64,000 nt of DNA from Natronosalvus halobius (GTDB taxonomy: Archaea > Halobacteriota > Halobacteria > Halobacteriales > Natrialbaceae). Of the stretch, positions 1 through 64,000 are shown piece after piece. Every line of letters starts with the position of its first letter. Positions within the stretch are counted from its first letter, which is position 1. The stretch is taken from NCBI RefSeq assembly GCF_024138145.1, contig NZ_CP099997.1, positions 1,178,001 to 1,242,000 on the forward strand, written 5' to 3'. Under the pieces are notes generated by a model. That model was not told the origin of the DNA. It saw nothing but the letters and a program-made list of their open reading frames with translations, and did no database searches. The translations under genes were made by a program, and so were the position numbers.

Positions 1-30
1 TTCGAGTGGGTGTCCGCCGACAAAATCGTT

Positions 31-94
31 CGATCACTCGATCACTCGATCACTTGATCACTTGATCACTCGATCACCCGATCACTCGATCACT
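31..94. repeat. 8-bp tandem repeat, 8 copies
   Basis: Eight contiguous copies of an octamer of the form (c/t)gatcac(t/c) run without spacers just upstream of the HD-domain gene. Five copies read cgatcact, two begin with t, and one ends in c. An upstream TTG would extend the following frame into the last copy, but the repeat looks like non-coding spacer. Confidence 0.9.
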
Positions 95-180
95 TGAGTT
101 CGCACGACCGACCGAACCGTCGGTCGTTCCCGAACGATTTTGCCGGCGGCCACGAACGAATGCCCATGAAACGAGTGCCC

Positions 181-888
181 ATGAACGACGTTCTCGAGCA
201 GGTTCGCCCCATCGCCAGATCCTACTTCGACGAAGCGGTGGCTCCGGCCCACGACTGGCACCACGTCAGGCGCGTCGAGACGAATGCGCGCCGCCTCGCC
301 GCCGAGCGGACGGACGTCGATCAGGACGTACTACTGTTGGCTGCGGTCCTCCACGACATCGGCCGACCGAAGGAAGATGCGGGCACCATCGACGACCATG
401 CCGAGTGGGGTGCCCGTGAGGCCCGGACGATCCTCGAGTCGCTCGACCAGCCTCCTGAGTCGGTCGACGCCGTCGCCCACTGCATCCGCGCGCATCGCTT
501 CTCGAACGACGTCGACCCCCGGACGACCGAGGCACGCCTCCTCTCGGATGCCGACAACCTGGACGCGCTCGGAGCCATTGGCCTCGCGCGCACGTTCTCC
601 TACGGGGGCGAACTCGGAACGACGATTTACGACTCCTCCCTCCCGCCGGCCGAAGACGATACGCGGGCCGGCGCAACCAGTGTCAATCACGTTTACAAGA
701 AGTTGCTGCGATTGCCCGACCGAATGTACACGCCAGAGGGGCGGGCAGTTGCCGAGGAACGCGCGAAAGTCGTCGATTCGTTCCTCGAGACGCTCGAGTG
801 TGAGGTGAGCAGCGAGCCAGCAGAACGCGAGGTGAGCGAGGTGCCGATAGAACGCGACTCGAGCGAGGAACAAGGAGAGGGAGTGTGA
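181..888 (+). CDS. HD-domain metal-dependent phosphohydrolase
   Basis: Predicted soluble HD-superfamily phosphohydrolase; the substrate is not known. The ligand set is visible: His24-Asp25-Trp-His27 near the N-terminus, the HD doublet in VLHDIGRP (residues 58-59), a later His in CIRAHRF, and the final Asp in the DADNLDALG motif, an arrangement like the YedJ type. The C-terminal 25 residues are a low-complexity Glu/Ser tail. The ATG at 181 places the first helix at the N-terminus; in-frame ATGs at 160 and 166 and a TTG at 94 would add non-conserved sequence. The next gene begins 5 bases after the stop, so the two are probably co-transcribed. Confidence 0.85.
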   Translation: MNDVLEQVRPIARSYFDEAVAPAHDWHHVRRVETNARRLAAERTDVDQDVLLLAAVLHDIGRPKEDAGTIDDHAEWGAREARTILESLDQPPESVDAVAHCIRAHRFSNDVDPRTTEARLLSDADNLDALGAIGLARTFSYGGELGTTIYDSSLPPAEDDTRAGATSVNHVYKKLLRLPDRMYTPEGRAVAEERAKVVDSFLETLECEVSSEPAEREVSEVPIERDSSEEQGEGV

Positions 889-892
889 GTCG

Positions 893-1711
893 ATGCCCGT
901 CCACGACCTCTCGTACCCGCTCGAGACTGGCATGCCCGTCTATCCGGGCTCGCCGCCGGTCGCGGTCGAACCCGCGGCGACGGTCGAAGACGACGGCTAC
1001 GCGACCACGGGTCTGTCGTTCGATTCTCACACGGGGACGCACATCGACTCGCCCGCGCACATGCGGTCGGATGGCCCAACGCTCGACGACTTCGACGTGG
1101 AGCGGTTCCGATTTAGGGCCGTTCTCGCAGATTGCCGTCCGCTCGAGCCTCGAGAACCGATCGGGGCGGACGACCTCGAGCGGGCGGTGGCTGCCGTTGC
1201 GGACGCAGACGTGGACGTGGACGTGGACGTGAACATGAACGTTGACGCAGACACGAACGCGAACGCGGACGTTGAGGCGGATACGGATGCAGACATTGAC
1301 GCAGGCGCCGATACGGATGCGCACGTTGACGCGACCACGACCGGAGACGAAAACGGAGATCCCGACCTCCTCATCTGCCAAACCGGCTGGGAAACCCACT
1401 GGGGAACCGACCGAGCGTTCGACCACCCCTACCTGACCGCGGCGGCCGCCGACTGGCTGGTCGAGCGCACCCTCGACCTCGGCATCGACGCGATGAACGT
1501 CGACCCGACGCCGGGAAGCGAACCCGTCCAGGACGAACCCGACAACTACCCCTTCCACCGAACGATGTTCGCCGACGACCGGCTCCTCCTGGAGAACCTC
1601 AGGGGGCTCGAGGCGCTTCCCGCCGGCGAGGCGTTCACCGTCCACGCGTATCCGCTCGCGGTCGCGAACGGGGACGGCGCCCCGGTTCGGGCGGTCGCCG
1701 TGCTTGGGTGA
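893..1711 (+). CDS. Cyclase-family metal-dependent hydrolase (kynurenine formamidase-like)
   Basis: Member of the cyclase/KynB amidohydrolase family, which hydrolyses amides or esters with a bound metal. The signature HTGTHIDSPAH is present, with His46, His50 and Asp52 as likely ligands. The family core is interrupted at about residues 105-156 by a tract built almost only from Asp, Val, Ala, Asn and Thr pairs (DVDVDV and similar), encoded by hexamer-like repeats. This is probably an acidic surface loop grown by repeat expansion. The core resumes at PDLLICQTGWE. It follows the HD gene by 5 bases with a GGAG-type ribosome site overlapping the upstream 3' end. The true substrate cannot be told from sequence. 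Confidence 0.85.
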   Translation: MPVHDLSYPLETGMPVYPGSPPVAVEPAATVEDDGYATTGLSFDSHTGTHIDSPAHMRSDGPTLDDFDVERFRFRAVLADCRPLEPREPIGADDLERAVAAVADADVDVDVDVNMNVDADTNANADVEADTDADIDAGADTDAHVDATTTGDENGDPDLLICQTGWETHWGTDRAFDHPYLTAAAADWLVERTLDLGIDAMNVDPTPGSEPVQDEPDNYPFHRTMFADDRLLLENLRGLEALPAGEAFTVHAYPLAVANGDGAPVRAVAVLG

Positions 1712-1751
1712 GGTGGTCGCCGTGCTCGAGTGAGGTGGTCGCCGTGCTCGA
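1691..1751. repeat. 22-nt tandem repeat at the 3' end of the cyclase gene
   Basis: The last 20 bases of the cyclase gene (ggtcgccgtgctt core) are repeated immediately downstream in two full 22-nt copies, at 1708-1729 and 1730-1751. The stop codon lies at the first junction, so the spacer seems to have grown by tandem duplication of the gene end. Confidence 0.85.
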
Positions 1752-1805
1752 GAGCGAGCCGTCGTCTCAGAACGCTTTTCCCCCGATCGGCCCTTGATCG
1801 AGGTG

Positions 1806-2198
1806 ATGGCACTTCCCGCCCAGTTCGTGGTCGCCCTCGTCGGCGCTGTTCTCATCGGCGCCGTCACTATCGTCGTCTACCGGGACGCCGACCGCCTCGA
1901 GTTCGAGCGTCCGTGGCTGTGGGCCGCCGTTGTGGCCGTTCCGATGCTCTTCGCGCTGTCGCTGCACGTCGTGCTCGGGACCGTCCCGATCCCGGGCCTT
2001 CTCGTACTCGTGGTCGCGGGGCTCGCCTTCTACGCGTTCGAACGAGACGACACGGTCCACGGCGACGAGACCGCCGATCCGCACGTCCTCCCTGGCGGGT
2101 CGGACGCAGGTAACGGGGCTCCAGCAGGCGGATCCGATACGGATCACGGGAACGGCGAAAGCGATACAGATGCCGGCGAGCGCGACGATGATCGGTGA
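1806..2198 (+). CDS. Small membrane protein with acidic C-terminal tail
   Basis: About 130 residues. Two or three hydrophobic helices are visible: FVVALVGAVLIGAVTIVV near the N-terminus, then LWAAVVAVPMLFALSL and LLVLVVAGLAFYAF. A charged tail rich in Gly, Asp and Asn follows from about residue 80. The pattern matches small haloarchaeal inner-membrane proteins of unknown role. ATG 1806 is chosen because it directly precedes the first hydrophobic segment; a TTG at 1794 would add MIEV. It lies between the cyclase gene and msrA on the same strand. No function is assigned. Confidence 0.75.
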   Translation: MALPAQFVVALVGAVLIGAVTIVVYRDADRLEFERPWLWAAVVAVPMLFALSLHVVLGTVPIPGLLVLVVAGLAFYAFERDDTVHGDETADPHVLPGGSDAGNGAPAGGSDTDHGNGESDTDAGERDDDR

Positions 2199-2258
2199 CC
2201 GGGCGCCAGCACGGCCGAAGCCCGTCACACCTTTTGCCGGCCAGCACGTACGACACCC

Positions 2259-2798
2259 ATGGAACGAGCGACCGTCGGCGGCGGCTGTTTCTGGTGTATC
2301 GAAGCGGCGTATAAGGAACTCGAGGGCATCGAGTCGGTCACGTCGGGATACGCGGGCGGCCACGTCGAGGACCCGAGCTACGAGGCCGTCTGCACGGGCG
2401 AGACCGGCCACGCGGAGGTCGTCCAACTCGAGTACGACCCCGACGTGATCGGCTACGACGAAATTCTCGAGATCTTCTTCACCGTCCACGATCCGACGCA
2501 GGTGGACCGGCAGGGACCGGACGTTGGTACCCAGTACCGGTCAGCAATCTTCACGCACGACGACGAGCAACGCGAACTCGCGACGGCGTTTATCGAGGAA
2601 CTCGAGGCCGAGGGCGTCTACGACGACGAAATCGCGACCGAGGTCGAACCGCTCGAGACGTTCTACGAAGCCGAGGCGTACCACCAGGACTATTTCGAGA
2701 AGAACCCCACGGACGCCTACTGTCGGATGCACGCTGCGCCCAAAATCGACAAAGTTCGCGAGCAGTTCACCGAGCGCGTGGCCGAGTCGACGCAGTAA
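2259..2798 (+). CDS. msrA: Peptide-methionine (S)-S-oxide reductase MsrA
   Basis: Repairs oxidised methionine by reducing the S-epimer of methionine sulfoxide in proteins. The family signature GCFWC is at residues 9-13, so Cys10 is the predicted nucleophile. Other conserved parts are SGYAGGH, the ETGHAEVVQ block, FFTVHDPTQ, the GTQYRS block and the AEAYHQDYF motif. The length of 179 residues is normal for a single-domain archaeal MsrA. No MsrB is fused or adjacent. Acts in the cytoplasm with a thioredoxin-like reductant. Confidence 0.97.
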   Translation: MERATVGGGCFWCIEAAYKELEGIESVTSGYAGGHVEDPSYEAVCTGETGHAEVVQLEYDPDVIGYDEILEIFFTVHDPTQVDRQGPDVGTQYRSAIFTHDDEQRELATAFIEELEAEGVYDDEIATEVEPLETFYEAEAYHQDYFEKNPTDAYCRMHAAPKIDKVREQFTERVAESTQ

Positions 2799-2882
2799 CG
2801 ATCGACAGACGGAACCGTTTCGAACCTGGCAACGTCCGAGAGTTATTAGTGCCTCGCCACGAACCACGAGACGAACTGGTGC

Positions 2883-3635
2883 ATGGACGAGTTACTCGCG
2901 GCACGAAACGCCCTCCTGGAAGCCCTCCTCGAGACGCCACGGACGAAACCCGAACTCGTCGACGAACTGTCCACGTCCCGATCAACGATCGACCGCGGGA
3001 TCGCGTCGTTGCTCGAGACCGGGTGTATCGAACGACGTGATTCGGCTTACCTCGCGACCGAAACAGGGCGACTCGCCTGTCGCGCTCGACAGGACTACCT
3101 CGCCGTCCTGGAGCAGATCGAACGGGGCGAGCCGATCCTGAAGGAACTCCCCCTCGAGTCGATCGACCTGTCGTTCCTTCGCGAGGCATCGATCGACGTG
3201 CCGAGTCCGCAGGCGCCGTGGACGGCCCTCGAGACGACCATGCGGTACGTCCACGAATCGTCGGCGGTGTACGGCACGGCTCCGGTGGTCTTCGACCTCT
3301 ACTTCGACGAGTTCCTGGAGTCGATCGAGAACGGCGGGTTGTGCGCGGAACTGGTTCTCGATCAGACCCTGTTGTCCTCGCTCGACGACGATCAGCACGA
3401 CCGGCTTCGGGAGATCATCGACGCGGGCTCCGGTCGGCTGTACACGGCCGCGCTCGAGACGCCGTACGCCATCTGGATCGCAGAAGGTGAGACCGTCGTC
3501 GCCGGACTAACGGTGTACTCCGAGAACGGGCTCGCGGGTGTCCTCCGAACCGACGATCCCGAGAGCGTCGCCTGGGTTCGCGAACGGTACCGCGAGCGCC
3601 GAGCCGAGTCCGAACTCGTCTGGGACCCCGACTGA
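2883..3635 (+). CDS. wHTH transcriptional regulator with FilR1 (DUF1724) domain
   Basis: The N-terminal 65 residues form a winged helix-turn-helix (TKPELVDELSTSRSTIDRGIASLLETGCI). The C-terminal half, from about residue 115, matches the FilR1/DUF1724 effector domain common in haloarchaeal and methanogen regulators: PVVFDLYFDEFLESI, then repeated strand blocks ending in AGLTVYSENGLAGVL and RERYRERR. Length is about 250 residues, as usual for the family. The ligand and target genes are unknown; archaeal FilR1 proteins mostly act as metabolic regulators. It stands alone between msrA and the adenosyltransferase gene. Confidence 0.88.
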   Translation: MDELLAARNALLEALLETPRTKPELVDELSTSRSTIDRGIASLLETGCIERRDSAYLATETGRLACRARQDYLAVLEQIERGEPILKELPLESIDLSFLREASIDVPSPQAPWTALETTMRYVHESSAVYGTAPVVFDLYFDEFLESIENGGLCAELVLDQTLLSSLDDDQHDRLREIIDAGSGRLYTAALETPYAIWIAEGETVVAGLTVYSENGLAGVLRTDDPESVAWVRERYRERRAESELVWDPD

Positions 3636-3704
3636 GGCCGGTCGATGCGAGGGGACACCGGTCGATGGCACAAACGGTTAGGTCGTGACGGTCCGAGATG
3701 GCGC

Positions 3705-4511
3705 ATGGACGGACCAGCGGCTAACGGCGGCGAGAGTCAGGGCGGCCGCGACGCCGAGCGTGAGGGCGACAGCGACGCCGAGCCGGAGACAGGCGCCGAC
3801 AGCGACAGCGAATGGGAAGCAAGGGCCGACGTCGATAACGAGTCTGACGTCCTCGAGAACACTCCCGGTGGCGGGAACTCCCCCACGGCCCGACCGATCA
3901 CGCCCGACGCCCCGTCGGAGTTCGGTCTGGTGCAGGTGTGGTGGGGCGACGGCAAGGGAAAGACCACGGCCGCGATGGGACTGGGACTGCGGGCCGCGGG
4001 AAACGGCTTTCGGGTCCACATGCTCCAGTTCATGAAGGGCGGCGCCTCGAGCGTCGAGGCCGTCCGCGGCGAGTACAACGCCATCGAGTCCCTCCCCGGG
4101 TTCAGCTACGAGAACCTCGGCCACTACGGCTGGCACGGGATGGCCGACGGGAGCGACGACGTCGACCACGAGCGCGAGGCCCGATCTGGACTCGAGCGCG
4201 CTCGTGACCTGGTGTCGGCAGCGAACGAAGCCGACCTGACGACGCCGTTTCCGCTCGATTCCGATCCCGACGACGGCGTCCACATGCTCGTTCTCGACGA
4301 GATCCTCTACGCGGTCGAGAGCGACCTCATCGAGCCCGAATCCGTGGTCGAACTCCTCGATGACAAGCCCGACTCGCTCGAGGTCGTGCTCACGGGCGGA
4401 CACACCGAACCGGCGTACCTCCTCGAGCACGCCGACCTCGTGACGGAGGTCGCCAAGCGTCGTCACCCCTTCGACGACGGCCAGCAGGCGCGACGCGGGA
4501 CAGAGTACTGA
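3705..4511 (+). CDS. cobA: Cob(I)alamin adenosyltransferase (CobA/CobO type)
   Basis: Transfers the 5'-deoxyadenosyl group of ATP to cob(I)alamin, giving adenosylcobalamin; used in synthesis and salvage. The P-loop WWGDGKGKTTAAMG near residue 80, the LQFMKGG motif, the LDEILYAV Walker-B-like block and the LTGGHTEPAYLLE C-terminal motif all fit this family. The first 70 residues are an acidic low-complexity extension absent from bacterial homologues. ATG 3705 is preferred; an ATG at 3645 adds 20 basic residues. It is not clustered with other cobalamin genes; cbiX is 40 kb away. The stop codon lies inside an 18-nt tandem repeat. Confidence 0.92.
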   Translation: MDGPAANGGESQGGRDAEREGDSDAEPETGADSDSEWEARADVDNESDVLENTPGGGNSPTARPITPDAPSEFGLVQVWWGDGKGKTTAAMGLGLRAAGNGFRVHMLQFMKGGASSVEAVRGEYNAIESLPGFSYENLGHYGWHGMADGSDDVDHEREARSGLERARDLVSAANEADLTTPFPLDSDPDDGVHMLVLDEILYAVESDLIEPESVVELLDDKPDSLEVVLTGGHTEPAYLLEHADLVTEVAKRRHPFDDGQQARRGTEY

Positions 4512-4528
4512 CGCGGGACAGAGTACTG
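4493..4528. repeat. 18-nt tandem duplication at the cobA stop codon
   Basis: The unit acgcgggacagagtactg, which contains the last codons and most of the stop of the adenosyltransferase gene, is present twice in perfect tandem, followed by a 5-nt partial third copy. Confidence 0.9.
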
Positions 4529-4617
4529 ACGCGACCGAAAACGACCCGCCGTGCTGTCACTCCTCGACAAAACGGACAGTACAGTTATGGGGAACGCCCG
4601 ACGAATCGTCCACAGCA

Positions 4618-5382
4618 ATGGTCGCGCTCCGCGTCGCCGGACTCGAGAAGTCGTTCGGATCGGTGACCGCACTCTCGGGAATGAGCTTCGCCGTCGATTC
4701 GGGCGAACTCTTCGGCTTTCTCGGCCCCAACGGCGCCGGCAAGACGACGACGATCGGCATCCTCACGGGCCGACTCGCCCCCGACGCAGGCGAGGTGTCC
4801 GTCCTGGAGACCGATCCCACGAGCGAACCGGTCGAGACGCGCCGGCGTGTCGGAATCCTCCCCGAGCAACAGTCACCGCCGAGTTTCCTGACGCCGCGCG
4901 AGTACTTCGAGTTCGTGGGCTCGATCCGCGGGCTCGAACTCGACACCGTCTCCGCCCGCGTCGACACCTGGGCTGACCGCCTCGGCTTCGCGAGCAAACT
5001 CGAGACGCTGCACACCGACCTCTCGCGAGGCCAACAGCAGAAGGTCATGATCACGCAGGCGTTCCTCCACGAACCCGACCTCGTCTTCATCGACGAACCG
5101 CTCGTCAACCTCGACCCGCTCGTCCAGGAGCAGGTGAAGGCGTTTCTGCTCGAGTACGTCGACCGCGGACACACGATCTTCGTGTCGACGCACAACGTCG
5201 ACGTCGCGGAGGCGATCTGTACCCGCGTCGGCTTCGTCACCGACGGCACCTGCCGCATCGTCGAAACGCCCGTCGACGCTGGCGGGCTTCGCGAGCGATT
5301 CCTCGAGTACGTCGAAACGACCGATTCAGCGGACGTTCCGACGCTCGGTGGCGAAGGTTCGACGCCAGTACCGCCCCAGTAG
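4618..5382 (+). CDS. ABC transporter ATP-binding protein
   Basis: Nucleotide-binding subunit of an ABC exporter. All motifs are intact: Walker A GPNGAGKTT (about residues 38-46), Q-loop LPEQQ, signature LSRGQQQKV, Walker B LVFIDEPL and H-loop STHN. The C-terminal tail is short and Ser/Pro-rich. The permease gene starts 23 bases after the stop on the same strand, so they form one transporter operon. Similar pairs in haloarchaea carry unknown substrates. The start ATG at 4618 begins the VALRVAGLEKSFG strand directly. Confidence 0.95.
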   Translation: MVALRVAGLEKSFGSVTALSGMSFAVDSGELFGFLGPNGAGKTTTIGILTGRLAPDAGEVSVLETDPTSEPVETRRRVGILPEQQSPPSFLTPREYFEFVGSIRGLELDTVSARVDTWADRLGFASKLETLHTDLSRGQQQKVMITQAFLHEPDLVFIDEPLVNLDPLVQEQVKAFLLEYVDRGHTIFVSTHNVDVAEAICTRVGFVTDGTCRIVETPVDAGGLRERFLEYVETTDSADVPTLGGEGSTPVPPQ

Positions 5383-5404
5383 CACCGCCAGAGTCTCAAT
5401 CACC

Positions 5405-6835
5405 ATGACCACGTCTCTCGATTGGCTCGTCTTCCGCACGCTTGCCCTCGAGGAGTGGCGACTCCACGCCCGACTGTTCGGCGGTCGACGGTTCTACGCC
5501 TTTCCGCTCGTCGTCGCCGCCCTCGTCGTCGCCGGTGGGTTCGCCCTGCGCGAAACGGGCTACACGAACGACTCGATCCTGGCCGGGGTCCACGTCGCAG
5601 CCCTCGCGTTCGGCCTCTACAGCGGCACCGCCGCCTTCGCCGGCTCGGACATGCTCGAGAACGTCTTCGGCGACCTCTCCTTGCTCCTCTCGAGCGCGGA
5701 CACCCTGCCGCTGTCCCGGCGACGGCTGCTCGCTCACTTCCTGCTGAAGGACGCCCTCTTCTACGGGGTGACGATGATCCTGCCGCTCTCGCTGGTGGTC
5801 GTGGCGCTCGAGGGGCTCTCGGTTTCGACGCCAGCGGACGTACTCGGACTCTGGCTCTCGTTGTGGCTCGTCTTCGCCGCAGGAATGACGGCGACGCTCG
5901 CGCTCATCGCCCTCCGAACCCGAGGACTATCGACGCGGGGCGGCCTGCTCGGCGTCCTCGCGGTCGGTGGCGCGTGGTCGATCGCGGGCCGCCCTCGCCC
6001 GTCCGTCTCCGTGACCGACCTCGTCCTGGTCGGGGCACCGCTCCAGATCGGCGCCTCCCTCGTCGCCGTCCTCGTCGTGACCGCCGCGCTCTCCGTTCGA
6101 ATCTACGATCCCGCGTACGCGCGTCCGACGCGAACGCACCGCCAGCGCTTTCGTACACTCGAGTCCCTGCCCGGAAGCGACCCTCTCGTCGCGAAGACGT
6201 TGCTCGACCTGGCGCGGTCGAGCGGCGGCGTCTGGAAGCCGCTCGTGTCGGTGGGAATCCTCCTCGGCCTCGTCGTCGTGCTCGTCGGGATCGTTCGAGA
6301 CGGCGTCGGGATCGAACCCGCACTCGGTCCGTTCTTCGGGAGCGTGCTCGGGCTGTCGGCCTTCACGACCTACAACTGGCTGACCCAGTTCGACGCGGTC
6401 GAGTCCTACGCGGCCTATCCCGTCTCGGTCGCCACGGTCTTTCGAGCGAAGCGGCGTGCGTTCTACCTCGTCGGCCTCCCGACGATGACGCTCGCCTACC
6501 TCGTCGCGCTCGTCTGGGCTCGACCGCCGCTTCTCGACGCTGTCGTGGGGTTCGTGCTCCTCGTCGGCCTTGCGCTGTACTACTACGGTCTGACCGTCTT
6601 CGTCGCCGGCTTCGACCCCAACGAGTTCCTCTTCGACGCGGTCAGGTTCGGCGCGTTCACCCTCGGCGTCGCCGTCGCCCTGGTGCCGACGCTCGTCGTC
6701 GGCTTCGTCGCCGTGTCGCTGACTACCGCCGTCGCGGCCGCACTGACCGTGATCGCCTGTATCGCCGGAGCGCTCGGATGGTGGCTCGCCCTCCGTTCGG
6801 AGCCGCGGTGGACGCGACGGTATCGCCGAGGGTGA
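5405..6835 (+). CDS. ABC transporter permease, multi-pass membrane protein
   Basis: About 476 residues with roughly ten to twelve hydrophobic helices, for example AFPLVVAALVVAGGF near residue 40, then paired helices around FYGVTMILPLSLVVVAL, VGILLGLVVVLVGIV, LAYLVALVW and VGFVLLVGLALYYYGL. No extracytoplasmic FtsX/MacB domain is visible. It is a haloarchaeal ABC-2-like permease partner of the upstream ATPase. ATG 5405 (TTSLDWLVFRTLALEEW) is chosen; the frame stays open upstream to 5348 inside the ATPase gene, but that part shows no conservation. Substrate unknown. Confidence 0.85.
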   Translation: MTTSLDWLVFRTLALEEWRLHARLFGGRRFYAFPLVVAALVVAGGFALRETGYTNDSILAGVHVAALAFGLYSGTAAFAGSDMLENVFGDLSLLLSSADTLPLSRRRLLAHFLLKDALFYGVTMILPLSLVVVALEGLSVSTPADVLGLWLSLWLVFAAGMTATLALIALRTRGLSTRGGLLGVLAVGGAWSIAGRPRPSVSVTDLVLVGAPLQIGASLVAVLVVTAALSVRIYDPAYARPTRTHRQRFRTLESLPGSDPLVAKTLLDLARSSGGVWKPLVSVGILLGLVVVLVGIVRDGVGIEPALGPFFGSVLGLSAFTTYNWLTQFDAVESYAAYPVSVATVFRAKRRAFYLVGLPTMTLAYLVALVWARPPLLDAVVGFVLLVGLALYYYGLTVFVAGFDPNEFLFDAVRFGAFTLGVAVALVPTLVVGFVAVSLTTAVAAALTVIACIAGALGWWLALRSEPRWTRRYRRG

Positions 6836-6878
6836 CGAACCGACGGAGCAAAGACCTCCGAATCGAAAGGACTGGCGA

Positions 6879-8273
6879 ATGCCCGCTCGCGTCCTCCAGT
6901 ACTCCGACGTCGAAAACGCCTGCGACGAGCCCGCACGAATCGGTCGGCTCGCGACCGCCCTCCAGCAGTACCGGGACGAGGACACGGTGGTCGTCGGTAC
7001 CGGCGACAACACGGCACCCGGCGTGTTGCCGCTCGTAATGGAGGGGAGACAGGCCCTGGAATTTTACGACGCCGTCGACCCGGACCTCGAGACCTTCGGC
7101 AACCACGACTTCGATTTCGGCGTCGACGCGGCCCGCGAGATCGTTCGCCGCTCCCCACAGACCTGGCTGAGCGCGAACGTGCGGCGCAACGGCGGCCCGT
7201 TCGGGTCGGACGTTGGCGTCCGGCCGTGGACCGTGCTCGAACGAGACGGGACGCGGATCGGTTTCACGGGGGTCACGACGCCGCGGACGGTGTCGCTGAA
7301 CCCGATGGCGACGGACATCGACGTCCACGATCCCGTCGAGACCGCGCGGGCGGCGATCGACGACCTCCGCGACGAGGGGGCCGACTACGTCGTCGTCTGC
7401 TCGCACCTCGGGCGAGGCGACGACGCCCTTGCGCGGCAGGTTGATGCCGACGTTGTCCTCGGTGGGCACGTTCCGAGCGCCCGGAACGAGGTCGTCGAAG
7501 GGACGCTACTCACGCGACCCGGCGACGGCGGGACGGCGATCGTTGACCTGACATTCGAGCGCGACGGGCCGGCCGCGACGATTCGGCAGACGACCGGACT
7601 CGAGCCCCACGAGGACGTGGTCCGGTCGTTCGAAGCCCTCCAGGACGAGACGGGACTCGACGAGGTGATCGCTCGCGTCGACGAGCCACTCGACCGGTCC
7701 GAGACGACACTCTTTGGCGGCGAGGCCAGGCTCGGGAACTTCGTCACCGACGCCTACCGCTGGAAGACCGGGGCCGACGTCGCTATCCAGAACAGCGGCG
7801 GGCTCAGGACCGGGACGACGCTCTCGGGTGACGTCACGGTCGCCGACGTCGTCAGCCTCGTCCCGTTCGAGGAACCCGTCGCCGTCGCCGAGGTCAGCGG
7901 CTCGACGCTCGAGGCCATCTTCGAGGGGGCCGCCGGACTCGACCTGGGGTTCGCCGAACCGGACTGGTGGCACGCCCAGGTGAGCGGCGTCATCCTCGAG
8001 TGGGACCCGACGGATCACAGCGTCGCTGTCGATAGCGTCGGCGGGGAACCGCTCGACCCTGACCAGCGTTACCGAGTGGCAACCTCCGATTACCTCTTTC
8101 ACACCGACGACGAGTTTCCCGCGCTTGACCCGGCGGATCGCGTCGAGCGAACGGAGTCGAGCCAGTACGACGTGTTGGTCGAATACGCCAGAGAGAACGG
8201 CATCGACCCCGCTATCGAGGGGCGCGTGCGTCGACTCGAATCACGACTCGAGTCGAGCAAACACACCGAGTGA
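6879..8273 (+). CDS. 5'-nucleotidase/UshA-type metallophosphoesterase
   Basis: Calcineurin-like N-terminal domain with the GNHDFDFG metal motif, VVVCSHLG and VVLGGHVPS, followed by the 5'-nucleotidase C-terminal domain (NSGGLRTGTTLSGDVTVADV, then the VATSDYLFHTDDEF region). The first metal motif is odd: family members usually read DxHG near the N-terminus, while here the segment is QYSDVENACDEP, so metal site 1 may be altered. No signal peptide is present, so it is probably cytoplasmic, unlike bacterial UshA. Likely hydrolyses nucleotides or other phosphoesters. It precedes a UspA gene by 35 bases. Confidence 0.87.
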   Translation: MPARVLQYSDVENACDEPARIGRLATALQQYRDEDTVVVGTGDNTAPGVLPLVMEGRQALEFYDAVDPDLETFGNHDFDFGVDAAREIVRRSPQTWLSANVRRNGGPFGSDVGVRPWTVLERDGTRIGFTGVTTPRTVSLNPMATDIDVHDPVETARAAIDDLRDEGADYVVVCSHLGRGDDALARQVDADVVLGGHVPSARNEVVEGTLLTRPGDGGTAIVDLTFERDGPAATIRQTTGLEPHEDVVRSFEALQDETGLDEVIARVDEPLDRSETTLFGGEARLGNFVTDAYRWKTGADVAIQNSGGLRTGTTLSGDVTVADVVSLVPFEEPVAVAEVSGSTLEAIFEGAAGLDLGFAEPDWWHAQVSGVILEWDPTDHSVAVDSVGGEPLDPDQRYRVATSDYLFHTDDEFPALDPADRVERTESSQYDVLVEYARENGIDPAIEGRVRRLESRLESSKHTE

Positions 8274-8308
8274 AACGTTTACCACTACGGACCGCGTTTT
8301 CTCTCCTG

Positions 8309-8719
8309 ATGACACTGGTCGTGGTCCCCGTTCGATACCCATTAACGAACAATTCTCGCCGCACGCTCGAGGAGGCCATCGAGGTCGCCAACGAACGAAA
8401 CGCGGCTCTCTCGGTGTTGCACGTCAATCTCTATCAGAACGGCAAGACGGTGACGCGGACGGATCTGAAATCAGCTGTCGAGCGCCAGTTCGGTCGCCTG
8501 AAGAACACCCGATACGTCGTCCGATCAGGGTTTCTCGTCGAGGAAACGATTCTCGACGAAGTCGCCGGCGAGGCGGCGGACGTCGTCGTCGTGGGCAGCA
8601 AGCAGGTGAGCCGCTGGCGACGCATCCTCGGGCGGGTGATGGACAACCCTAACATCGAGCGCTACCTCAAGAACCACCTCGAGTGCGAAGTGATCACGGT
8701 CGGCCAGGCCGTCGCGTAG
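8309..8719 (+). CDS. Universal stress protein family (UspA) protein
   Basis: Single Usp domain of 136 residues: LVVVPVRYPLTNNSRRTLEEA at the N-terminus, then the ADVVVVGSKQ strand. The usual ATP-binding glycine pattern (G-2x-G-9x-G-S/T) is degenerate (SRWRRILGRVMDNPNI), so nucleotide binding is doubtful. ATG 8309 starts at the first beta strand; an in-frame ATG at 8270 overlaps the upstream stop and adds MKRLPLRTAFSLL. First of three UspA genes in the window; the other two carry more canonical ATP motifs. Confidence 0.85.
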   Translation: MTLVVVPVRYPLTNNSRRTLEEAIEVANERNAALSVLHVNLYQNGKTVTRTDLKSAVERQFGRLKNTRYVVRSGFLVEETILDEVAGEAADVVVVGSKQVSRWRRILGRVMDNPNIERYLKNHLECEVITVGQAVA

Positions 8720-8828
8720 GCGGCTCCTGAAACCTTTTACGGCGAGAGTGTTGCCGCTCGTTGTAACTCTGCTCTGGACTGCTATCGATCGGGGCCACAG
8801 TACGGGCCTCAAACGGGTCGCTCGAGGG

Positions 8829-9842
8829 CTATTCGTTCCTGTTCCCGTCCCCGTCCCCGACCCCGTCCCCGTCAGCAACCTGTTCGTGTTTCCGACTCGT
8901 CGGCCGGGGCTGGGTCTCGCGGTCGACCTGTGCGACTCGAGCGGTGCCACTCGTCTCGTCGAAGACGTGGTGGGTGTGCGGGTAGGCAAACTCGACTCCC
9001 TCCGCGCTGAATCGGTCGCGGATCGCTCGATGGACCGCCGAGCGGACGACCGTGATCTTGTACGGATGATTCACCCAGAACCGAACCTGCAGGGTGACGC
9101 CGCTGTCGCCATACTCGAGGACGTCACACGTCGGCGAGGCGGCGTACCGGGCGCTCCCGATGCGAATATCCGGGCCGCCAGCGATCACGTTGTCGACGCC
9201 TCGCGTCGCTCGCTCGGAGACACGTATGGCCGTCTCGAGGTCGCTCTCGTAGGTGATCTCGAACGAAATGGACAGCCGTGTCCGTTCGTCCTCGGCCGAG
9301 AAGTTGACGACGTCCCGGGCGTTTATCTCCGAGTTCGGGATGACGATAAACGTGTTCTCGAGCGTGAATATCTTCGTGTAGCGGATCGTGATGTCCTCGA
9401 CGAATCCCCGGTGCCCACTGTCGGTAACTTCGATCATGTCGCCGATTTCGTATGGCTGGTCCGAGAGGACGAACAGGCCGTTGATCAGGCTGCCGACCAA
9501 CGGAGCGAGCACGATACCCACCATGGCCGAGATGACCGTCACCGGAAGCAGGATTTCGAAGCCAGTTAGACCGAGGATGTTGGCCGCGACCAGGACCGTG
9601 AACGCGATGACTGTGATTCGAACGGCTCGAAGGACCGTTCGCGTCACCGATGGCCGTTCGATTTTCTGGGCGATCGTCCGACCAGTGAGGCGAACGACGA
9701 CCTTCGAGAGGTACCAGCCGACGATCAGCACGAATACGGCGAACGCCATGTCGACGACCCCGGGCGGAATCCAGTTGGGGGCGAGTGACCGTAGCCCCTC
9801 CTCGACGGCCGTCTCATTGCCACCCGTGGCGTTCTGCAGCAT
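8829..9842 (-). CDS. Mechanosensitive ion channel, MscS family
   Basis: Small-conductance mechanosensitive channel subunit that releases osmolytes on hypo-osmotic shock. About three N-terminal membrane helices are visible (MAFAVFVLIVGWYLS, ITVIAFTVLVAANILGL, and the pore-like TVISAMVGIVLAPLVGSLINGLF with Gly/Ala spacing). The soluble beta domain follows (GDMIEVTDSGHRGFVEDITIRYT, then VIPNSEINARDVVN), with an alpha/beta C-terminal domain. The last 15 residues are a Gly-Asp repeat tail (GDGVGDGDG) coded by hexamer-like repeats. Length of 337 residues is typical. Convergent with the UspA gene and divergent from the trmB-like gene. Confidence 0.93.
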   Translation of the reverse strand: MLQNATGGNETAVEEGLRSLAPNWIPPGVVDMAFAVFVLIVGWYLSKVVVRLTGRTIAQKIERPSVTRTVLRAVRITVIAFTVLVAANILGLTGFEILLPVTVISAMVGIVLAPLVGSLINGLFVLSDQPYEIGDMIEVTDSGHRGFVEDITIRYTKIFTLENTFIVIPNSEINARDVVNFSAEDERTRLSISFEITYESDLETAIRVSERATRGVDNVIAGGPDIRIGSARYAASPTCDVLEYGDSGVTLQVRFWVNHPYKITVVRSAVHRAIRDRFSAEGVEFAYPHTHHVFDETSGTARVAQVDRETQPRPTSRKHEQVADGDGVGDGDGNRNE

Positions 9843-9925
9843 ACCCTCACTGTCAGGGGCGTCGTGGTTAAGCGTTCTGAAGGGTTCGACGCCGGGTACT
9901 CTGTTCTGGAATCAGGTGCTACTCG

Positions 9926-9942
9926 AAACATAAGAAATGTTT
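9926..9942. promoter_or_regulatory. Inverted repeat over the trmB-like promoter
   Basis: AAACAT and ATGTTT are perfect 6-bp arms around a 5-nt spacer, placed 26-42 bases before the ATG at 9968. This overlaps where the archaeal BRE/TATA element (gttttag) would lie, so it may be an operator for autoregulation or for another regulator. The known Halobacterium TrmB motif (TACT-N7/8-GAGTA) was not seen here. Confidence 0.5.
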
Positions 9943-9967
9943 TAGCCGTCGCGTTCGATGACCGCGT

Positions 9968-11026
9968 ATGGCCACAGACGAACTGCGTTCGACGGTCGAA
10001 CGCGTGGGCGATCGATTCAATCTCGGCGAGTACGAGATCGACGCCTACCTGACCGTCCTCGCACACGGACAACTCACGGCGAGCGAGATCGCCGATCGAA
10101 CCGACATCCCACAGCCGCGCGTCTACGACACCGTCCGCAGTCTGAGCGACCGCGGTCTGGTCGAACTCCGCGAATCCCGCCCGATGAAGATCGTTGCGAT
10201 CGACCCCGGCGACGCGTTCGACGACGTCCAGGACGCCCTCGAGGAGATGGTCGACGAACTCGAGGCCCGGTACACCGCTCCGGCACGAGAGACGGAGGCC
10301 GTCTCCCTCGTGAAGTCGCGATCGACGATCTTGCGCTACCTCGAAGAGATCATCGAGCAGGCCGAGTACGAACTAGCGCTGTCCCTGACCCCCGACCTGC
10401 TGATCCGCTTCGAGGACCAGCTCCGGGCGGCGACGAGCGCCGACGTCAGCGTCGACCTGATCGTGACGCCTGCCGTGGAGGCCCCCCTTCCCGCGGAGTT
10501 TGACTACGAGGCCGTGGCGACGACGGCGCGTGCCCGCCGTGGGATTACCACGCCGGTCATCGCCGTCGCCGACGGCAACTACTCGATGTACGCGACCCAG
10601 GACGCCCTCCGGGACGACCAGGACCGCTACGGGGTCATCTTCAACCGCTCCGCGCTCGGCTTCCTGGTGTCGGGCTTCTTCGGCACCGTGCTCTGGACGA
10701 CCGCCGAGCAAACCCTGGGTGAGAACGGTAAAGGTCGTCCCTACCCCCGGAAGTACGCCTCCATCCGCCGCTGCGTCAAGGACCTCATCGAGGACGGTGG
10801 CGAGTTCTACGCCACCATCGATGGGCGCGACGTCGAGCGCGGGGGCTCGCGGGTCGTTCGCGGCCAGATCGTCGACGTCTCCTTCGAGATGAGCGAGGAG
10901 GTCGCTAGCCTGACCCTCGAGACCGACGACGGCTCCGTGAGCGTCGGCGGCCGGGTTGCCGCAATCGAGGACGTCGAGGCCCACGAGATACACATCGGTC
11001 GCCAGGAACCGCCGACGCTCGAGTAG
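9968..11026 (+). CDS. TrmB-family sugar-sensing transcriptional regulator
   Basis: N-terminal winged helix ([39 protein letters not shown]), a coiled-coil stretch ([16 protein letters not shown]), then the TrmB sugar-binding domain with the PLD-like part ([12 protein letters not shown]) and the C-terminal beta domain ([23 protein letters not shown]). At 352 residues it has the length of full TrmB proteins, and the [19 protein letters not shown] stretch resembles the Halobacterium TrmB that controls gluconeogenesis and glycolysis. It is probably that orthologue, but haloarchaea carry many paralogues. The ATG is about 27 bases from the TATA-like gttttag, which suggests a leaderless transcript. 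Confidence 0.87.
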
Positions 11027-11029
11027 TGC

Positions 11030-11119
11030 GTGAGGTGGTGGGTGCGTCGGTGGTTACGTGAGGTGGTGGGTGCGTCGGTGGGTACGTGAGGTGGTGGGTG
11101 CATCGATGGGTACGTGAGG
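11030..11119. repeat. 28-nt tandem repeat, 3.2 copies
   Basis: Three full copies (11030-11057, 11058-11085, 11086-11113) and the first 6 bases of a fourth lie just after the trmB-like stop. Copies differ by one to three bases. Each unit can be read as four related heptamers of the gtgaggt/ggtgggt type. There are no unique spacers, so this is not a CRISPR. Confidence 0.9.
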
Positions 11120-11241
11120 CCGTCGGCGTGTCCAATCGAGCGTCGATTCAAACTCGAGGAGCGAGTCGGGAACCGACCTCTAACGTTGCCCTCGTCAACC
11201 AAATGATAAAGTTTCTTGACGGGATTTCACGACTAGCGGGT

Positions 11242-12333
11242 ATGGACCCACGCATCCGCGAACACGCCGAAATCATTGTCGACCACTCCGTCGACGTACA
11301 GAAAGGCGACAACGTCAGAATCAGCGCACCGCCTATCGCCCAGGACCTCGTCGTGGCGATTCACGAACTGCTCGGCGAGCGCGGCGCCCACCCATCGCTC
11401 AGCGCGTCGAACAGCGCCGCCAGCCGCGCCTACCGGCGAGCCGTCGATCCCGAGGACCTCGAGTGCCCCAGCCACGTCCTCGCGGCCGCCGAGGAGACGG
11501 ACGTCTTCATCTCGATCCGCGCCTCGGAGAACACTTACGAGACGAGCGACGTCGACCCCGAAGTCACCGCAGCGTTCGGGCAGGCCTACAAGCCCATCCA
11601 GGACGAAGTCATGGGCAAGCGCTGGGTCGGCACCCAGTACCCCGCCCCGGGGAACGCCCAGGACGCGGAGATGAGCACCGAGGCCTACGAGGAGTTCGTC
11701 TGGGGTGCGATCACCAGAGACTGGGACGCCCAGCGGGAGTTCCAGCAGCAGCTGGTCGAGATCCTCGATCCCGCCGACGAGGTTCACATCGTGAGCGGCG
11801 ACACGACGGACGTGGCGATGTCGGTCGCGGGGAACCCGACGCTCAACGACTACGCGGAGAAGAACCTGCCTGGCGGCGAGGTGTTCACCGCGCCCGTCCC
11901 CGACAGCGTCGAGGGCGAGGTGCTCTTCGACAAGCCGCTGATGGCCCAGGGGCGAGAGATCACGGACGTGTACCTCGAGTTCGAGGACGGCGAAGTCGTC
12001 TCCCACGCGGCCGAGAAGAACGAGGAGGTGCTCTCGACGGTGCTCGAGACCGACGACGGGGCCCGCCGGCTTGGCGAACTCGGCATCGGGATGAATCGCG
12101 ACATCACCGAGTTCACCTACAACATGCTGTTCGACGAGAAGATGGGCGATACGGTCCACATGGCAGTGGGCCGCGCCTACGAGGAGACGGTCGGCGAGGG
12201 CAACGAGCGAAACGACAGTTCCGTTCACATGGACATGATCGTCGACATGAGCGAGGATTCGTTCATCGAAGTGGACGGCGAGGTCGTGCAGCGAGACGGG
12301 GCGTTCGTGTTCGAGGACGGGTTCGAGGGCTGA
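11242..12333 (+). CDS. Aminopeptidase, M29 (thermophilic aminopeptidase) family
   Basis: Metal-dependent aminopeptidase that removes N-terminal residues. The M29 layout is visible: the N-terminal domain begins DPRIREHAEIIVDHSVDVQKGD, and the catalytic half contains FTAPVPDSVEGEVLFD, the glutamate-rich DGEVVSHAAEKN block, and the C-terminal metal ligands in HMAVGRAYEETVGEGNERN and VHMDMIVDMS. Length is 363 residues. ATG 11242 fits the family start; the frame stays open upstream into the repeat region. A TATA-like sequence (aaatgataaagttt, about 11201-11214) precedes it. The last 51 bases of the gene are duplicated further downstream. Confidence 0.92.
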   Translation: MDPRIREHAEIIVDHSVDVQKGDNVRISAPPIAQDLVVAIHELLGERGAHPSLSASNSAASRAYRRAVDPEDLECPSHVLAAAEETDVFISIRASENTYETSDVDPEVTAAFGQAYKPIQDEVMGKRWVGTQYPAPGNAQDAEMSTEAYEEFVWGAITRDWDAQREFQQQLVEILDPADEVHIVSGDTTDVAMSVAGNPTLNDYAEKNLPGGEVFTAPVPDSVEGEVLFDKPLMAQGREITDVYLEFEDGEVVSHAAEKNEEVLSTVLETDDGARRLGELGIGMNRDITEFTYNMLFDEKMGDTVHMAVGRAYEETVGEGNERNDSSVHMDMIVDMSEDSFIEVDGEVVQRDGAFVFEDGFEG

Positions 12334-12353
12334 ACAGCCGCTTTTTGGTCCAG
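12283..12353. repeat. 71-bp direct repeat, copy 1 (gene 3' end plus T-run)
   Basis: Contains the last 17 codons of the aminopeptidase gene, its stop and the downstream oligo-T stretch gctttttggtcc. It matches 12404-12473 with a few substitutions and one deleted T. Confidence 0.9.
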
Positions 12354-12403
12354 ATTTTGCGAGCGAGGCACGAAGTGACGAGTGAGACAAAAGGTGGGTG
12401 TAC

Positions 12404-12473
12404 GTCGTGCAGCGAGACGGGGCGTTCGTGTTCGAAGACGGCTTCGAGGGCTGAACGGTCGCTTTTGGTCCAG
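12404..12473. repeat. 70-bp direct repeat, copy 2 (duplicated gene tail)
   Basis: Second copy of the aminopeptidase tail, stop codon and T-rich terminator-like stretch, 121 bases downstream of the first. It has no start codon and no upstream coding sequence, so it is a fossil of a tandem duplication. It provides a second possible T-run transcription terminator. Confidence 0.88.
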
Positions 12474-12495
12474 CTTGCGAACGAGTCGCCGCGGG

Positions 12496-13122
12496 CTACA
12501 ACCGACGCATGAACTCGGGTAAAATTCCGCGTTCGTCCGAATCCCCACCGGTGGGAGTCGGTTCCGTGCCAGGGAGGTCGACGCCTGAGTCCTCGCCCGA
12601 GACGTTCGGTTCAGTCTCCGGTTCATCAGCGTCCTCGCCTCTGTCCTCGCCACCGTCGTCCGCCACAGCCACGACCTCCTCGAACTCGTCGGGCGAATCC
12701 GGCCCGAAATAGTAGGGTTCGGTGGGATCGAGAGTCGCCATCAACTGGAGGTTGGCGTACCCGGCCAGGACGAGCGCCAGCGGAAAGACGACGTCCGGAA
12801 GGAGGATGACCAGGAAGACCGACAGCGGCGAGTAGACGAAGAAGGCGGCGACCCGAAACCAGTTGGCGACGTAGGCGTCGACCACGTAGGCGTAGAGGCC
12901 GTACGCGCCGATCACGACGCCGATATCGAGGTAGAGCCCGACCGGCATCCAGACCCCGCCTGCGATGACCGAGTGGGTGTAGAGAGCGATCGCTCCCGTC
13001 AGCACCGTCGCCCGATTGACGTAGGTCTCGTCGAGAGCCATCCCGAAGACGAGGATACCGAGCTGTAACAGTGGCGCGGCGATCCACCACGGCAGCGATT
13101 CGAAGATGAGTCCAGAATACAC
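12496..13122 (-). CDS. Multi-pass membrane protein with acidic cytoplasmic tail
   Basis: 208 residues starting at a GTG. About five hydrophobic segments are seen: WWIAAPLLQLGILVFGMAL, ATVLTGAIALYTHSVIAGG, LDIGVVIGAYGLYAYVV, VAAFFVYSPLSVFLVILL and FPLALVLAGYANLQLM. The last 70 residues are an acidic, Ser/Thr/Pro-rich tail that ends in basic FMRRL. Such proteins are common in haloarchaea and I cannot assign a role. It is convergent with the aminopeptidase gene and divergent from the RHH regulator. Confidence 0.75.
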   Translation of the reverse strand: MYSGLIFESLPWWIAAPLLQLGILVFGMALDETYVNRATVLTGAIALYTHSVIAGGVWMPVGLYLDIGVVIGAYGLYAYVVDAYVANWFRVAAFFVYSPLSVFLVILLPDVVFPLALVLAGYANLQLMATLDPTEPYYFGPDSPDEFEEVVAVADDGGEDRGEDADEPETEPNVSGEDSGVDLPGTEPTPTGGDSDERGILPEFMRRL

Positions 13123-13250
13123 GTGGGTCTCCCTGTCGTCGTCCGAAGAGAGCCACGGAGACCCCTAAAATGTTCGCGCCGTTACGAGCGTCGATACGAG
13201 TCTCGAGTCTCGGATCTCCGCGCCCGAACCTCGAATTTCGCGTTCGAGAG

Positions 13251-13286
13251 TATTTATGTCATTTATTAGATTGTTCCCGCAACAAT
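13251..13286 (+). promoter_or_regulatory. Promoter and operator-like palindrome of the RHH gene
   Basis: TATA box tatttatg at 13251-13258 is followed by an inverted repeat ATTGTT-cccgc-AACAAT at 13270-13286. With transcription expected to begin about 27 bases after the TATA box, the palindrome covers the start site. Ribbon-helix-helix proteins bind such short palindromes, so autorepression is plausible. Confidence 0.6.
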
Positions 13287-13315
13287 AATGCTGTCGTAGC
13301 AGTGAGTTGGAAGGT

Positions 13316-13705
13316 ATGGCAAAAGATACCGTCAGATATCCCGACGACGTCGTCGAAGCCATCGACAACCTCGTCGACGACGGTATGTTCGAGAGTAAAT
13401 CGGAGTTCTACCGGTTCTCCGCGGAGTACGTGCTGACCCTGATCAACCCAGACCACGAGGTCGAGACGTTCAACTTCGACGAGATCAAGAGCGAGTTGAA
13501 CATCGACCGACCGGCTCGAACCGAGGAGGTGGGCGCAGACGGCGGGACGTTCTTCCTGGACGCGCTCATCACCGTCCGAAAGTACGGGCTTCGCGGGAAC
13601 TACGAAGACGCCGAGGACTTCATCGACAGGCACTACGAACCGACCGACCAGGAGTGTCTGGTTCTCGAGGAGGTGCTCGGCACCTACCGGGAACGGTCGA
13701 CCTGA
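13316..13705 (+). CDS. Ribbon-helix-helix transcriptional regulator
   Basis: 129 residues. The N-terminal 45 residues form a ribbon-helix-helix DNA-binding fold: strand KDTVRYPDDVV, helix EAIDNLVDDGM, then FESKSEFYRFSAEYVLTL. The C-terminal part (FFLDALITVRKYGLRGNYEDAEDFIDRHY) is conserved in a haloarchaeal group and may mediate oligomerisation. Start is the ATG at 13316; a TTG at 13307 is less likely. A palindrome in the promoter suggests autoregulation. Target genes are unknown. A relation to the cell-division regulators CdrS/CdrL was considered, but ftsZ2 is not adjacent. Confidence 0.85.
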   Translation: MAKDTVRYPDDVVEAIDNLVDDGMFESKSEFYRFSAEYVLTLINPDHEVETFNFDEIKSELNIDRPARTEEVGADGGTFFLDALITVRKYGLRGNYEDAEDFIDRHYEPTDQECLVLEEVLGTYRERST

Positions 13706-13751
13706 GACCCGGAAGGACAGTCATTTACCCGCCGATTCCGTAGCAGGCGGT

Positions 13752-13991
13752 ATGCAAGCGGTGGCTACCGACGATGGAGACACGGTCTACGTCGAGACGA
13801 CCGACGGCGACCGCGGATCCAAGGGACCGTTCCTAGTCGCCTACGAGAGCCGCGAGCGGAGGCGTCGCTACGGCTGGTTCTGTTCGAATTGCGAATCGAT
13901 CGACAACGCGATGGATCCGATGGGGCGCATCCTGTGTAACCGGTGTGGCAACCTCCGAAAACCGACCGAGTGGGACGCCGCCCACGAGTAA
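13752..13991 (+). CDS. Small zinc-ribbon protein (DUF5816-like)
   Basis: 79 residues. Four cysteines in CSNCESIDNAM and LCNRCGNLRKPTEWD form a zinc ribbon in the C-terminal half. The N-terminal half is a strand-rich segment (DTVYVETTDGDRGSKGPFLVAYE). This matches a small haloarchaeal family that I believe is DUF5816. The role is unknown; RNA or protein binding is possible. It is 46 bases downstream of the RHH regulator. Confidence 0.8.
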   Translation: MQAVATDDGDTVYVETTDGDRGSKGPFLVAYESRERRRRYGWFCSNCESIDNAMDPMGRILCNRCGNLRKPTEWDAAHE

Positions 13992-14104
13992 TTACCAGGA
14001 ATAGTTGACGTAGCAGTTGAGGTATCGACGTCCTTCGAGATTGTCGCCGTGCAAACGTTTATCATGGTGTCCAGTGTATCTTCGTCTGAATGGGTCCTGT
14101 TAAC

Positions 14105-14410
14105 ATGCGACTCGTCGAGCAGGCCAGGTCGATCTTCGCAGAACTCGGCTACACGGTCGAGGGCAACGGACCGGATTTCCGCGCAGAACGGGCGTGGAAA
14201 GTCGTTCACGTCAACGCCGTCTCCGACGTCGAACAGCTTCCACGATGCTCGGGACAATTTCACTGTTTCGTCACCGAACCCGGTGACGTAGACGACCTCG
14301 AGGTTCGACTCGAGAGTCTCGATACGGGCTACGAGTGGGCCATCATCGCCGCCGACGGCGAAGATTATCAGGTCGAACGCGCACCGCCAGGACCGAAAGT
14401 AACTGTCTAA
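14105..14410 (+). CDS. Conserved haloarchaeal small protein (DUF7116-like)
   Basis: 101 residues, no membrane segment. Begins VEQARSIFAELGYTVEGNG, a compact alpha/beta pattern, with one Cys near PRCSGQFHCF, and ends in EWAIIAADGEDYQVERAPP. It resembles a haloarchaea-only family of unknown function. ATG 14105 is chosen; another ATG at 14090 would add MGPVN. No catalytic motif is seen. It is convergent with the aminotransferase gene. Confidence 0.7.
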   Translation: MRLVEQARSIFAELGYTVEGNGPDFRAERAWKVVHVNAVSDVEQLPRCSGQFHCFVTEPGDVDDLEVRLESLDTGYEWAIIAADGEDYQVERAPPGPKVTV

Positions 14411-14429
14411 CGACAGTCCCCGCACTCAC

Positions 14430-15632
14430 TTATCGGAGGGCCTCACGACACGCAGCGACGCCGCCGTCCGGATCGACGTTCGCACCGAGATCGTCGAGCA
14501 CGTCGCCCAGCGCGGCCACGAGAAGCGTGACGTTCTCTGGACATGCGGAGTAGCCCATACAGCCGATGCGGAATATTTCGCCGGCGAGGTCGCCCAGGCC
14601 GCCCGCGATCTCGAGGTCGTAGCGCTCAAGGAGTTCGTCACAGACCTCGCCGTCGTCGATCCCCTCCGGAACCCGGACGGCGTTGAGGCTCGGGAGCCAG
14701 TACTCGTCGTCCGGGTTCATCTCGAGGCCCATCCCCTCGGCGCCGGCCTTGAGCGCGCCCGCGAGTCGTCGGTGGCGCTCCCAGCGGTTCTCGATTCCCT
14801 CTTCGGCGACCAGCCGGAGGGCCTCCCGGATCGAGTAGACGTTGGTGATCGGGGCCGTATGGTGATAGGCGCGTTCGTCGCCCCAGTAGCCCTCGAGCAG
14901 GGAGAGGTCGAGGTACCACGACCGGGATGGTTCCTCGCGCGAGAGAACCTTCTCCATCGCCTCGTCGGAGAGGGTGAGCGGACTGGCCCCTGGCGGACAG
15001 GAGAGACACTTCTGCGGGCCGGAGTAGGCCACGTCGATGTCCCAGTCGTCGACGCGGAGTTCGACGCCGCCGAGCGAGGTCACCGTGTCGGTGATCACGA
15101 GTGCGTCGTGGTCGTGGGCCGCCGCGGTGAGTTCGGGGACGTTCGGCTGGCGAACGCCTGTGCTCGTTTCCGCGTGGACGAATCCGAACACGTCGGGGTC
15201 GTGTTCCGCGAGCGCGTCCGAGACCGCGGACGGATCGAGCGGTTCGCCCCACGGCGCGTCGACCTCGACGACCTCGCCGCCCGCACGGCGAGCCATCGAC
15301 GCCATGCGCCCGCCGAAGTAGCCGTTGGTCGGAACGAGCATCGTGTCTCCCGGCTCGACGACGTTGCCGATCGCGGCCTCCATCGAGGCCGAGCCGGTTC
15401 CCGAGACGGGGATCGTCCACTGGTTGTCCGTCCGGAAGGCGTACCGGAGTAATTCCTGCACATCGTTCATGATCTCGATGAACGAGGGGTCGAGGTGTCC
15501 GACGAGAGGGGTACTCATCGCCCGGAGCACGCGCGGATGCACGTCGCTCGGCCCCGGTCCCATCAGGGTTCGCGTCGGCGGCGTCAGTTCGCCGACATTC
15601 GGTGCGCTCGAGTCGTCGCTAGCTGGTGGCAT
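14430..15632 (-). CDS. Class V pyridoxal-phosphate aminotransferase (serine/alanine-glyoxylate type)
   Basis: Fold-type I PLP enzyme of the alanine-glyoxylate/serine-glyoxylate family. It begins with LMGPGPSDVHPRVLRAM, has the GTGSASMEAAIGNVVEPGD cofactor loop, the TDTVTSLGGVELRVDDW segment with the PLP-ring Asp, and the SGPQKCLSCPPG motif that carries the Schiff-base Lys. The C-terminal domain includes GLGDLAGEIFRIGCMG. In haloarchaea it may take part in glycine/serine interconversion. ATG 15632 is used; upstream TTG 15659 adds nine residues. It is divergent from the 23S rRNA unit. Confidence 0.92.
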   Translation of the reverse strand: MPPASDDSSAPNVGELTPPTRTLMGPGPSDVHPRVLRAMSTPLVGHLDPSFIEIMNDVQELLRYAFRTDNQWTIPVSGTGSASMEAAIGNVVEPGDTMLVPTNGYFGGRMASMARRAGGEVVEVDAPWGEPLDPSAVSDALAEHDPDVFGFVHAETSTGVRQPNVPELTAAAHDHDALVITDTVTSLGGVELRVDDWDIDVAYSGPQKCLSCPPGASPLTLSDEAMEKVLSREEPSRSWYLDLSLLEGYWGDERAYHHTAPITNVYSIREALRLVAEEGIENRWERHRRLAGALKAGAEGMGLEMNPDDEYWLPSLNAVRVPEGIDDGEVCDELLERYDLEIAGGLGDLAGEIFRIGCMGYSACPENVTLLVAALGDVLDDLGANVDPDGGVAACREALR

Positions 15633-15775
15633 GGCAGAGAGTGGTGTGGGAACCACCAAAAGCGTTCACTCCCCGGCGAATCTGTGGCTCGGGCTCTCGA
15701 GCGCTCCCGGAGTACGTCTCGGCTCGAGTGAACTCCATGCCAGTGGCAGTCGTGTGGGGGAGTCACCAGGCGAAG

Positions 15776-15820
15776 TCGAATCCGTGCCCTTAAGTACGTG
15801 ACCGAAAGAGAATATAATCC
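15776..15820 (+). promoter_or_regulatory. Probable promoter of the 23S-5S unit
   Basis: A cgaatccgtgcccttaagta segment (15777-15796) resembles haloarchaeal rRNA promoters, with the TATA-like ccttaagta at 15788-15796. A second AT-rich stretch (gaatataat) follows. It lies about 200 bases before the mature 23S. The stretch from 15633 to 15990 holds no gene or tRNA. It also contains a GC hairpin with loop gcaa at 15839-15861. Confidence 0.5.
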
Positions 15821-15910
15821 GTAAGCAAAACTGATGCACCACCCCGCGCAAGCGTGGGTGGGAAGGGTCGATGCCACCAGCCGTCTACTGATGGCAGATG
15901 AAGACCGTAT

Positions 15911-15944
15911 GTACGTGTAGTCCAGGCGTCCACTGGACCCGTTC
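15911..15944 (+). other. 5' half of the 23S processing stem (bulge-helix-bulge type)
   Basis: GTACGTGTAGTCCA (15911-15924) and CTGGACCCGTTC (15933-15944) are perfectly complementary to TGGACTACACGTAC (18951-18964) and GAACGGGTCCAG (18931-18942) downstream of the 23S. The unpaired nucleotides between the helices fit a bulge-helix-bulge site for the archaeal splicing endonuclease. Confidence 0.8.
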
Positions 15945-15990
15945 CCGGGTCACAACCGCTGCATTCTGTGCAGCACCGATCCGAAAGAAC

Positions 15991-18907
<2,917 letters not shown>

Positions 18908-18930
18908 ATTTCGCATGGATCAACCCGTAA

Positions 18931-18964
18931 GAACGGGTCCAGGCGCTAATTGGACTACACGTAC
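18931..18964 (+). other. 3' half of the 23S processing stem
   Basis: GAACGGGTCCAG (18931-18942) and TGGACTACACGTAC (18951-18964) pair with the segments at 15911-15944 and bring the two ends of the 23S precursor together for excision. Confidence 0.8.
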
Positions 18965-19008
18965 ACCACGGTCACAACCGACCAGAGAATCTTAGACACC
19001 GTACACCG

Positions 19009-19046
19009 ACCCCGGTATAATCGCGGTTCGACTCCGCGAGTCGGCA
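19009..19046 (+). other. tRNA-like T-arm element before 5S copy 1
   Basis: cgcggttcgactccgcg forms a 5-bp stem with a T-loop-like sequence (ttcgact), directly before the 5S start. In Haloferax such a t-element lets tRNase Z cut the 5' end of 5S rRNA. No D-arm or anticodon arm is present, so it is not a tRNA gene. Confidence 0.75.
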
Positions 19047-19167
19047 TTACGGCGGCCAGAGCGGCGGGGCACCACCCGTACCCATCCCGAACACGGTAGT
19101 TAAGCCCGCCCGCGTTTCGGCCAGTACTGGCGTGGGAGACCCGCTGGGAACCCCGGCTCGCCGCCGA
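19047..19167 (+). rRNA. rrf: 5S ribosomal RNA, copy 1
   Basis: About 121 nt beginning ttacggcggccagagcgg and ending near ctcgccgccga; the two ends pair (ggcgg/ccgcc). The universal core cccatcccgaacacgg is present. It lies 140 bases after the 23S and is in the same unit. Confidence 0.95.
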
Positions 19168-19200
19168 CTACTCATATCGCATTCAGCATCCACCGATACT

Positions 19201-19236
19201 GGCGTCCTCGCGGCGGTTCGATTCCGCCGATCGGCA
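19201..19236 (+). other. tRNA-like T-arm element before 5S copy 2
   Basis: cggcggttcgattccgccg gives a 6-bp stem with T-loop-like ttcgatt, ending just before the second 5S. The stem differs from that of the first element, but the loop type and the tcggca junction are kept, which suggests selection for tRNase Z cleavage. Confidence 0.75.
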
Positions 19237-19356
19237 TTAGAGCGGCCACAGCGGCGGGGTACCTCCCGTACCCATCCCGAACACGGCAGATAAGCCCGCC
19301 CGCGTTTCGGTCAGTACTGGCGTGAGAGATCCGCTGGAAACTCCGACTCGCCGCTT
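19237..19356 (+). rRNA. rrf: 5S ribosomal RNA, copy 2 (diverged)
   Basis: About 120 nt beginning ttagagcggccacagcgg, with the cccatcccgaacacgg core. It aligns with copy 1 without gaps but with about 13 substitutions. Terminal helix is kept (gagcgg/ccgctt region). The second copy follows the first after about 70 bases. Confidence 0.92.
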
Positions 19357-19609
19357 CCATTCATATCGTTTTCATACTGAAGAGCTGCAGCACTCGTCGA
19401 GCCACCGCCGAACTCCCGTTTCTCGAGCAGACGCCTGGACGACCTGCTCAGACAACATCAGAACCATCGAGGACGCCAGCACTGACGCCAAATAGGAACT
19501 CGAGTGCTCACATCGAGCCCAGAAGCGGGAACCAGCGGCGGGCTCGTGCTCGGATTCGAACAGTGCTCAGCGTACGTTTAAGGCGACGACCGATGTAGGG
19601 GGCCGTGCA
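19357..19609. other. Spacer with dodecin promoter
   Basis: No gene or RNA is seen between the second 5S and dodecin. A TATA-like gtttaagg lies at 19576-19583, about 27 bases before the dodecin ATG, which fits a leaderless or nearly leaderless mRNA. Confidence 0.5.
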
Positions 19610-19810
19610 ATGGTCTTCAAGAAGATCACCCTGATCGGAACGAGTACGGAGAGCTTCGACGCCGCAGCGGACGACGCCATCGACCGGGCGGAGTCGACGC
19701 TGAACAACGTCTACTGGGTCGAAGTCGACGAACTGGGCGTCGAAATTGCGTCCGTAGAGGATCGACAGTATCAGGCAGAAGTGACGGTCGCGTTCGAACT
19801 CCAGGAGTAG
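19610..19810 (+). CDS. Dodecin, riboflavin-binding protein
   Basis: Small dodecameric flavoprotein that binds and stores riboflavin (archaeal dodecins prefer riboflavin or lumichrome). 66 residues, close to the known Halobacterium dodecin: begins [18 protein letters not shown], has the flavin-stacking Trp in [12 protein letters not shown], and ends [13 protein letters not shown]. Single-gene unit with its own TATA box, convergent with the HesB/IscA gene. Confidence 0.96.
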
Positions 19811-19815
19811 CGTAA

Positions 19816-20184
19816 TCAGGTCCGGAAGGACTCGCCGCAGCCACACTCGCTGACGACGTTCGGGTTTTCGACGTGGAAGCCCTCGGCCTGGAGGCCGCTC
19901 TCGTAGTCGAGGACGCTGCCCTCGATGTACTTGAGACTCGCGGGGTCGACGAAGACCCGCAGGTCGTGGTGTTCGTAGATCGTGTCGTCGGCCTCCGGTT
20001 TCTCGTCGAATCGCATTCCGTAGGAGAGGCCGGCACAGCCGCCTTGCTGGACGAACAGTCGGAGTCCGGCCTCCGTCGTGTCGTAGTCTTCGGTCTCGAG
20101 TAACTCGAGGGCGCGCTCGGCGGCGGTCTCGGTCACCTCGATTCGTGGGTTGGCGGATCCACCGTCTGCGCTCTCCGTGCTCAT
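19816..20184 (-). CDS. HesB/IscA-family iron-sulfur assembly protein
   Basis: A-type carrier that delivers Fe-S clusters to target proteins. The three conserved cysteines are present in GGCAGLSYG and ECGCGESF. 122 residues from ATG 20184; an ATG at 20196 would add MECS. Head-to-tail with hisD (58-base gap) and convergent with dodecin. Acts in the cytoplasm. Confidence 0.95.
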   Translation of the reverse strand: MSTESADGGSANPRIEVTETAAERALELLETEDYDTTEAGLRLFVQQGGCAGLSYGMRFDEKPEADDTIYEHHDLRVFVDPASLKYIEGSVLDYESGLQAEGFHVENPNVVSECGCGESFRT

Positions 20185-20241
20185 ACTGCACTCCACGGCT
20201 GCCTCGGTGTTAACTGTGACGCTCGTCGAGGGAGGGGGAAC

Positions 20242-21537
20242 TCACTCGTCGTCCTGGACGTCGAGACGGACGCGGACGCTCTCGACGTGGGCCTCGAGGC
20301 CCTCTGCGTCGGCGAGAGTCGTGATGGTTGGCGCGAGTTCCGTGAGTCCGTCGCCGGAGAGCCGTTGCACCGTCGTGGCCCGGAGGAAGTGCTCCACCGA
20401 GAGGCCGCCCGTGACTTTTGCGCCGCCGTTCGTCGGGAGGACGTGGTTGGTGCCGCTAGCGTAGTCACCCGCCGCGACGGGGGTGTTCGGGCCGAGGAAG
20501 ACGCTCCCGGCGCTGTCGACGCGCTCCAGGATGGACTCGTCGTCGTCGGCGACGATCGCGAGGTGTTCGGGGGCGTACTCCTCGGTGAAGAGGATCGCCT
20601 CGCTCATCGACCGGGCGAGCAAGACGGCGCTGGCGTCGTTTTCGAGTGCCTCCTGGATGGTCTCCTCGCGCTCGCGTTCAGGGAGCGATTCCTCGAGCGC
20701 GTCGACGACGGCCTCGGCGGTCGCCTCGTCGTCCGTGACGGCGACGACGGAGGCGTTCGGGTCGTGTTCGGCCTGGGCGAGGAGTTCGGCGGCGACGTAG
20801 TCGGGATTGGCGGTCTCGTCGGCGACGACGACGACCTCGCTCGGCCCCGCGAGGAAGTCGATCTCCACCTCGTCGCGAACCTCGGCTTTCGCGGCGGTCA
20901 CCCAGCGGTTGCCGGGTCCGACGACCTTCTGGACAGATGTGACGCTCTCGGTCCCGTAGGCCAGGGCGGCGACGGCCTGGGCGCCGCCGACGCTGTAGAC
21001 GGCGTCGGCTCCGGCGAGGTGGATCGTCGCGAGCGTGACCGGGTTGATCTCCTCGGCTGGCGGCGTCACCACGGAGACGTGCTCGACGCCCGCGACGACG
21101 GCGGGGACGACACCCATGATCGCGCTCGAGGGGTAGGCGGCCGTGCCGCCGGGGACGTAGACGCCGACGCGCTCGAGCGGCCGGAATCGTCGGCCGAGTT
21201 CGCGGCCGTCGTCGAACTCGTGTCGCCAGTCCTCGGGGAGTTGGGCCTCGTGGAACTCGCGGACGTTCTCGATGGCGGTTTCGATGGCGTCGCGGACGTC
21301 GTCCGAGAGGTCCTGGACGGCGCGCTCGCACTGGTCGGTGATCTCGAGGTTGCCGACGTCGACGCCGTCGAACTCGCGACAGTACTCCCGGACAGCGACG
21401 TCGCCTTCTTCGCGGACGCGCTCGACGATCTCGCGGGCGTCGTTCCTGGCGGCATCGATTCCGGCGTCGCGCTGGAACAGGGCCGCCCGGGCCTCGAGGC
21501 CGAGGTCGGCGATTTCGGTGACGGAGAACGCAGTCAT
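20242..21537 (-). CDS. hisD: Histidinol dehydrogenase
   Basis: Catalyses the last two oxidations of histidine synthesis, L-histidinol to L-histidine with NAD. 431 residues, typical length. Visible motifs: LGRRFRPLERVGVYVPGG, AAYPSSAIMGVVPA, VGGAQAVAALAYGTESV, the catalytic and zinc-binding block with YAPEHLAI and the His of FLRATTVQ, and NHVLPTNGGAKVTGGLSVE. No other his genes are nearby, as is usual in haloarchaea where they are scattered. Confidence 0.97.
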   Translation of the reverse strand: MTAFSVTEIADLGLEARAALFQRDAGIDAARNDAREIVERVREEGDVAVREYCREFDGVDVGNLEITDQCERAVQDLSDDVRDAIETAIENVREFHEAQLPEDWRHEFDDGRELGRRFRPLERVGVYVPGGTAAYPSSAIMGVVPAVVAGVEHVSVVTPPAEEINPVTLATIHLAGADAVYSVGGAQAVAALAYGTESVTSVQKVVGPGNRWVTAAKAEVRDEVEIDFLAGPSEVVVVADETANPDYVAAELLAQAEHDPNASVVAVTDDEATAEAVVDALEESLPEREREETIQEALENDASAVLLARSMSEAILFTEEYAPEHLAIVADDDESILERVDSAGSVFLGPNTPVAAGDYASGTNHVLPTNGGAKVTGGLSVEHFLRATTVQRLSGDGLTELAPTITTLADAEGLEAHVESVRVRLDVQDDE

Positions 21538-21594
21538 AGCGGCAAATTCGCGCGTGCGATGAAAAACGGTTGCGTTCGCGTCCGGGGTTACGAC

Positions 21595-21840
21595 TTACGC
21601 GTCCCCCTCTGCATCCGCGTCGGCGTCTTCCTCGATGGGCACGATACCGATCGCCGCGGCGGTCGCTCGGAGGAAGAGGAAGACGGCGAGTGCGAACCCG
21701 ACGAGGCCGATGGGGGCGGCGACCGTCTGGGCCATTTGGAACGACGGGAGGACGATCCGACTGAATCCGAGCACGACGAAGCTCAGGACGACGAGTCCGA
21801 AGGCGAGCAGCGAGAGTCGAACGAAGTCGTGCTGGTCCAT
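21595..21840 (-). CDS. Small two-helix membrane protein
   Basis: 81 residues. Two hydrophobic helices: LLAFGLVVLSFVVLGFSRI and VAAPIGLVGFALAVFLFLRA, followed by an acidic Asp-Ala tail. ATG at 21840 is used (MDQHDFVRLS); an in-frame ATG at 21861 would add seven residues. It matches a widespread small haloarchaeal membrane-protein type with no known role. Same strand as hisD, 57 bases upstream of it. Confidence 0.7.
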   Translation of the reverse strand: MDQHDFVRLSLLAFGLVVLSFVVLGFSRIVLPSFQMAQTVAAPIGLVGFALAVFLFLRATAAAIGIVPIEEDADADAEGDA

Positions 21841-22182
21841 AGTCGAGTTACGTGACGTCATCGCTAAGTGGTATCGGAATGTCGTCGACGGGTTCGACGG
21901 CTTCGATAGATTCGACGACTCCAATGGCTTCGAAGGGGTCGCTGGATTCGCTCGGTTCGCTAGGTTCGACGGCTTCGTTGGCGCCGGGGAATTCGACAGA
22001 TCCAGAGAGGGTGATAGCCAGCGTCGATCGCACCACCACCCGTACGAGGCGGTTCGAAAAACGACGACCGACAGCGCGCCGCTCCAGGAGAAACGTCGAA
22101 TGCCGACCGACAGTATTCGTTTCGATGACGACACATCGAATTCAGTAGCGACGTTGAAGCGTTTCCCCCTCATACGTCAGGT
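21841..22182. other. Intergenic spacer with degenerate ttcga(c) repeats
   Basis: No convincing gene. From about 21880 to 21995 the sequence is an imperfect array of 12- to 15-nt units around ggttcgacggcttcg. The rest carries the promoters of the two divergent genes, including an AT-richer stretch near 22130-22165. The downstream gene ATG is at 22183. Confidence 0.55.
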
Positions 22183-23199
22183 ATGTCTCGTGCAGCGGAC
22201 CTCGCGGACGTCCTCGCCGACTGTTCGTCGCTCGTGATCGTCTGTCACGACAACCCCGACCCGGACACGCTCGCGAGCGCGCTCGCACTCGAAGCGATCG
22301 CGACCGACCAGGACGTCGCCGAGACGGCCATCGCCTACGGCGGCGAGATATCCCACCAGCAAAACCGGGCGTTCGTCAACCGCCTCGAGGTCGACGTAGA
22401 ACCGCTCGAGGACCTCGAGATCGGCGAATACGACTGTATCGCGTTCGTCGATCACTCCATGCCGACGGCGAACACGGCGCTCGACGTTCGGTTCGAACCG
22501 GACGTGATCGTCGATCACCACCCCGGCGAATCCGGCGACGCGGCGTTCGTCGACGTCCGAACCGACTACGGGGCGACGGCGACGATCTTCGTCGAGTATC
22601 TCCACGAACTCGAGGTCCCGTTGACGACGCGACTGGCATCCGCGTTGCTCTTCGCGCTTCACCGCGAGCGCCTGGACTTCGTCCGCGAGCCGACCCAGCG
22701 GGAGTACGAAGCCGCGCTGGCGGTGTACCCCGAGGCCGACCTCGAGACGCTCGAACAGCTGTACGGCAGCGCCTTCTCGCCGGCGACCATCGACGCGATC
22801 GGTCGGGCGATAACCTCCCGCGAGCGCCGTGGGTCGTCGGTGATCGCGAGCGTCGGTCGAACGGTCGAGACGGACGCGCTTCCTCAGGCAGCGGACTACC
22901 TCCTCAACATCGAGGGCGTCAACACGACGCTCACCTACGGCATCGTCGACGGGACGGTTCGACTGAGCGGGCGGTCGATCGACCCGCGGATCAACATCGG
23001 TGACGTTCTCGAGGAAGCCTACGGCGAGTTCGGTTCGGTTGGCGGCCACCACGACATGGCTGGCGGCCGAATTGGGCTGGGACTGTTCGCTGACGAGGCC
23101 AGCGATAACGAGAGCGTGCTGGCGTTCGTCGGGACCCGCGTTCGGCGACGGTTTTTCGAGGCGCTGAATCTCGATTCCGAGCGCAGTTCCGAGGAGTGA
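22183..23199 (+). CDS. DHH-family phosphoesterase (soluble paralogue)
   Basis: DHH/DHHA1 phosphoesterase of 338 residues. Metal motifs are visible: CHDNPDPDTLASA, FVDHSMP and VDHHPGESGD, then the DHHA1 domain ending in VGGHHDMAGGRI. In this superfamily NrnA-type enzymes degrade nanoRNA or pAp, and GdpP-type enzymes cleave c-di-AMP. It lacks a membrane anchor, unlike the paralogue at 55874, which shares the same motif order. Haloarchaea make c-di-AMP, so a role in its turnover is possible but not proven. Confidence 0.9.
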   Translation: MSRAADLADVLADCSSLVIVCHDNPDPDTLASALALEAIATDQDVAETAIAYGGEISHQQNRAFVNRLEVDVEPLEDLEIGEYDCIAFVDHSMPTANTALDVRFEPDVIVDHHPGESGDAAFVDVRTDYGATATIFVEYLHELEVPLTTRLASALLFALHRERLDFVREPTQREYEAALAVYPEADLETLEQLYGSAFSPATIDAIGRAITSRERRGSSVIASVGRTVETDALPQAADYLLNIEGVNTTLTYGIVDGTVRLSGRSIDPRINIGDVLEEAYGEFGSVGGHHDMAGGRIGLGLFADEASDNESVLAFVGTRVRRRFFEALNLDSERSSEE

Positions 23200-23204
23200 G
23201 TCGC

Positions 23205-23684
23205 TCAGTCGATGTCGATTCGCCTGGGTTCGCCTGCTGGCTGGCGTTTCGCGAGCGTGACCGTCAGCACGCCGTTGTTGAGCGTCGCGTCGACGGCGGC
23301 GGTCTCGACCGGGTCGGGAAACGCCACTCGCCGATTGAAAGAACTGGCTTGCCGCTCGTGTCTGATGATGCTCGCATCGTCTCGATCTCGCGTCTGGTCC
23401 CGAGTGCCGCGTATCTGCAGGCTCTCGGCTGACACCTGGATCTCGAGGTCGTCCGCGTCGTAGCCGGGGACGTCGGCGCTGACGACGAACGCGTGGCCGT
23501 AGTCGGCGACGTCGACGTTGGGTTCACGGTCGTGGAGCGACCAACCGAGGCCGCCTCTGGGGGTGAACTCGGGGTTCCACGAACTGGTCGCGTCCGTGAA
23601 CTCGCGGCCGAGTCGCTCGAGGAACGCACCGAGGTCGTCCAGTGGGTTGGGACGTCGTGACATGGTCGTCTCGAGTAACGCCAT
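23205..23684 (-). CDS. Hsp20/alpha-crystallin small heat-shock protein
   Basis: ATP-independent chaperone that holds unfolding proteins. The alpha-crystallin domain spans about residues 50-145 (PNVDVADYGHAFVVSADVPGY, LEIQVSAESLQIRG, VAFPDPVETAAVDATLNNGVLTV with the conserved NGVL). The N-terminal region (RRPNPLDDLGAFLERLG) is helical and binds substrate. An alternative ATG at 23663 would remove seven residues. Convergent with the DHH gene with only 5 bases between stops. Confidence 0.93.
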   Translation of the reverse strand: MALLETTMSRRPNPLDDLGAFLERLGREFTDATSSWNPEFTPRGGLGWSLHDREPNVDVADYGHAFVVSADVPGYDADDLEIQVSAESLQIRGTRDQTRDRDDASIIRHERQASSFNRRVAFPDPVETAAVDATLNNGVLTVTLAKRQPAGEPRRIDID

Positions 23685-23744
23685 CGGGACCGAAAAGTCC
23701 TCTGCACGCCGAGGTGACCGTCAGAATAGTTGAGCGCACCAGGA

Positions 23745-23890
23745 TGTCGGGATACTGGGACGTCGGGGCACTGGGCGTTGGGGCACCAGGACGCCGGGGA
23801 GGCAAGACGTCGGGGAACTGGGCGTCGGAGAAGGAGGAAACCGGGCGCTGGGCATCGGAGAGGTAAGACGCCGGAGCGCTGGGACGTCAG
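23745..23890. repeat. Degenerate G-rich tandem repeat in spacer
   Basis: Imperfect repeats of ggacgtcggggcactgggc and ggcgtcggagaagg type units fill the spacer between the divergent hsp20 and PfpI-like genes. Frames through it give only low-complexity peptides. No RNA gene is visible. Confidence 0.6.
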
Positions 23891-23959
23891 GGCGCTCGAG
23901 GGCAACCCCTGCACACGACAGGGGAGGATACTCCCCCGTGGCACTCGTCGATTCACTCG

Positions 23960-24643
23960 ATGACGGACGCAACCGCACTATTCGTCGTGAGCGAGTACGG
24001 CTACTGGGGCGAGGAGTGCATCGACCCGCTCGAGACGCTCGAAGACGCGGGCGTCGAGGTGACGATCGCGACGCCCTCCGGCGGGCCGCCGGAGATCGAC
24101 GATCGCTCGATCGATCCCGAGACGGTCGGCGAGGAGACCGCCGAACGCGTCCAGGAGCGCCACGAGGCGGACCAACGACTGCGCGATCCGGAGGCCATCG
24201 CGGACGTCCACGCCGAGGACTTCGACGCAGTCGTCTTCCCGGGCGGGCACGGCACCGAGTGGGACATCAATCAGGACCATCACGCTCGAGGCGCCCTGAG
24301 AACGATCCTGGAGGGCGAGGGGAAGGCCCTGGTCGTCTGCCACGCCGTCGGTATACTCGCGTTCGCCCGCGACAGCCACGGCGCGTTCGTCGCCAACGGG
24401 AGACGGGTCACCGGGTTCCCCAACGACTGGGAGGAAGACATCGTCGACGACCGAGACCTGCTCCCCGACGGCCGCAAGCTCCCCTACTGGGTCGAAGACG
24501 AGGTCACTACCGCCGGCGCCGACTGGGACGCCGACGCCGGGGCCGACACGGACGTGATCGTCGACGGCGACCTGATCACGGGCCGCGGGCCGGAATCCTC
24601 CCGGGCAGCAGCCGAGACCTTGCTCGAAGAACTCGGTCAGTAA
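23960..24643 (+). CDS. DJ-1/PfpI family protein (Hsp31/glyoxalase III-like)
   Basis: Class I glutamine-amidotransferase-like fold of 227 residues. The nucleophile elbow is VVCHAVG, and the early acidic residue sits in SEYGYWGEE, a layout close to Hsp31/glyoxalase III or deglycase-type DJ-1 proteins. Other landmarks are VVFPGGHGTEWDINQD and the closing GRGPESSRAAAETLLEEL. A role in handling carbonyl stress is likely from family knowledge; substrate not known. Monocistronic, downstream of a repeat-filled spacer. Confidence 0.88.
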   Translation: MTDATALFVVSEYGYWGEECIDPLETLEDAGVEVTIATPSGGPPEIDDRSIDPETVGEETAERVQERHEADQRLRDPEAIADVHAEDFDAVVFPGGHGTEWDINQDHHARGALRTILEGEGKALVVCHAVGILAFARDSHGAFVANGRRVTGFPNDWEEDIVDDRDLLPDGRKLPYWVEDEVTTAGADWDADAGADTDVIVDGDLITGRGPESSRAAAETLLEELGQ

Positions 24644-24754
24644 GAACGCGATCGGTCGTTCGCACTGGAGATGATGGTCGTCGAAGTGTATCTATTTTGA
24701 CGTCGATCTCGTCGATGGAAACCCGCTTAAGGGAGTACGTTATCGTTCTGGACG

Positions 24755-25588
24755 ATGAAACGACGGACGGTCCTGGGCGCCGGTGGGGCGCTCGCCGCTG
24801 GGGTGGTCACGGTCGCGGCCGCCGCGAGTCAGACGATGCGTGATGATACGTTCGTTTCGGCGGCTCGAGCGCCGTCTGCGGCGGACGACGTCGAACGGGA
24901 GACGGAGCGCCTCCTCCCCGGAACCGAGCACGAGACGCCGCTGCACGCAATCGACGCGTCGGAAGATGGCCCGACGGTGATGGTGTTCGGCGGGATCCAC
25001 GGCGACGAGTATAACGGCATCGACATCGCCAACGAGATGGTCGACTGGAACCCCGAGGCGGGGACAGTCGTCGTCGTTCCCGAGGCGAACCGCGTCGCCG
25101 TCGAGAACGAACAGCGAGAAGGCATCGACGGGGATCTCAACCGGATGTTTCCGCTGGATCGCGAACCGATAACTGACCTCGCTCGCGGCATCTGGGACGC
25201 CGTCGAACGCCACGACCCCGACGTCGTGCTCGATCTGCACCGATCGCTCGGCATCTACGGGCTCCACGACCGGTACGTCGGCCAGGCGGTTTTCCACACG
25301 CCTGACGCCCACGGTGACGAACTCGCGGCGTCCCTCAACGAGGACCTCGTTCCCTGGTACATGCCCGCTCACCGGTTCGTGGCCATGGAGAGCACCCAAC
25401 CGAGTCCGCTTCTGTTCAAGAAGGCAGCGCACGAACTGGGGTCGACCGCTTACCTCTTCGAGACGACCCGCTTCATGCTCGACCGATCCACGAAAAACGC
25501 GTTCACGCGGGCGGCGGCGGCCCGCGTTCTCGCGCTACACGGCCTGCTCGAGACGGACGCGGACACGGACACGGAGGTGGCCCAATGA
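24755..25588 (+). CDS. Tat-exported AstE/AspA-like zinc hydrolase
   Basis: Zinc carboxypeptidase-like enzyme of the succinylglutamate desuccinylase/aspartoacylase type. Zinc ligands are visible in GGIHGDEYNG (His, Glu) and DLHRS (His). The N-terminus MKRRTVLGAGGALAAG has the twin arginines and hydrophobic core of a Tat signal, so the protein probably acts outside the membrane on an extracellular amide or peptide substrate. 277 residues. The stop overlaps the ATG of a small membrane-protein gene, so the two are coupled. The substrate is unknown. Confidence 0.85.
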   Translation: MKRRTVLGAGGALAAGVVTVAAAASQTMRDDTFVSAARAPSAADDVERETERLLPGTEHETPLHAIDASEDGPTVMVFGGIHGDEYNGIDIANEMVDWNPEAGTVVVVPEANRVAVENEQREGIDGDLNRMFPLDREPITDLARGIWDAVERHDPDVVLDLHRSLGIYGLHDRYVGQAVFHTPDAHGDELAASLNEDLVPWYMPAHRFVAMESTQPSPLLFKKAAHELGSTAYLFETTRFMLDRSTKNAFTRAAAARVLALHGLLETDADTDTEVAQ

Positions 25589-25866
25589 CCCCCACCCCCC
25601 GACGCATCCTGACGGCCCCGGTGACCATCGGCACGTTTCTCCTCCTGGTCGTTCCGTTCGGCCTCGGCTGGCTCAAGACAGCCCTGTTCTCCCCACTCGC
25701 GCTTCCCGGTTACATCATTTACACCATCGGCACAGCGATCGGCCACAAGCTCGCGCCACGCTTCGAGTTCTGGGTCTACTGGATCCCATTCGTCTTCGGG
25801 TGTTATGGAATCGCGGTCGCCGTCGGTACCGCCTACGAGTGGGTACACGCCTGGATCGACAGATAG
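25585..25866 (+). CDS. Small membrane protein coupled to the AstE-like enzyme
   Basis: 93 residues with about three hydrophobic segments: VTIGTFLLLVVPFGLGWL, LALPGYIIYTIGTAIG and WIPFVFGCYGIAVAVGTAY. The start ATG overlaps the upstream stop by 4 bases (ATGA), a sign of translational coupling, and suggests a shared role with the exported hydrolase. No family is recognised. Confidence 0.78.
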   Translation: MTPTPRRILTAPVTIGTFLLLVVPFGLGWLKTALFSPLALPGYIIYTIGTAIGHKLAPRFEFWVYWIPFVFGCYGIAVAVGTAYEWVHAWIDR

Positions 25867-25942
25867 TCGCAGCTCTCCAAACGGATTCGCCAGGGCTGGC
25901 AGGAATCACGCCCTTTTTACCCGACGACGGGGAAAAGCCGGT

Positions 25943-26179
25943 ATGAGCTTCGACGAAGACGACCGCGTCGTCTTGCACGACAAGCACAGCGAGTTCGACG
26001 GCGAAACCGGCACCGTCACCCAGACGATGGAGTCGATGTTCGGCGACACGACCTACACCATCAGCTTCGAGGACGGCCAGGAGGCCGGTGTTCCGGAGGA
26101 CGCCCTCGAGGTGGCCGACGACGAGGACGCCCTCCAGGACGAAAACGAAGACGAAAGCGAAGACGAAGACGCCGCGTAA
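25943..26179 (+). CDS. Small acidic protein with SH3/KOW-like N-terminus
   Basis: 78 residues. The first 55 form a strand-rich pattern like small barrel (KOW or DUF1918-type) domains: DDRVVLHDKHSEFDGETGTVTQ, then YTISFEDGQEAGVPEDALEV. The last 25 residues are a Glu/Asp tail (ENEDESEDEDAA). No function can be named. ATG 25943 is preceded by a spacer with a TATA-like cctttttac about 30 bases upstream. Confidence 0.75.
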   Translation: MSFDEDDRVVLHDKHSEFDGETGTVTQTMESMFGDTTYTISFEDGQEAGVPEDALEVADDEDALQDENEDESEDEDAA

Positions 26180-26241
26180 TCTGCCTGCCCCAGTAGCACG
26201 TCTCACCACTGCCCGTCTGACTTCGACTCGAGGACACGCCG

Positions 26242-26688
26242 ATGCCACAGATTCCGCTTCACTACGTCGACTTGCGAACGTTCTGTTACGCCACCGAAGA
26301 CGACAAGCGCGTCGAGGCGGCGCTGAGACGCTTCCTCCCCGAGGAGTTCGAGATCGAACGCGTCGAGAGTGAGGGGCACTATGGGGACCGTATCCTCGTT
26401 CTCTCCGCCCGCGTCGAAAACGCCGACGACGTCCGCCACGTTCTCGCCCAGTTGACCGACCTCGAGACGTTCGACCGACTGCTTGCGGAACTCGACGACC
26501 GCGTCACCGACAACTGCGAACTGTTTCTCCGACTGGACAAGCAAGCCGCGTTCGGCGGGGACGTCCGACTCGGCGAGGGGATCACGTTCCGCGCGAAAGT
26601 CGAGGCCTATCCGGCGAAGAAGCCACAGGCCGTCGAAAACGCTGAAACGGTGCTCGAGGAGCTGGCGGGCGATGCTGCCAAGGAGTGA
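26242..26688 (+). CDS. RNA-binding protein of the COG1325 (exosome-associated) type
   Basis: 148 residues. Matches the archaeal predicted RNA-binding family often found with exosome genes: starts IPLHYVDLRTFCYATEDDKRV, has LRRFLPEEFEIERVESEGHYGDRI, then FLRLDKQAAFGGDVRLGEG and FRAKVEAYPAKK. The usual exosome neighbours are not here. RNA binding is inferred from family only. Confidence 0.88.
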   Translation: MPQIPLHYVDLRTFCYATEDDKRVEAALRRFLPEEFEIERVESEGHYGDRILVLSARVENADDVRHVLAQLTDLETFDRLLAELDDRVTDNCELFLRLDKQAAFGGDVRLGEGITFRAKVEAYPAKKPQAVENAETVLEELAGDAAKE

Positions 26689-26773
26689 CTATCGATGGAT
26701 GTGACGGATAACGAGTTACAGCAACGAGGGTAACGGCTAATGGCCAACGAACGATGGGAACGAGGGTAACGGC

Positions 26774-26913
26774 TAACAGGTAACGAGTAACGGGCAACGA
26801 CTAACAGGTAACGAGTAACGGGCAACGACTAACAGGTAACGAGTAACGGGCAACGAGTAACTAACAACAAGTAACGAGTCACGAATAACTAACAACAAGT
26901 AACGAGTCACGAG
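26774..26913. repeat. 28-nt tandem repeats of two related types, 5 copies
   Basis: Three copies (26774-26801, 26802-26829, 26830-26857) of a 28-nt unit made of four (t/c)aac(a/g)(g/a)(g/c) heptamers are followed by two copies (26858-26885, 26886-26913) of a second 28-nt unit based on the same heptamer. Related heptamers extend upstream to about 26710. There are no unique spacers, so it is not a CRISPR. It fills the gap between two convergent genes. Confidence 0.9.
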
Positions 26914-26930
26914 CACCGAGACGCCACCGG

Positions 26931-27380
26931 TTACCGCTCGTCGCCCGAAACGTCTTCTGCCTGACGGACCGTCAACACCGGCGCATCGGAGAGTCGAACC
27001 ACCTTCTCGGCCACGCTCCCGATCAGGTACCGATCCAGCCCGGTTCGCCCGTGCGTCCCCATCACGATCATATCGATCCCCTGACCTTCGGCGTACTCGA
27101 GAATCTTCGTGTGGGGACTGCCGCGCTCGAGCGTAGTGATAACCGGCTCGACGCCAGCCCGGGCAGCCTCGCCGGAGACGTCCTCTAGGACCGAGTCGCC
27201 GACGGTCTCGAACTGCTCGACGATGGGACCGGTTTCGACATCGCCCGCGAAGACGGCCTTGTCGATCACGTAGAGGACGTGTAACGCAGCATCGTACTGG
27301 TTCGCGAGGTCGATAGCGTGCTCGAGGGCGCGAGCCGTCGTCTCGCTGCCATCGGTGGGGAGGAGGATTCGCTCGTACAT
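26931..27380 (-). CDS. Universal stress protein UspA
   Basis: 149 residues, single Usp domain. Starts YERILLPTDGSETTARALEHA and carries a full ATP-binding signature: VMGTHGRTGLDRYLIGSVAEKV with the glycine spacing of the family. A bulge of charged residues (VFAGDVETGPIVEQFETVGD) is typical of haloarchaeal Usps. Likely cytoplasmic, nucleotide-binding, stress-related; the exact role is unknown. Confidence 0.93.
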   Translation of the reverse strand: MYERILLPTDGSETTARALEHAIDLANQYDAALHVLYVIDKAVFAGDVETGPIVEQFETVGDSVLEDVSGEAARAGVEPVITTLERGSPHTKILEYAEGQGIDMIVMGTHGRTGLDRYLIGSVAEKVVRLSDAPVLTVRQAEDVSGDER

Positions 27381-27483
27381 CGCTGTAAGTCGGGTGTTCG
27401 AGGCCCACGGTCAAATAGTATGTGCTGGTTCCCGTTCCTGGCACCAACCGTCGTCACCCCAGCAGAGCGGGACCGACGCCGTG

Positions 27484-28311
27484 TCAGGGTTCGCCGTGAG
27501 AGACCCCCTCGCGTCGGTCGGCCTGGAGACGTCGCACCGCCGCCCGCGCGTTGCCCGCCTCGTAGCCGAAGATGACGTCGGTGCCGTAGTGACCGGCAAC
27601 CTCGGCCGCCCGACAGAGGTTTTCGAGGTCGATGTCCACTGCGTAGAGTTCGATGCTGAACGGCGTCTCGAGCGCGCTCTCGAACCCACTGGCGATCGTC
27701 TCCAGCCAGTAGGTCGTCGTGTACCCCATGTCGTAGAGGGGGACGACGAACTCGTCGACGTGAGGCTCGAGGGCCGCGATGTCGAGCCCGGATCGCTCGG
27801 AGAGGTGTCCTGGATAGGGGTCGGGATACAGCGTCAGGTAGACTCGACCGGGGATGCGATCAGCCGCCGCCTCGACGAACTCGGTGATGACGTCGGCCCG
27901 CCAGGCGAATCGGTCCTCGAACTCGCTCTCGGCGAAGCGTCGTTCGCACACTTCGCATCGACAGTACTCCGGGCGCGGGAAGCCGACGTCGTCGAGTCGA
28001 ACGTCCTCGTTCACGGCGACGCAGTCGTCGATGATCTCGAAGAGCCCCTCCTGGTACTCGGTTCGCGAGGGGCAGATGTAGGCCCAGTCGAAGTAGGGTC
28101 GGTCTCGCGTGGCGGGACGGCCCTCGTCGTCGACGGGGACGAGCGAGGGGTCGGCGTCGGCCGCCGCGTTGTCGCCGAAACAGGAGACCATGTTCACTGC
28201 GTCGGGGAGCGGTTCGGCGGACCGGCCGGTCACGTCCTTGACTTCGTAGAATGCCCGGCCGAAGTCGTCCCACGCGACTTCGTCGGGGTTTCGCGTCACG
28301 ACGCCGTACAT
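27484..28311 (-). CDS. TIM-barrel protein, possible glycoside hydrolase-like
   Basis: 275 residues, soluble. The stretch DDCVAVNEDVRLDDVGFP followed by the cysteines in YCRCEVCERRF recalls TIM-barrel hydrolase-like families in which an Asp at a strand end is followed by a Cys cluster. Later strand-like blocks include GRVYLTLYPDPYPG, VDEFVVPLYDMGYTTTYW and FSIELYAVDID. A catalytic pair is not certain, so the enzyme role is inference. It is conserved in haloarchaea as a hypothetical protein. Flanked by usp and the 35-residue gene on the same strand. Confidence 0.7.
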   Translation of the reverse strand: MYGVVTRNPDEVAWDDFGRAFYEVKDVTGRSAEPLPDAVNMVSCFGDNAAADADPSLVPVDDEGRPATRDRPYFDWAYICPSRTEYQEGLFEIIDDCVAVNEDVRLDDVGFPRPEYCRCEVCERRFAESEFEDRFAWRADVITEFVEAAADRIPGRVYLTLYPDPYPGHLSERSGLDIAALEPHVDEFVVPLYDMGYTTTYWLETIASGFESALETPFSIELYAVDIDLENLCRAAEVAGHYGTDVIFGYEAGNARAAVRRLQADRREGVSHGEP

Positions 28312-28367
28312 GGGCGGCGATAGGACGTCGAGACGGTAAGCGGTTCTGATTCGTTCGGTGTGCGTAT

Positions 28368-28475
28368 CTACTCGGTCGGTTCGTACTCGACGTCGACCTC
28401 GGACGTGCTGAAGACGACTTTCCAGAGAACGACGACGGCGACCAGGACGAGCAGGAATTTGATCGTACGCGACAT
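28368..28475 (-). CDS. 35-residue single-helix membrane protein
   Basis: Short gene on the minus strand: MSRTIKFLLVLVAVVVLW then KVVFS and an acidic end (EVDVEYEPTE). One clear transmembrane helix with positive residues before it. The start ATG is followed by an open frame to a TAG, and codon use (C/G third positions) matches coding DNA. Haloarchaea have many such micro-proteins; the role is unknown. It lies between the TIM-barrel gene and pyrI. Confidence 0.65.
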   Translation of the reverse strand: MSRTIKFLLVLVAVVVLWKVVFSTSEVDVEYEPTE

Positions 28476-28554
28476 GTACGAGTAGAGAATCAATCGCCTA
28501 ACACTTAGAGATTCTGGATAGTCTCGGAAATCGGACGAGAAATCCGTTCGTCAC

Positions 28555-29079
28555 CTACCGCGAGTCGATCAGGTCGGCGATTTCGTCGCGAACAATCGTT
28601 TCGCAGTACGAACAGCGAACCCCGTCCTCGAGAACGTCGAAGCGAGAGGTGACGGGTTCGTTCTCGGTCGTGATACAGGTCGCGTTCGGGCAGGTGAGCA
28701 CGCCCTCGACCTCCTCGGGTCGTTCGACGCGATGTTTACTCGCCACCTCGTAGTCTCGCACGATGTTGATCGTCGCGTCGGGCGCGATTAGCGAGATTAC
28801 ATCGACTTCCTCCTGGCTCAGCTCGCGGCCCTCGACCTTCACGATGTCCTTGCGGGCGAGGCGATCGGAGGGAACGTTGATCCCGACGGAGACCTCCTCG
28901 TCCTGGCTACCGTCGATCCCGAGGATTGCGAGGACGTTCAGCGCCTGGCCGGCCCGCACGTGGTCGATGACGGTGCCGTTTCTGATTTTGCTGACGCGGA
29001 GTTCGTGGTCGTGGTCGGGATCGTGGTCGTGATCGTGATCGTGGTCGTGGTCGTGACTGTGATCGTGATTATCGCTCAT
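28555..29079 (-). CDS. pyrI: Aspartate carbamoyltransferase regulatory chain PyrI
   Basis: Regulatory subunit that binds nucleotides and controls the ATCase catalytic chain in pyrimidine synthesis. The nucleotide-binding domain ([22 protein letters not shown]) and the zinc domain with CPNATC and CSYC cysteines are intact. The first 26 residues are an unusual His-Asp run (HDHDHDHD type) before the normal start region [10 protein letters not shown]. It could bind metals or simply be a repeat expansion. The ATG overlaps the pyrB stop by 4 bases, so pyrB and pyrI are coupled. Confidence 0.95.
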
Positions 29080-29993
29080 CGAGAGTCACCTCCGAGGAGG
29101 CTGTCGAGGAGCGCCATTCGAACCGGCACCCCGTTGTGAGCCTGTTCGAAGTACGCCGCGTGGTCGGTGTCGTCGATCTCGGCCGCGATCTCGTCGACCC
29201 GCGGGAGCGGGTGCATCACGGTGAGGTCGTCGCTCGCGCCCTCGAGCGTCTCGAGGTCGATCTGGTACTCGCCGGCGATTCGCTGGTACTCGTTTTCGTC
29301 CGGGAACCGCTCGCGCTGGATACGGGTCACGTAGAGCACGTCCAGGGAGGCGAGGACCTCCTCGAGGCTTTCGTGTTCGCGCACGGACGCCCCCTCCTGG
29401 TGGAGGTCGTAGACGACCTCCCGCGGCAGTTGCAGACTCTCCGGGCTAATGAAGTGCTGGTGGGCGTCGAAGTTCGACAGCGCGTAGGCCAGCGAGTGGA
29501 CCGTCCGTCCGTACTTCAGGTCGCCCATGATGCCGATCGAGAGGTCGTCGAGGCCGGCGTTTTCCCGAATCGTGTAGAGATCGAGAAGCGTCTGTGTCGG
29601 GTGGTGGCCCGCCCCGTCACCGGCGTTGATGAGCGGGACGTCGACGAACTCGCTCGCCATCTTCGCAGAGCCCTGACTGGGGTGGCGAACGACGATGGCG
29701 TCGGCGTACCCCTCGATGACGCGGACGGTGTCGGCGAGCGTCTCCCCTTTCTTGACGCTCGAGGATTCGACGGATCCCATGTCGACAACGTCCCCGCCGA
29801 GGCGTTTCATTGCCGTCTCGAAGCTCATTTTCGTCCGAGTGCTCGGTTCGAAAAAGAGCAGGCCGAGAAGCGTCCCCTCGTGGTTTCCGGCGACGGCGTC
29901 CGGATCGGCGTCGATCTCGGCGGCCCGGTCCAGGACGGCCTCGATGTCCTCCCGCGTGAGGTGTTTACTCGTGATGAGGTGATCGTGGCGCAT
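29076..29993 (-). CDS. pyrB: Aspartate carbamoyltransferase catalytic chain PyrB
   Basis: Condenses carbamoyl phosphate and aspartate to N-carbamoyl-aspartate, the first committed step of pyrimidine synthesis. 305 residues, typical. Carbamoyl-phosphate loop [12 protein letters not shown], the [12 protein letters not shown] loop, [12 protein letters not shown] and the [10 protein letters not shown] motif are all visible. First gene of the pyrBI pair; the TATA box would lie upstream of 29993 in the spacer with the C12 run. Confidence 0.98.
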
Positions 29994-30153
29994 CTACTCG
30001 AGATGGCACGCGCGGGCCTCTTGAATCTCCCCATCCCCGTTCGCCGTCCCTGGTCGTCACCCGTTTCTTTATCTCCATTCGCCCCCCCCCCCCGCTCGCC
30101 GTCCGTTCGTTCCGAGGTACCGACTCCAAACTCGATCGCTTCCCACCGTAGAA
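29994..30153. other. Spacer with a run of 12 C
   Basis: Between pyrB and the isomerase gene; an uninterrupted run of 12 cytosines lies at 30082-30093 on the plus strand. It carries the pyrB promoter region (minus strand). No gene is seen. Confidence 0.5.
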
Positions 30154-31005
30154 TTAGAACGTCTTCCGCCCCTCGTCCGTGATCACGCTCTCGAGGAGGG
30201 CGACGGGGGTCGCGTCGTATGCGGGATTCTCGATCGAGAACCCCTCCGCCGGCTCGGCCATGACCTCGACGGGCGTCCGGTACTCGTTCTCGAAGGCGAA
30301 GCCCTCGGAGACGATCTTCGCGGCGGAGCCGAGCACCGTGACCGGCACCTCGAGCTGGGCCGCCGTCGACGCGATGGGGAAGGTCCCCACACGGTTGTAG
30401 AGGGAGTCGTCGACGATGCAGTCCATGCCGATGAGCACGCGCGTACACTCGGGCAGGTAGTGGCCGTGGGCGCTGTCGGTGATCAGGGTCACGTCGAGGC
30501 CCGGAAGCGTCGCCAGTCGCCGGGCCGTCTTGCGACCGATGTAGCGCGGCCGGGCCTCGGTGACGTACACATCGAAGCTCATCCCGCGCTCGGTGGCCAG
30601 CTCGAGGGCCTCGATGACTGTCGAGGAGAAGTCGTGGGTCAGGATCGTCTCGCCGTCTGATAGGTACTCGATGGCGTTCTCGGCGGCTCGGGTCTTCCCG
30701 GACTCGACGCGAGCGACGACGTCCTCGATGGCCGTCTCGGTGAACGTCTTGGCCTCCGAGACGGTGTCGGGGTTGGCGTCTTCGACCTGGTGGACGACCT
30801 CGCGGACCGCGTTCTGGAGCGAGGCGTGGGAGGGGTTGGCCCGGCGGAGGGCCGTCGCGTTTCGGTCGAGGTCGCGAACGTACTCCTCGACGGTCGCGAA
30901 CTCCCGCTCGAGGAGGTCCGTCAGCGCGCGCGTCGCCTTTATCGCTACCACCGAGGAACTGTGCGTCTGCATTTCCTTGATCTCCTCGGCCGTCTCGTCG
31001 ATCAT
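30154..31005 (-). CDS. Ribose-1,5-bisphosphate isomerase (eIF2B-like fold)
   Basis: Converts ribose 1,5-bisphosphate to ribulose 1,5-bisphosphate in the archaeal AMP/pentose-bisphosphate route; homologous to eIF2B alpha/beta/delta subunits. 283 residues from ATG 31005 (IDETAEEIKEMQTHSSSVVA). Landmarks: GETILTHDFSSTVIEAL, VYVTEARPRYIGRKTARRL, LIGMDCIVDDSLYNRVGTF and VTVLGSAAKIVSEGF. The frame is open upstream to 31134 but that part is not conserved. No rubisco gene is in the window. Annotated elsewhere also as translation initiation factor eIF-2B subunit. Confidence 0.9.
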   Translation of the reverse strand: MIDETAEEIKEMQTHSSSVVAIKATRALTDLLEREFATVEEYVRDLDRNATALRRANPSHASLQNAVREVVHQVEDANPDTVSEAKTFTETAIEDVVARVESGKTRAAENAIEYLSDGETILTHDFSSTVIEALELATERGMSFDVYVTEARPRYIGRKTARRLATLPGLDVTLITDSAHGHYLPECTRVLIGMDCIVDDSLYNRVGTFPIASTAAQLEVPVTVLGSAAKIVSEGFAFENEYRTPVEVMAEPAEGFSIENPAYDATPVALLESVITDEGRKTF

Positions 31006-31117
31006 ACTCGAGCAGACTGCGGTCAGCACAAAAGGTGTTCCGGGTGGTTGGTTCTGCCGTCGGTTCCGACCGAAATCGGGCGCACGGCTTTTGGCACGCC
31101 GCGACGTGGAAGTTGGT

Positions 31118-31453
31118 ATGACCGACACCGTCACCGTTCGCTACACCTGCCCGCACTGTGACGCCGTCGTGAGCCTCGAGCGAGCCCCCGACCTCGCGGA
31201 TCGGTCCGTGACGACCGTCCGCCAGCCTGGCTGGGAGTACGCGACGCGAACCGACCCGTTCGAGGTTCGCGAGGCAGCGGGCGGCATCGCCTTTCGCTGC
31301 GGCGAGGACGGACCGGTGACCGACCGCGACGGGAACGCAATCGAGGGCTGCGGCCGCCTCTACTACCTCAACTTCGTTCGATTCGAGCACGGCGTCGAAC
31401 TCGAACCCGAACCGCCCACCTACGGCGGGCCGCGGTTCGACTTTCGGACCTGA
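31118..31453 (+). CDS. Small zinc-finger-like hypothetical protein
   Basis: 111 residues. It starts TVTVRYTCPHCDAVVSLER, with a CPHC pair and further cysteines in AFRCGEDG and EGCGRLYYLN, so a zinc-binding fold is likely. Central motif VRQPGWEYATRTDPFEVREAAGG. It is conserved among haloarchaea but the function is unknown. Divergent from the isomerase gene, and 94 bases before the Mrp gene on the same strand. Confidence 0.75.
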   Translation: MTDTVTVRYTCPHCDAVVSLERAPDLADRSVTTVRQPGWEYATRTDPFEVREAAGGIAFRCGEDGPVTDRDGNAIEGCGRLYYLNFVRFEHGVELEPEPPTYGGPRFDFRT

Positions 31454-31547
31454 GACGGCAGCCTCGAACGGGGGCGACGAGCACCCGAGGCCGATGCCTG
31501 CTGAAGACAACACAACGCTTTTCGAGCGCCAGCGGCCACCAGTAGGT

Positions 31548-32693
31548 ATGGACGAAGCCGCCGTCCGAGACCGTCTGCGAACGGTCGAGGACCCGGAACT
31601 GGGGGACGACATCGTCACGCTCGGCCTCGTGAACGACGTAACCGTTAGCGAGGACGGCGAGGTTGCCGTCGACCTCGCTCTTGGAGCGCCGTACTCGCCG
31701 ACCGAAACCGCCATCGCTGGCGCCGTCCGGGACGCCCTCGCCGAGGACGGGATCGACCCGGAGCTCTCCGCGAGCATTCCAGACCGCGACGACTCGAGCG
31801 GAGACGAGGTGCTCCCGAACGTCAAGAACGTGATCGCCGTCGCCTCCGGGAAGGGCGGCGTCGGGAAGTCGACCGTCGCGGTCAACCTCGCGGCGGGACT
31901 CTCCCGGCGGGGCGCCCGCGTCGGCCTGTTCGACGCCGACGTCTACGGCCCGAACGTACCCCGTATGGTCGATGCGGACGAGCCGCCGATGGCGACCGAA
32001 GACGAGACGCTCGTCCCGCCGGAGAAGTACGGCGTAAAGCTGATGAGCATGGCCTTTCTCGTCGGCGAGGACGACCCCGTCATCTGGCGGGGCCCGATGG
32101 TCCACAAGGTGATCACCCAGCTAACCGAGGACGTCGAGTGGGGTCACCTCGACTACCTCGTGATCGACCTTCCGCCGGGGACCGGTGACACGCAGCTGAC
32201 GATGCTCCAGACAATCCCGGTGACGGGGTCGGTGATCGTGACGACCCCCCAGGACGTCGCCCTCGACGACGCCCGGAAGGGGCTCCAGATGTTCGCCCGC
32301 CACGACACCGTCGTCCTGGGCATCGCGGAGAACATGGCCACGTTCGTCTGTCCCGACTGCGACGGCGAACACGACATCTTCGGGTCCGGTGGCGGGTCGG
32401 CGTTCGCCGAGGCACACGACCTGCCGTTCCTCGGCTCGATCCCGCTCGATCCCCGGGTCCGAGAGGGTGGCGACGAGGGACGGCCGACCGTCCTGGACGA
32501 GGAGAGCGAGACCGGCGAGGCCTTCCGTGAGTTGACCGCGTCGGTTGCGAACAACACCGGCATCGTCCACCGGCGGGCCGTCTCCGAGTCGGTTGCCGAG
32601 CGAACGCCGCCGGTGGACGCGGGCATGAGCGAGGGTGAGGACGAGAGCGAGGGGAGCGCTGAATCCATGAACGAGTACACCGAGAAACCATGA
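31548..32693 (+). CDS. Mrp/NBP35-family iron-sulfur carrier ATPase
   Basis: P-loop ATPase that helps assemble or transfer Fe-S clusters. An N-terminal MIP18/DUF59 domain (about residues 1-85, VEDPELGDDIVTLGLVNDV) precedes the ATPase, with the deviant Walker A SGKGGVGKSTVAVNLA near residue 105, GLFDADVYGPNVPRM and VIDLPPGTGD. A CPDC pair in FVCPDCDGEHDIFG likely helps bind the cluster. The C-terminal 50 residues are an acidic tail. ATG 31548 is preferred over 31494. The next gene overlaps it by 4 bases. Confidence 0.94.
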   Translation: MDEAAVRDRLRTVEDPELGDDIVTLGLVNDVTVSEDGEVAVDLALGAPYSPTETAIAGAVRDALAEDGIDPELSASIPDRDDSSGDEVLPNVKNVIAVASGKGGVGKSTVAVNLAAGLSRRGARVGLFDADVYGPNVPRMVDADEPPMATEDETLVPPEKYGVKLMSMAFLVGEDDPVIWRGPMVHKVITQLTEDVEWGHLDYLVIDLPPGTGDTQLTMLQTIPVTGSVIVTTPQDVALDDARKGLQMFARHDTVVLGIAENMATFVCPDCDGEHDIFGSGGGSAFAEAHDLPFLGSIPLDPRVREGGDEGRPTVLDEESETGEAFRELTASVANNTGIVHRRAVSESVAERTPPVDAGMSEGEDESEGSAESMNEYTEKP

Positions 32694-32911
32694 GCGACGA
32701 CGAGTTCGAGCCCGATTCCGAGCGCGTGGCTCTGCTCCGGGAAATCGCCGACGACGTGCGCAGTGACTCGAGCGAGAGCAAGCAACTGGCGAACATCCTC
32801 TACCGGACGAGCGACCTCTACGACGAGACCGAGGACACCTCGCCCGAGGAAATCGTCCGGAACGTCAAGTTCATCCTCGAGGTCAACGAACGCGGCGGCC
32901 TCGGGCGCTGA
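32690..32911 (+). CDS. Small helical protein coupled to Mrp
   Basis: 73 residues, acidic and helical: DSERVALLREIADDVR, SKQLANILYRTSDLYDETED, SPEEIVRNVKFILEVNERGGLGR. The ATG overlaps the mrp stop (ATGA), so it is translationally coupled. No known domain. Its conserved position after the Mrp gene suggests a linked role, perhaps in Fe-S assembly, but this is inference. Confidence 0.75.
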   Translation: MSDDEFEPDSERVALLREIADDVRSDSSESKQLANILYRTSDLYDETEDTSPEEIVRNVKFILEVNERGGLGR

Positions 32912-32997
32912 GATTCGGCTCTGGAGTGTCGAGGGTGGGGGAGGGACCGTACGGACCGGAGCGCGTCGTTTTTGTAGCAGCCAGCCCAGAGACGACC

Positions 32998-33687
32998 GTG
33001 GACGCGAATCAGCTGTCGACGGCGAACCCGTTCGGCATGGACGAGAACTGCGAGAACTGCCCGGAACTCTGTGCGCCGCGCACGCAGGTCGTCCACGGCT
33101 ACGGCGACGTAGGGGCGGACTTCCTGTTCGTCGGCGAACGACCGAGCGCTCCGGCCGACGTGGTCGGGATTCCGTTCCTCGAGGCGGGTTCCAAAGACGA
33201 AGGCGAACGCGGGGCCGGTGACGACGGTGGAACGAGTGAAGTTGGGGCTAATGGTGGCCTCTACAGAATCCTCCAGCGACTCGGTCTCTGCGCGAGCGTG
33301 AGCGACCCCGAGGAACCGGAACTCGCCAACGTCTATCTTACCCTGTTGACCCGCTGTCGCGACCCCGAGCGCCCGCCGACGGACGAGGAGATCGTCACCT
33401 GCGAACCGTACCTCAACGCCGAGATTCGCATGATCAACCCCGAGATCATCGTCCCCGTGGGCCAGCGCGCGCTCACCGAAATCGGCACCGAGTACACGAC
33501 CACGGCCGCGGACAACCTCGAGATCGAGACCCACCACGCGACGACGATCCGGGGTCGCGGCTTCGAACTCGTGCCCATGCTCGAGCCCGCAGCCCAGACC
33601 CGGGCCCAGACCCAGGCCTGGTTGGAGCACTTCGTCGACCTGATGGCGTCCGATTATCGACAGACGAAGGGGCGACAGGGGCGTTAA
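32998..33687 (+). CDS. Uracil-DNA glycosylase superfamily protein
   Basis: About 229 residues. Starts with GTG (DANQLSTANPFGMDENCENCPELC), a start typical of haloarchaeal members; an upstream in-frame start at 32926 adds unconserved sequence. Cysteines in CENCPELC and later TRCRDPERPP and TCEPYL are placed as in Fe-S UDG families 4/5. The motif A region is FVGERPSAPADVVGIPF, which departs from the usual GEAPG form, so catalysis on uracil is not certain. Probable role in base-excision repair or a related nucleic-acid activity. An acidic loop is inserted after that motif. Confidence 0.83.
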   Translation: MDANQLSTANPFGMDENCENCPELCAPRTQVVHGYGDVGADFLFVGERPSAPADVVGIPFLEAGSKDEGERGAGDDGGTSEVGANGGLYRILQRLGLCASVSDPEEPELANVYLTLLTRCRDPERPPTDEEIVTCEPYLNAEIRMINPEIIVPVGQRALTEIGTEYTTTAADNLEIETHHATTIRGRGFELVPMLEPAAQTRAQTQAWLEHFVDLMASDYRQTKGRQGR

Positions 33688-33797
33688 CGGGATCACCGAA
33701 AGGACGAGACGTGACCGCAGACGGCCGGGACTGATCGCCCGAATTTGGCACGCTGAGCCACACAACGCTTAAATCGGAACCGTTCATAGTCGCGGGT

Positions 33798-34076
33798 ATG
33801 CACAAGGACGAACTGCTCGAGCTCCACGACGAACTCGTCGTCATCATGGAGTACTTCTCCGAGCGAGAGCACGTCGACGAGAGCCTCTTCGACGCCTATC
33901 ACCAACTCGACGTCGACCCCGACGACGTCCACAAGTCAAAGAGCGAGCACAAACACGCCGTCTTCGTCCTCGGCAACGCGCTCGCGAACGCGATGAGCGA
34001 GGACGAGTTCTCGAGCGCCGGCCGGATAGGCAAGCGCATGAAGGAACTGGCCGACGACGCCGAGTCGAAGATCTAG
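33798..34076 (+). CDS. UPF0058 family protein
   Basis: 92 residues, all helical: KDELLELHDELVVIMEYFSE, then HQLDVDPDDVHKSKSEHKHAVFVLGNALANAMSEDEF. Matches the archaeal UPF0058 family, whose structure is known as a small helical bundle but whose role is not. It has its own promoter; a TATA-like cgcttaaatc lies about 30 bases before the ATG. Confidence 0.92.
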   Translation: MHKDELLELHDELVVIMEYFSEREHVDESLFDAYHQLDVDPDDVHKSKSEHKHAVFVLGNALANAMSEDEFSSAGRIGKRMKELADDAESKI

Positions 34077-34097
34077 TACCCATCCATACGTCGACTC

Positions 34098-34133
34098 CGA
34101 GTGAAACCGGATGAACGCCGCCGGTTTCACTCG
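34098..34133 (+). terminator. Strong hairpin after the UPF0058 gene
   Basis: Perfect 13-bp stem: (c)GAGTGAAACCGG at 34098-34110 and CCGGTTTCACTC(g) at 34121-34133, with a 10-nt loop. No T-run follows directly. It lies 22 bases after a stop and before the promoter of a divergent-composition gene, so it could end transcription, protect the mRNA 3' end or serve as a protein-binding palindrome. Confidence 0.55.
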
Positions 34134-34214
34134 TTCGTTCAGGCCTGGAACGCCACTAAACGAAACTCGAGGCCGCCGATAGACCTCCGGTTCGCCATCG
34201 AACCAGGCGAAACG

Positions 34215-34222
34215 TATTTACA
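34215..34222 (+). promoter_or_regulatory. TATA box of the coiled-coil protein gene
   Basis: tatttaca at about 27 bases before the ATG at 34244, with an A/G-rich BRE-like cgaaacg in front; fits a leaderless transcript. Confidence 0.55.
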
Positions 34223-34243
34223 CCGGTTCCCGCTTGTTGAAAC

Positions 34244-36841
34244 ATGGATCCGCGCACGCAAGAGCGCGTCGAGCGATGGGATTCCCGTCCGTTTTCCGGC
34301 GGCTACGACGGTCTCTCTTCACTCGCCGACGAGGAATTCTCCGGTGCCGTAACGACCGGCGGTGCCTGGGCATTCATGCTCAACGGACGCATCGTCGGCG
34401 TCGCTGACGGCGCTCTCGAACAGTTCGACGGAGCAACTGGCACGACCTACGAGGCGCCACACCCGTCCCTGCCACTGCTGTGTACGATGGACGAGCAGGG
34501 CGGCGAAACCAGAGCAAAGTACTACACAAACGACACGCCACTGAGCGAGGTCGACCAGACGCTCCAGGAGGGGTCGTTCACCGGCTACGTCGAACTGAGC
34601 GAACAGGTACTCAGCGGCGACTACTACCTCGTGTACTACGGCGGTCGACGGATGGCCGCGGCCTACATTGGGAACGCACAACGCCTCCTGAGCGGCGATG
34701 AGGCGTTCGAACGGGCCGACGACGAGGTCGGAATCTACGAGGTGGTCGACGTCGATATCGACATCCAGGACGTCCCCGGATCGGCGCCGACACCGGAGCC
34801 GACGTCCGGAGCCTCGACGGCATCAGCGAGGGGGTCCGGCGGGGCGAGCGAGACAGTCGGTGAGACCAGTACGGCGACCGACAGCGAGCGCGACGTCGAA
34901 TCGCAGTCCGAGCCGGTGTCCGATGGAACGAGCGATACCGCCGGTGGGATCACGACGAGTGCGACGGCCGAACCGGAATCGGAGCCAGTAGAGACGTCCG
35001 GCATCACGGAACCGGCGACCGAAGCCGACGTTCGAACTGATACTGGCTCGACCGTCGAACACGACGAACCCGAAGAACACGACGAACACAACGAACTCGA
35101 TGACGCCGAGACGGTCGACGACGAATCGAATGCCGATGCGCAGCCGATGCCCCCGGCGGGAGGTGAGAGCCGACCGGACGCGAGTGGCGAGTCCGGTCGC
35201 GGAGACGACGCGCCCGATACACCAACCGACGCCGGACCGGACGCGGCGACGCCCGTGGAAGATGCCGAACCGATGCCGCCGACCTCGAGCGACTCGCTCG
35301 ATCCGGAGGACGTGGAAGCCGCCGCGGAGGAACTCGGTGCCGACGGCGTTCCCTGGGAGGGTACCGACGAGGACGACGGGAGCGGCGAGTCTCGTGAGGC
35401 CCGCGAGGCCCGCGAGGCCCACGAGGCCCGCGAGGCCCGCGAGGACAACGAAGTCCAGGACGGCGACGAACGAGAGACAGACGGCCGAGCACCCGAAACC
35501 GACAACGAGCCGTCGGAGAGTGATCCGCTCGACGAACGCTTCAAGCAGGAAGAGCAATGGCGGGAAACTCGAAACATCCCCTCGATCGACCCGAAGAAGT
35601 CCTCACGTCCCGACCGGACGGACGACGACGGGTCGCGATCGCAATCGAACGCCGGAAGTCGGCGCCGAACGACGGGTGATCGGTCGCGCCAGTCTGGATC
35701 GGCGACTGCCTCGTCTGCGACCGGTGGGGCCTCGTCGACCCAGGCGTCGAACTCGAGTACCGGTCGTTCGAAGCCACAACAGGACGGGACCACCAGCGAA
35801 TCAGGGCAGGGTCGTGCTCGATCCACCGCTAGCACCGCGAGAAACGTCCCCCGGGAGACTCTCGAGGAGGACATGCTTGAGCGCGAGGACAAGATCGATC
35901 GACTCACTCAGCGCGTCGACGAACTCGAGCGAGAGAAGGGGACACTCGAAGAGCGCCAGCAGGAACTCGCGACCGAGCGCGACCGGTACCGCGAGCGCGC
36001 CGAGGAACTCTCGGCGACCGTCGACCGATTGCAACAACGCATCGAAACGCTCGAGACCGAACTCGAGCAGGTTCGAGCGGCCGACGCCGCGGGCGTCCCC
36101 GTCGACGGGACCAATCTCTCGCCCCAGGAGGCGCTGTCCAGGACCAACCTGTTCGTCCGGTACGCCTCGAAGAGTCAGCCGACGCTGGCGACGGCCCACG
36201 ATGAGAACGTGAGTCGCGAGGACGTCGCGGAGAACCTCCGTCTCGAACACCACACGCAGTTCGACGCGAGCGAGGTCGTCGTCGACGGCCAACCGTACGA
36301 GGCGTTCCTCGGGTCGCGGATCGAGTACCAGTTCGTCGAGTGGCTCGTCGCTATCCTGCCGTTCGAAATCCGTGATACCGGCCACGCGGACGGCCTCGGT
36401 GATCTCTACGACGCCCTCCCCCGCATCGATCGAGCCGAACTCGACGCCTCAGTCTCCCTCGACGGGGACGACACCGAGGGCGTTCCCGACGAAGTCGCAT
36501 TCGACGTCGTCGCATTCGACAAGATGGGAAATCCGTTGCTCGCGGCCAACCTCGATGGATCGCGCGATCCCGCCACCCAAACGGATCTCGAGACGCTGGA
36601 GGAATCCGTCTCGGCGGTCAAAGCCAACCACGGCGAACTCGCCGCAGCGTTTTTCGTCACCTCGAGCTTCTTCGAGCCGGGCGCCCTCGAGGTGACCGAG
36701 CAGGCGACCGGCGGCGGCGGCTTCCTCACGCGAGACTCACGGCTGAGTTACGTGTCGCTGTCGCGAAAACAGGGTGGGTATCACCTGTGCCTCGTGGAGT
36801 CGCGTTCGGGCGGCTTCCACATGAACGTCCCAGAACTCTAG
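34244..36841 (+). CDS. Large haloarchaeal protein: N-domain, acidic linker, coiled coil, C-domain
   Basis: 865 residues with clear modules. Residues 1-175: a folded domain (PFSGGYDGLSSLADEEFSG, YYLVYYGGRRMAAAYIG). About 180-540: an acidic, disordered linker with REA-type repeats (EAREAREA). About 540-615: a coiled coil (REDKIDRLTQRVDELERE and on). About 620-865: a second domain with EYQFVEWLVAILPFEIRD, VAFDVVAFDKMGNPLLAANLD and YHLCLVESRSGGFHMN. The second domain has the alpha/beta spacing of a nuclease-like fold, but no D-ExK set is seen. I do not recognise the family; it occurs across haloarchaea. No signal or TM segment, so cytoplasmic. Confidence 0.82.
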   Translation: MDPRTQERVERWDSRPFSGGYDGLSSLADEEFSGAVTTGGAWAFMLNGRIVGVADGALEQFDGATGTTYEAPHPSLPLLCTMDEQGGETRAKYYTNDTPLSEVDQTLQEGSFTGYVELSEQVLSGDYYLVYYGGRRMAAAYIGNAQRLLSGDEAFERADDEVGIYEVVDVDIDIQDVPGSAPTPEPTSGASTASARGSGGASETVGETSTATDSERDVESQSEPVSDGTSDTAGGITTSATAEPESEPVETSGITEPATEADVRTDTGSTVEHDEPEEHDEHNELDDAETVDDESNADAQPMPPAGGESRPDASGESGRGDDAPDTPTDAGPDAATPVEDAEPMPPTSSDSLDPEDVEAAAEELGADGVPWEGTDEDDGSGESREAREAREAHEAREAREDNEVQDGDERETDGRAPETDNEPSESDPLDERFKQEEQWRETRNIPSIDPKKSSRPDRTDDDGSRSQSNAGSRRRTTGDRSRQSGSATASSATGGASSTQASNSSTGRSKPQQDGTTSESGQGRARSTASTARNVPRETLEEDMLEREDKIDRLTQRVDELEREKGTLEERQQELATERDRYRERAEELSATVDRLQQRIETLETELEQVRAADAAGVPVDGTNLSPQEALSRTNLFVRYASKSQPTLATAHDENVSREDVAENLRLEHHTQFDASEVVVDGQPYEAFLGSRIEYQFVEWLVAILPFEIRDTGHADGLGDLYDALPRIDRAELDASVSLDGDDTEGVPDEVAFDVVAFDKMGNPLLAANLDGSRDPATQTDLETLEESVSAVKANHGELAAAFFVTSSFFEPGALEVTEQATGGGGFLTRDSRLSYVSLSRKQGGYHLCLVESRSGGFHMNVPEL

Positions 36842-36842
36842 G

Positions 36843-37148
36843 CTAGCCTTCGACTTCGGCGACGTCTTCGATCTTCATGCCCTCGAGCTTGTCGACGATC
36901 TCGTCGAGTTTGCCGTCGAGTTCGTCGACGAACTCGACCGTCCGCTCGGTCTTGATTGCCCCCTGGCTGGAGGGTTCGATGAGGTTCTCTTCTTCGAGTA
37001 CGCGCAGGGAATACCGAACCTTGTGGTGGGGGTACCCGGTTTCGTTGGACATCTTGACGATCCCGATCGGTTCGTTATCGATGACCATCTTCAGGACCTG
37101 CAGATGTCGTTCCAGCATATCGACTTCCTTCTCAAGTCGGTCTATCAT
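36843..37148 (-). CDS. Winged-helix transcriptional regulator with C-terminal coiled coil
   Basis: 101 residues from ATG 37148. Begins IDRLEKEVDMLERHLQVLK (helical), then a winged helix: GIVKMSNETGYPHHKVRYSLRVLEEENLI, and ends with VDELDGKLDEIVDKLEGMKIED. This resembles small haloarchaeal wHTH regulators that act as dimers. A TATA box in reverse (ctttaaaagg, 37173-37182) places the start of transcription at or near the ATG. The gene runs into the 3' end of the coiled-coil protein, with one base between stops. Targets unknown. Confidence 0.82.
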   Translation of the reverse strand: MIDRLEKEVDMLERHLQVLKMVIDNEPIGIVKMSNETGYPHHKVRYSLRVLEEENLIEPSSQGAIKTERTVEFVDELDGKLDEIVDKLEGMKIEDVAEVEG

Positions 37149-37419
37149 GGCATTTGTTAACTTGTCTTTGCACCTTTTAAAGATTGCCCTCGCGTTGCGG
37201 CAAAATGAACCGTCACCTGACACTCTGTCGTGACAGAGGTTAACGTTTCGGGTTCGGGTACTGTGACGACACTCGACGAATACTCGAGGAGATATTCACG
37301 ACCACCCAGATTTTCTCTTCGAAAAGGAACCTCCTATACACAAACGTGGATCGAATATCGCCCGTCGCGCCCCACAGACCGTAACCGGTTTATCGACCGG
37401 GCAAGAATCCGGCGCCTGT
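37149..37419. promoter_or_regulatory. Divergent promoter region, wHTH gene and purA
   Basis: No gene is present. Minus-strand TATA (ctttaaaagg read in reverse at 37173-37182) serves the wHTH gene. On the plus strand, ggtttatcg (37387-37395) precedes purA by about 27 bases and is framed by CCGGT (37385-37389) and ACCGG (37396-37400), a short inverted repeat that could bind a regulator. Confidence 0.5.
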
Positions 37420-38823
37420 ATGACTGTCACAATCGTCGGGTCGCAACTCGGCGACGAGGGCAAAGGCGGCGTCGTCGACCTCTACGGCGACGCTGCTGAC
37501 GTCGTCGCTCGCTACCAGGGTGGCGACAATGCCGGCCACACCGTCGTTCACGGCGACGAAACGTACAAACTCTCGCTGGTGCCGTCCGGCGCCGTGCGCG
37601 GCAAGACAGGCGTCCTCGGCAACGGCTGCGTCGTCAACCCCGAGACGCTGTTCGACGAACTCGATCAGCTCCGCGAGCGGGGCCTCGAGCCGGACGTTCG
37701 CGTCGCCGAACGCGCGCACGCGATACTCCCGTATCACCGCGTGCTCGACGGCATCGAGGAGGAAGAGAAGGCCGACCTCGCCGCGGGGACGACCAAACGC
37801 GGCATCGGCCCCACCTACGAGGACAAGGCGGGCCGCCGCGGCGTCCGCATCGGCGACCTCCTGGACCCCGAGGTCCTCCGCGAGCGTCTCGAGTACGTCG
37901 TCCCCCAGAAGCGCGCGCTCGCCGAGGACGTCTTCGACGTGACCCTCGAAGGCGAGACGGCGGCGGCCTTCGACGTCGACCACCTCTTCGAGACCTACCG
38001 CGCCTACGGCGAGCGGCTCGCGGACGAGGATATGACCGTCGACTGTGGCACCTTCCTCCAGGAGCGCGTCGACGCGGGAGAGAACGTCCTGCTCGAAGGT
38101 GCCCAGGGCACATCGATCGACATCGACCACGGAGTCTACCCCTACGTCACGTCCTCGAACCCGACCGCGGGGGGTGCGACCGTCGGCACCGGCCTGGGAC
38201 CGACCGTCGTCGGCCAGGGCGAGGTCATCGGCATCGTGAAGGCCTACCTCTCCCGGGTGGGTACCGGCCCGCTCCCGACCGAACTCGGCGGCGTCGAGGG
38301 GCAGACTCCCGGCTACGACGCCGAGTCGAGTACTGGCGATGGGGACGAAGGCGAAGGCAAAGACGAGGACGAGGAGGAACTCGCAACCTACATCCGCGAC
38401 GAGGGCGGCGAGTACGGCACCGTCACCGGGCGCCCCCGCCGCGTCGGATGGCTCGACATCCCCATGTTGCGCCACGCCGCTCGCACGAACGGCTTCACCG
38501 GCCTCGCGATCAACCACATCGACGTCCTCGCCGGACTCGAAGAGGTCAAGGTCGGCCACAGCTACGAGTTCGACAGCGAGGAGATCTTCACCGTCCCGCC
38601 GACGACCGAGAAATGGGCTCGTTGCGAGGCCACCTACCGTACCTTCGAGGGCTGGCCGGACGTCGACTGGGCCGCCGTCGCCGAGGAGGGCTACGAGGCC
38701 ATCCCCGAGAACGCGCGGACGTACCTCGAGTACCTGTCGACGGAACTCGACGCGCCGCTTTACGCCATCGGCGTCGGTCCAGGACGCGAACAGACGGTCG
38801 TCCGCGAGTCGCCCTACGAGTAG
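37420..38823 (+). CDS. purA: Adenylosuccinate synthetase
   Basis: Joins IMP and aspartate with GTP to give adenylosuccinate, the first step of AMP synthesis. GTP loop GSQLGDEGKGGVVDLY, catalytic Asp and His in QGGDNAGHT, GTTKRGIGPTYEDKAGRRG, EGAQGTSIDIDHGVYPYVTSSN and the closing SVGPGREQT-like GVGPGREQT are all visible. Length is 467 residues, with a Gly-Asp-Glu insert of about 22 residues near residue 303 (ESSTGDGDEGEG onward) that is absent from most homologues. Leaderless start fits the TATA box at 37387. Confidence 0.97.
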   Translation: MTVTIVGSQLGDEGKGGVVDLYGDAADVVARYQGGDNAGHTVVHGDETYKLSLVPSGAVRGKTGVLGNGCVVNPETLFDELDQLRERGLEPDVRVAERAHAILPYHRVLDGIEEEEKADLAAGTTKRGIGPTYEDKAGRRGVRIGDLLDPEVLRERLEYVVPQKRALAEDVFDVTLEGETAAAFDVDHLFETYRAYGERLADEDMTVDCGTFLQERVDAGENVLLEGAQGTSIDIDHGVYPYVTSSNPTAGGATVGTGLGPTVVGQGEVIGIVKAYLSRVGTGPLPTELGGVEGQTPGYDAESSTGDGDEGEGKDEDEEELATYIRDEGGEYGTVTGRPRRVGWLDIPMLRHAARTNGFTGLAINHIDVLAGLEEVKVGHSYEFDSEEIFTVPPTTEKWARCEATYRTFEGWPDVDWAAVAEEGYEAIPENARTYLEYLSTELDAPLYAIGVGPGREQTVVRESPYE

Positions 38824-38911
38824 TGTCGCCAGGCCCGGCCGATCGATGAATCGAGCCGTCTGTTGGCGCGTTCGCGAGCGCAGTTAGGGTCCGTTTCGTC
38901 ACGGTCCCAAC

Positions 38912-41419
38912 TCACGCGATCGGGTAGGCGAGCAGTAGCTGTTCTTCCGGCCAGTAAAATCGGCCGTCGTAGTAGATCGGGGCTTCGGACTCCGCGAGAA
39001 AGTCGGTCACTGATCCAGGATCGACCTCGAACGAGAGCGGATTCGGTTGCAGGCGCTTTCCGTCACCCCAGTTTGGGACCGCGTATCCCCCGACTGGGTC
39101 GATGGGGAACGGAACGGCCGTTACCCGGAGTCCGTCTGAATCTCCTCGTGCGTCTCCGTCATTGGCTGTGCACTCGTCATCGCCCTCCTTACTGGCTCGA
39201 CGGCCGCCAGCAGATAGCACGTAAATCAGGGTCGGCCACCAGCTAGCGACGAACCGGTAGCTGCCGTCGCCGACGACGGCTCGCGGCTGGGTGTTGTCAG
39301 TGCTGGCCGCACACTGCGTTGCCGTGGCCAAACTGTGGCCGTACAGGAGCAGTTCGCCGACGGTCGTGTTGCCCGAGCGGCCGACATCGTCGTCGTGGTC
39401 TCCACCCACTCCAGCGGTCCCGGCGACCCCGGGGACCCCGACGGCTCCGGCGACGCTCCCGTGCTCGACGAGGTCGACGGCGAGCGACCGGGGCCCGTCG
39501 ATCTGAAACAGCTGGACGTTGTTCTCCTCCAGCGATGCCGGTTCGAGGACGCCGTCACGACAGCGAATACCGGCTTCGGAGCAGTCACCGATGACGTGGA
39601 GGAAGTCCACTCCCGTCTCGAAGACATCGGCGAGTTCCTCGCGAGAGGGGTCCTCAAGTGCCGTCACGGTCGGTGAGAGCACGTCGTCTCGTCGTCGGTA
39701 GCGATCGACGACCGAGGCTCGTTCCGCGTCCGCGATTTCGTCCGTGAACGCGACGACCACGGCCCGCTGTCGACGGTCGGCTCCGAGGTATTCGAGGCGA
39801 TTGCGGTAGGCGGCGGGCATCGACGTAAACGCGGCGTCGGTTGGATCCGACGTGACTCCACCCGGCTGGAGGCGACCTCGCAGCCGAGAAATTGCCTCGA
39901 AACGCTGTTCGTTGTTCGAGGGAAAATCGACTGCCGATCGATTCTTCTCGGTCGTTTTCGTCGCTTTCATCGCTTCCGTCCCATCAATCACGTCAGTCGC
40001 GTCCGTCGGCTCTGCCACCTCTTTCGTCGCCTCTGTCGTCTCCATCGCCTCCGTTGTCTCTGTCACTTCAGCCACTTTAGTCCCCTCCGTCGCCTCCGCC
40101 ACCTTCGGAAGCTCGATCGCCGCCATATCGTACAACAGATGTGGAAGCTGAGCAACCGACTCCGGCGACGGCTCGACCGTCATCCGGTACGGCCAGGAGG
40201 GAAGCGCGTCCTCGAGCGGCGGCCCCGGAAACGAGAGATAGGCCTCGAGACGCTCCGCGAGCGGTGCCTCGACACACGGCTCGAGGTCGATTCCGGCCGA
40301 CTCGAGGATACTGTGCGCCCGAACAGTCCACTCCGAATCGTCGTACCACGTGGCGAGCATGTCGAGGAAGAAGACTCGCTTCAACAGCGTCGCTGCCTGC
40401 CCTTCGAACGCCGGGAGCGGGTCGAACTCGTGGTGGACGTCGACAGCAGGCGCACGAAGGATCGGTGCCGAGTCGTCCTGGACACTGACGCGAGCCCCTA
40501 GATAGTACGCCAGTGGAGCCACCGGCAGGAGTGCCGAGAGCGAGTCCGGAATCAGGAGTTCGATCCCGGTATCGGGTGTCGACGCCTCGACGGCCGCTGG
40601 CACGGTCGTCTCAGAACCGAGGCGTATCGTCGGGGGATAGCCCCGATGGTTTCGGTGTACTCGGTCGACCGTCGTCGTCGTGATGGCGGCGCCGAGGTGG
40701 GATACGGCCGTTGCAAACCCCGCTGTCGTGGGTTCGACGGTCAGCTCGTGGCGCGGGTAGTCGACGTACGTCTTGAAGCCGAAGGTGACCGTCGTGGGGT
40801 GGGGAAACGATATCGTGAGGCCGGATTCCGGCCGGTACCTGATCGTTCCGGCGCCGTCGAAGCAGAGGTGGACAATGATGCTCGATTCGACCGAACACCG
40901 GTACTGTCCCTCGGGTAACGAGTACCGGACTGGTCGGTCGGTGCCGACGTCGTCGCGGATGGCAGCCGTCGTTTGTCCGTTCCGTTCGACCTGAAACGAG
41001 CCGTCGGATCGGGTGACTTTGAGGAAGTTCTGCAGGTCGTACCTGACCTCCGTGACTCGAGCCGTGACTGCCGCGTCGACCTGCTCGTCGATGTCGCGGT
41101 CGTTCACGAACGGATCCCACCCGGTCAGACCAAACGAGAGCTCGTTCCCTGCGATGTCGGTTACGTTGAGGGACGAACTGGCGGTGTAGAACGTGACGTC
41201 GACGAGGTCGATGTTCGGGTTGGGGTTGGCACCGGCGCCGTTCACGCCATCACCCCCGGCACCAACGTGGCAGCCTTTTGGGGAACTCGAGAGGTTCGAG
41301 GGGGTCGAGTGAGTCGGGCGAGTCGGGCGAATTGGCTGGGTCGAGTGAATCGGGCGGATTGAGCGAGTCGAACGAGTCGAGCGAGTCGAACGAGTCGAGT
41401 AAACCGAATCACTGGACAT
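38912..41419 (-). CDS. CHAT-like protein lacking catalytic His and Cys
   Basis: 835 residues from ATG 41419, which overlaps the upstream kinase stop by 11 bases. The first 45 residues are a Ser-Thr-Arg/Pro repeat. A conserved beta-rich region follows (LVDVTFYTASSSLNVTD, SLPEGQYRCSVESS, SALLPVAPLAYYLGARV), then a Glu/Thr linker near residue 440-490. The last third is CHAT-like: RAVVVAFTDEIADAERASVV, DFLHVIGDCSEAGIRCRDG, VEHGSVAGAVGVPG, VGELLLYGHSLATA. Haloarchaeal CHAT proteases normally read HYIGH and LNACQS; here these are HVIGD (about residue 608) and IDGPRS (about 640), so both catalytic residues are gone. Likely a pseudo-protease. Confidence 0.75.
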   Translation of the reverse strand: MSSDSVYSTRSTRSTRSTRSIRPIHSTQPIRPTRPTHSTPSNLSSSPKGCHVGAGGDGVNGAGANPNPNIDLVDVTFYTASSSLNVTDIAGNELSFGLTGWDPFVNDRDIDEQVDAAVTARVTEVRYDLQNFLKVTRSDGSFQVERNGQTTAAIRDDVGTDRPVRYSLPEGQYRCSVESSIIVHLCFDGAGTIRYRPESGLTISFPHPTTVTFGFKTYVDYPRHELTVEPTTAGFATAVSHLGAAITTTTVDRVHRNHRGYPPTIRLGSETTVPAAVEASTPDTGIELLIPDSLSALLPVAPLAYYLGARVSVQDDSAPILRAPAVDVHHEFDPLPAFEGQAATLLKRVFFLDMLATWYDDSEWTVRAHSILESAGIDLEPCVEAPLAERLEAYLSFPGPPLEDALPSWPYRMTVEPSPESVAQLPHLLYDMAAIELPKVAEATEGTKVAEVTETTEAMETTEATKEVAEPTDATDVIDGTEAMKATKTTEKNRSAVDFPSNNEQRFEAISRLRGRLQPGGVTSDPTDAAFTSMPAAYRNRLEYLGADRRQRAVVVAFTDEIADAERASVVDRYRRRDDVLSPTVTALEDPSREELADVFETGVDFLHVIGDCSEAGIRCRDGVLEPASLEENNVQLFQIDGPRSLAVDLVEHGSVAGAVGVPGVAGTAGVGGDHDDDVGRSGNTTVGELLLYGHSLATATQCAASTDNTQPRAVVGDGSYRFVASWWPTLIYVLSAGGRRASKEGDDECTANDGDARGDSDGLRVTAVPFPIDPVGGYAVPNWGDGKRLQPNPLSFEVDPGSVTDFLAESEAPIYYDGRFYWPEEQLLLAYPIA
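41300..41405. repeat. cgagtcg-type repeats inside the CHAT-like gene
   Basis: Repeats of gagtcg(a/g)(a/g)cg units (heptamer-like) encode the Ser-Thr-Arg tract at the start of the CHAT-like protein. Similar expansions appear in several other genes of the window. Confidence 0.7.
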
Positions 41420-43133
41420 CACCGTTCGATTCCGGCACCGCCGACGAATCGGGCGTTTCAATCGCGGATGCGCTGTTGAGGTAGACGCCCGTGAACTCGA
41501 ATCGGGCTCCACCGGCCGACCCGTCGGTACACTCGACACTCCAGCCGTGTTCCTCGGCGATTCGCTCGACGATAGCGAGACCGAGTCCGGTACTCCCGGA
41601 GCCCGAACTGTAGCCGGATTCGAATACGGCCTCGCGTTCAGACGGCGGGATGCCCGGGCCGTCGTCCTCGACCGCGAATCCGTCATCGCACGTGCCGACT
41701 CGGACGCAGACCGCCGCTTTGCCTCGCCCTCCTGGCGAATCGTCATTGGGTCCGGGTTCGGAAGAGCCCGAAGCGGTCCCCTGCTCCACGGCGTCGTCGG
41801 CACGAGATCCGTGCTGATCGCGGGCCGAACCGTGTTCCACCGAATTCCGGAACAGGTTCTCGAACAACTGGAGCAAACGCGTCGGGTCCGCATCGATCCA
41901 GACACCGCCATCGTCCAGTTCGAGACGGGCGTCTCGAGTGTCGACGTGTTCCCAGGCCTGCTCGGCGACGGCGGACAGTCTGACTGGCTCGAGGGTCCCC
42001 GTCCCGTCGCCCTTGCGAGCGACCGCCAGCACGTCGTCGATGAGCTGTTCCATTCTGTCGTGAGCCTGCTGGATTTCGGCGACCGCGTCGTGGTCGGTGC
42101 CGAGTTCGTCCCGGACGAATCCCAGATAGCCGTTCGCAACGGTGAGGGGATTTCGGAGGTCGTGGCTAACGATACTCGCGAACTGGTCGAGGCGCTCGTT
42201 CTGTCGCTCGAGTTCGCGTTCCCGGACTTTCAGCGCGGTGAGGTCGGTGTAGATCCGGTATCCACGGGTCGTTTCGTCACCCGTTACTATGGGGACCGTT
42301 CGGCGCAAGAACGGTCGCGGTCCGGAGGGCGTATTTCTGACGACTTCGGATTCGGTCTCTCCGTCAGGTGCGTGTTCGAGTAACGGCGTTCGGGTGGGGT
42401 CGTCACCTCCGTCGTCGGGTGCCTCGAGTACGTCCGCGATCGATTCGCCGACGATCGACTCGGCGTCATGCCCGAAGACGCGAACGAACGCGGAGTTGAC
42501 GCGCTCGATCCGGTAGCGCTCGCCTTCGATTCGGTACTGGACGGCCGCGTCGGAAACGTTCTCGAACAGCGCCGCGAATCGATCGCGTTCGGTCTCCAGC
42601 GCCGCCTCGTATTCGACGCTGGTTCGAGCGTTGACCACGATTGCGACGAGCGTCTCGCCGATTCGACGGTCGAGGTCGGAAAACGCACCGGGTTCCGACG
42701 AGAACACCTGAAATACGCCGTCGTCGGCGATGGGAATGGAGAGGACCGAGCGAAAAGAGTCGCACGTCGGGGCGGCGTCGGCGTCGTCCCGGAGGTCGTC
42801 GACAAGGATGGTGGATCCGGTCGCGAGCGTTCGACCGGCGATGCCGGCGTCCGCCGATAGCGCCTGGCCGGGAATCAAGTGATTCGCGTACACTGCCCGG
42901 GGGATCAAGCGACCGTCTTGCTGCGTACAGATGCTCGCGGCTTCGAACGACAGCGCGTCCGCCGCCGCGATCAGCGCGTGCTCGTAGACCGATTCGACGG
43001 ACGTACACGCATCGAGTGTCGTCGCAATATCGCCGAGTCGTCCGATGGATTCGACGGTCTTCGAGGCAACCATATTCGAGAGGAGAGAGACCAGCGTTCG
43101 ACGCCGTCGTCTCGTTTCTTTCTTCTCACCCAA
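41409..43133 (-). CDS. GAF-PAS sensor histidine kinase
   Basis: 574 residues, no clear membrane helix. Domains in order: GAF (about 25-175, YANHLIPGQALSADAGIAGRTL), PAS (about 185-300, FAALFENVSDAAVQYRIEGE), HisKA with H-box FASIVSHDLRNPLTV (His324), then HATPase_c with N-box NLFRNSVEHG, DDGPGIP and GSTGLGLAIVERIAEEHG. An acidic linker splits the ATPase domain. A Met at 43073 is also a possible start: the TATA box tttatatg on the minus strand at 43134-43141 fits that start better. No response regulator is adjacent; it overlaps the CHAT-like gene, so these two are co-expressed. Confidence 0.9.
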   Translation of the reverse strand: MGEKKETRRRRRTLVSLLSNMVASKTVESIGRLGDIATTLDACTSVESVYEHALIAAADALSFEAASICTQQDGRLIPRAVYANHLIPGQALSADAGIAGRTLATGSTILVDDLRDDADAAPTCDSFRSVLSIPIADDGVFQVFSSEPGAFSDLDRRIGETLVAIVVNARTSVEYEAALETERDRFAALFENVSDAAVQYRIEGERYRIERVNSAFVRVFGHDAESIVGESIADVLEAPDDGGDDPTRTPLLEHAPDGETESEVVRNTPSGPRPFLRRTVPIVTGDETTRGYRIYTDLTALKVRERELERQNERLDQFASIVSHDLRNPLTVANGYLGFVRDELGTDHDAVAEIQQAHDRMEQLIDDVLAVARKGDGTGTLEPVRLSAVAEQAWEHVDTRDARLELDDGGVWIDADPTRLLQLFENLFRNSVEHGSARDQHGSRADDAVEQGTASGSSEPGPNDDSPGGRGKAAVCVRVGTCDDGFAVEDDGPGIPPSEREAVFESGYSSGSGSTGLGLAIVERIAEEHGWSVECTDGSAGGARFEFTGVYLNSASAIETPDSSAVPESNGDVQ

Positions 43134-43219
43134 TCATATAAATGTTCATGGGCGTCAGTCGATCGTCGACACGCGGCCGTTCCCGAAACCTTTTGCTGGA
43201 TGCGGTCCCCTGTCGAACC

Positions 43220-43414
43220 ATGAACGAGTCGTTGCTAGAGATCCTTTGCTGCCCGCTCGACAAAGACGACCTCGAACTCGAGGACGCCGAGTACGACGAC
43301 GAGGAGATCATCTCGGGATCGCTCGTCTGTACTGGATGTGGCGAATCCTATCCGATCGAAGACGGCATTCCGAACCTGCTCCCACCGGACATGCGCGAAA
43401 CATCGCCGGCATAA
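43220..43414 (+). CDS. Trm112-like methyltransferase-activating protein
   Basis: 64 residues. CCPLDKDDLELED, then the LVCTGCGESYPIEDGIPNLLPPD zinc ribbon, match the Trm112/UPF0434 family. In archaea, Trm112 binds and activates several tRNA, rRNA and protein methyltransferases. The ATG at 43220 is the family start. Followed after 9 bases by another gene on the same strand. Confidence 0.9.
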   Translation: MNESLLEILCCPLDKDDLELEDAEYDDEEIISGSLVCTGCGESYPIEDGIPNLLPPDMRETSPA

Positions 43415-43423
43415 GGTGATCTC

Positions 43424-44062
43424 GTGTCCCGCCACGCGGCCACCGTCACCGTCGATCGAACCGGGTCCGACAGCCTCGCTGCCAGCGCCAGCTCGCTCGA
43501 GGCGAGCCACCCGTTCGAGATCCGACTCGAGAGCGAGGGTGGGCCGGCACACGTTCACTGCCGGCTGACCGGCGAGCTAGCGGGCGCCGCATCGATCGAG
43601 GCGTTGAACGCGGGCAATGGGAACGCTCGAGACGGAAACCACTACGTCGACCCCGATCGACCAACCCCCATCCTGGTCGACTTCGATCCGGTGGCACTCG
43701 AGGCGCCCCTCGAGGGATCGATCGTCCTCTCGACGGGGTACGGCGCGACCGAAACGACGCTCGCGGTGACGCTGCTCCCGACCACCCGTCCGGTCGACGT
43801 CGACCAGACGCTCGGCGAACCCGCTCGAGAAGAGCCGGAGCCGACGACGTTCGAGCGCGGCGTCGAACAGCTTCGAGCCGTGAGCGGGCTCGAGCCCGGT
43901 ACCCTCGGCGTCCTCGCTCTCGCAGTTCTCGCGATCGCCATCGCCTGGTCGACGGCTGCCGTGGTCGGCGGAACTGTCGCGTACGCCAGCGTGTTGATCG
44001 TCTCGATCGGCGTCGTCGTCGCGGTCGCCCTGCTGGTCGGACGGCTCGAGCCGCCGGGGTAG
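43424..44062 (+). CDS. Haloarchaeal protein with C-terminal membrane hairpin
   Basis: 212 residues from a GTG start. The N-terminal 140 residues are a beta-rich domain (HPFEIRLESEGGPAHVHCRL, ILVDFDPVALEAPLEGSIVLSTGYG). Two membrane helices end the protein (VLALAVLAIAIAWSTAAVVGG and ASVLIVSIGVVVAVALLVG). It follows the Trm112 gene after 9 bases. I know this pattern as a haloarchaeal family of unknown function (possibly DUF7524). No enzymatic motif. Confidence 0.75.
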   Translation: MSRHAATVTVDRTGSDSLAASASSLEASHPFEIRLESEGGPAHVHCRLTGELAGAASIEALNAGNGNARDGNHYVDPDRPTPILVDFDPVALEAPLEGSIVLSTGYGATETTLAVTLLPTTRPVDVDQTLGEPAREEPEPTTFERGVEQLRAVSGLEPGTLGVLALAVLAIAIAWSTAAVVGGTVAYASVLIVSIGVVVAVALLVGRLEPPG

Positions 44063-44140
44063 GAGGAAGGGAGTAGGGCCGCCGACGGCGAACGCACCGA
44101 CAGCGAAGTCGATAAACCGCTGCCATCCTAACGACCGAGT

Positions 44141-45016
44141 ATGCAAGCGCTGGTCATCGTGGCACACGGATCGCATCTGAATCCGGACTCCGCACAGCCG
44201 ACGTACGACCACGCGGATACGATCCGGAAGACGGGCGCCTTCGACGAGGTTCGAGAGGGATTCTGGAAGGAAGAACCCCACTTTCGAGAGGTGATACGGA
44301 CCGTAGAATCCGACGAGGTGTTCGTCGTCCCCCTGTTCATCAGCGAGGGGTACTTCACCGAACAGGTGATCCCGCGAGAACTCCGCCTCGAGGGCTGGGA
44401 CCCCGACCTGTGGGAGTCGGACGGCACCGACGCCACCGAAGTCACGCTCGAGGTCGGCGACGCCGAGAAAATCGTTCACTACTGCGGCCCCGTCGGGACC
44501 CACGACGCGATGACTGACGTGATCGTCAAGCGCGCCGAGACGGTGACCGACGACCCCGAGGTCGGCCCCGGGTTCGGGCTCGCGGTGGTCGGCCACGGGA
44601 CCGAGCGAAACGAGAACTCCGCGAAAGCCATCGAACACCACACCGAGCGCATCCGTGAGATGAATCGCTTCGACGAAGTACGGGCACTCTACATGGACGA
44701 AGAGCCGGAAGTCGACGACGTCACCGATTACTTCGAGAGCGAGGACGTCGTCGTCGTCCCCCTGTTCGTCGCCGACGGTTTCCACACCCAGGAGGACATC
44801 CCGGAGGACATGGGGCTCACCGACGATTACCGAACGGGCTGGGACGTGCCTGGAACCGTCGACGGCCAGCGCATCTGGTACGCCGGAGCGGTCGGTACCG
44901 AACCGTTGATGGCCGACGTGATCCTGGAGCGGGCGGTCGACGCCGGCGCCGACGTCGGCGATGCGCTCGAGCAAGTCGAGTCCTGGACGCGCGAGACGCC
45001 GGCGGCGGGTGACTGA
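44141..45016 (+). CDS. cbiX: Sirohydrochlorin cobaltochelatase CbiX (two-domain)
   Basis: Inserts Co(II) into sirohydrochlorin in anaerobic cobalamin synthesis. 291 residues with two CbiX-type halves; the first begins VIVAHGSHLNPDSAQPTYDHAD with His9, the second GLAVVGHGTERNENSAKAIEHH. FVVPLFISEGYFTEQ and VVVPLFVADGFHTQED are the paired second motifs. Next gene overlaps its stop. With the adenosyltransferase gene at 3705, the window holds both an early and a late step of B12 metabolism. Confidence 0.93.
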   Translation: MQALVIVAHGSHLNPDSAQPTYDHADTIRKTGAFDEVREGFWKEEPHFREVIRTVESDEVFVVPLFISEGYFTEQVIPRELRLEGWDPDLWESDGTDATEVTLEVGDAEKIVHYCGPVGTHDAMTDVIVKRAETVTDDPEVGPGFGLAVVGHGTERNENSAKAIEHHTERIREMNRFDEVRALYMDEEPEVDDVTDYFESEDVVVVPLFVADGFHTQEDIPEDMGLTDDYRTGWDVPGTVDGQRIWYAGAVGTEPLMADVILERAVDAGADVGDALEQVESWTRETPAAGD

Positions 45017-46295
45017 CGTGGAGCGAAATGCCGCTGACGTGGACGAGTCGGATCGACGAGTCGCCGACGTGGTGCTCGAAGCGCTCCTGGAGACAGTACT
45101 CGAGACTGACGAGGACGACCAACCGGTGATCGACTTCGACGGACTTGTCGCGGAGCGACTCGCGGACGGTTCGACACACCGACTCGAGACTCCGACCGCG
45201 ACCGTCGAAATCGAGGCGTCGACCGTAGCCGACGCGACGGAGCGATCGATGGACGAGTTGCGCCAGTCGCTCGATCCGATCGCCCCCTACGTCACGAACT
45301 GGTACGTCTGGGATCAGACGGTCGGCGGCCGCGAAACCGCCCGGCGCGCGTTCTTGCGGTGGTGTGAAGGGGCGCCGCTGGATGACCCGGACGTCGAGAC
45401 AGTAGCGACGAAAACGGAAGCGACCGGCGTTATCGAGCGATACGACGCCCTCGAGTCGGGCGTCGTCCGTCACTGGGGCGAACTCGAGATCACGACCCAC
45501 CTCGCGGCGGAAAACGGCGACCGCACAGGCCACGCCGGCACCGATCCCCGCGCAGGCACCGACACCGACCACAGCACCGGCGAACGCGTCTACGAGATCC
45601 GCCACGTCCAGGACGCCGACGTCACCGACGAGACGCTCGAAGAGTACGACGACCCTCGCGACGCCCGCGACATCGTCACCTACGACGAGGAAGGACGGTA
45701 CCGACCGCTGAAAACGGCTCCAACGCTTGTGGTGGGGTGGCGCTTCGCCGGCCTGTCGGGTGACGATCTGGTCGAAACCGTTCGCACGATATACCCGGCC
45801 ACGGTCGCCAACTGGCACCGCGAGCAACGCGGCGACATCGACATCGACCACTGGCTCGAGACGGCCGAGCGCCAGACCGGCATCTACGACGTGGTCGACG
45901 AACTCCCGCGGGATGCCCTCGAGTGGCTGACCGAAGCCTGCTGCGTCGACTCCCAGTGTCTCAAACGCCGCGAGTGGGAGTACGCGGCCGACGATCCGAT
46001 CGACACCGATCCCGGCGACGGCGTCTTCCCCTGCCGAGAGCCCTGCTCGCTCGTCGTCGCCGCGGCCCGGAAGTGGGCCATTCTCGAGAGCGAGGAGGAG
46101 AAGACGTGGGAACTCGAGTTGACGACCAGCGAGATGAACCAGCTGGCCGAAATCGTCGACGCCGTCGCGGGCGGACGAGTCGACGAGATCCGCGAGGCGG
46201 ACGTCTACGACGGGGCGAACCGCTACCGGGCGCGATACCTCCGTGCGAAGCGAATGGGCGACGGCTCGCTCGGCGAGGAAACGACCGATCCCTAG
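45009..46295 (+). CDS. DR2241-family iron-sulfur protein
   Basis: About 428 residues. GTG at 45009 overlaps the cbiX stop by 8 bases; another GTG is at 45018. C-terminal cysteines in EACCVDSQC and FPCREPCSL form a probable 4Fe-4S site, followed by the SLVVAAARKWAI motif. Upstream part carries FLRWCEGAPLDD, and a Gly-Thr-Asp-rich insert (TGHAGTDPRAGTDTD). In haloarchaea and Deinococcus this family lies next to CbiX, so it likely works in cobalamin or sirohydrochlorin chemistry; direct evidence for a reaction is lacking. Confidence 0.82.
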   Translation: MTDVERNAADVDESDRRVADVVLEALLETVLETDEDDQPVIDFDGLVAERLADGSTHRLETPTATVEIEASTVADATERSMDELRQSLDPIAPYVTNWYVWDQTVGGRETARRAFLRWCEGAPLDDPDVETVATKTEATGVIERYDALESGVVRHWGELEITTHLAAENGDRTGHAGTDPRAGTDTDHSTGERVYEIRHVQDADVTDETLEEYDDPRDARDIVTYDEEGRYRPLKTAPTLVVGWRFAGLSGDDLVETVRTIYPATVANWHREQRGDIDIDHWLETAERQTGIYDVVDELPRDALEWLTEACCVDSQCLKRREWEYAADDPIDTDPGDGVFPCREPCSLVVAAARKWAILESEEEKTWELELTTSEMNQLAEIVDAVAGGRVDEIREADVYDGANRYRARYLRAKRMGDGSLGEETTDP

Positions 46296-46454
46296 AGGGT
46301 CGAAGATCACCCCGAAGTCCGAGCGCCGCTCCCTCGAGTGGTGAGCGCCGACCCCCTCGGATTTCGAGCGCCGCTTCTTCTCTGTCCCCCGAGGCGAGGG
46401 CCTCTTGCATACGCCGCACACAGCGTTTTCCCCGCTCACGTGGTAATCCATAGC

Positions 46455-46811
46455 ATGCTCGTCCAGCTCGAGCAGTACAAACACGAGGAGGTCCAGTTCG
46501 ATGACAACCGAACGACCGGCGAATCCCAGACCGCGGACTCGATCGAACGGGAGTCAGAGGAGTACTTCGGCGAAGACATCGAGGAATTCGACGTCGAAAC
46601 CTGGGAAACCGTCGAGTACGAGGGAGATCCTATCCAGCGTCGCGACGTCACGATCGACGGCGTCACCGCCGTTTCCGTCCCCCAGCGATCGAACAAAGAC
46701 GACGATTCGGCACTTCCTGGGAAGACCATCCAGGTCAGACTCGAGGGGGGCATCGAAACGTTCGAGCAGGCGGAGATCGTCGAAGTGCAGGACGAAAACC
46801 CGAACGAGTGA
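46455..46811 (+). CDS. Small acidic haloarchaeal protein
   Basis: 118 residues: LVQLEQYKHEEVQFDDNRTTGE and DSIERESEEYFGEDIEEFDVETWETVEYEG, then VTIDGVTAVSVPQRSNKDDDSALPG and a strand-rich end. It has no membrane segment or known motif. Codon use and acidic content fit a real gene. Stop codon is followed at once by a (ggtgagc)4 repeat. The spacer before it, 46296-46454, holds nothing else recognisable. Confidence 0.68.
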   Translation: MLVQLEQYKHEEVQFDDNRTTGESQTADSIERESEEYFGEDIEEFDVETWETVEYEGDPIQRRDVTIDGVTAVSVPQRSNKDDDSALPGKTIQVRLEGGIETFEQAEIVEVQDENPNE

Positions 46812-46813
46812 GT

Positions 46814-46841
46814 GGTGAGCGGTGAGCGGTGAGCGGTGAGC
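46814..46841. repeat. (ggtgagc)4 heptamer repeat after a stop codon
   Basis: Four perfect copies of the heptamer ggtgagc, 28 nt in total, lie two bases after the stop of the small acidic gene. Confidence 0.92.
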
Positions 46842-46927
46842 GGTGCCCACGTCGAGTGATCGATGATCGGTGAGCGAGGGATCTCGACAGCTGAGGAATC
46901 AGGCTGCCCTCTGAAGGCCGACACCTC

Positions 46928-48013
46928 TCAGAACAGATTCTCGAGTTCGTCGTTCGCGAAGGCGTCAGCCGGGTCGCCGGCCGCTTTCTCGTCTTCGGCG
47001 CGCTGGGCCGCACGCGCACGGTCGAGGAACTCCTGAATACGGTCGGAGCGTTCGACACCGCCCAGCAGGACCAGCGCGGCGATCCGATCGCTATCGAGGG
47101 GGAAGTCCCCACCTCGAACCTGCATGCTCTCGGTCTCGTCCTCGAGCCAGCGCCGCGCCTTCTCGACGCCTTTGCGCGGAATCGTCTCCGGCTTCCCCGC
47201 GATGACCAGTAACGCCGCGTCGCCGACCCGCGCCTCCGGCAAACTCGTCCCGGTGAGCAACGCCTGCCGGGAAACGCTCATCACGCTTCGAATGTTCTGG
47301 GTGCTGTCGTCGCTCGACGGCGCGCTCGCGTACCCCAGTGCGGCAATCCCGCCCTGACGAAGCGTGTTGATGACCTCACTCGAGTCGACGACGCTCTCGC
47401 CGACGCCCTCGACGGCCTCGCCTGACGCGAAGAGCAGGCCGAATCGCTGGGCGATATTCTGGTTAATCGTGTCGAACCCGCTCTCGACGCTCTCGCCCTG
47501 GCTGTGCCAGGCGTCGTTGTCGACGAGAATCGTCGCGTCGGCCTCGCGAACGATCGTCTTCAGCGATCGACCCGCGTTCGCCTGGTACAGCGACCCCTCG
47601 TTCCGTCCGGGGAGGATGCCGAGCGCGTACACCGGGATGTCGTAGACCTGCTGGAGGTGGTGGACGAGAACCGGTGCGCCACCGCTCCCGGTGCCGCCAC
47701 CGAGACCGGCCACGACGAAGATTGCCTCGGACCTGGAGGTGACGTGACCGTCGAGGTCGCCGAGCACCTCCTGGACGTCCGACTGCATGATCTCCGCGCC
47801 GAGTTCGTTGTCGCCGCCGACGCCGTGCCCGTTCACCCGGTCGGCGCCGATCAGGTGCGTCTCGACGTGCTCGAGCGACTGAAGGTCCGGGGTCGCGGAG
47901 TTGATGGCGAACGCTCCCTGGACGGCGTCGAAGTCCATTTCAGCGTCGAATTTCGTGAGGCGCTCGACCACCTTCCCGCCGGCCTGGCCGATCCCAATCA
48001 GGGCTACTTTCAT
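46928..48013 (-). CDS. cetZ: CetZ, tubulin/FtsZ-superfamily GTPase
   Basis: Haloarchaeal cytoskeletal GTPase that controls cell shape and motility in the Haloferax family members. 361 residues. N-terminal strand KVALIGIGQAGGKVV, tubulin signature VVAGLGGGTGSGGAPVL near residue 105, and QNIAQRFGLLFASGE. The last 30 residues are a charged tail (AEDEKAAGDPADAFANDELENLF). Start is ATG 48013; the longer frame to 48118 is not conserved. Shares a promoter region with the divergent gene at 48102. Which CetZ subtype it is cannot be stated from sequence alone. Confidence 0.93.
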   Translation of the reverse strand: MKVALIGIGQAGGKVVERLTKFDAEMDFDAVQGAFAINSATPDLQSLEHVETHLIGADRVNGHGVGGDNELGAEIMQSDVQEVLGDLDGHVTSRSEAIFVVAGLGGGTGSGGAPVLVHHLQQVYDIPVYALGILPGRNEGSLYQANAGRSLKTIVREADATILVDNDAWHSQGESVESGFDTINQNIAQRFGLLFASGEAVEGVGESVVDSSEVINTLRQGGIAALGYASAPSSDDSTQNIRSVMSVSRQALLTGTSLPEARVGDAALLVIAGKPETIPRKGVEKARRWLEDETESMQVRGGDFPLDSDRIAALVLLGGVERSDRIQEFLDRARAAQRAEDEKAAGDPADAFANDELENLF

Positions 48014-48069
48014 ATGCAGGACTCCGAGGGAATCAAGTTGAACGTTCCGGATCATTTTCACGGTCTGAC

Positions 48070-48080
48070 GTTTATATGTG
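48070..48080. promoter_or_regulatory. Shared TATA element between cetZ and the pilin-like cluster
   Basis: gtttatatgtg reads as tttatatg on the plus strand and catataaa on the minus strand. On the plus strand it lies about 28 bases before ATG 48102; on the minus strand it can serve cetZ with a leader of roughly 30 bases. One AT-rich core thus may drive both directions. Confidence 0.55.
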
Positions 48081-48101
48081 ATGGCGCGGCCAGAGGAGGC
48101 C

Positions 48102-48668
48102 ATGTTCCTGTTTCCCACCGCTCGCCGGGTGATTCGACGGTACTGCGAGAGCCTGCCTCACCCGAGTACGGCTCCACCGACGGACCGTTCGAACCGGCGC
48201 GGGCAAACCGAACCGCTCGCCGCACTCGTAGCCGTGGCCACGGTCTGTCTCGCACTCGGCGTGTACGCGGGTGCACTCTCAGGGATGGGTCAGACGAGCA
48301 GCGATCGGTCCGTTGCAGAACCCACGCTCGAGGCAGTGCACGCGACCATCGCCGCCGACGGCGTCTACGATCCGAACGGGTCGGACGACCCGGTTGGAGA
48401 GATCCCGGCGGATCGACTGCCCATCGACCGAACCGTGACGGTGACGGTGACGACGCTCGAGAAAGGCCACCCAGAAACGCGACGCTGGGCGAGGTACGTC
48501 GACGGTCGGTACGAGCGCGGCTCTGCAACGGGTGACCGTCCGCCCTCAATCGCCTCAACCCCTGAGGGGAAAACAAGTACTGGCGATACCGTGACCCGTC
48601 CGATAGCCGTCCTCGAGCCTTCGGGGAAGGTGTCGAGCGCTACGCTCCACGTGGAGGTCCGGTCGTGA
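48102..48668 (+). CDS. Anchored secretory protein, pilin-like N-terminus (cluster protein 1)
   Basis: 188 residues from ATG 48102. A basic N-terminus and RRGQTEPLAALVAVATVCLALGVYAGAL give a class III-like hydrophobic anchor preceded by a Gly-Gln-Thr-Glu motif. The rest is extracellular-type, Ser/Thr/Asp-rich. In haloarchaea such proteins sit beside the GspE/TadC-type pilus or secretion genes, which are absent here. I believe this is in the DUF7283-7289 series; the number is unchecked. Its stop overlaps the next gene (GTGA). Confidence 0.72.
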   Translation: MFLFPTARRVIRRYCESLPHPSTAPPTDRSNRRGQTEPLAALVAVATVCLALGVYAGALSGMGQTSSDRSVAEPTLEAVHATIAADGVYDPNGSDDPVGEIPADRLPIDRTVTVTVTTLEKGHPETRRWARYVDGRYERGSATGDRPPSIASTPEGKTSTGDTVTRPIAVLEPSGKVSSATLHVEVRS

Positions 48669-49810
48669 CGTCAGTGCTCGGCCTTTTTTCGCCAGTACCT
48701 GACCACGAGTCGTCCACAGCCGATACCGAGACGGCTGCGACCGATACCGAGCCGTCCACGGCCGATAATACCGAGACGACCGCGGCTGATATCAGCACTC
48801 GGTGGCGCTGCATTGGCGACGCCCGAGCCGTCAGTACGGTCCTCGACGTCGCACTCTGTCTCGTGCTGATGAGCGCCGCCGTCGGCGTTCTCGGCATCTA
48901 TCTCGCAGGTGACGAGGACACCGGCCACACCCCCGAAACGGCGACCCACGCGGTCGAACTGCTCGGCTCGACGACGGTCAGCGTCGAATACACACTCGAA
49001 CCGGCCCTCGAGCGCGCCCCCGAGGACGCCTACGACGACCCGGACGACTACACCAGGAGCGACCTCGTGCGCGTAACACACGGCCCGGCCGCCGGCGTTC
49101 TCGCGGACGCCGCACTCGCGAACGTGACGCTCGAGGACGAACCGCTCACGCAGGACGGTCGCCTCTTCGCGACGACGATCGAGGGACCGATCGTCAGTGA
49201 ATTCGCGGTCGTCGACGGTGACGTCGCCGTGGCGGCCCACTGGACGCCCTACGAGGGGGCGCCACTCGAGGGACGAGCGAGCATCGGCCCGACTCCGTCG
49301 CCGACGGCCGACGTGAGTAGCGTCTCGATGACCGTACCCAGCGGCTTCGCGTTCGACCGCTTCGACTCCGCCGATTTCGGTGGAGACGAGGACGACATCG
49401 AGAGCGAGGACGGGGGCGAGGGTGAGAACAAGGATAGGAGCGAGGGCGAGGATCCGGACAGAGAGACATACCACCCAATCGCAACCAGCGTTTCCACGGC
49501 GATCGTCGAGGGATACTTCCCGCCGGAACAGACGTCGCTCGTGCTCGAGCGCGGCGGCCTCGGCCGGGACCGTACCGTCTATCGATACCAACGGTTCGCG
49601 ACTGTCCTGGACGGTGTCGATCCTGCGGATCTCGAGACCCCACTCGAACAGTCCAATAGCGACGCACAGGCGGCGAACGCACACCTCGTCGACGCCCTCG
49701 CTCGGTCGATGGCTGCCGACATGGAAGCCCGGTTCGATACGCCTGAAGAAGCCGCGGAGGCAGTCACGGTCGAGGACGTCACCATCGTCGTACGGGTGTG
49801 GGATACGTGA
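48665..49810 (+). CDS. Anchored secretory protein (cluster protein 2)
   Basis: 381 residues; GTG start overlaps the upstream stop by 4 bases. One hydrophobic helix near residue 60 (VSTVLDVALCLVLMSAAVGVLGIYLAG) after an acidic Thr-rich N-terminus, then a large outside domain rich in beta strands (TVSVEYTLEPALERAP, SMTVPSGFAFDRF). An acidic repeat (EDGGEGENKDRSEG) interrupts it. The RAVSTVLDVAL stretch before the helix is typical of haloarchaeal pilin-like proteins. Part of a three-gene coupled set. Confidence 0.72.
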   Translation: MTSVLGLFSPVPDHESSTADTETAATDTEPSTADNTETTAADISTRWRCIGDARAVSTVLDVALCLVLMSAAVGVLGIYLAGDEDTGHTPETATHAVELLGSTTVSVEYTLEPALERAPEDAYDDPDDYTRSDLVRVTHGPAAGVLADAALANVTLEDEPLTQDGRLFATTIEGPIVSEFAVVDGDVAVAAHWTPYEGAPLEGRASIGPTPSPTADVSSVSMTVPSGFAFDRFDSADFGGDEDDIESEDGGEGENKDRSEGEDPDRETYHPIATSVSTAIVEGYFPPEQTSLVLERGGLGRDRTVYRYQRFATVLDGVDPADLETPLEQSNSDAQAANAHLVDALARSMAADMEARFDTPEEAAEAVTVEDVTIVVRVWDT

Positions 49811-52800
49811 CCCGAACGCCCACCATCTCGCTCGCGGACGACGATCGTGGGCGCGTCCCGTTTGCGCTCATCGGCGTATTGCTGCTCGTCAGCAGTATCA
49901 CCCTCGTGGGCGCACTCCAGTCGCGACCGACCCCCAAAACCGACGTCGATCCCGCCGTCGCGATGGACCGAACGACCGCTGCGACGCAAACGGCCATCCG
50001 CCACGCGGTCCTGGACGCGACCGATCAGGTCGCCAGCGAGCCGATTATCGAACCCGCGAACACCCCCTACGGAGACCTCGTCAACGCCAGTAGCGACCGC
50101 GAGATTCTCGAGAACTACCTCGCCCTTCGAATCTACCTGAACGTACAGACGAACCTCGCGGGCGCTGGACAGAACGTCCGCGGAACAACCACGACCGTTT
50201 CCGTCCTGCCCGCGAACGACCTCGAGTCGCTCGAACGTGGGATGGACCGGGTGACGGTCTCGGCGGACGAGACTGGCCGACTCGACGTGACGATAGACGG
50301 CGTCCGAACGACCGTCGAACGTGACGGCGAGGTCATCGCGAGCCGCGCCGAACCCGTAGCGGTCTCCGTGCCAACGCCGCTATTCGAACTCCAGCGTCGG
50401 ACGGCTGCCTACGAAACCGCACTCAACACCGGTGCGCTCGAAGGATCGGGCTTCGGTCGGCAATTTAGTGGGCGGCTATATCCGCTCGCGTGGGCCCGCG
50501 GCTACGCCCAGTACGCCGGGATGCCAGTCTCGGAAGTGATCGCCAATCGCCACGTCGAGGTGACGGCGAACAGCGCCGCCTACGCGACCCAGCGCGGTGT
50601 CTTCGGTACCCAGGATGTCGATGGCGGTGATGCCATGCGCCAGGCCTGGCTCTGTCTCGCGGCCAAAGACGGCGACGACCTCTACGGCGGCTACAACGAC
50701 GGCGAATCGCCGAGCATCGACAGCCAGGACGTGTGTGACTCCCTCCAGTACGTCTACGGCGATCAGGTCGGCGGCAACCCGCCCGAGGCGCCGTCACTGC
50801 AGGACCTCTCCGGTCACGCACCCGGGATGGACGAAGAACAGACGATCGCGGTCAGCGAGAGCGCGTACATGCCGCTTCGACACATGTTCGACGAGAAAAA
50901 CGAGCACTCGATTCCGGCGGCATTCGATCGAGTCTATACCGTCGACGCCGCCTCGAGCGTTACGGTCGACGAAACCCACACGCGAGCAGAACCCGCCCCG
51001 CCCGACGAAGGCGCACACTGGGAGCGTCTGGATCGCTCGCCGAGAACGTACCGTAACACGACGGTAACCGACGTCACCGTCCGCGACCCTGGCCGGGCGA
51101 GTGCCTATTACACCTACGACGCCACCGTCGTCAATGGCTTCGAACGGACCGCGTCCTGGAACGACACCCGGACGAACGAGACCGAACGGATCGAGACGAA
51201 CGCGACCGCGAGGAGTACGTTCGACGTGCGCGTTCGTCTGTACGAAGCCGATCACAGCCCGGACTCGAGGGTCAAGGCCCGCACCGAGTACGGCGTTCAC
51301 CGAAAGTACGGTGGGACCGGCGTCTACTCGAGCGACTTCAGCGACGTCCCAGACAGGGCCGCGAACGCGTTCGTCGGCTCACGCACCGAGGCCGGTTTCG
51401 AGAGGCTTGTTTCGGACGCCGCCGTCGAAGCCCACTCCGGAGCCGACCTCGAGCGTTCCCTCGAAATCCCGTCGCGAAAACGACTCGACGCCGACTACGA
51501 GTACGGCGTCCTGGAGGCCGATGTGATCGAGGATCTCACCGCGATTCAGGCCGACATCGAGAGTCTCGAGGTGACCTTCGAACGGGCGGACATGATCAAA
51601 GAACCTGGCGAGGACGGGCCCGTCGAAGATTTGGTCGCAAAAGTCGAGGCCGAACGGGACGCCTCTATCGACCGACGGGGTCCGTACGTCGACCCGGCGG
51701 AAAAGGCGATGTACGAGGCTCGTCTCGCGTACTTCGAACTTCTGCTCTCTGACCTGGAGGCCGTTGCCGAAACGCACGACGACGTGATGGCGGGCCTGGA
51801 CGACGAGCTCGAGGAGGCGAATTCGGGGCTCGGAGATGCGACGGCGTATATGCAAGAGGCGATGAGCACGTCGGAACCGGATCCGGAGCCGATCCAGGAG
51901 GTTCCGTTGCTCGAGGGGGTGAGCTATCGGGTGTCGGGGTCGCCGTCGTATCTGGTGACGGAGAACGTGACGGCCGAGCGGGTACCGGCGGTCGGGAACG
52001 ATTCGGAATTTGCGCCGATGGCGACGCGAAATGCGAACTACTTCTCGATTCCGTACGATTCGGTGATGACGGGTATTTTGTCGAAAATTCCGAGGTTGGA
52101 TCTTGGAGAGGAAGAGCAGCGGGTGCCGATGCGGACGGCGGGCGAGACGTTGCGGGCAGCGAAGTTGGCGGAGGCGGTGGGAGCTGACCTGGATGGAGAG
52201 ATATCACAGATAGAGGACCAGATTAACCAAGAGATCACCACGTTATCTACGGAAATAGCCAATGACATTAATTCTGAATTATTTGGAGAGAAAGAAGTCA
52301 ACATTTGGGATAGCATTGAGTCTACGATTAAGCAGAAAAAGACAGTTGATATGGCCGCAATTGAGTTAGGTGAAGGAAATCTCACAGAGTCGATCACTGA
52401 ACAGATTGCCGACGATCTTGCTGAGGAGTACCCAAGTGAATTCAGTGGGAGGGAAGGAGCGTGGAAAGCAAAAGTTACTGCTGTTTCTCGCCCAATTATC
52501 TCCGAAAAAATTGCAGGCCAGAGTGTTTCGTTTGGTTCTGGTTTAGAAGAAATTGATGCCGAGATACGGGCAGAGGTTGAGCAGATAACCGACGAGGTAA
52601 TCAAACAACGATTAGAAAACGCTGAAATAGTCAATGAAGAGGGGGAGATTGTCATTGATGAGGAAGAGGAGTGGTTGCAGGGCGATGCACCAAAACGTGT
52701 TCCCGCTGGCATTCCGATCACACCTGTACCTGGATACTGGGTCGCAACAGCAAACGTCTGGAACGTAAACGTAGCGTCGAAATATGCTAGATTTGAAGTC

Positions 52801-53067
52801 ACATCCAATACTGGAACGCCGCTAGTTACTGGAGGAACGACCTATGTTCGAGAGGACAAGAACGTTTCAGTAAATATCGGTGGCAACCAGAAGCGGCTAG
52901 GTTCTAACAAAGCAATCTCGTTTCGAGGGAGCACTGTCGTCGTAATTGTTGTTCCGCCTGGTGGACAAGGGGTTGGTGATCGTACAGGGGTTAGAACTGA
53001 GTGTACGGAAACGTGGCCCGATGTTGGGTACCTCGAAAATAGTGAGACAGCAGCCTGTGGTAAATAG
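49807..53067 (+). CDS. Large anchored secretory protein (cluster protein 3), mosaic composition
   Basis: About 1086 residues; GTG at 49807 overlaps the upstream stop (GTGA), with another GTG at 49798. Single N-terminal helix VPFALIGVLLLVSSITLVGA, then a long extracellular region with coiled-coil stretches (DVIEDLTAIQADIESLEVTF, LLLSDLEAVAETHDDVM). From about 51840 the codons favour G-ending forms, and from about 52195 GC drops sharply to the stop, so the last 290 residues come from another source. The frame is intact. Family resembles the large member of the haloarchaeal secretion cluster (DUF7286-like). Confidence 0.75.
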   Translation: MTRTPTISLADDDRGRVPFALIGVLLLVSSITLVGALQSRPTPKTDVDPAVAMDRTTAATQTAIRHAVLDATDQVASEPIIEPANTPYGDLVNASSDREILENYLALRIYLNVQTNLAGAGQNVRGTTTTVSVLPANDLESLERGMDRVTVSADETGRLDVTIDGVRTTVERDGEVIASRAEPVAVSVPTPLFELQRRTAAYETALNTGALEGSGFGRQFSGRLYPLAWARGYAQYAGMPVSEVIANRHVEVTANSAAYATQRGVFGTQDVDGGDAMRQAWLCLAAKDGDDLYGGYNDGESPSIDSQDVCDSLQYVYGDQVGGNPPEAPSLQDLSGHAPGMDEEQTIAVSESAYMPLRHMFDEKNEHSIPAAFDRVYTVDAASSVTVDETHTRAEPAPPDEGAHWERLDRSPRTYRNTTVTDVTVRDPGRASAYYTYDATVVNGFERTASWNDTRTNETERIETNATARSTFDVRVRLYEADHSPDSRVKARTEYGVHRKYGGTGVYSSDFSDVPDRAANAFVGSRTEAGFERLVSDAAVEAHSGADLERSLEIPSRKRLDADYEYGVLEADVIEDLTAIQADIESLEVTFERADMIKEPGEDGPVEDLVAKVEAERDASIDRRGPYVDPAEKAMYEARLAYFELLLSDLEAVAETHDDVMAGLDDELEEANSGLGDATAYMQEAMSTSEPDPEPIQEVPLLEGVSYRVSGSPSYLVTENVTAERVPAVGNDSEFAPMATRNANYFSIPYDSVMTGILSKIPRLDLGEEEQRVPMRTAGETLRAAKLAEAVGADLDGEISQIEDQINQEITTLSTEIANDINSELFGEKEVNIWDSIESTIKQKKTVDMAAIELGEGNLTESITEQIADDLAEEYPSEFSGREGAWKAKVTAVSRPIISEKIAGQSVSFGSGLEEIDAEIRAEVEQITDEVIKQRLENAEIVNEEGEIVIDEEEEWLQGDAPKRVPAGIPITPVPGYWVATANVWNVNVASKYARFEVTSNTGTPLVTGGTTYVREDKNVSVNIGGNQKRLGSNKAISFRGSTVVVIVVPPGGQGVGDRTGVRTECTETWPDVGYLENSETAACGK

Positions 53068-53985
53068 AAAATCTCGGATAGTTCACTTACTCGAGTGCAT
53101 ATATTGTTCCCTCTCTCGTTCCGATAAGAAGAATTCCGTCAGCAAAAGCCGGTTCTGAGGCAACTTCGCCATCTGTTTCATAGTACCACCGTTCATCACC
53201 AGTTTCTCTATCGAATGCATAGACCCCATCTTTAGATCCCGTATATGCTAGTTTATCCGTAAGTGATACATTCCCCCAAACCCCACCTGATTGGCTTACC
53301 CATTTTAATTTCCCGTCAATTGTATCGATACATGCGACTCCATCTCGGGTTGTGACAAATAGCGAGTTTGAATCATAACTAACTGATGAGATGACAGTAT
53401 TCCCAACATCACATTCCCACGTGATCTCACCAGTTTCTTTTTCAAATGCACAGACCGATTCCTTTTGGCGTATTCCCGCATAAACATGGTTTTCACCAGC
53501 AGTGAGTCCTGTTACTGTCTCGTCTACTTCTGTTTCCCATATCCGTGCTTGCGTCTCAATGTCAATTGCGTAGACAAAATGAGGAACCCCCATTGTGTAT
53601 AGGATCCCCTCTGAAAGTATCGGAGTGTTAGTCCCTCGCCCACTGATTTCGTGAGTCCATTCCGCACTACCTGAGTTACCATTAAACTGGATAACTAGGC
53701 CTTCGTCCGTGTTGGCATATATTGAACCGCCCGCTGCCGTTGGGCTTCCAACAGTGGTATATGCATTCCATTTTGACTCCCAAATTTTCCCACCATTACT
53801 CACATTGCCCGATAATAACAGTCCATTTGTATTTAGATATACTTGGTTATTGAGGACCGCTGGAGTTCCAGGGAGATCACCCAACAATTCATCTGACTCC
53901 CAAATCACATCGCCGCTGTGGATATCAATCGCGTAAAAACCCGAATCCCAATCACCAATATACGCTGTCCCATCAGCAATCGCCG
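52195..53985. other. AT-rich compositional island across two gene ends
   Basis: By eye the sequence falls from about 65% to roughly 42-46% GC. The island starts inside the large secretory gene, spans the 20-base gap between the convergent stops, and ends inside the propeller gene near 53985, where GC rises again. Both frames stay open. No transposase, repeat or att site is seen at the edges. This fits replacement by homologous recombination with a low-GC haloarchaeon. Confidence 0.8.
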
Positions 53986-54298
53986 CTCCACCCGTAATCC
54001 GACCACCGGTCTCCAGTCGCCACCGCTCCGAAACCGAGCTCGTCGGACCGGTCGCAGTCGGATGATACCCCGTATTCTGAATGTCGACGCCGGCCATCGG
54101 CCACTCGTCACTCGCGACCGAGGGTCCCTCGCCGGATGACCCCGAAACGAGTCCGCCATCGCTCGAGTCAGTGGATTTAGAGTCGTTCGAGTTGGTCTCT
54201 GGCGAATCGGAACTGCCAAAATCTGCACACCCGGCGAGGCTCGTTACGCTTGCACCAACGCACGTCGCGAGCCATCGTCGTCGCGTCCTGGAAGGCAT
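53087..54298 (-). CDS. PQQ-type beta-propeller lipoprotein (Tat exported), mosaic
   Basis: 403 residues. The N-terminus has RTRRRWLATCVGASVTSLAGC: twin arginines and a lipobox (LAGC), so a Tat lipoprotein. An acidic Ser/Asp linker follows, then PQQ-like propeller blades (RWRLETGGRITGGAAIADG, YIGDWDSGFYAIDIHSGDVIWE, VYAFDRETGDERWYYETDG). No PQQ site can be judged. The last two thirds of the gene lie in the AT-rich island; the N-terminal third has the normal high GC. Function of such propellers in haloarchaea is mostly unknown; BamB-like scaffolding or dehydrogenase roles are possible. Confidence 0.87.
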   Translation of the reverse strand: MPSRTRRRWLATCVGASVTSLAGCADFGSSDSPETNSNDSKSTDSSDGGLVSGSSGEGPSVASDEWPMAGVDIQNTGYHPTATGPTSSVSERWRLETGGRITGGAAIADGTAYIGDWDSGFYAIDIHSGDVIWESDELLGDLPGTPAVLNNQVYLNTNGLLLSGNVSNGGKIWESKWNAYTTVGSPTAAGGSIYANTDEGLVIQFNGNSGSAEWTHEISGRGTNTPILSEGILYTMGVPHFVYAIDIETQARIWETEVDETVTGLTAGENHVYAGIRQKESVCAFEKETGEITWECDVGNTVISSVSYDSNSLFVTTRDGVACIDTIDGKLKWVSQSGGVWGNVSLTDKLAYTGSKDGVYAFDRETGDERWYYETDGEVASEPAFADGILLIGTREGTIYALE

Positions 54299-54383
54299 TG
54301 AACGACAGATGACGTAAAACTATAAGAAAGTACTGACTTGATTTTATAACTTTAAATATGGAATATCGAATCGAAACACGTCG

Positions 54384-54848
54384 ATGAAAACCGACTTGGT
54401 ACTGACCGACCTTCCACCAAATATGTTCTACGAGCAGCGCCTTTCCGTCCCGGACACCCGCGACTCGCTTCGAACCGAGTACGACGACGACCTTCGATCG
54501 GCACTCGAGCACGCTGGCCTCGAGCAAGCCGAGACCGAAACCGGCATCGGCCGACCGACACTGGAGGCGCTCCAGGACGGGGAGGCACCGACTCTGACTC
54601 TCGAGGAGGCCGCCCAGATCCAGTCGCTCCAGGACGGCGAACCTGACCCGGAGACGATCGTCGAACTGGCGGGAGAACACCTGTTGTTAGGGATGACGAC
54701 GGCCGTCATCGACGTGGATACGCTCGCGGCCGACGTCGACGGCGACCTCGGCGCCACGGAGATTCAACAGAAGATCGAACGTCGTGCACCGATGACGTTC
54801 GAGGAGTACGTCGCGATTCAACACGCGATTGTCGACCGCGGCACGTGA
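54384..54848 (+). CDS. DUF5791-like haloarchaeal protein
   Basis: 154 residues. A helical N-terminal half with a helix-turn-helix-like GRPTLEALQDGEAPTLTLEEAAQIQSL stretch, then EHLLLGMTTAVIDVDTLAADVDGDL and EIQQKIERRAPMTFEEYVAI. The pattern matches a haloarchaeal family I recall as DUF5791. ATG 54384 is about 27 bases after TATA-like tttaaata (54351-54358), favouring a leaderless start; ATG 54423 (FYEQRLSVP) is the alternative family-like start. Role unknown. Confidence 0.75.
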   Translation: MKTDLVLTDLPPNMFYEQRLSVPDTRDSLRTEYDDDLRSALEHAGLEQAETETGIGRPTLEALQDGEAPTLTLEEAAQIQSLQDGEPDPETIVELAGEHLLLGMTTAVIDVDTLAADVDGDLGATEIQQKIERRAPMTFEEYVAIQHAIVDRGT

Positions 54849-54899
54849 GGTGCGAGCGCAGTCGTTATGCATTTGCATTCGGCTTCCCGATGTACGGGT

Positions 54900-55799
54900 A
54901 TGCGCGTCGCTATTCTCGGCTGTGGGTACGTGGGTCTGGAACTGGGCCGTCAGCTGGAGGATCGAGGTCACGAGGCGATTGGCGTTCGTCGATCTGCCGA
55001 CGGGCTCGCGGCGATCGAGAATGCCGGTTTCGAGGCCGTCCAGGCTGATGTGACCGACCCGTCGGCGCTGGAGGATCTCCCTGACGCCGACGCGATCGTC
55101 TTCGCCGCGAGTAGCGGCGGTCGAGGAGCTGACGCTGCTCGGAAGGTCTACGTCGAGGGACTCGAGACTGCGATCAGGGCGTTCGGCGAACGGGACCGGC
55201 AACCGAACTGTCTCGTCTACACGTCCTCGACGGGCGTTCACGGCGATCACGGTGGGAACTGGGTCGACGAGGAGACGCCGATCGAGCCGACGACCGAGAA
55301 GACCGAGGTGCTGGCAGCGGCCGAGCGAATCGCCCTCGAGCGACCTCCCGAGTACGGCTTCGAGGGGACGGTCGCCCGGTTTGCCGGTCTCTACGGGCCG
55401 GACCGGTACCGCCTGGAGCGCTATCTCGAGGGACCGGTCACGGAGGGGTACCTGAATATGATCCATCGAGACGATGCCGCCGGCGCGATTCGATACCTCC
55501 TCGAGCACGACCTCGGTCGTAGCGATGTAGTGCAGATAGTGGACGACGAACCGGCGTCGAAGTGGGCGTTCGCGGACTGGCTGACCGAGCAGTGTGGGCA
55601 AGAACCGCCCGAAAAGCGAACGAAAGCGGAACGACTCGAGGCGGGGGATCTAACAGAGGCGGCTCGACGTCGAATCCTGACGAGCAAGCGGTGTTCGAAC
55701 GCAAAATTGCGCGAACTGGGATACGAGTTCGACTACCCGACCTATCGAGATGGATACGAGTCAGCAATAGCGGCGCATCTGGAGGATTCGCCCTCGTAG
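54900..55799 (+). CDS. NAD(P)-binding SDR/epimerase-like protein
   Basis: 299 residues. Rossmann motif VAILGCGYVGLELGRQLEDRGHEA, then FAASSGG and YTSSTGVHGDHGG, YRLERYLEG and HRDDAAGAIRYLLEHD. Matches extended SDRs such as the YeeZ or nucleoside-diphosphate-sugar epimerase-like group. The usual YxxxK pair is not clear (the YGFEG and RYLEG regions), so activity may differ. ATG 54900 is chosen; the upstream ATG at 54867 is less likely. Confidence 0.85.
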   Translation: MRVAILGCGYVGLELGRQLEDRGHEAIGVRRSADGLAAIENAGFEAVQADVTDPSALEDLPDADAIVFAASSGGRGADAARKVYVEGLETAIRAFGERDRQPNCLVYTSSTGVHGDHGGNWVDEETPIEPTTEKTEVLAAAERIALERPPEYGFEGTVARFAGLYGPDRYRLERYLEGPVTEGYLNMIHRDDAAGAIRYLLEHDLGRSDVVQIVDDEPASKWAFADWLTEQCGQEPPEKRTKAERLEAGDLTEAARRRILTSKRCSNAKLRELGYEFDYPTYRDGYESAIAAHLEDSPS

Positions 55800-55873
55800 G
55801 CGGTTATTACGGGCGGTTTGTGGCCGGTACAATCGAGGGGAACCTTCATGGGCGTTCAATTTGAGTGTGGGGT

Positions 55874-57082
55874 ATGGGAACCCGGGGCGGCACACGAATC
55901 GATCCCGTGGCCGATGGTGCTAGTGGTGGCGTCGGGATGGTCAGCGAGTCCATCGAGTCGTTACGAGTGATCGACCCGCTCGTTCTCTCGCTGGGGGTCG
56001 TCGGACTCGTAGCACTCGCACTCGGTGGCTGGTGGGTTCTTCGCTGGTTCAACCGATCGCCGGGGAATCGACTGCGACGGCTCCTCACGAAGTACGACGA
56101 CGTGGCGGTCGTGATGCACCCGAATCCAGATCCAGATGCGATGGCCTCGGCGATGGGCGTTGCAGCGATCGCGGAGAGCGTCGACACCGACGCGACTCTC
56201 TACTATCCAGGAGAGATCCGCCACCAGGAGAATCGAGCGTTTCGAACCATACTCGAACTCGAACTCGAGACCGTCGAGTCGGCCTCGGACATCGACTCCG
56301 AGACGGTCGTGCTGGTCGATCACAACACGCCGAGGGGATTCACTGGCGCTCAGATGGTCGAACCGCTCGTCGTCGTCGACCACCATCCTGGAAACGGTGC
56401 CGGAACCACGTTTACTGACGTACGAACGGAGTACGGCGCCGCGTCGGCAATCCTGGTCGAGTACCTAGAGGAGATAGGCGTCGACCTGGTCGATAGCGAG
56501 GACTCCGGTGGTGGCGACGTGGAGTTGACAGAGGAACTGGCGACGGGGCTGCTCTACGGCATCCTCTCGGACACGAACCACCTCACGAAGGGGTGTTCGG
56601 CGGCCGATTTCCAGGCCGCGTCGTTTCTCTTCCCGGCCATCGACGAGGATCAATTGGACCGGATCGCGAACCCACAGGTGAGCGACGACGTGCTCCAGAT
56701 CAAGGCCGACGCGATCCAGAAGAAGCGCATCGAGGGATCGTTCGCCATCTGTGACGTCGGTGAGATCGGTAACGTCGACGCGATTCCCCAGGCCGCAGAC
56801 GAATTGATGCACCTGGAGGGCGTGACGGCGGTCGTCGTCTACGGCGAACACGACGGCACGATCCACCTCTCCGGTCGCTCTCGAGACGACCGCGTTCACA
56901 TGGGAGAAGCCCTTCGCCACGCCGTCAGCGACATTCCGATGGCGAACGCCGGGGGTCACGCACGCATGGGCGGTGGTCAGGTGTCGGTCGATCACATGAA
57001 CGGCATCGGCCCCTCCGACGGCGTGAGCAAACCGGAGTTCGAAAAACGCGTCTTTTCGGCGATGGCGGGCGAGCGCTCCTGA
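55874..57082 (+). CDS. Membrane-anchored DHH phosphoesterase
   Basis: 402 residues. A short N-terminal part with one membrane helix (VLSLGVVGLVALALGGWWVL) precedes DHH and DHHA1 domains. Motifs: MHPNPDPDAMASAMG, VLVDHNTP and VDHHPGNGAG, then GILSDTNHLTKGC, and the DHHA1 end NAGGHARMGGGQ. The start may be 55865, 55874 or 55937; 55874 is used. GdpP-type anchored DHH enzymes break down c-di-AMP in bacteria; a like role is inferred here because haloarchaea use c-di-AMP. Paralogue of the soluble gene at 22183. Confidence 0.88.
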   Translation: MGTRGGTRIDPVADGASGGVGMVSESIESLRVIDPLVLSLGVVGLVALALGGWWVLRWFNRSPGNRLRRLLTKYDDVAVVMHPNPDPDAMASAMGVAAIAESVDTDATLYYPGEIRHQENRAFRTILELELETVESASDIDSETVVLVDHNTPRGFTGAQMVEPLVVVDHHPGNGAGTTFTDVRTEYGAASAILVEYLEEIGVDLVDSEDSGGGDVELTEELATGLLYGILSDTNHLTKGCSAADFQAASFLFPAIDEDQLDRIANPQVSDDVLQIKADAIQKKRIEGSFAICDVGEIGNVDAIPQAADELMHLEGVTAVVVYGEHDGTIHLSGRSRDDRVHMGEALRHAVSDIPMANAGGHARMGGGQVSVDHMNGIGPSDGVSKPEFEKRVFSAMAGERS

Positions 57083-57182
57083 CACTGTCGCTACTGACAT
57101 CGCTACTGCCTGCTCGTCGAATCGCACGACTCGAAAGTCGAGGAGAGTCGGTCTTTTACCGTCGACGCTCCAAGAGCGTGAC

Positions 57183-58295
57183 ATGGCTACCGGACCGGCG
57201 ACGTGGGATTACCGCGACGACCACAACGAGGAGTTCGGGCGAACGTACTTCAGGCGCTACGGCGACGGGTTGCTCTCGAGCATCGGCCTCGGGACCTACC
57301 TCGGCGAACCGACGGACGACGTCGACAAGGGCTACGAGGCCGCCATCCTGCGAGCGCTCGAGCGAGGCTGTAACGTCCTCGACACCGCGATCAACTATCG
57401 GTGCCAGCGCAGCGAGCGCGTCGTCGGACGGGCCCTCGAGCGGACGGGTATCGACCGCGACGCGATTTTCGTCGCGACCAAGGGCGGCTTCGTCCCCTTC
57501 AACGGCGAGCGACCGGACGACCCGGGCGAGTACGTCAGGAAAACGTACGTGGAGTCCGGAATCGTCGACCGAGAGGATCTCGCCGCGGGGAGCCACTGCA
57601 TCGCTCCCGACTACATCGAGGACCAGCTGGATCGGTCCCTCGAGAACCTCGACACGCACGTCGACCTCTACTACGTGCACAACCCGGAGACCCAGTTACG
57701 AGAACGGTCCCGAGAGGCCGTTTACGACCAACTCGAGGCGACGTTCGTCCGTCTCGAGGAGCGGGCCGCCGCGGGAGACCTCTCACACTACGGCGTGGCG
57801 ACCTGGGAGGCGTTCCGGGTCCCGGACGATCACCCGTCGTACCTCTCTATCGGCGAAATCGTCGAGCGCGCTCGCTCTGCCGCGCGCGAAGCGGGCACGG
57901 GTGGCACGCACTTTCGGGCGATTCAGCTCCCGTTCAACGTCACGATGGCCGACGCGTTCACGGTCGCGAGTCAGCCGGGCCCGGAGGGACCACAGAGCGT
58001 CCTCCAGTTTGCCACCGAAGCCGGGCTCAACGTGTTCACGAGTGCGAGCATCGCCCAGGGCGAACTCACGAGCGACCTTCCAGAAGACGTGGCTGCGGTC
58101 CTCGAGGGTGACACGCCGGTCCAGCGGGCGATCAACTTCGCGCGGTCGGCGCCGGGGGTAACGACGTCGCTGGTCGGCACGAGCCGGCTCGAACACGTCG
58201 AGGAGAACGTCGATGCCGGTCGATTCGACCCGCTCGGCGCGTCGATGTTCGACGACCTCTTCGTCGGGCCCGGCGGCGATTCCGGCGAGCCCTAG
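57183..58295 (+). CDS. Aldo/keto reductase family protein
   Basis: 370 residues, TIM-barrel NAD(P)H-dependent oxidoreductase. Catalytic tetrad regions are visible: DTAINYRCQRSERVVG (Asp, Tyr), VATKGGFVPF (Lys) and LYYVHNPETQ (His). The C-terminal NAD(P) site shows as SLVGTSRLEHVEENV. Length is above the usual 310-330 because of loops after the Lys (DDPGEYVRKTYVESG). The substrate is unknown. Convergent and overlapping by 4 bases with the zinc-finger gene. Confidence 0.9.
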   Translation: MATGPATWDYRDDHNEEFGRTYFRRYGDGLLSSIGLGTYLGEPTDDVDKGYEAAILRALERGCNVLDTAINYRCQRSERVVGRALERTGIDRDAIFVATKGGFVPFNGERPDDPGEYVRKTYVESGIVDREDLAAGSHCIAPDYIEDQLDRSLENLDTHVDLYYVHNPETQLRERSREAVYDQLEATFVRLEERAAAGDLSHYGVATWEAFRVPDDHPSYLSIGEIVERARSAAREAGTGGTHFRAIQLPFNVTMADAFTVASQPGPEGPQSVLQFATEAGLNVFTSASIAQGELTSDLPEDVAAVLEGDTPVQRAINFARSAPGVTTSLVGTSRLEHVEENVDAGRFDPLGASMFDDLFVGPGGDSGEP

Positions 58296-58462
58296 CGAAT
58301 CTCCTTCCACTCGCGCTCGCAGTCCGGACACCGCCGAATCGTGGTGATGGTGTCCGGGTCGTTCTCCGTCTTTAGCGGTTTCCCGCACTCGGCGCAGGTC
58401 ACTCGCTCGTAGGTGTCTTTCTCGAGTTCCCCTTCGCGGAGCGCCTTCCGGATAGATTTCAT
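58292..58462 (-). CDS. HVO_0758-type zinc-finger micro-protein
   Basis: 56 residues: starts MKSIRKALREGELEKDTY and has VTCAECGKPLKTEN then RRCPDCEREWKEIR, two CPxCG-like knuckles. The sequence follows the small haloarchaeal HVO_0758 zinc-finger family closely. Such micro-proteins are thought to bind partners or nucleic acid; the actual role is unknown. The stop overlaps the aldo/keto reductase 3' end by 4 bases. The ATG is at 58462. Confidence 0.88.
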   Translation of the reverse strand: MKSIRKALREGELEKDTYERVTCAECGKPLKTENDPDTITTIRRCPDCEREWKEIR

Positions 58463-58651
58463 GTTGACCTCCTACGAAGGTGGAGAAGAAAAAGACCGGT
58501 GTCTCGGAACTATTTCGATTCGAAGGTCGATAGCCGAGTGAAATCGCGACAAAGTACACTCGTACGGGCCGAAAATCGGCGAGTTACCGGCCTCGAGGCG
58601 GGCTTCGCCCAAGTCGTCGCCGTTTTTACCCTCCAGCCGAACGATTCACCG

Positions 58652-59791
58652 ATGGAGTACACGCAGGAGCGCGTCGCCACGCTCCACCGACTGACGGATG
58701 CCCCCATCGGATTCGACGGTCTCGAGCCCGTTCTCGAGCGGACGGCTATCGTCGTGCCGATGACCGATCGGGAACAGGAGCGTCCCGCGGCGACGGGCGT
58801 CCTGTCGGCACTCGAGTCGATTCGGCCGGCGCCCGAGCGCGTAGTCGTTCCGGTCCGGGCCGACCCTGGCCGGATCGAGTCGTTTCGGGCGTGGGTCGAG
58901 TCGTTCGACCTGCCGACCCAGGTACTGTGGTGTAACGCACCCGCCGTCGAGGATCTGCTGGCGAGGAAAGGACTCGACGGCGAACTGGGGAAGGGGCGGG
59001 ACGTGTGGCTCGCGCTCGGCCCGGCGATTGCTCAGGGGGAGTACGTCGTCGTCCACGACGCCGACGCGACGAGCTTTCGGGCTGATCACGTCGCCCGGTT
59101 GCTCGGGCCGCTGGCGATGGGCTACGACTTCTCGAAGGGATACTATGCGCGCGTCGAAGACGACCGACTGTACGGGCGGCTCTATCGACTCCTCTATGAG
59201 CCTCTCGTCGAGGCGCTGCGCGCCGACCACGACGACCCCGTCGTCGAGTACCTCGCCGCGTTCCGATACGCGCTGGCGGGCGAGTTCGCGATGACGGCTG
59301 ATCTCGCTAGCCGACTCCGGCCGCCCCGGGCGTGGGGGCTCGAGGTGGCGACCCTCGGCGACGCGTTCGAGCACGCTGGCTTCGAGGGATCCGCACAGGT
59401 CGACCTCGGTATCCACCGACACGACCACCGAACCGTCGACGGCGACGCCGGCCTCGAGGGGATGAGTCGAGACGTCGCCTCCGCTGTTCTTCGCGTGCTC
59501 GAGGCCAACGACGTCGACATCGACTACGGAATCTTGACGACACGTTACCGCACGGCAGCCGACCGACTGATCGACCAGTACCGGGCCGACGCGGCGTTCA
59601 ACGGCCTCTCGTACGATCGAGACGGGGAGCGAGAGCAGGTAACGCGCTACGCGAGGTCGCTCACCCCACCCGAAGGGGAACGACGACTCCCGTCCTGGAC
59701 GGCGGCGCCCGTCGATCCGGACGCGCTCGTCCAGGCGGCGACGCCGTGGACGCCTTCGGCCGCCTCGCTCGAGTCGAGCACGCAAGACTAA
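58652..59791 (+). CDS. GT-A glycosyltransferase, glucosyl-3-phosphoglycerate synthase-like
   Basis: 379 residues. GT-A fold with a DxD-type motif in VVHDADATSFRADHV, FSKGYYARV and LYGRLYRLLYEPLVEAL, and EYLAAFRYALAGEFAMTADLA. These match the GT81 glucosyl-3-phosphoglycerate or mannosyl-3-phosphoglycerate synthases, which make the phosphorylated precursor of glucosylglycerate, a compatible solute. The donor is likely a nucleotide sugar. No phosphatase gene (GpgP or MPGP) is next to it. ATG 58652 is used; the frame is open upstream. Confidence 0.85.
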   Translation: MEYTQERVATLHRLTDAPIGFDGLEPVLERTAIVVPMTDREQERPAATGVLSALESIRPAPERVVVPVRADPGRIESFRAWVESFDLPTQVLWCNAPAVEDLLARKGLDGELGKGRDVWLALGPAIAQGEYVVVHDADATSFRADHVARLLGPLAMGYDFSKGYYARVEDDRLYGRLYRLLYEPLVEALRADHDDPVVEYLAAFRYALAGEFAMTADLASRLRPPRAWGLEVATLGDAFEHAGFEGSAQVDLGIHRHDHRTVDGDAGLEGMSRDVASAVLRVLEANDVDIDYGILTTRYRTAADRLIDQYRADAAFNGLSYDRDGEREQVTRYARSLTPPEGERRLPSWTAAPVDPDALVQAATPWTPSAASLESSTQD

Positions 59792-59817
59792 TCACCGTTT
59801 CGTCCGTTGCAGGAGCT

Positions 59818-60450
59818 ATGGGGACCGTACCCGATCAGCGGACGAGCGACGAACTCGCCGGGATCGTCGACCTCTTCGGTGGGCTCACTCGGGCGGAACT
59901 CGAGCGCGCCCTCTCGGAGGTCGCGTTCCGCGCGGACGGCCAGTCGGTCGACGAGGACGCTGCGGCGGGAGCGATCGAGGCGTCGCTGGACGCGTTCGCG
60001 CTGGTTCGCTACGAACCCCGTGGTAACGGTCACGCCACCGACGGAGGCGACGAGAGCGGTGACGGCGACAACGACGGTGACGCACTCTTCGTCCCCGGCC
60101 CGACCGCGTTCCCTCGCACCCCCGAGCACGCGGAGGACCTCCCGCACATCCTGGACGTGTCGCCGCGCGACCCCGACCAGGACGCGGTCGGGGAGGCCGC
60201 TCGGGATCGGTTTCTGGCGGACGTCGAGGCGGTGCTCGAGGGTGAGGGCGGGCGAGGCGACGGTCCCGAGTACGTGAACGAGGGCGACGACGAGACCGAG
60301 AACGTAGACGAGGGTAACGACGAAACCGAGAACGTGGACGAGACGGCCATCGAAGACCTGATCGATCTGAGCTACGACCTTGAGGCGTGGGCTCCCCTCA
60401 ACCTGGTGGCCGAACGAACCAGACTCGTCGAGGCGCTCGAGGACGCCTGA
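59818..60450 (+). CDS. Haloarchaeal acidic protein (DUF7109-like)
   Basis: 210 residues. N-terminal helical part TSDELAGIVDLFGGLTRAELERAL and AFRADGQSVDEDAAAG, then GPTAFPRTPEHAEDLPHILDVSP, and an acidic repeat (NEGDDETENVDEGNDETE) before a last helix. A small DNA-binding-like start is possible. I recall this as a haloarchaea-only family, probably DUF7109. Starts 26 bases after the glycosyltransferase stop and 12 bases before the Nudix gene, so all three may be one operon. Confidence 0.75.
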   Translation: MGTVPDQRTSDELAGIVDLFGGLTRAELERALSEVAFRADGQSVDEDAAAGAIEASLDAFALVRYEPRGNGHATDGGDESGDGDNDGDALFVPGPTAFPRTPEHAEDLPHILDVSPRDPDQDAVGEAARDRFLADVEAVLEGEGGRGDGPEYVNEGDDETENVDEGNDETENVDETAIEDLIDLSYDLEAWAPLNLVAERTRLVEALEDA

Positions 60451-60462
60451 CCGAGGATCAGT

Positions 60463-61056
60463 ATGACGACTCGACGGTTCACACTCGAAGCGGTCGCCGA
60501 TTTTCAGCCGACCGAGATCGACGACCAGTCGTACGACGCCGCTGTGCTCGCCCCTGTGATCGACCGCGACGGCGAGGACTACCTGCTCTTTACGCGCCGG
60601 GCCGATCACCTCGGGGAACACCCTGGCCAGATGAGTTTTCCCGGCGGCGGCAGGGAGCCCCAGGACGACTCGATCCTCGAGACAGCCCTCCGGGAGGCCG
60701 ACGAGGAAATCGGTCTCGAGCCGTCGGCGGTTGACGTGGTCGGCCAGCTAGACGACATTCGGACGATCACGGAGTACGCCGTGACGCCGTTCGTCGGGCG
60801 GATTCCGGATCGATCGTACGACCCGGACGAGCGTGAAGTCGCCGAGATCGTGGTCCTGCCGCTCTCGGGGTTTCTCGACCCGGACAACTACGAGTACGAC
60901 AGACGCGATCACCCCTACTACGGCGACATCGTCATCCACTACTTTCACGTCGACGGTTACACCGTCTGGGGGGCGACCGGACGCATTCTCGTCCAGTTGC
61001 TCGAGCTGTCGACGCCGTTCGAGGCGCCTGAGCGTGTCGAACGCTCGCAGTACTGA
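60463..61056 (+). CDS. NUDIX hydrolase, probable CoA pyrophosphatase
   Basis: 197 residues. The Nudix box is present as GREPQDDSILETALREADEEI with the RExxEE-like core, preceded by HPGQMSFPGG, the CoA-specific signature of NudL/CoAse enzymes. Predicted to cleave CoA and its derivatives to phosphopantetheine and ADP. 12 bases after the upstream gene. Mg2+ is expected as cofactor. Confidence 0.9.
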   Translation: MTTRRFTLEAVADFQPTEIDDQSYDAAVLAPVIDRDGEDYLLFTRRADHLGEHPGQMSFPGGGREPQDDSILETALREADEEIGLEPSAVDVVGQLDDIRTITEYAVTPFVGRIPDRSYDPDEREVAEIVVLPLSGFLDPDNYEYDRRDHPYYGDIVIHYFHVDGYTVWGATGRILVQLLELSTPFEAPERVERSQY

Positions 61057-61063
61057 CGACCCG

Positions 61064-61103
61064 CCGTGGTAGGTCGTGGTAGGCCGTGGTAGGCCGTGGT
61101 AGG
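61064..61103. repeat. 10-nt tandem repeat after the Nudix gene, 4 copies
   Basis: Four copies of ccgtggtagg (second copy begins with t) lie 8 bases after the Nudix stop. Confidence 0.9.
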
Positions 61104-61128
61104 TGCCAGAAGACCCGTATCTGCCGAC

Positions 61129-61563
61129 TCACCGAACGATCGTTACGGGGACCGGCGACCGACGAGCGACCGTCTCCGCGACGCTCCCCAGGAGGATACG
61201 ACTCGCACCCCGCCGACCGTGGCTTCCAATGACGATCTGATCGACCGGGTTCTCCTCGGCGTAGTCGATGATCGAGCGCGCGATACGACCGACGACGAGT
61301 TCGGTCTCACAGTCGACCCCGCGGTCGGCTGCCTTCTCGGCGACGTTCTCGAGTAGTGTCTCGGCGCGTTCCGTACTCTGTCGGTGAATCTCCTCGTAGT
61401 TGATCATCGCACCGCCCTCGAGACCCGGCGCCCCGTAGAGGTCGGCCGGGTCGATGACGTGGAGTCCGACGATGGTCGCGTCCGGGTGCTTCTCGAACGC
61501 GAACTCGAGAGCGTCTGCCGCGCGATCCGAGCCGTCGACCGGAACCAGGATTCGATCTCGCAT
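61129..61563 (-). CDS. Universal stress protein UspA
   Basis: 144 residues from ATG 61563. Starts RDRILVPVDGSDRAADALEFA and carries a complete ATP-binding signature VIGSHGRRGASRILLGSVAETVARRSPVPV. Contains the insert GAPGLEGGAMINYEEIHRQS typical of haloarchaeal Usps. Third Usp of the window. The frame extends upstream to 61992 but that part runs over L15e DNA in another frame. Confidence 0.94.
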   Translation of the reverse strand: MRDRILVPVDGSDRAADALEFAFEKHPDATIVGLHVIDPADLYGAPGLEGGAMINYEEIHRQSTERAETLLENVAEKAADRGVDCETELVVGRIARSIIDYAEENPVDQIVIGSHGRRGASRILLGSVAETVARRSPVPVTIVR

Positions 61564-61784
61564 GGGTGAACGTACACGTTCCAGTATGTTAATATCGGTT
61601 ACCGTACCTGGCGGGCTGGAACTTGATATCAGCTCCCGTACCTGGCGGGCTTGAACGCTCGCTCGCGTGGCCCGAACCAGTTGAGCTACTCGAGCTACTC
61701 GAACGGGATCGAAAACGGTACTGACGCTCGAGAGGCGCCAGAATTCGTTCGTGGAAAGCGAGTCTCGAGCGACCGAGTGCGCGA

Positions 61785-62375
61785 TTACTCGGAACTGCGC
61801 TTGCCGCTGTTCAGCGAGGGGCGAACGTTCTCGGTTCCCTTGCCGCGGTTGTAGAGACCGCGGTTGGACTTGCCGGCGTTGGTAAGCCCGCGGAAGGCCC
61901 GATTCTTGTGCGTGTCGGCACAGATCCAGTTGAGGTCGTCGTCGTTCTGGATGGCGGGATGGTTCGGGTCGACGAGGATCACTTCGAACCACTTCTGCCC
62001 GCCGTCTTCACCGACCCAGTAGCTGGCGAGGACGCGGAGGTTGGGGTACTTTCGGGAGACGCGCTCTTCACCGATGCGCTGAATGTTCTTCCGGCGACCG
62101 ATGCGGTTGACGCCCTGGCGCTTCGTCCGACGCCCGGCCTTGTGTCGCTGCTTGCGCGCGTTCCCTTTACGGACGGCGACGCGCGTCACGACGATGCCTT
62201 GCTTCGCCTTGTAACCGAGTTCGCGCGCCTTGTCCAGTCGCGTCGGGCGCTCGATACGCTCGATGGCGCCCTCTTTGCGCCACTCCTGCTTTCGTTGCCA
62301 CTGCAGTTCGCCGAGCTTGCCGTCGCCCGGGTTCTTCCATGCCTCCTTGATGTGGGAGTAGAAGCTTCGTGCCAT
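61785..62375 (-). CDS. rpl15e: Large-subunit ribosomal protein L15e
   Basis: 196 residues from ATG 62375. Begins ARSFYSHIKEAWKNPGDGKLG and contains KQRHKAGRRTKRQGVNRIGR, LASYWVGEDGGQKWFEVILVDP and RAFRGLTNAGKSNRGLYNRGKG, all of the archaeal/eukaryotic L15e family. Strongly basic core, as needed for 23S binding. The region between it and the Usp gene holds no gene. Confidence 0.97.
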   Translation of the reverse strand: MARSFYSHIKEAWKNPGDGKLGELQWQRKQEWRKEGAIERIERPTRLDKARELGYKAKQGIVVTRVAVRKGNARKQRHKAGRRTKRQGVNRIGRRKNIQRIGEERVSRKYPNLRVLASYWVGEDGGQKWFEVILVDPNHPAIQNDDDLNWICADTHKNRAFRGLTNAGKSNRGLYNRGKGTENVRPSLNSGKRSSE

Positions 62376-62595
62376 TGGTAGTCTGCGGGCGTTTCCCGGT
62401 TCAGAAGCGATCTTGCGTTCGACACGCGAGTAGCTTCCACATTCCAACCTGTGGCGTGAGCCGAACAGGTGCCCGCCGTCGCCCGCGGACCGACGAGTCG
62501 GTTGGTGCTATCAGCGTGGCGGGTATAAGCGCTTCGAACCGTCCGTTCGCGAGTGTACGTCGACCGATAGATCGCTCGAGTCACCTACGCGCCCG

Positions 62596-64000
62596 TCAAT
62601 ATCTACCTGGCGGCGGCTGTTTGAAGTCGCCAGCCGCGTCGCTTGAGGACAGCCGGCCGAGCAACCAGAGGACGGCGATCGGAACCCCGATCAACAGGAC
62701 GACGGTCAGCAACGCGTCGAGTGCGTCGACGACGGTTGCCATCGCCAGGACGAGGAGGACGACGAGGGCGGTGACGGCGAGTTGGCTTCGCAGTCCAGTT
62801 ACGACACGACGTCGTGCCGCCGACAGCCATTCGGAACTCATAGCGATCGATCCGACGAGGGCGAACACCGCGAGCAGTGCCAGCGTGACCGGGGCGAGGG
62901 CGTGCCATCGCTGCCCCGGCGGTGTCACGGCGCCGATCCCGTACATGGCGAGTGCCGCGAGGGAAACCCCGACTCCGCCGACGACGACCGTCCCCATCGC
63001 GTGGACGAGTTCCGTTTGACGGCTGTCGACCGACGGCCCCAGCTGTGCGCGGAGGGCGTGACTCCGCTCGGTGAGATCCCAGACCGCAATCGCGCTCGCC
63101 ACGGCGAGAAACACGCCTAACGGAGCGAGACCGAGCCGAGAGCCGACGAACGTTACGACGAGCATCGACCCGCAGCCGAGTCGCCGAAGCCATCCTCGCC
63201 AGTCGCGCAGGTCCGACGTCATGACGAGCAACTCGAGGAGGACGGCCGTCAACAACACGCCGAACGGAACCCAGACCGCCACGATCGGGTCCACCTCGAC
63301 GAACGGGAGGGATGCTAGCGCGAACGCGACGGGCGGGACGACCAGGCCACCGGTGGCAAACGCGACCGTCCGGAGCGGGACGGGACCGAACCAGGCACGC
63401 GCCGGCGACGCGACCATCCAGCTGAGACAGATCACACCCGCCCCGAGAGACGCGCCCAGGAGGGCGAGGTGGAGGGCGCCGCTCTCCAGGACGAAGCGGA
63501 CGAGCGAGCCGACGGTTCCCATCGCTCGCAACGTCGACTCGAACGCGTCACCGGTTCCCGGGGCCAGCAACACGACGATCCCGATCACGAGAACGTAATA
63601 GCCACCCGTCGGAATATTCCGTACCCGTTCGACGATCGATCGAACGGTCAGCGTCGACGTTCGATCCGGGAGGAGTCGCTCGAGGGCGGACCCGGCACAC
63701 GCGATCAGCACCGTCGCCACCGCGGACAGCGCGAGTACGGAGAGAAAACTCGCGTACGTTCCGATCGTCATCGCCTCGAGCGTCAGTCTCGTCCCCGAAA
63801 GCACCCGTCCGACGACGCCGGTCGCCAGGGCGAAAATCCCGACGGTAACGGGGAGTGACGAGAGGGTCGAGTCACGAACCGACCAGGCGGCCGATTCCCG
63901 ACTCGAGTCCCCGTCGATCCCTGCGACACCGATTGCGAGCACGGCGACCGTGTTCGCGACGACCAGGAGCAGGCCAACACCGCCCTCGTGGACAGCGAGA
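62596..64000 (-). CDS. Multi-pass membrane protein, 5' end outside the window
   Basis: At least 468 residues, with about ten or more hydrophobic helices (PVTVGIFALATGVVGRVL, FLSVLALSAVATVLIACAG, YYVLVIGIVVLLAPG, GVFLAVASAIAVWDL, LAVTALVVLLVLAMATVV and others). The frame stays open to position 64000, and the upstream part reads LAVHEGGVGLLLVVANTVAV, a further helix, so the start lies beyond the edge rather than at the GTG near 63942. It resembles haloarchaeal proteins that accompany MoxR/DUF58 genes (perhaps DUF7519), but those neighbours are not in view. C-terminus is FKQPPPGRY. Confidence 0.75.
   Translation of the reverse strand, partial: LAVHEGGVGLLLVVANTVAVLAIGVAGIDGDSSRESAAWSVRDSTLSSLPVTVGIFALATGVVGRVLSGTRLTLEAMTIGTYASFLSVLALSAVATVLIACAGSALERLLPDRTSTLTVRSIVERVRNIPTGGYYVLVIGIVVLLAPGTGDAFESTLRAMGTVGSLVRFVLESGALHLALLGASLGAGVICLSWMVASPARAWFGPVPLRTVAFATGGLVVPPVAFALASLPFVEVDPIVAVWVPFGVLLTAVLLELLVMTSDLRDWRGWLRRLGCGSMLVVTFVGSRLGLAPLGVFLAVASAIAVWDLTERSHALRAQLGPSVDSRQTELVHAMGTVVVGGVGVSLAALAMYGIGAVTPPGQRWHALAPVTLALLAVFALVGSIAMSSEWLSAARRRVVTGLRSQLAVTALVVLLVLAMATVVDALDALLTVVLLIGVPIAVLWLLGRLSSSDAAGDFKQPPPGRY

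Follow-up and report, generated by a model that had tools for sequence, protein, structure and literature searches.

Inactive caspase homologues regulate active ones. To our knowledge, descriptions of pseudo-caspases and pseudo-CHAT proteins usually concern single proteins without a known partner. Among the systems described so far, the CHAT proteases (PF12770) comprise Csx29/TPR-CHAT of Craspase as well as SAVED-CHAT. In bacterial pseudo-orthocaspases, which possess the caspase fold but show a conserved loss of the His-Cys dyad, Tyr and Ser are reported to take the place of the two residues (PMC6426788). In addition, a CHAT-like domain is part of the transmembrane anti-sigma factor DdvA (PDB 8rw5, 8rot). 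On the kinase side, haloarchaea possess GAF/PAS histidine kinases.

The window, i.e., the whole stretch of DNA analysed here (64,000 nucleotides), contains the gene of a putative CHAT-type protein devoid of the catalytic dyad (pseudo-CHAT) and, directly upstream, that of a histidine kinase. The following features, given in window coordinates, were delineated:

38912..41419 (-): pseudo-CHAT protein ORF, 835 aa, from ATG at 41419 to the stop at 38912 without interruption
41409..43133 (-): GAF-PAS-HisKA-HATPase histidine kinase of cytoplasmic type, 574 aa, directly upstream of the pseudo-CHAT ORF with an 11 bp overlap
41246..41419 (-): gapped low-complexity N-terminal tail, possibly untranslated
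41245 (-): GTG, alternative start of the pseudo-CHAT ORF
40106..41212 (-): residues 70-438, N-terminal region rich in beta structure, then mixed alpha/beta (AlphaFold2)
39785..40105 (-): residues 439-545, T/E-rich linker and beginning of the next segment (AlphaFold2)
39242..39787 (-): residues 545-726, predicted caspase/CHAT-fold domain without catalytic dyad (AlphaFold2 and structural alignment)
39584..39586 (-): Asp612, at the position of the catalytic His
39497..39499 (-): Asp641, in place of the Asn of the NAC motif (by alignment; residue 583 of the model)
39491..39493 (-): Pro643, at the position of the catalytic Cys

Like CHAT proteases, the window protein has the predicted fold (Z 11-13), with segments equivalent to hHxxGx and NAC in register, but it possesses neither the catalytic His nor the catalytic Cys, lacks any CRISPR or nuclease context and features a different N-terminal domain. 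With the pseudo-orthocaspases it shares the conserved loss of the His-Cys dyad within a caspase fold; it differs from them (PMC6426788) in that the dead clade mostly carries Asp/Glu and Pro/Thr/Ala at the dyad positions and has a kinase partner. The Tyr/Ser replacement is present in no member of the family studied here, the window protein reading Asp and Pro. DdvA resembles it by harbouring a caspase-like domain within a regulatory protein (structural match with Z 13.6), yet constitutes a single anti-sigma protein with membrane segments and no kinase. The partner gene itself is by Pfam an ordinary member of the haloarchaeal GAF/PAS histidine kinases, whereas its lineage is encoded together with pseudo-CHAT rather than with a receiver protein. 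Unlike a two-component system, the pair is devoid of a receiver-domain partner in its operon: of 25 receiver matches, none falls inside the window.

As modelled confidently by AlphaFold2 (pLDDT 83.9, pTM 0.85), the window protein has a beta-rich part towards the N-terminus and an alpha/beta domain towards the C-terminus, and a structural aligner matched this domain to caspase-like structures, namely gingipain (Z 14.5), DdvA (13.6), separase (13.2), SAVED-CHAT (12.9) and Csx29 (11.1). The model of L003, an active relative (pLDDT 88.8, pTM 0.88), reached Z 20.6 with gingipain and 17.7 with SAVED-CHAT. Since Foldseek E-values alone were not significant for the models (best 2e-3), and the caspase-like matches were separated only by this second look, the assignment of the fold depends on the structural aligner together with a weak Pfam CHAT match, in which distant active relatives scored 13.8-15.4 bits against PF12770, below the cut-off of 24, and the window protein yielded no match. 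Pfam, NCBIfam and PADLOC assigned no family to the window protein; 16 active relatives likewise received none from Pfam or NCBIfam, nor did the two tried with PADLOC, and a PDB sequence search with both profiles gave no matches. Homology to the relatives possessing His and Cys extends over the full length (HHalign probability 100, E 8e-105, 659 columns), and the haloarchaeal CHAT-like family is unnamed, its members being mostly annotated as 'hypothetical protein'. Taken together, the window ORF is predicted to adopt a caspase/CHAT fold (clan CD, caspase-hemoglobinase alpha/beta). The models thereby support the CHAT-type fold that the original prediction had proposed from the letters of the DNA, and the large beta-rich N-terminal region said to be kept is indeed retained.

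The selective constraint on the gene was estimated as omega by comparing it with two orthologues from congeners. The N-terminal domains show values of 0.16-0.19 and the CHAT part values of 0.23-0.31, as opposed to 0.37-0.80 in the linker and 0.57-0.61 in the first 69 codons. The pseudo-CHAT protein is maintained under continuing purifying selection, and residues 70-438 are its most constrained part. Residues of about 439-500 form a disordered T/E-rich linker, which has pLDDT values below 50 at model positions 384-439 and is rich in indels between orthologues; runs of Thr/Glu codons at 39960-40110 of the window vary in length between them. At the other end, homology of the protein to its relatives starts near residue 70. 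Because the first 58-69 codons are gapped, of low complexity and under weak constraint (omega about 0.6), translation may actually begin at the GTG at 41245, and the tail upstream of it may be untranslated; short-period repeats (TCGACTCG-like) at 41290-41400, too, differ in length between orthologues. A scan for promoters and terminators, for which the bacterial consensus was applied, returned nothing usable. The full-length frame stated previously is confirmed, with the reservation just given for its first codons.

All motifs quoted in the original prediction are present in the window ORF, which reads DFLHVIGDC, GIRCRDG, IDGPRS and GSVAGA; active relatives read FVHYIGHC...GLRCPDG...FFLNACGSY...GSVAGA. 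Alignment with these relatives, in which the His and the Asn-Ala-Cys segment are invariant, bears out both inferred losses, i.e., the replacement of the catalytic His by Asp612 and that of the catalytic Cys by Pro643 within IDGPRS, and no His or Cys has been displaced into the site, so that neither this nor the absence of a CHAT fold, named beforehand as refuting outcomes, was encountered. Residue counts were made for 83 active and 47 dead proteins with near-duplicates excluded. The two catalytic positions, which in active CHAT proteases close the first catalytic strand and the next one, carry His and Cys, respectively, in 83/83 active relatives, while Cys is absent from its position in 47/47 pseudo members, mostly in favour of Pro, Thr or Ala. 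At the His position, the latter carry Asp (20), Glu (11), Asn (5), Arg (3), Pro (3), Ser (2), Thr (2) or His (1), hence an acidic residue in 31/47. By loss of both residues, the product of the window ORF would be unable to cut by the His-Cys mechanism. The clearest switch between active and dead proteins across the whole protein is residue 641, which is Asn in all 83 active proteins, as opposed to Asp in 42 and Glu in 4 of the 47 pseudo members. The residues next to it, formerly Ala and Cys, are variable in dead proteins. Since residue 641 is acidic in 46/47 while its neighbours vary, the dead site has changed and kept one new acidic residue; it is altered and not merely eroded.

To trace the loss, 134 relatives were collected across Halobacteria and a tree was built without the two catalytic segments (an earlier version comprised 70 rows). 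In this tree, 49 dead proteins constitute one clade (SH-aLRT 99-100), outside of which 83 proteins with both residues are placed. The loss, for which a family alignment had been suggested as a check, is conserved in these 49 proteins; on the tree it has one origin in this clade and is a clade property, not a local accident. The clade falls into two main parts, the window lineage and the lineage of L002, and its named carriers include Natrialba, Halopiger and Halovivax. The window lineage is present in 23/125 genomes of the family, with scores of at least 823 bits versus at most 433 bits, and among 292 genomes of the class L177 is the only strong match outside the family. A locus designated L188 (G178:C1:2628000-2644000) was recorded as the only module outside the family of the window when about 220 other genomes were searched, which possibly reflects horizontal transfer. 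The genome of the window (3.85 Mb) encodes three more full-length relatives: L002 reads GDC/LDG and is, with both residues lost, its only other pseudo-CHAT, while L003 (GHC/NAC) and L004 (GHI/NAC) are both His/Cys copies. A separate, second loss of the dyad (P/S and A/A) was observed at L198:1797-4157 (+) and L221:1168-3864 (+), without kinase, and another CHAT relative lies directly downstream of the L221 copy. Dyad loss therefore does not require such a kinase.

The kinase upstream of pseudo-CHAT in the window has intact H, N, G1 and G2 boxes, including the HisKA phosphoacceptor His and the HATPase N/G boxes, carries only cytoplasmic-type sensor domains (GAF, PAS) according to Pfam, and evolves with an omega of 0.21-0.27. 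A kinase of the same family occupies the same place at 27/27 loci of the window lineage (23 genomes) and adjoins all L002-lineage loci for which the surroundings were retrieved, including L177 outside the family. At all dead-clade loci with examined flanks, kinase and dead protein are encoded on the same strand and usually overlap. Of the active loci, 68 had at least 1 kb of sequence on either side, and not one of them has a same-strand kinase of the module family; these 68 loci featured one opposite-strand kinase and one 29-bit match. As the genome of the window contains 33 HisKA genes, a random gene has a chance of about 1% of a same-strand kinase neighbour. Among these 33, the window kinase has its closest paralogue beside L002, at 328 bits, the runner-up scoring 248. 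Moreover, the 41 top-scoring kinases in 125 genomes all adjoin a pseudo-CHAT gene, which the next tier examined does not, but the score gap is partly circular because the profile was built from module kinases. The next-nearest kinases to the module family (L138, L144-L156) have no CHAT neighbour. At L129:5604-13089 (-), three pseudo-CHAT genes in tandem were observed with one common kinase of the module family.

Evolution of the two genes is correlated as well. For 41 pairs, the distances among kinases and among CHAT proteins correlate with a Mantel r of 0.94, and r remains 0.91 inside the paralogue-rich L002 lineage, neither value being reached in any of 5000 permutations. In much of its branching, the kinase tree agrees with the CHAT tree, although operon linkage by itself yields correlated distances. 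Support for grouping all module kinases on one branch is weak (57). With respect to gene order, the kinase comes first in 33 pairs and CHAT in 8; on the kinase tree, the order switched at least twice with adjacency kept. Furthermore, since the association arose once, it represents one evolutionary event followed by long retention, not many independent events.

The coincidence of the dyad loss with an adjacent histidine kinase throughout the clade is the main point that the original prediction missed. Its suggestion of selection for a binding or scaffold role holds with regard to purifying selection, while the binding role itself has not been demonstrated; as the loss goes along with the kinase across the whole clade, that general suggestion becomes a specific partner hypothesis. 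We propose that the pseudoprotease is a regulatory or sensory partner of the adjacent kinase, with which it forms a signalling complex, and assign to this reading a probability of roughly 60%. According to this model, a haloarchaeal CHAT/caspase-fold protein that formerly possessed a His-Cys dyad would have turned into a dead pseudoprotease and become permanently paired with the histidine kinase whose gene immediately precedes its own in the operon. Binding of a ligand or protein by the beta-rich N-terminal region and/or the dead cleft of the kinase-bound pseudo-CHAT would switch the autokinase activity of the GAF-PAS protein, and the kinase would then pass its phosphate to a receiver encoded at another locus. 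There is good support for the two genes forming a functional unit. On the other hand, physical binding, the direction of signalling and the downstream receiver are inferred, without interaction data or a model of the complex.

Several other explanations remain to be weighed against this partnership. The one closest to the original prediction, a free-standing binding or scaffold protein beside which the kinase persists as functionless inherited synteny, draws on the window locus occupying an old syntenic position next to conserved genes, among them a purA-like gene in convergent orientation. The other subclade, however, resides at unrelated places, and synteny alone is hard-pressed to explain a linkage that was retained when the order flipped at least twice, which renders this explanation unlikely. 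Similarly doubtful is a regulation of active CHAT paralogues in the same cell, with the kinase setting only the timing of production or modification of pseudo-CHAT: candidates for such control exist, given that canonical-like members occur in 125/125 genomes and L003 and L004 accompany the window protein, but active copies are equally universal in genomes without a pseudo member and are unlinked to pseudo-CHAT, and the strict kinase linkage would be left unexplained. A decaying pseudogene, to which the loss of both catalytic residues and the low-complexity insertions could point, is ruled out by the omega of 0.16-0.31, and full-length frames persist in about 30 genomes; its likelihood is practically nil.

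The altered site itself permits two further interpretations. Asp641 could serve as phosphoacceptor of the paired kinase or as part of a metal or ligand site, rendering the caspase-fold protein an output module, not a sensor. This would fit the nearly uniform switch at residue 641 amid variable neighbours, the frequent Asp/Glu at the His position, and an intact kinase without a receiver encoded nearby. Nevertheless, the second acidic position is not conserved, the change from Asn to Asp may be mere inheritance from one ancestor, and neither a receiver-like lysine nor a metal triad has been shown, so that we regard this repurposing as quite improbable. The bolder version, by which the conserved Asp in place of the NAC Asn would make the caspase-fold protein a new kind of response regulator phosphorylated by the kinase, lacks direct support and is a long shot. 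Finally, pseudo-CHAT might have remained an enzyme whose catalysis relies on residues at shifted positions, for instance His608 and Cys620, which are conserved in 44/47 and 43/47 members of the pseudo clade, respectively. Yet both are invariant in the 83 active members besides the true dyad and hence look structural; His608, Cys620, Asp622 and Gly623 are retained in active and dead groups alike. The shifted dyad was set aside on these grounds as barely conceivable.

In the clade described here, one ancestral catalytic loss coincides with linkage to one histidine-kinase lineage, a linkage that was not broken by paralogy, by flips in gene order or by spread into another family. No earlier description of a pair of pseudo-CHAT and histidine kinase was found in searchable papers, and a literature search confined to CC-licensed papers retrieved nothing on CHAT-kinase pairs or haloarchaeal CHAT proteins; the pair thus seems new. 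With its two defined genes, it allows the transition from a protease to a partner in signalling to be tested in genetically workable haloarchaea, active sisters serving as controls.

Elsewhere in the window, inspection by eye of an 865-aa ORF at 34244-36841 (+) showed a middle part that is acidic, of low complexity and very long, as well as a stretch resembling a coiled coil. Moreover, in four genomes a large receiver-PAS-GAF hybrid kinase is encoded near the L002-type module (L116:1976-5296, L119:1714-5085, L125:2314-5466 and L127:12522-15737; domains checked in L116 and L125). In two of them it lies directly upstream, and it represents a possible third component.
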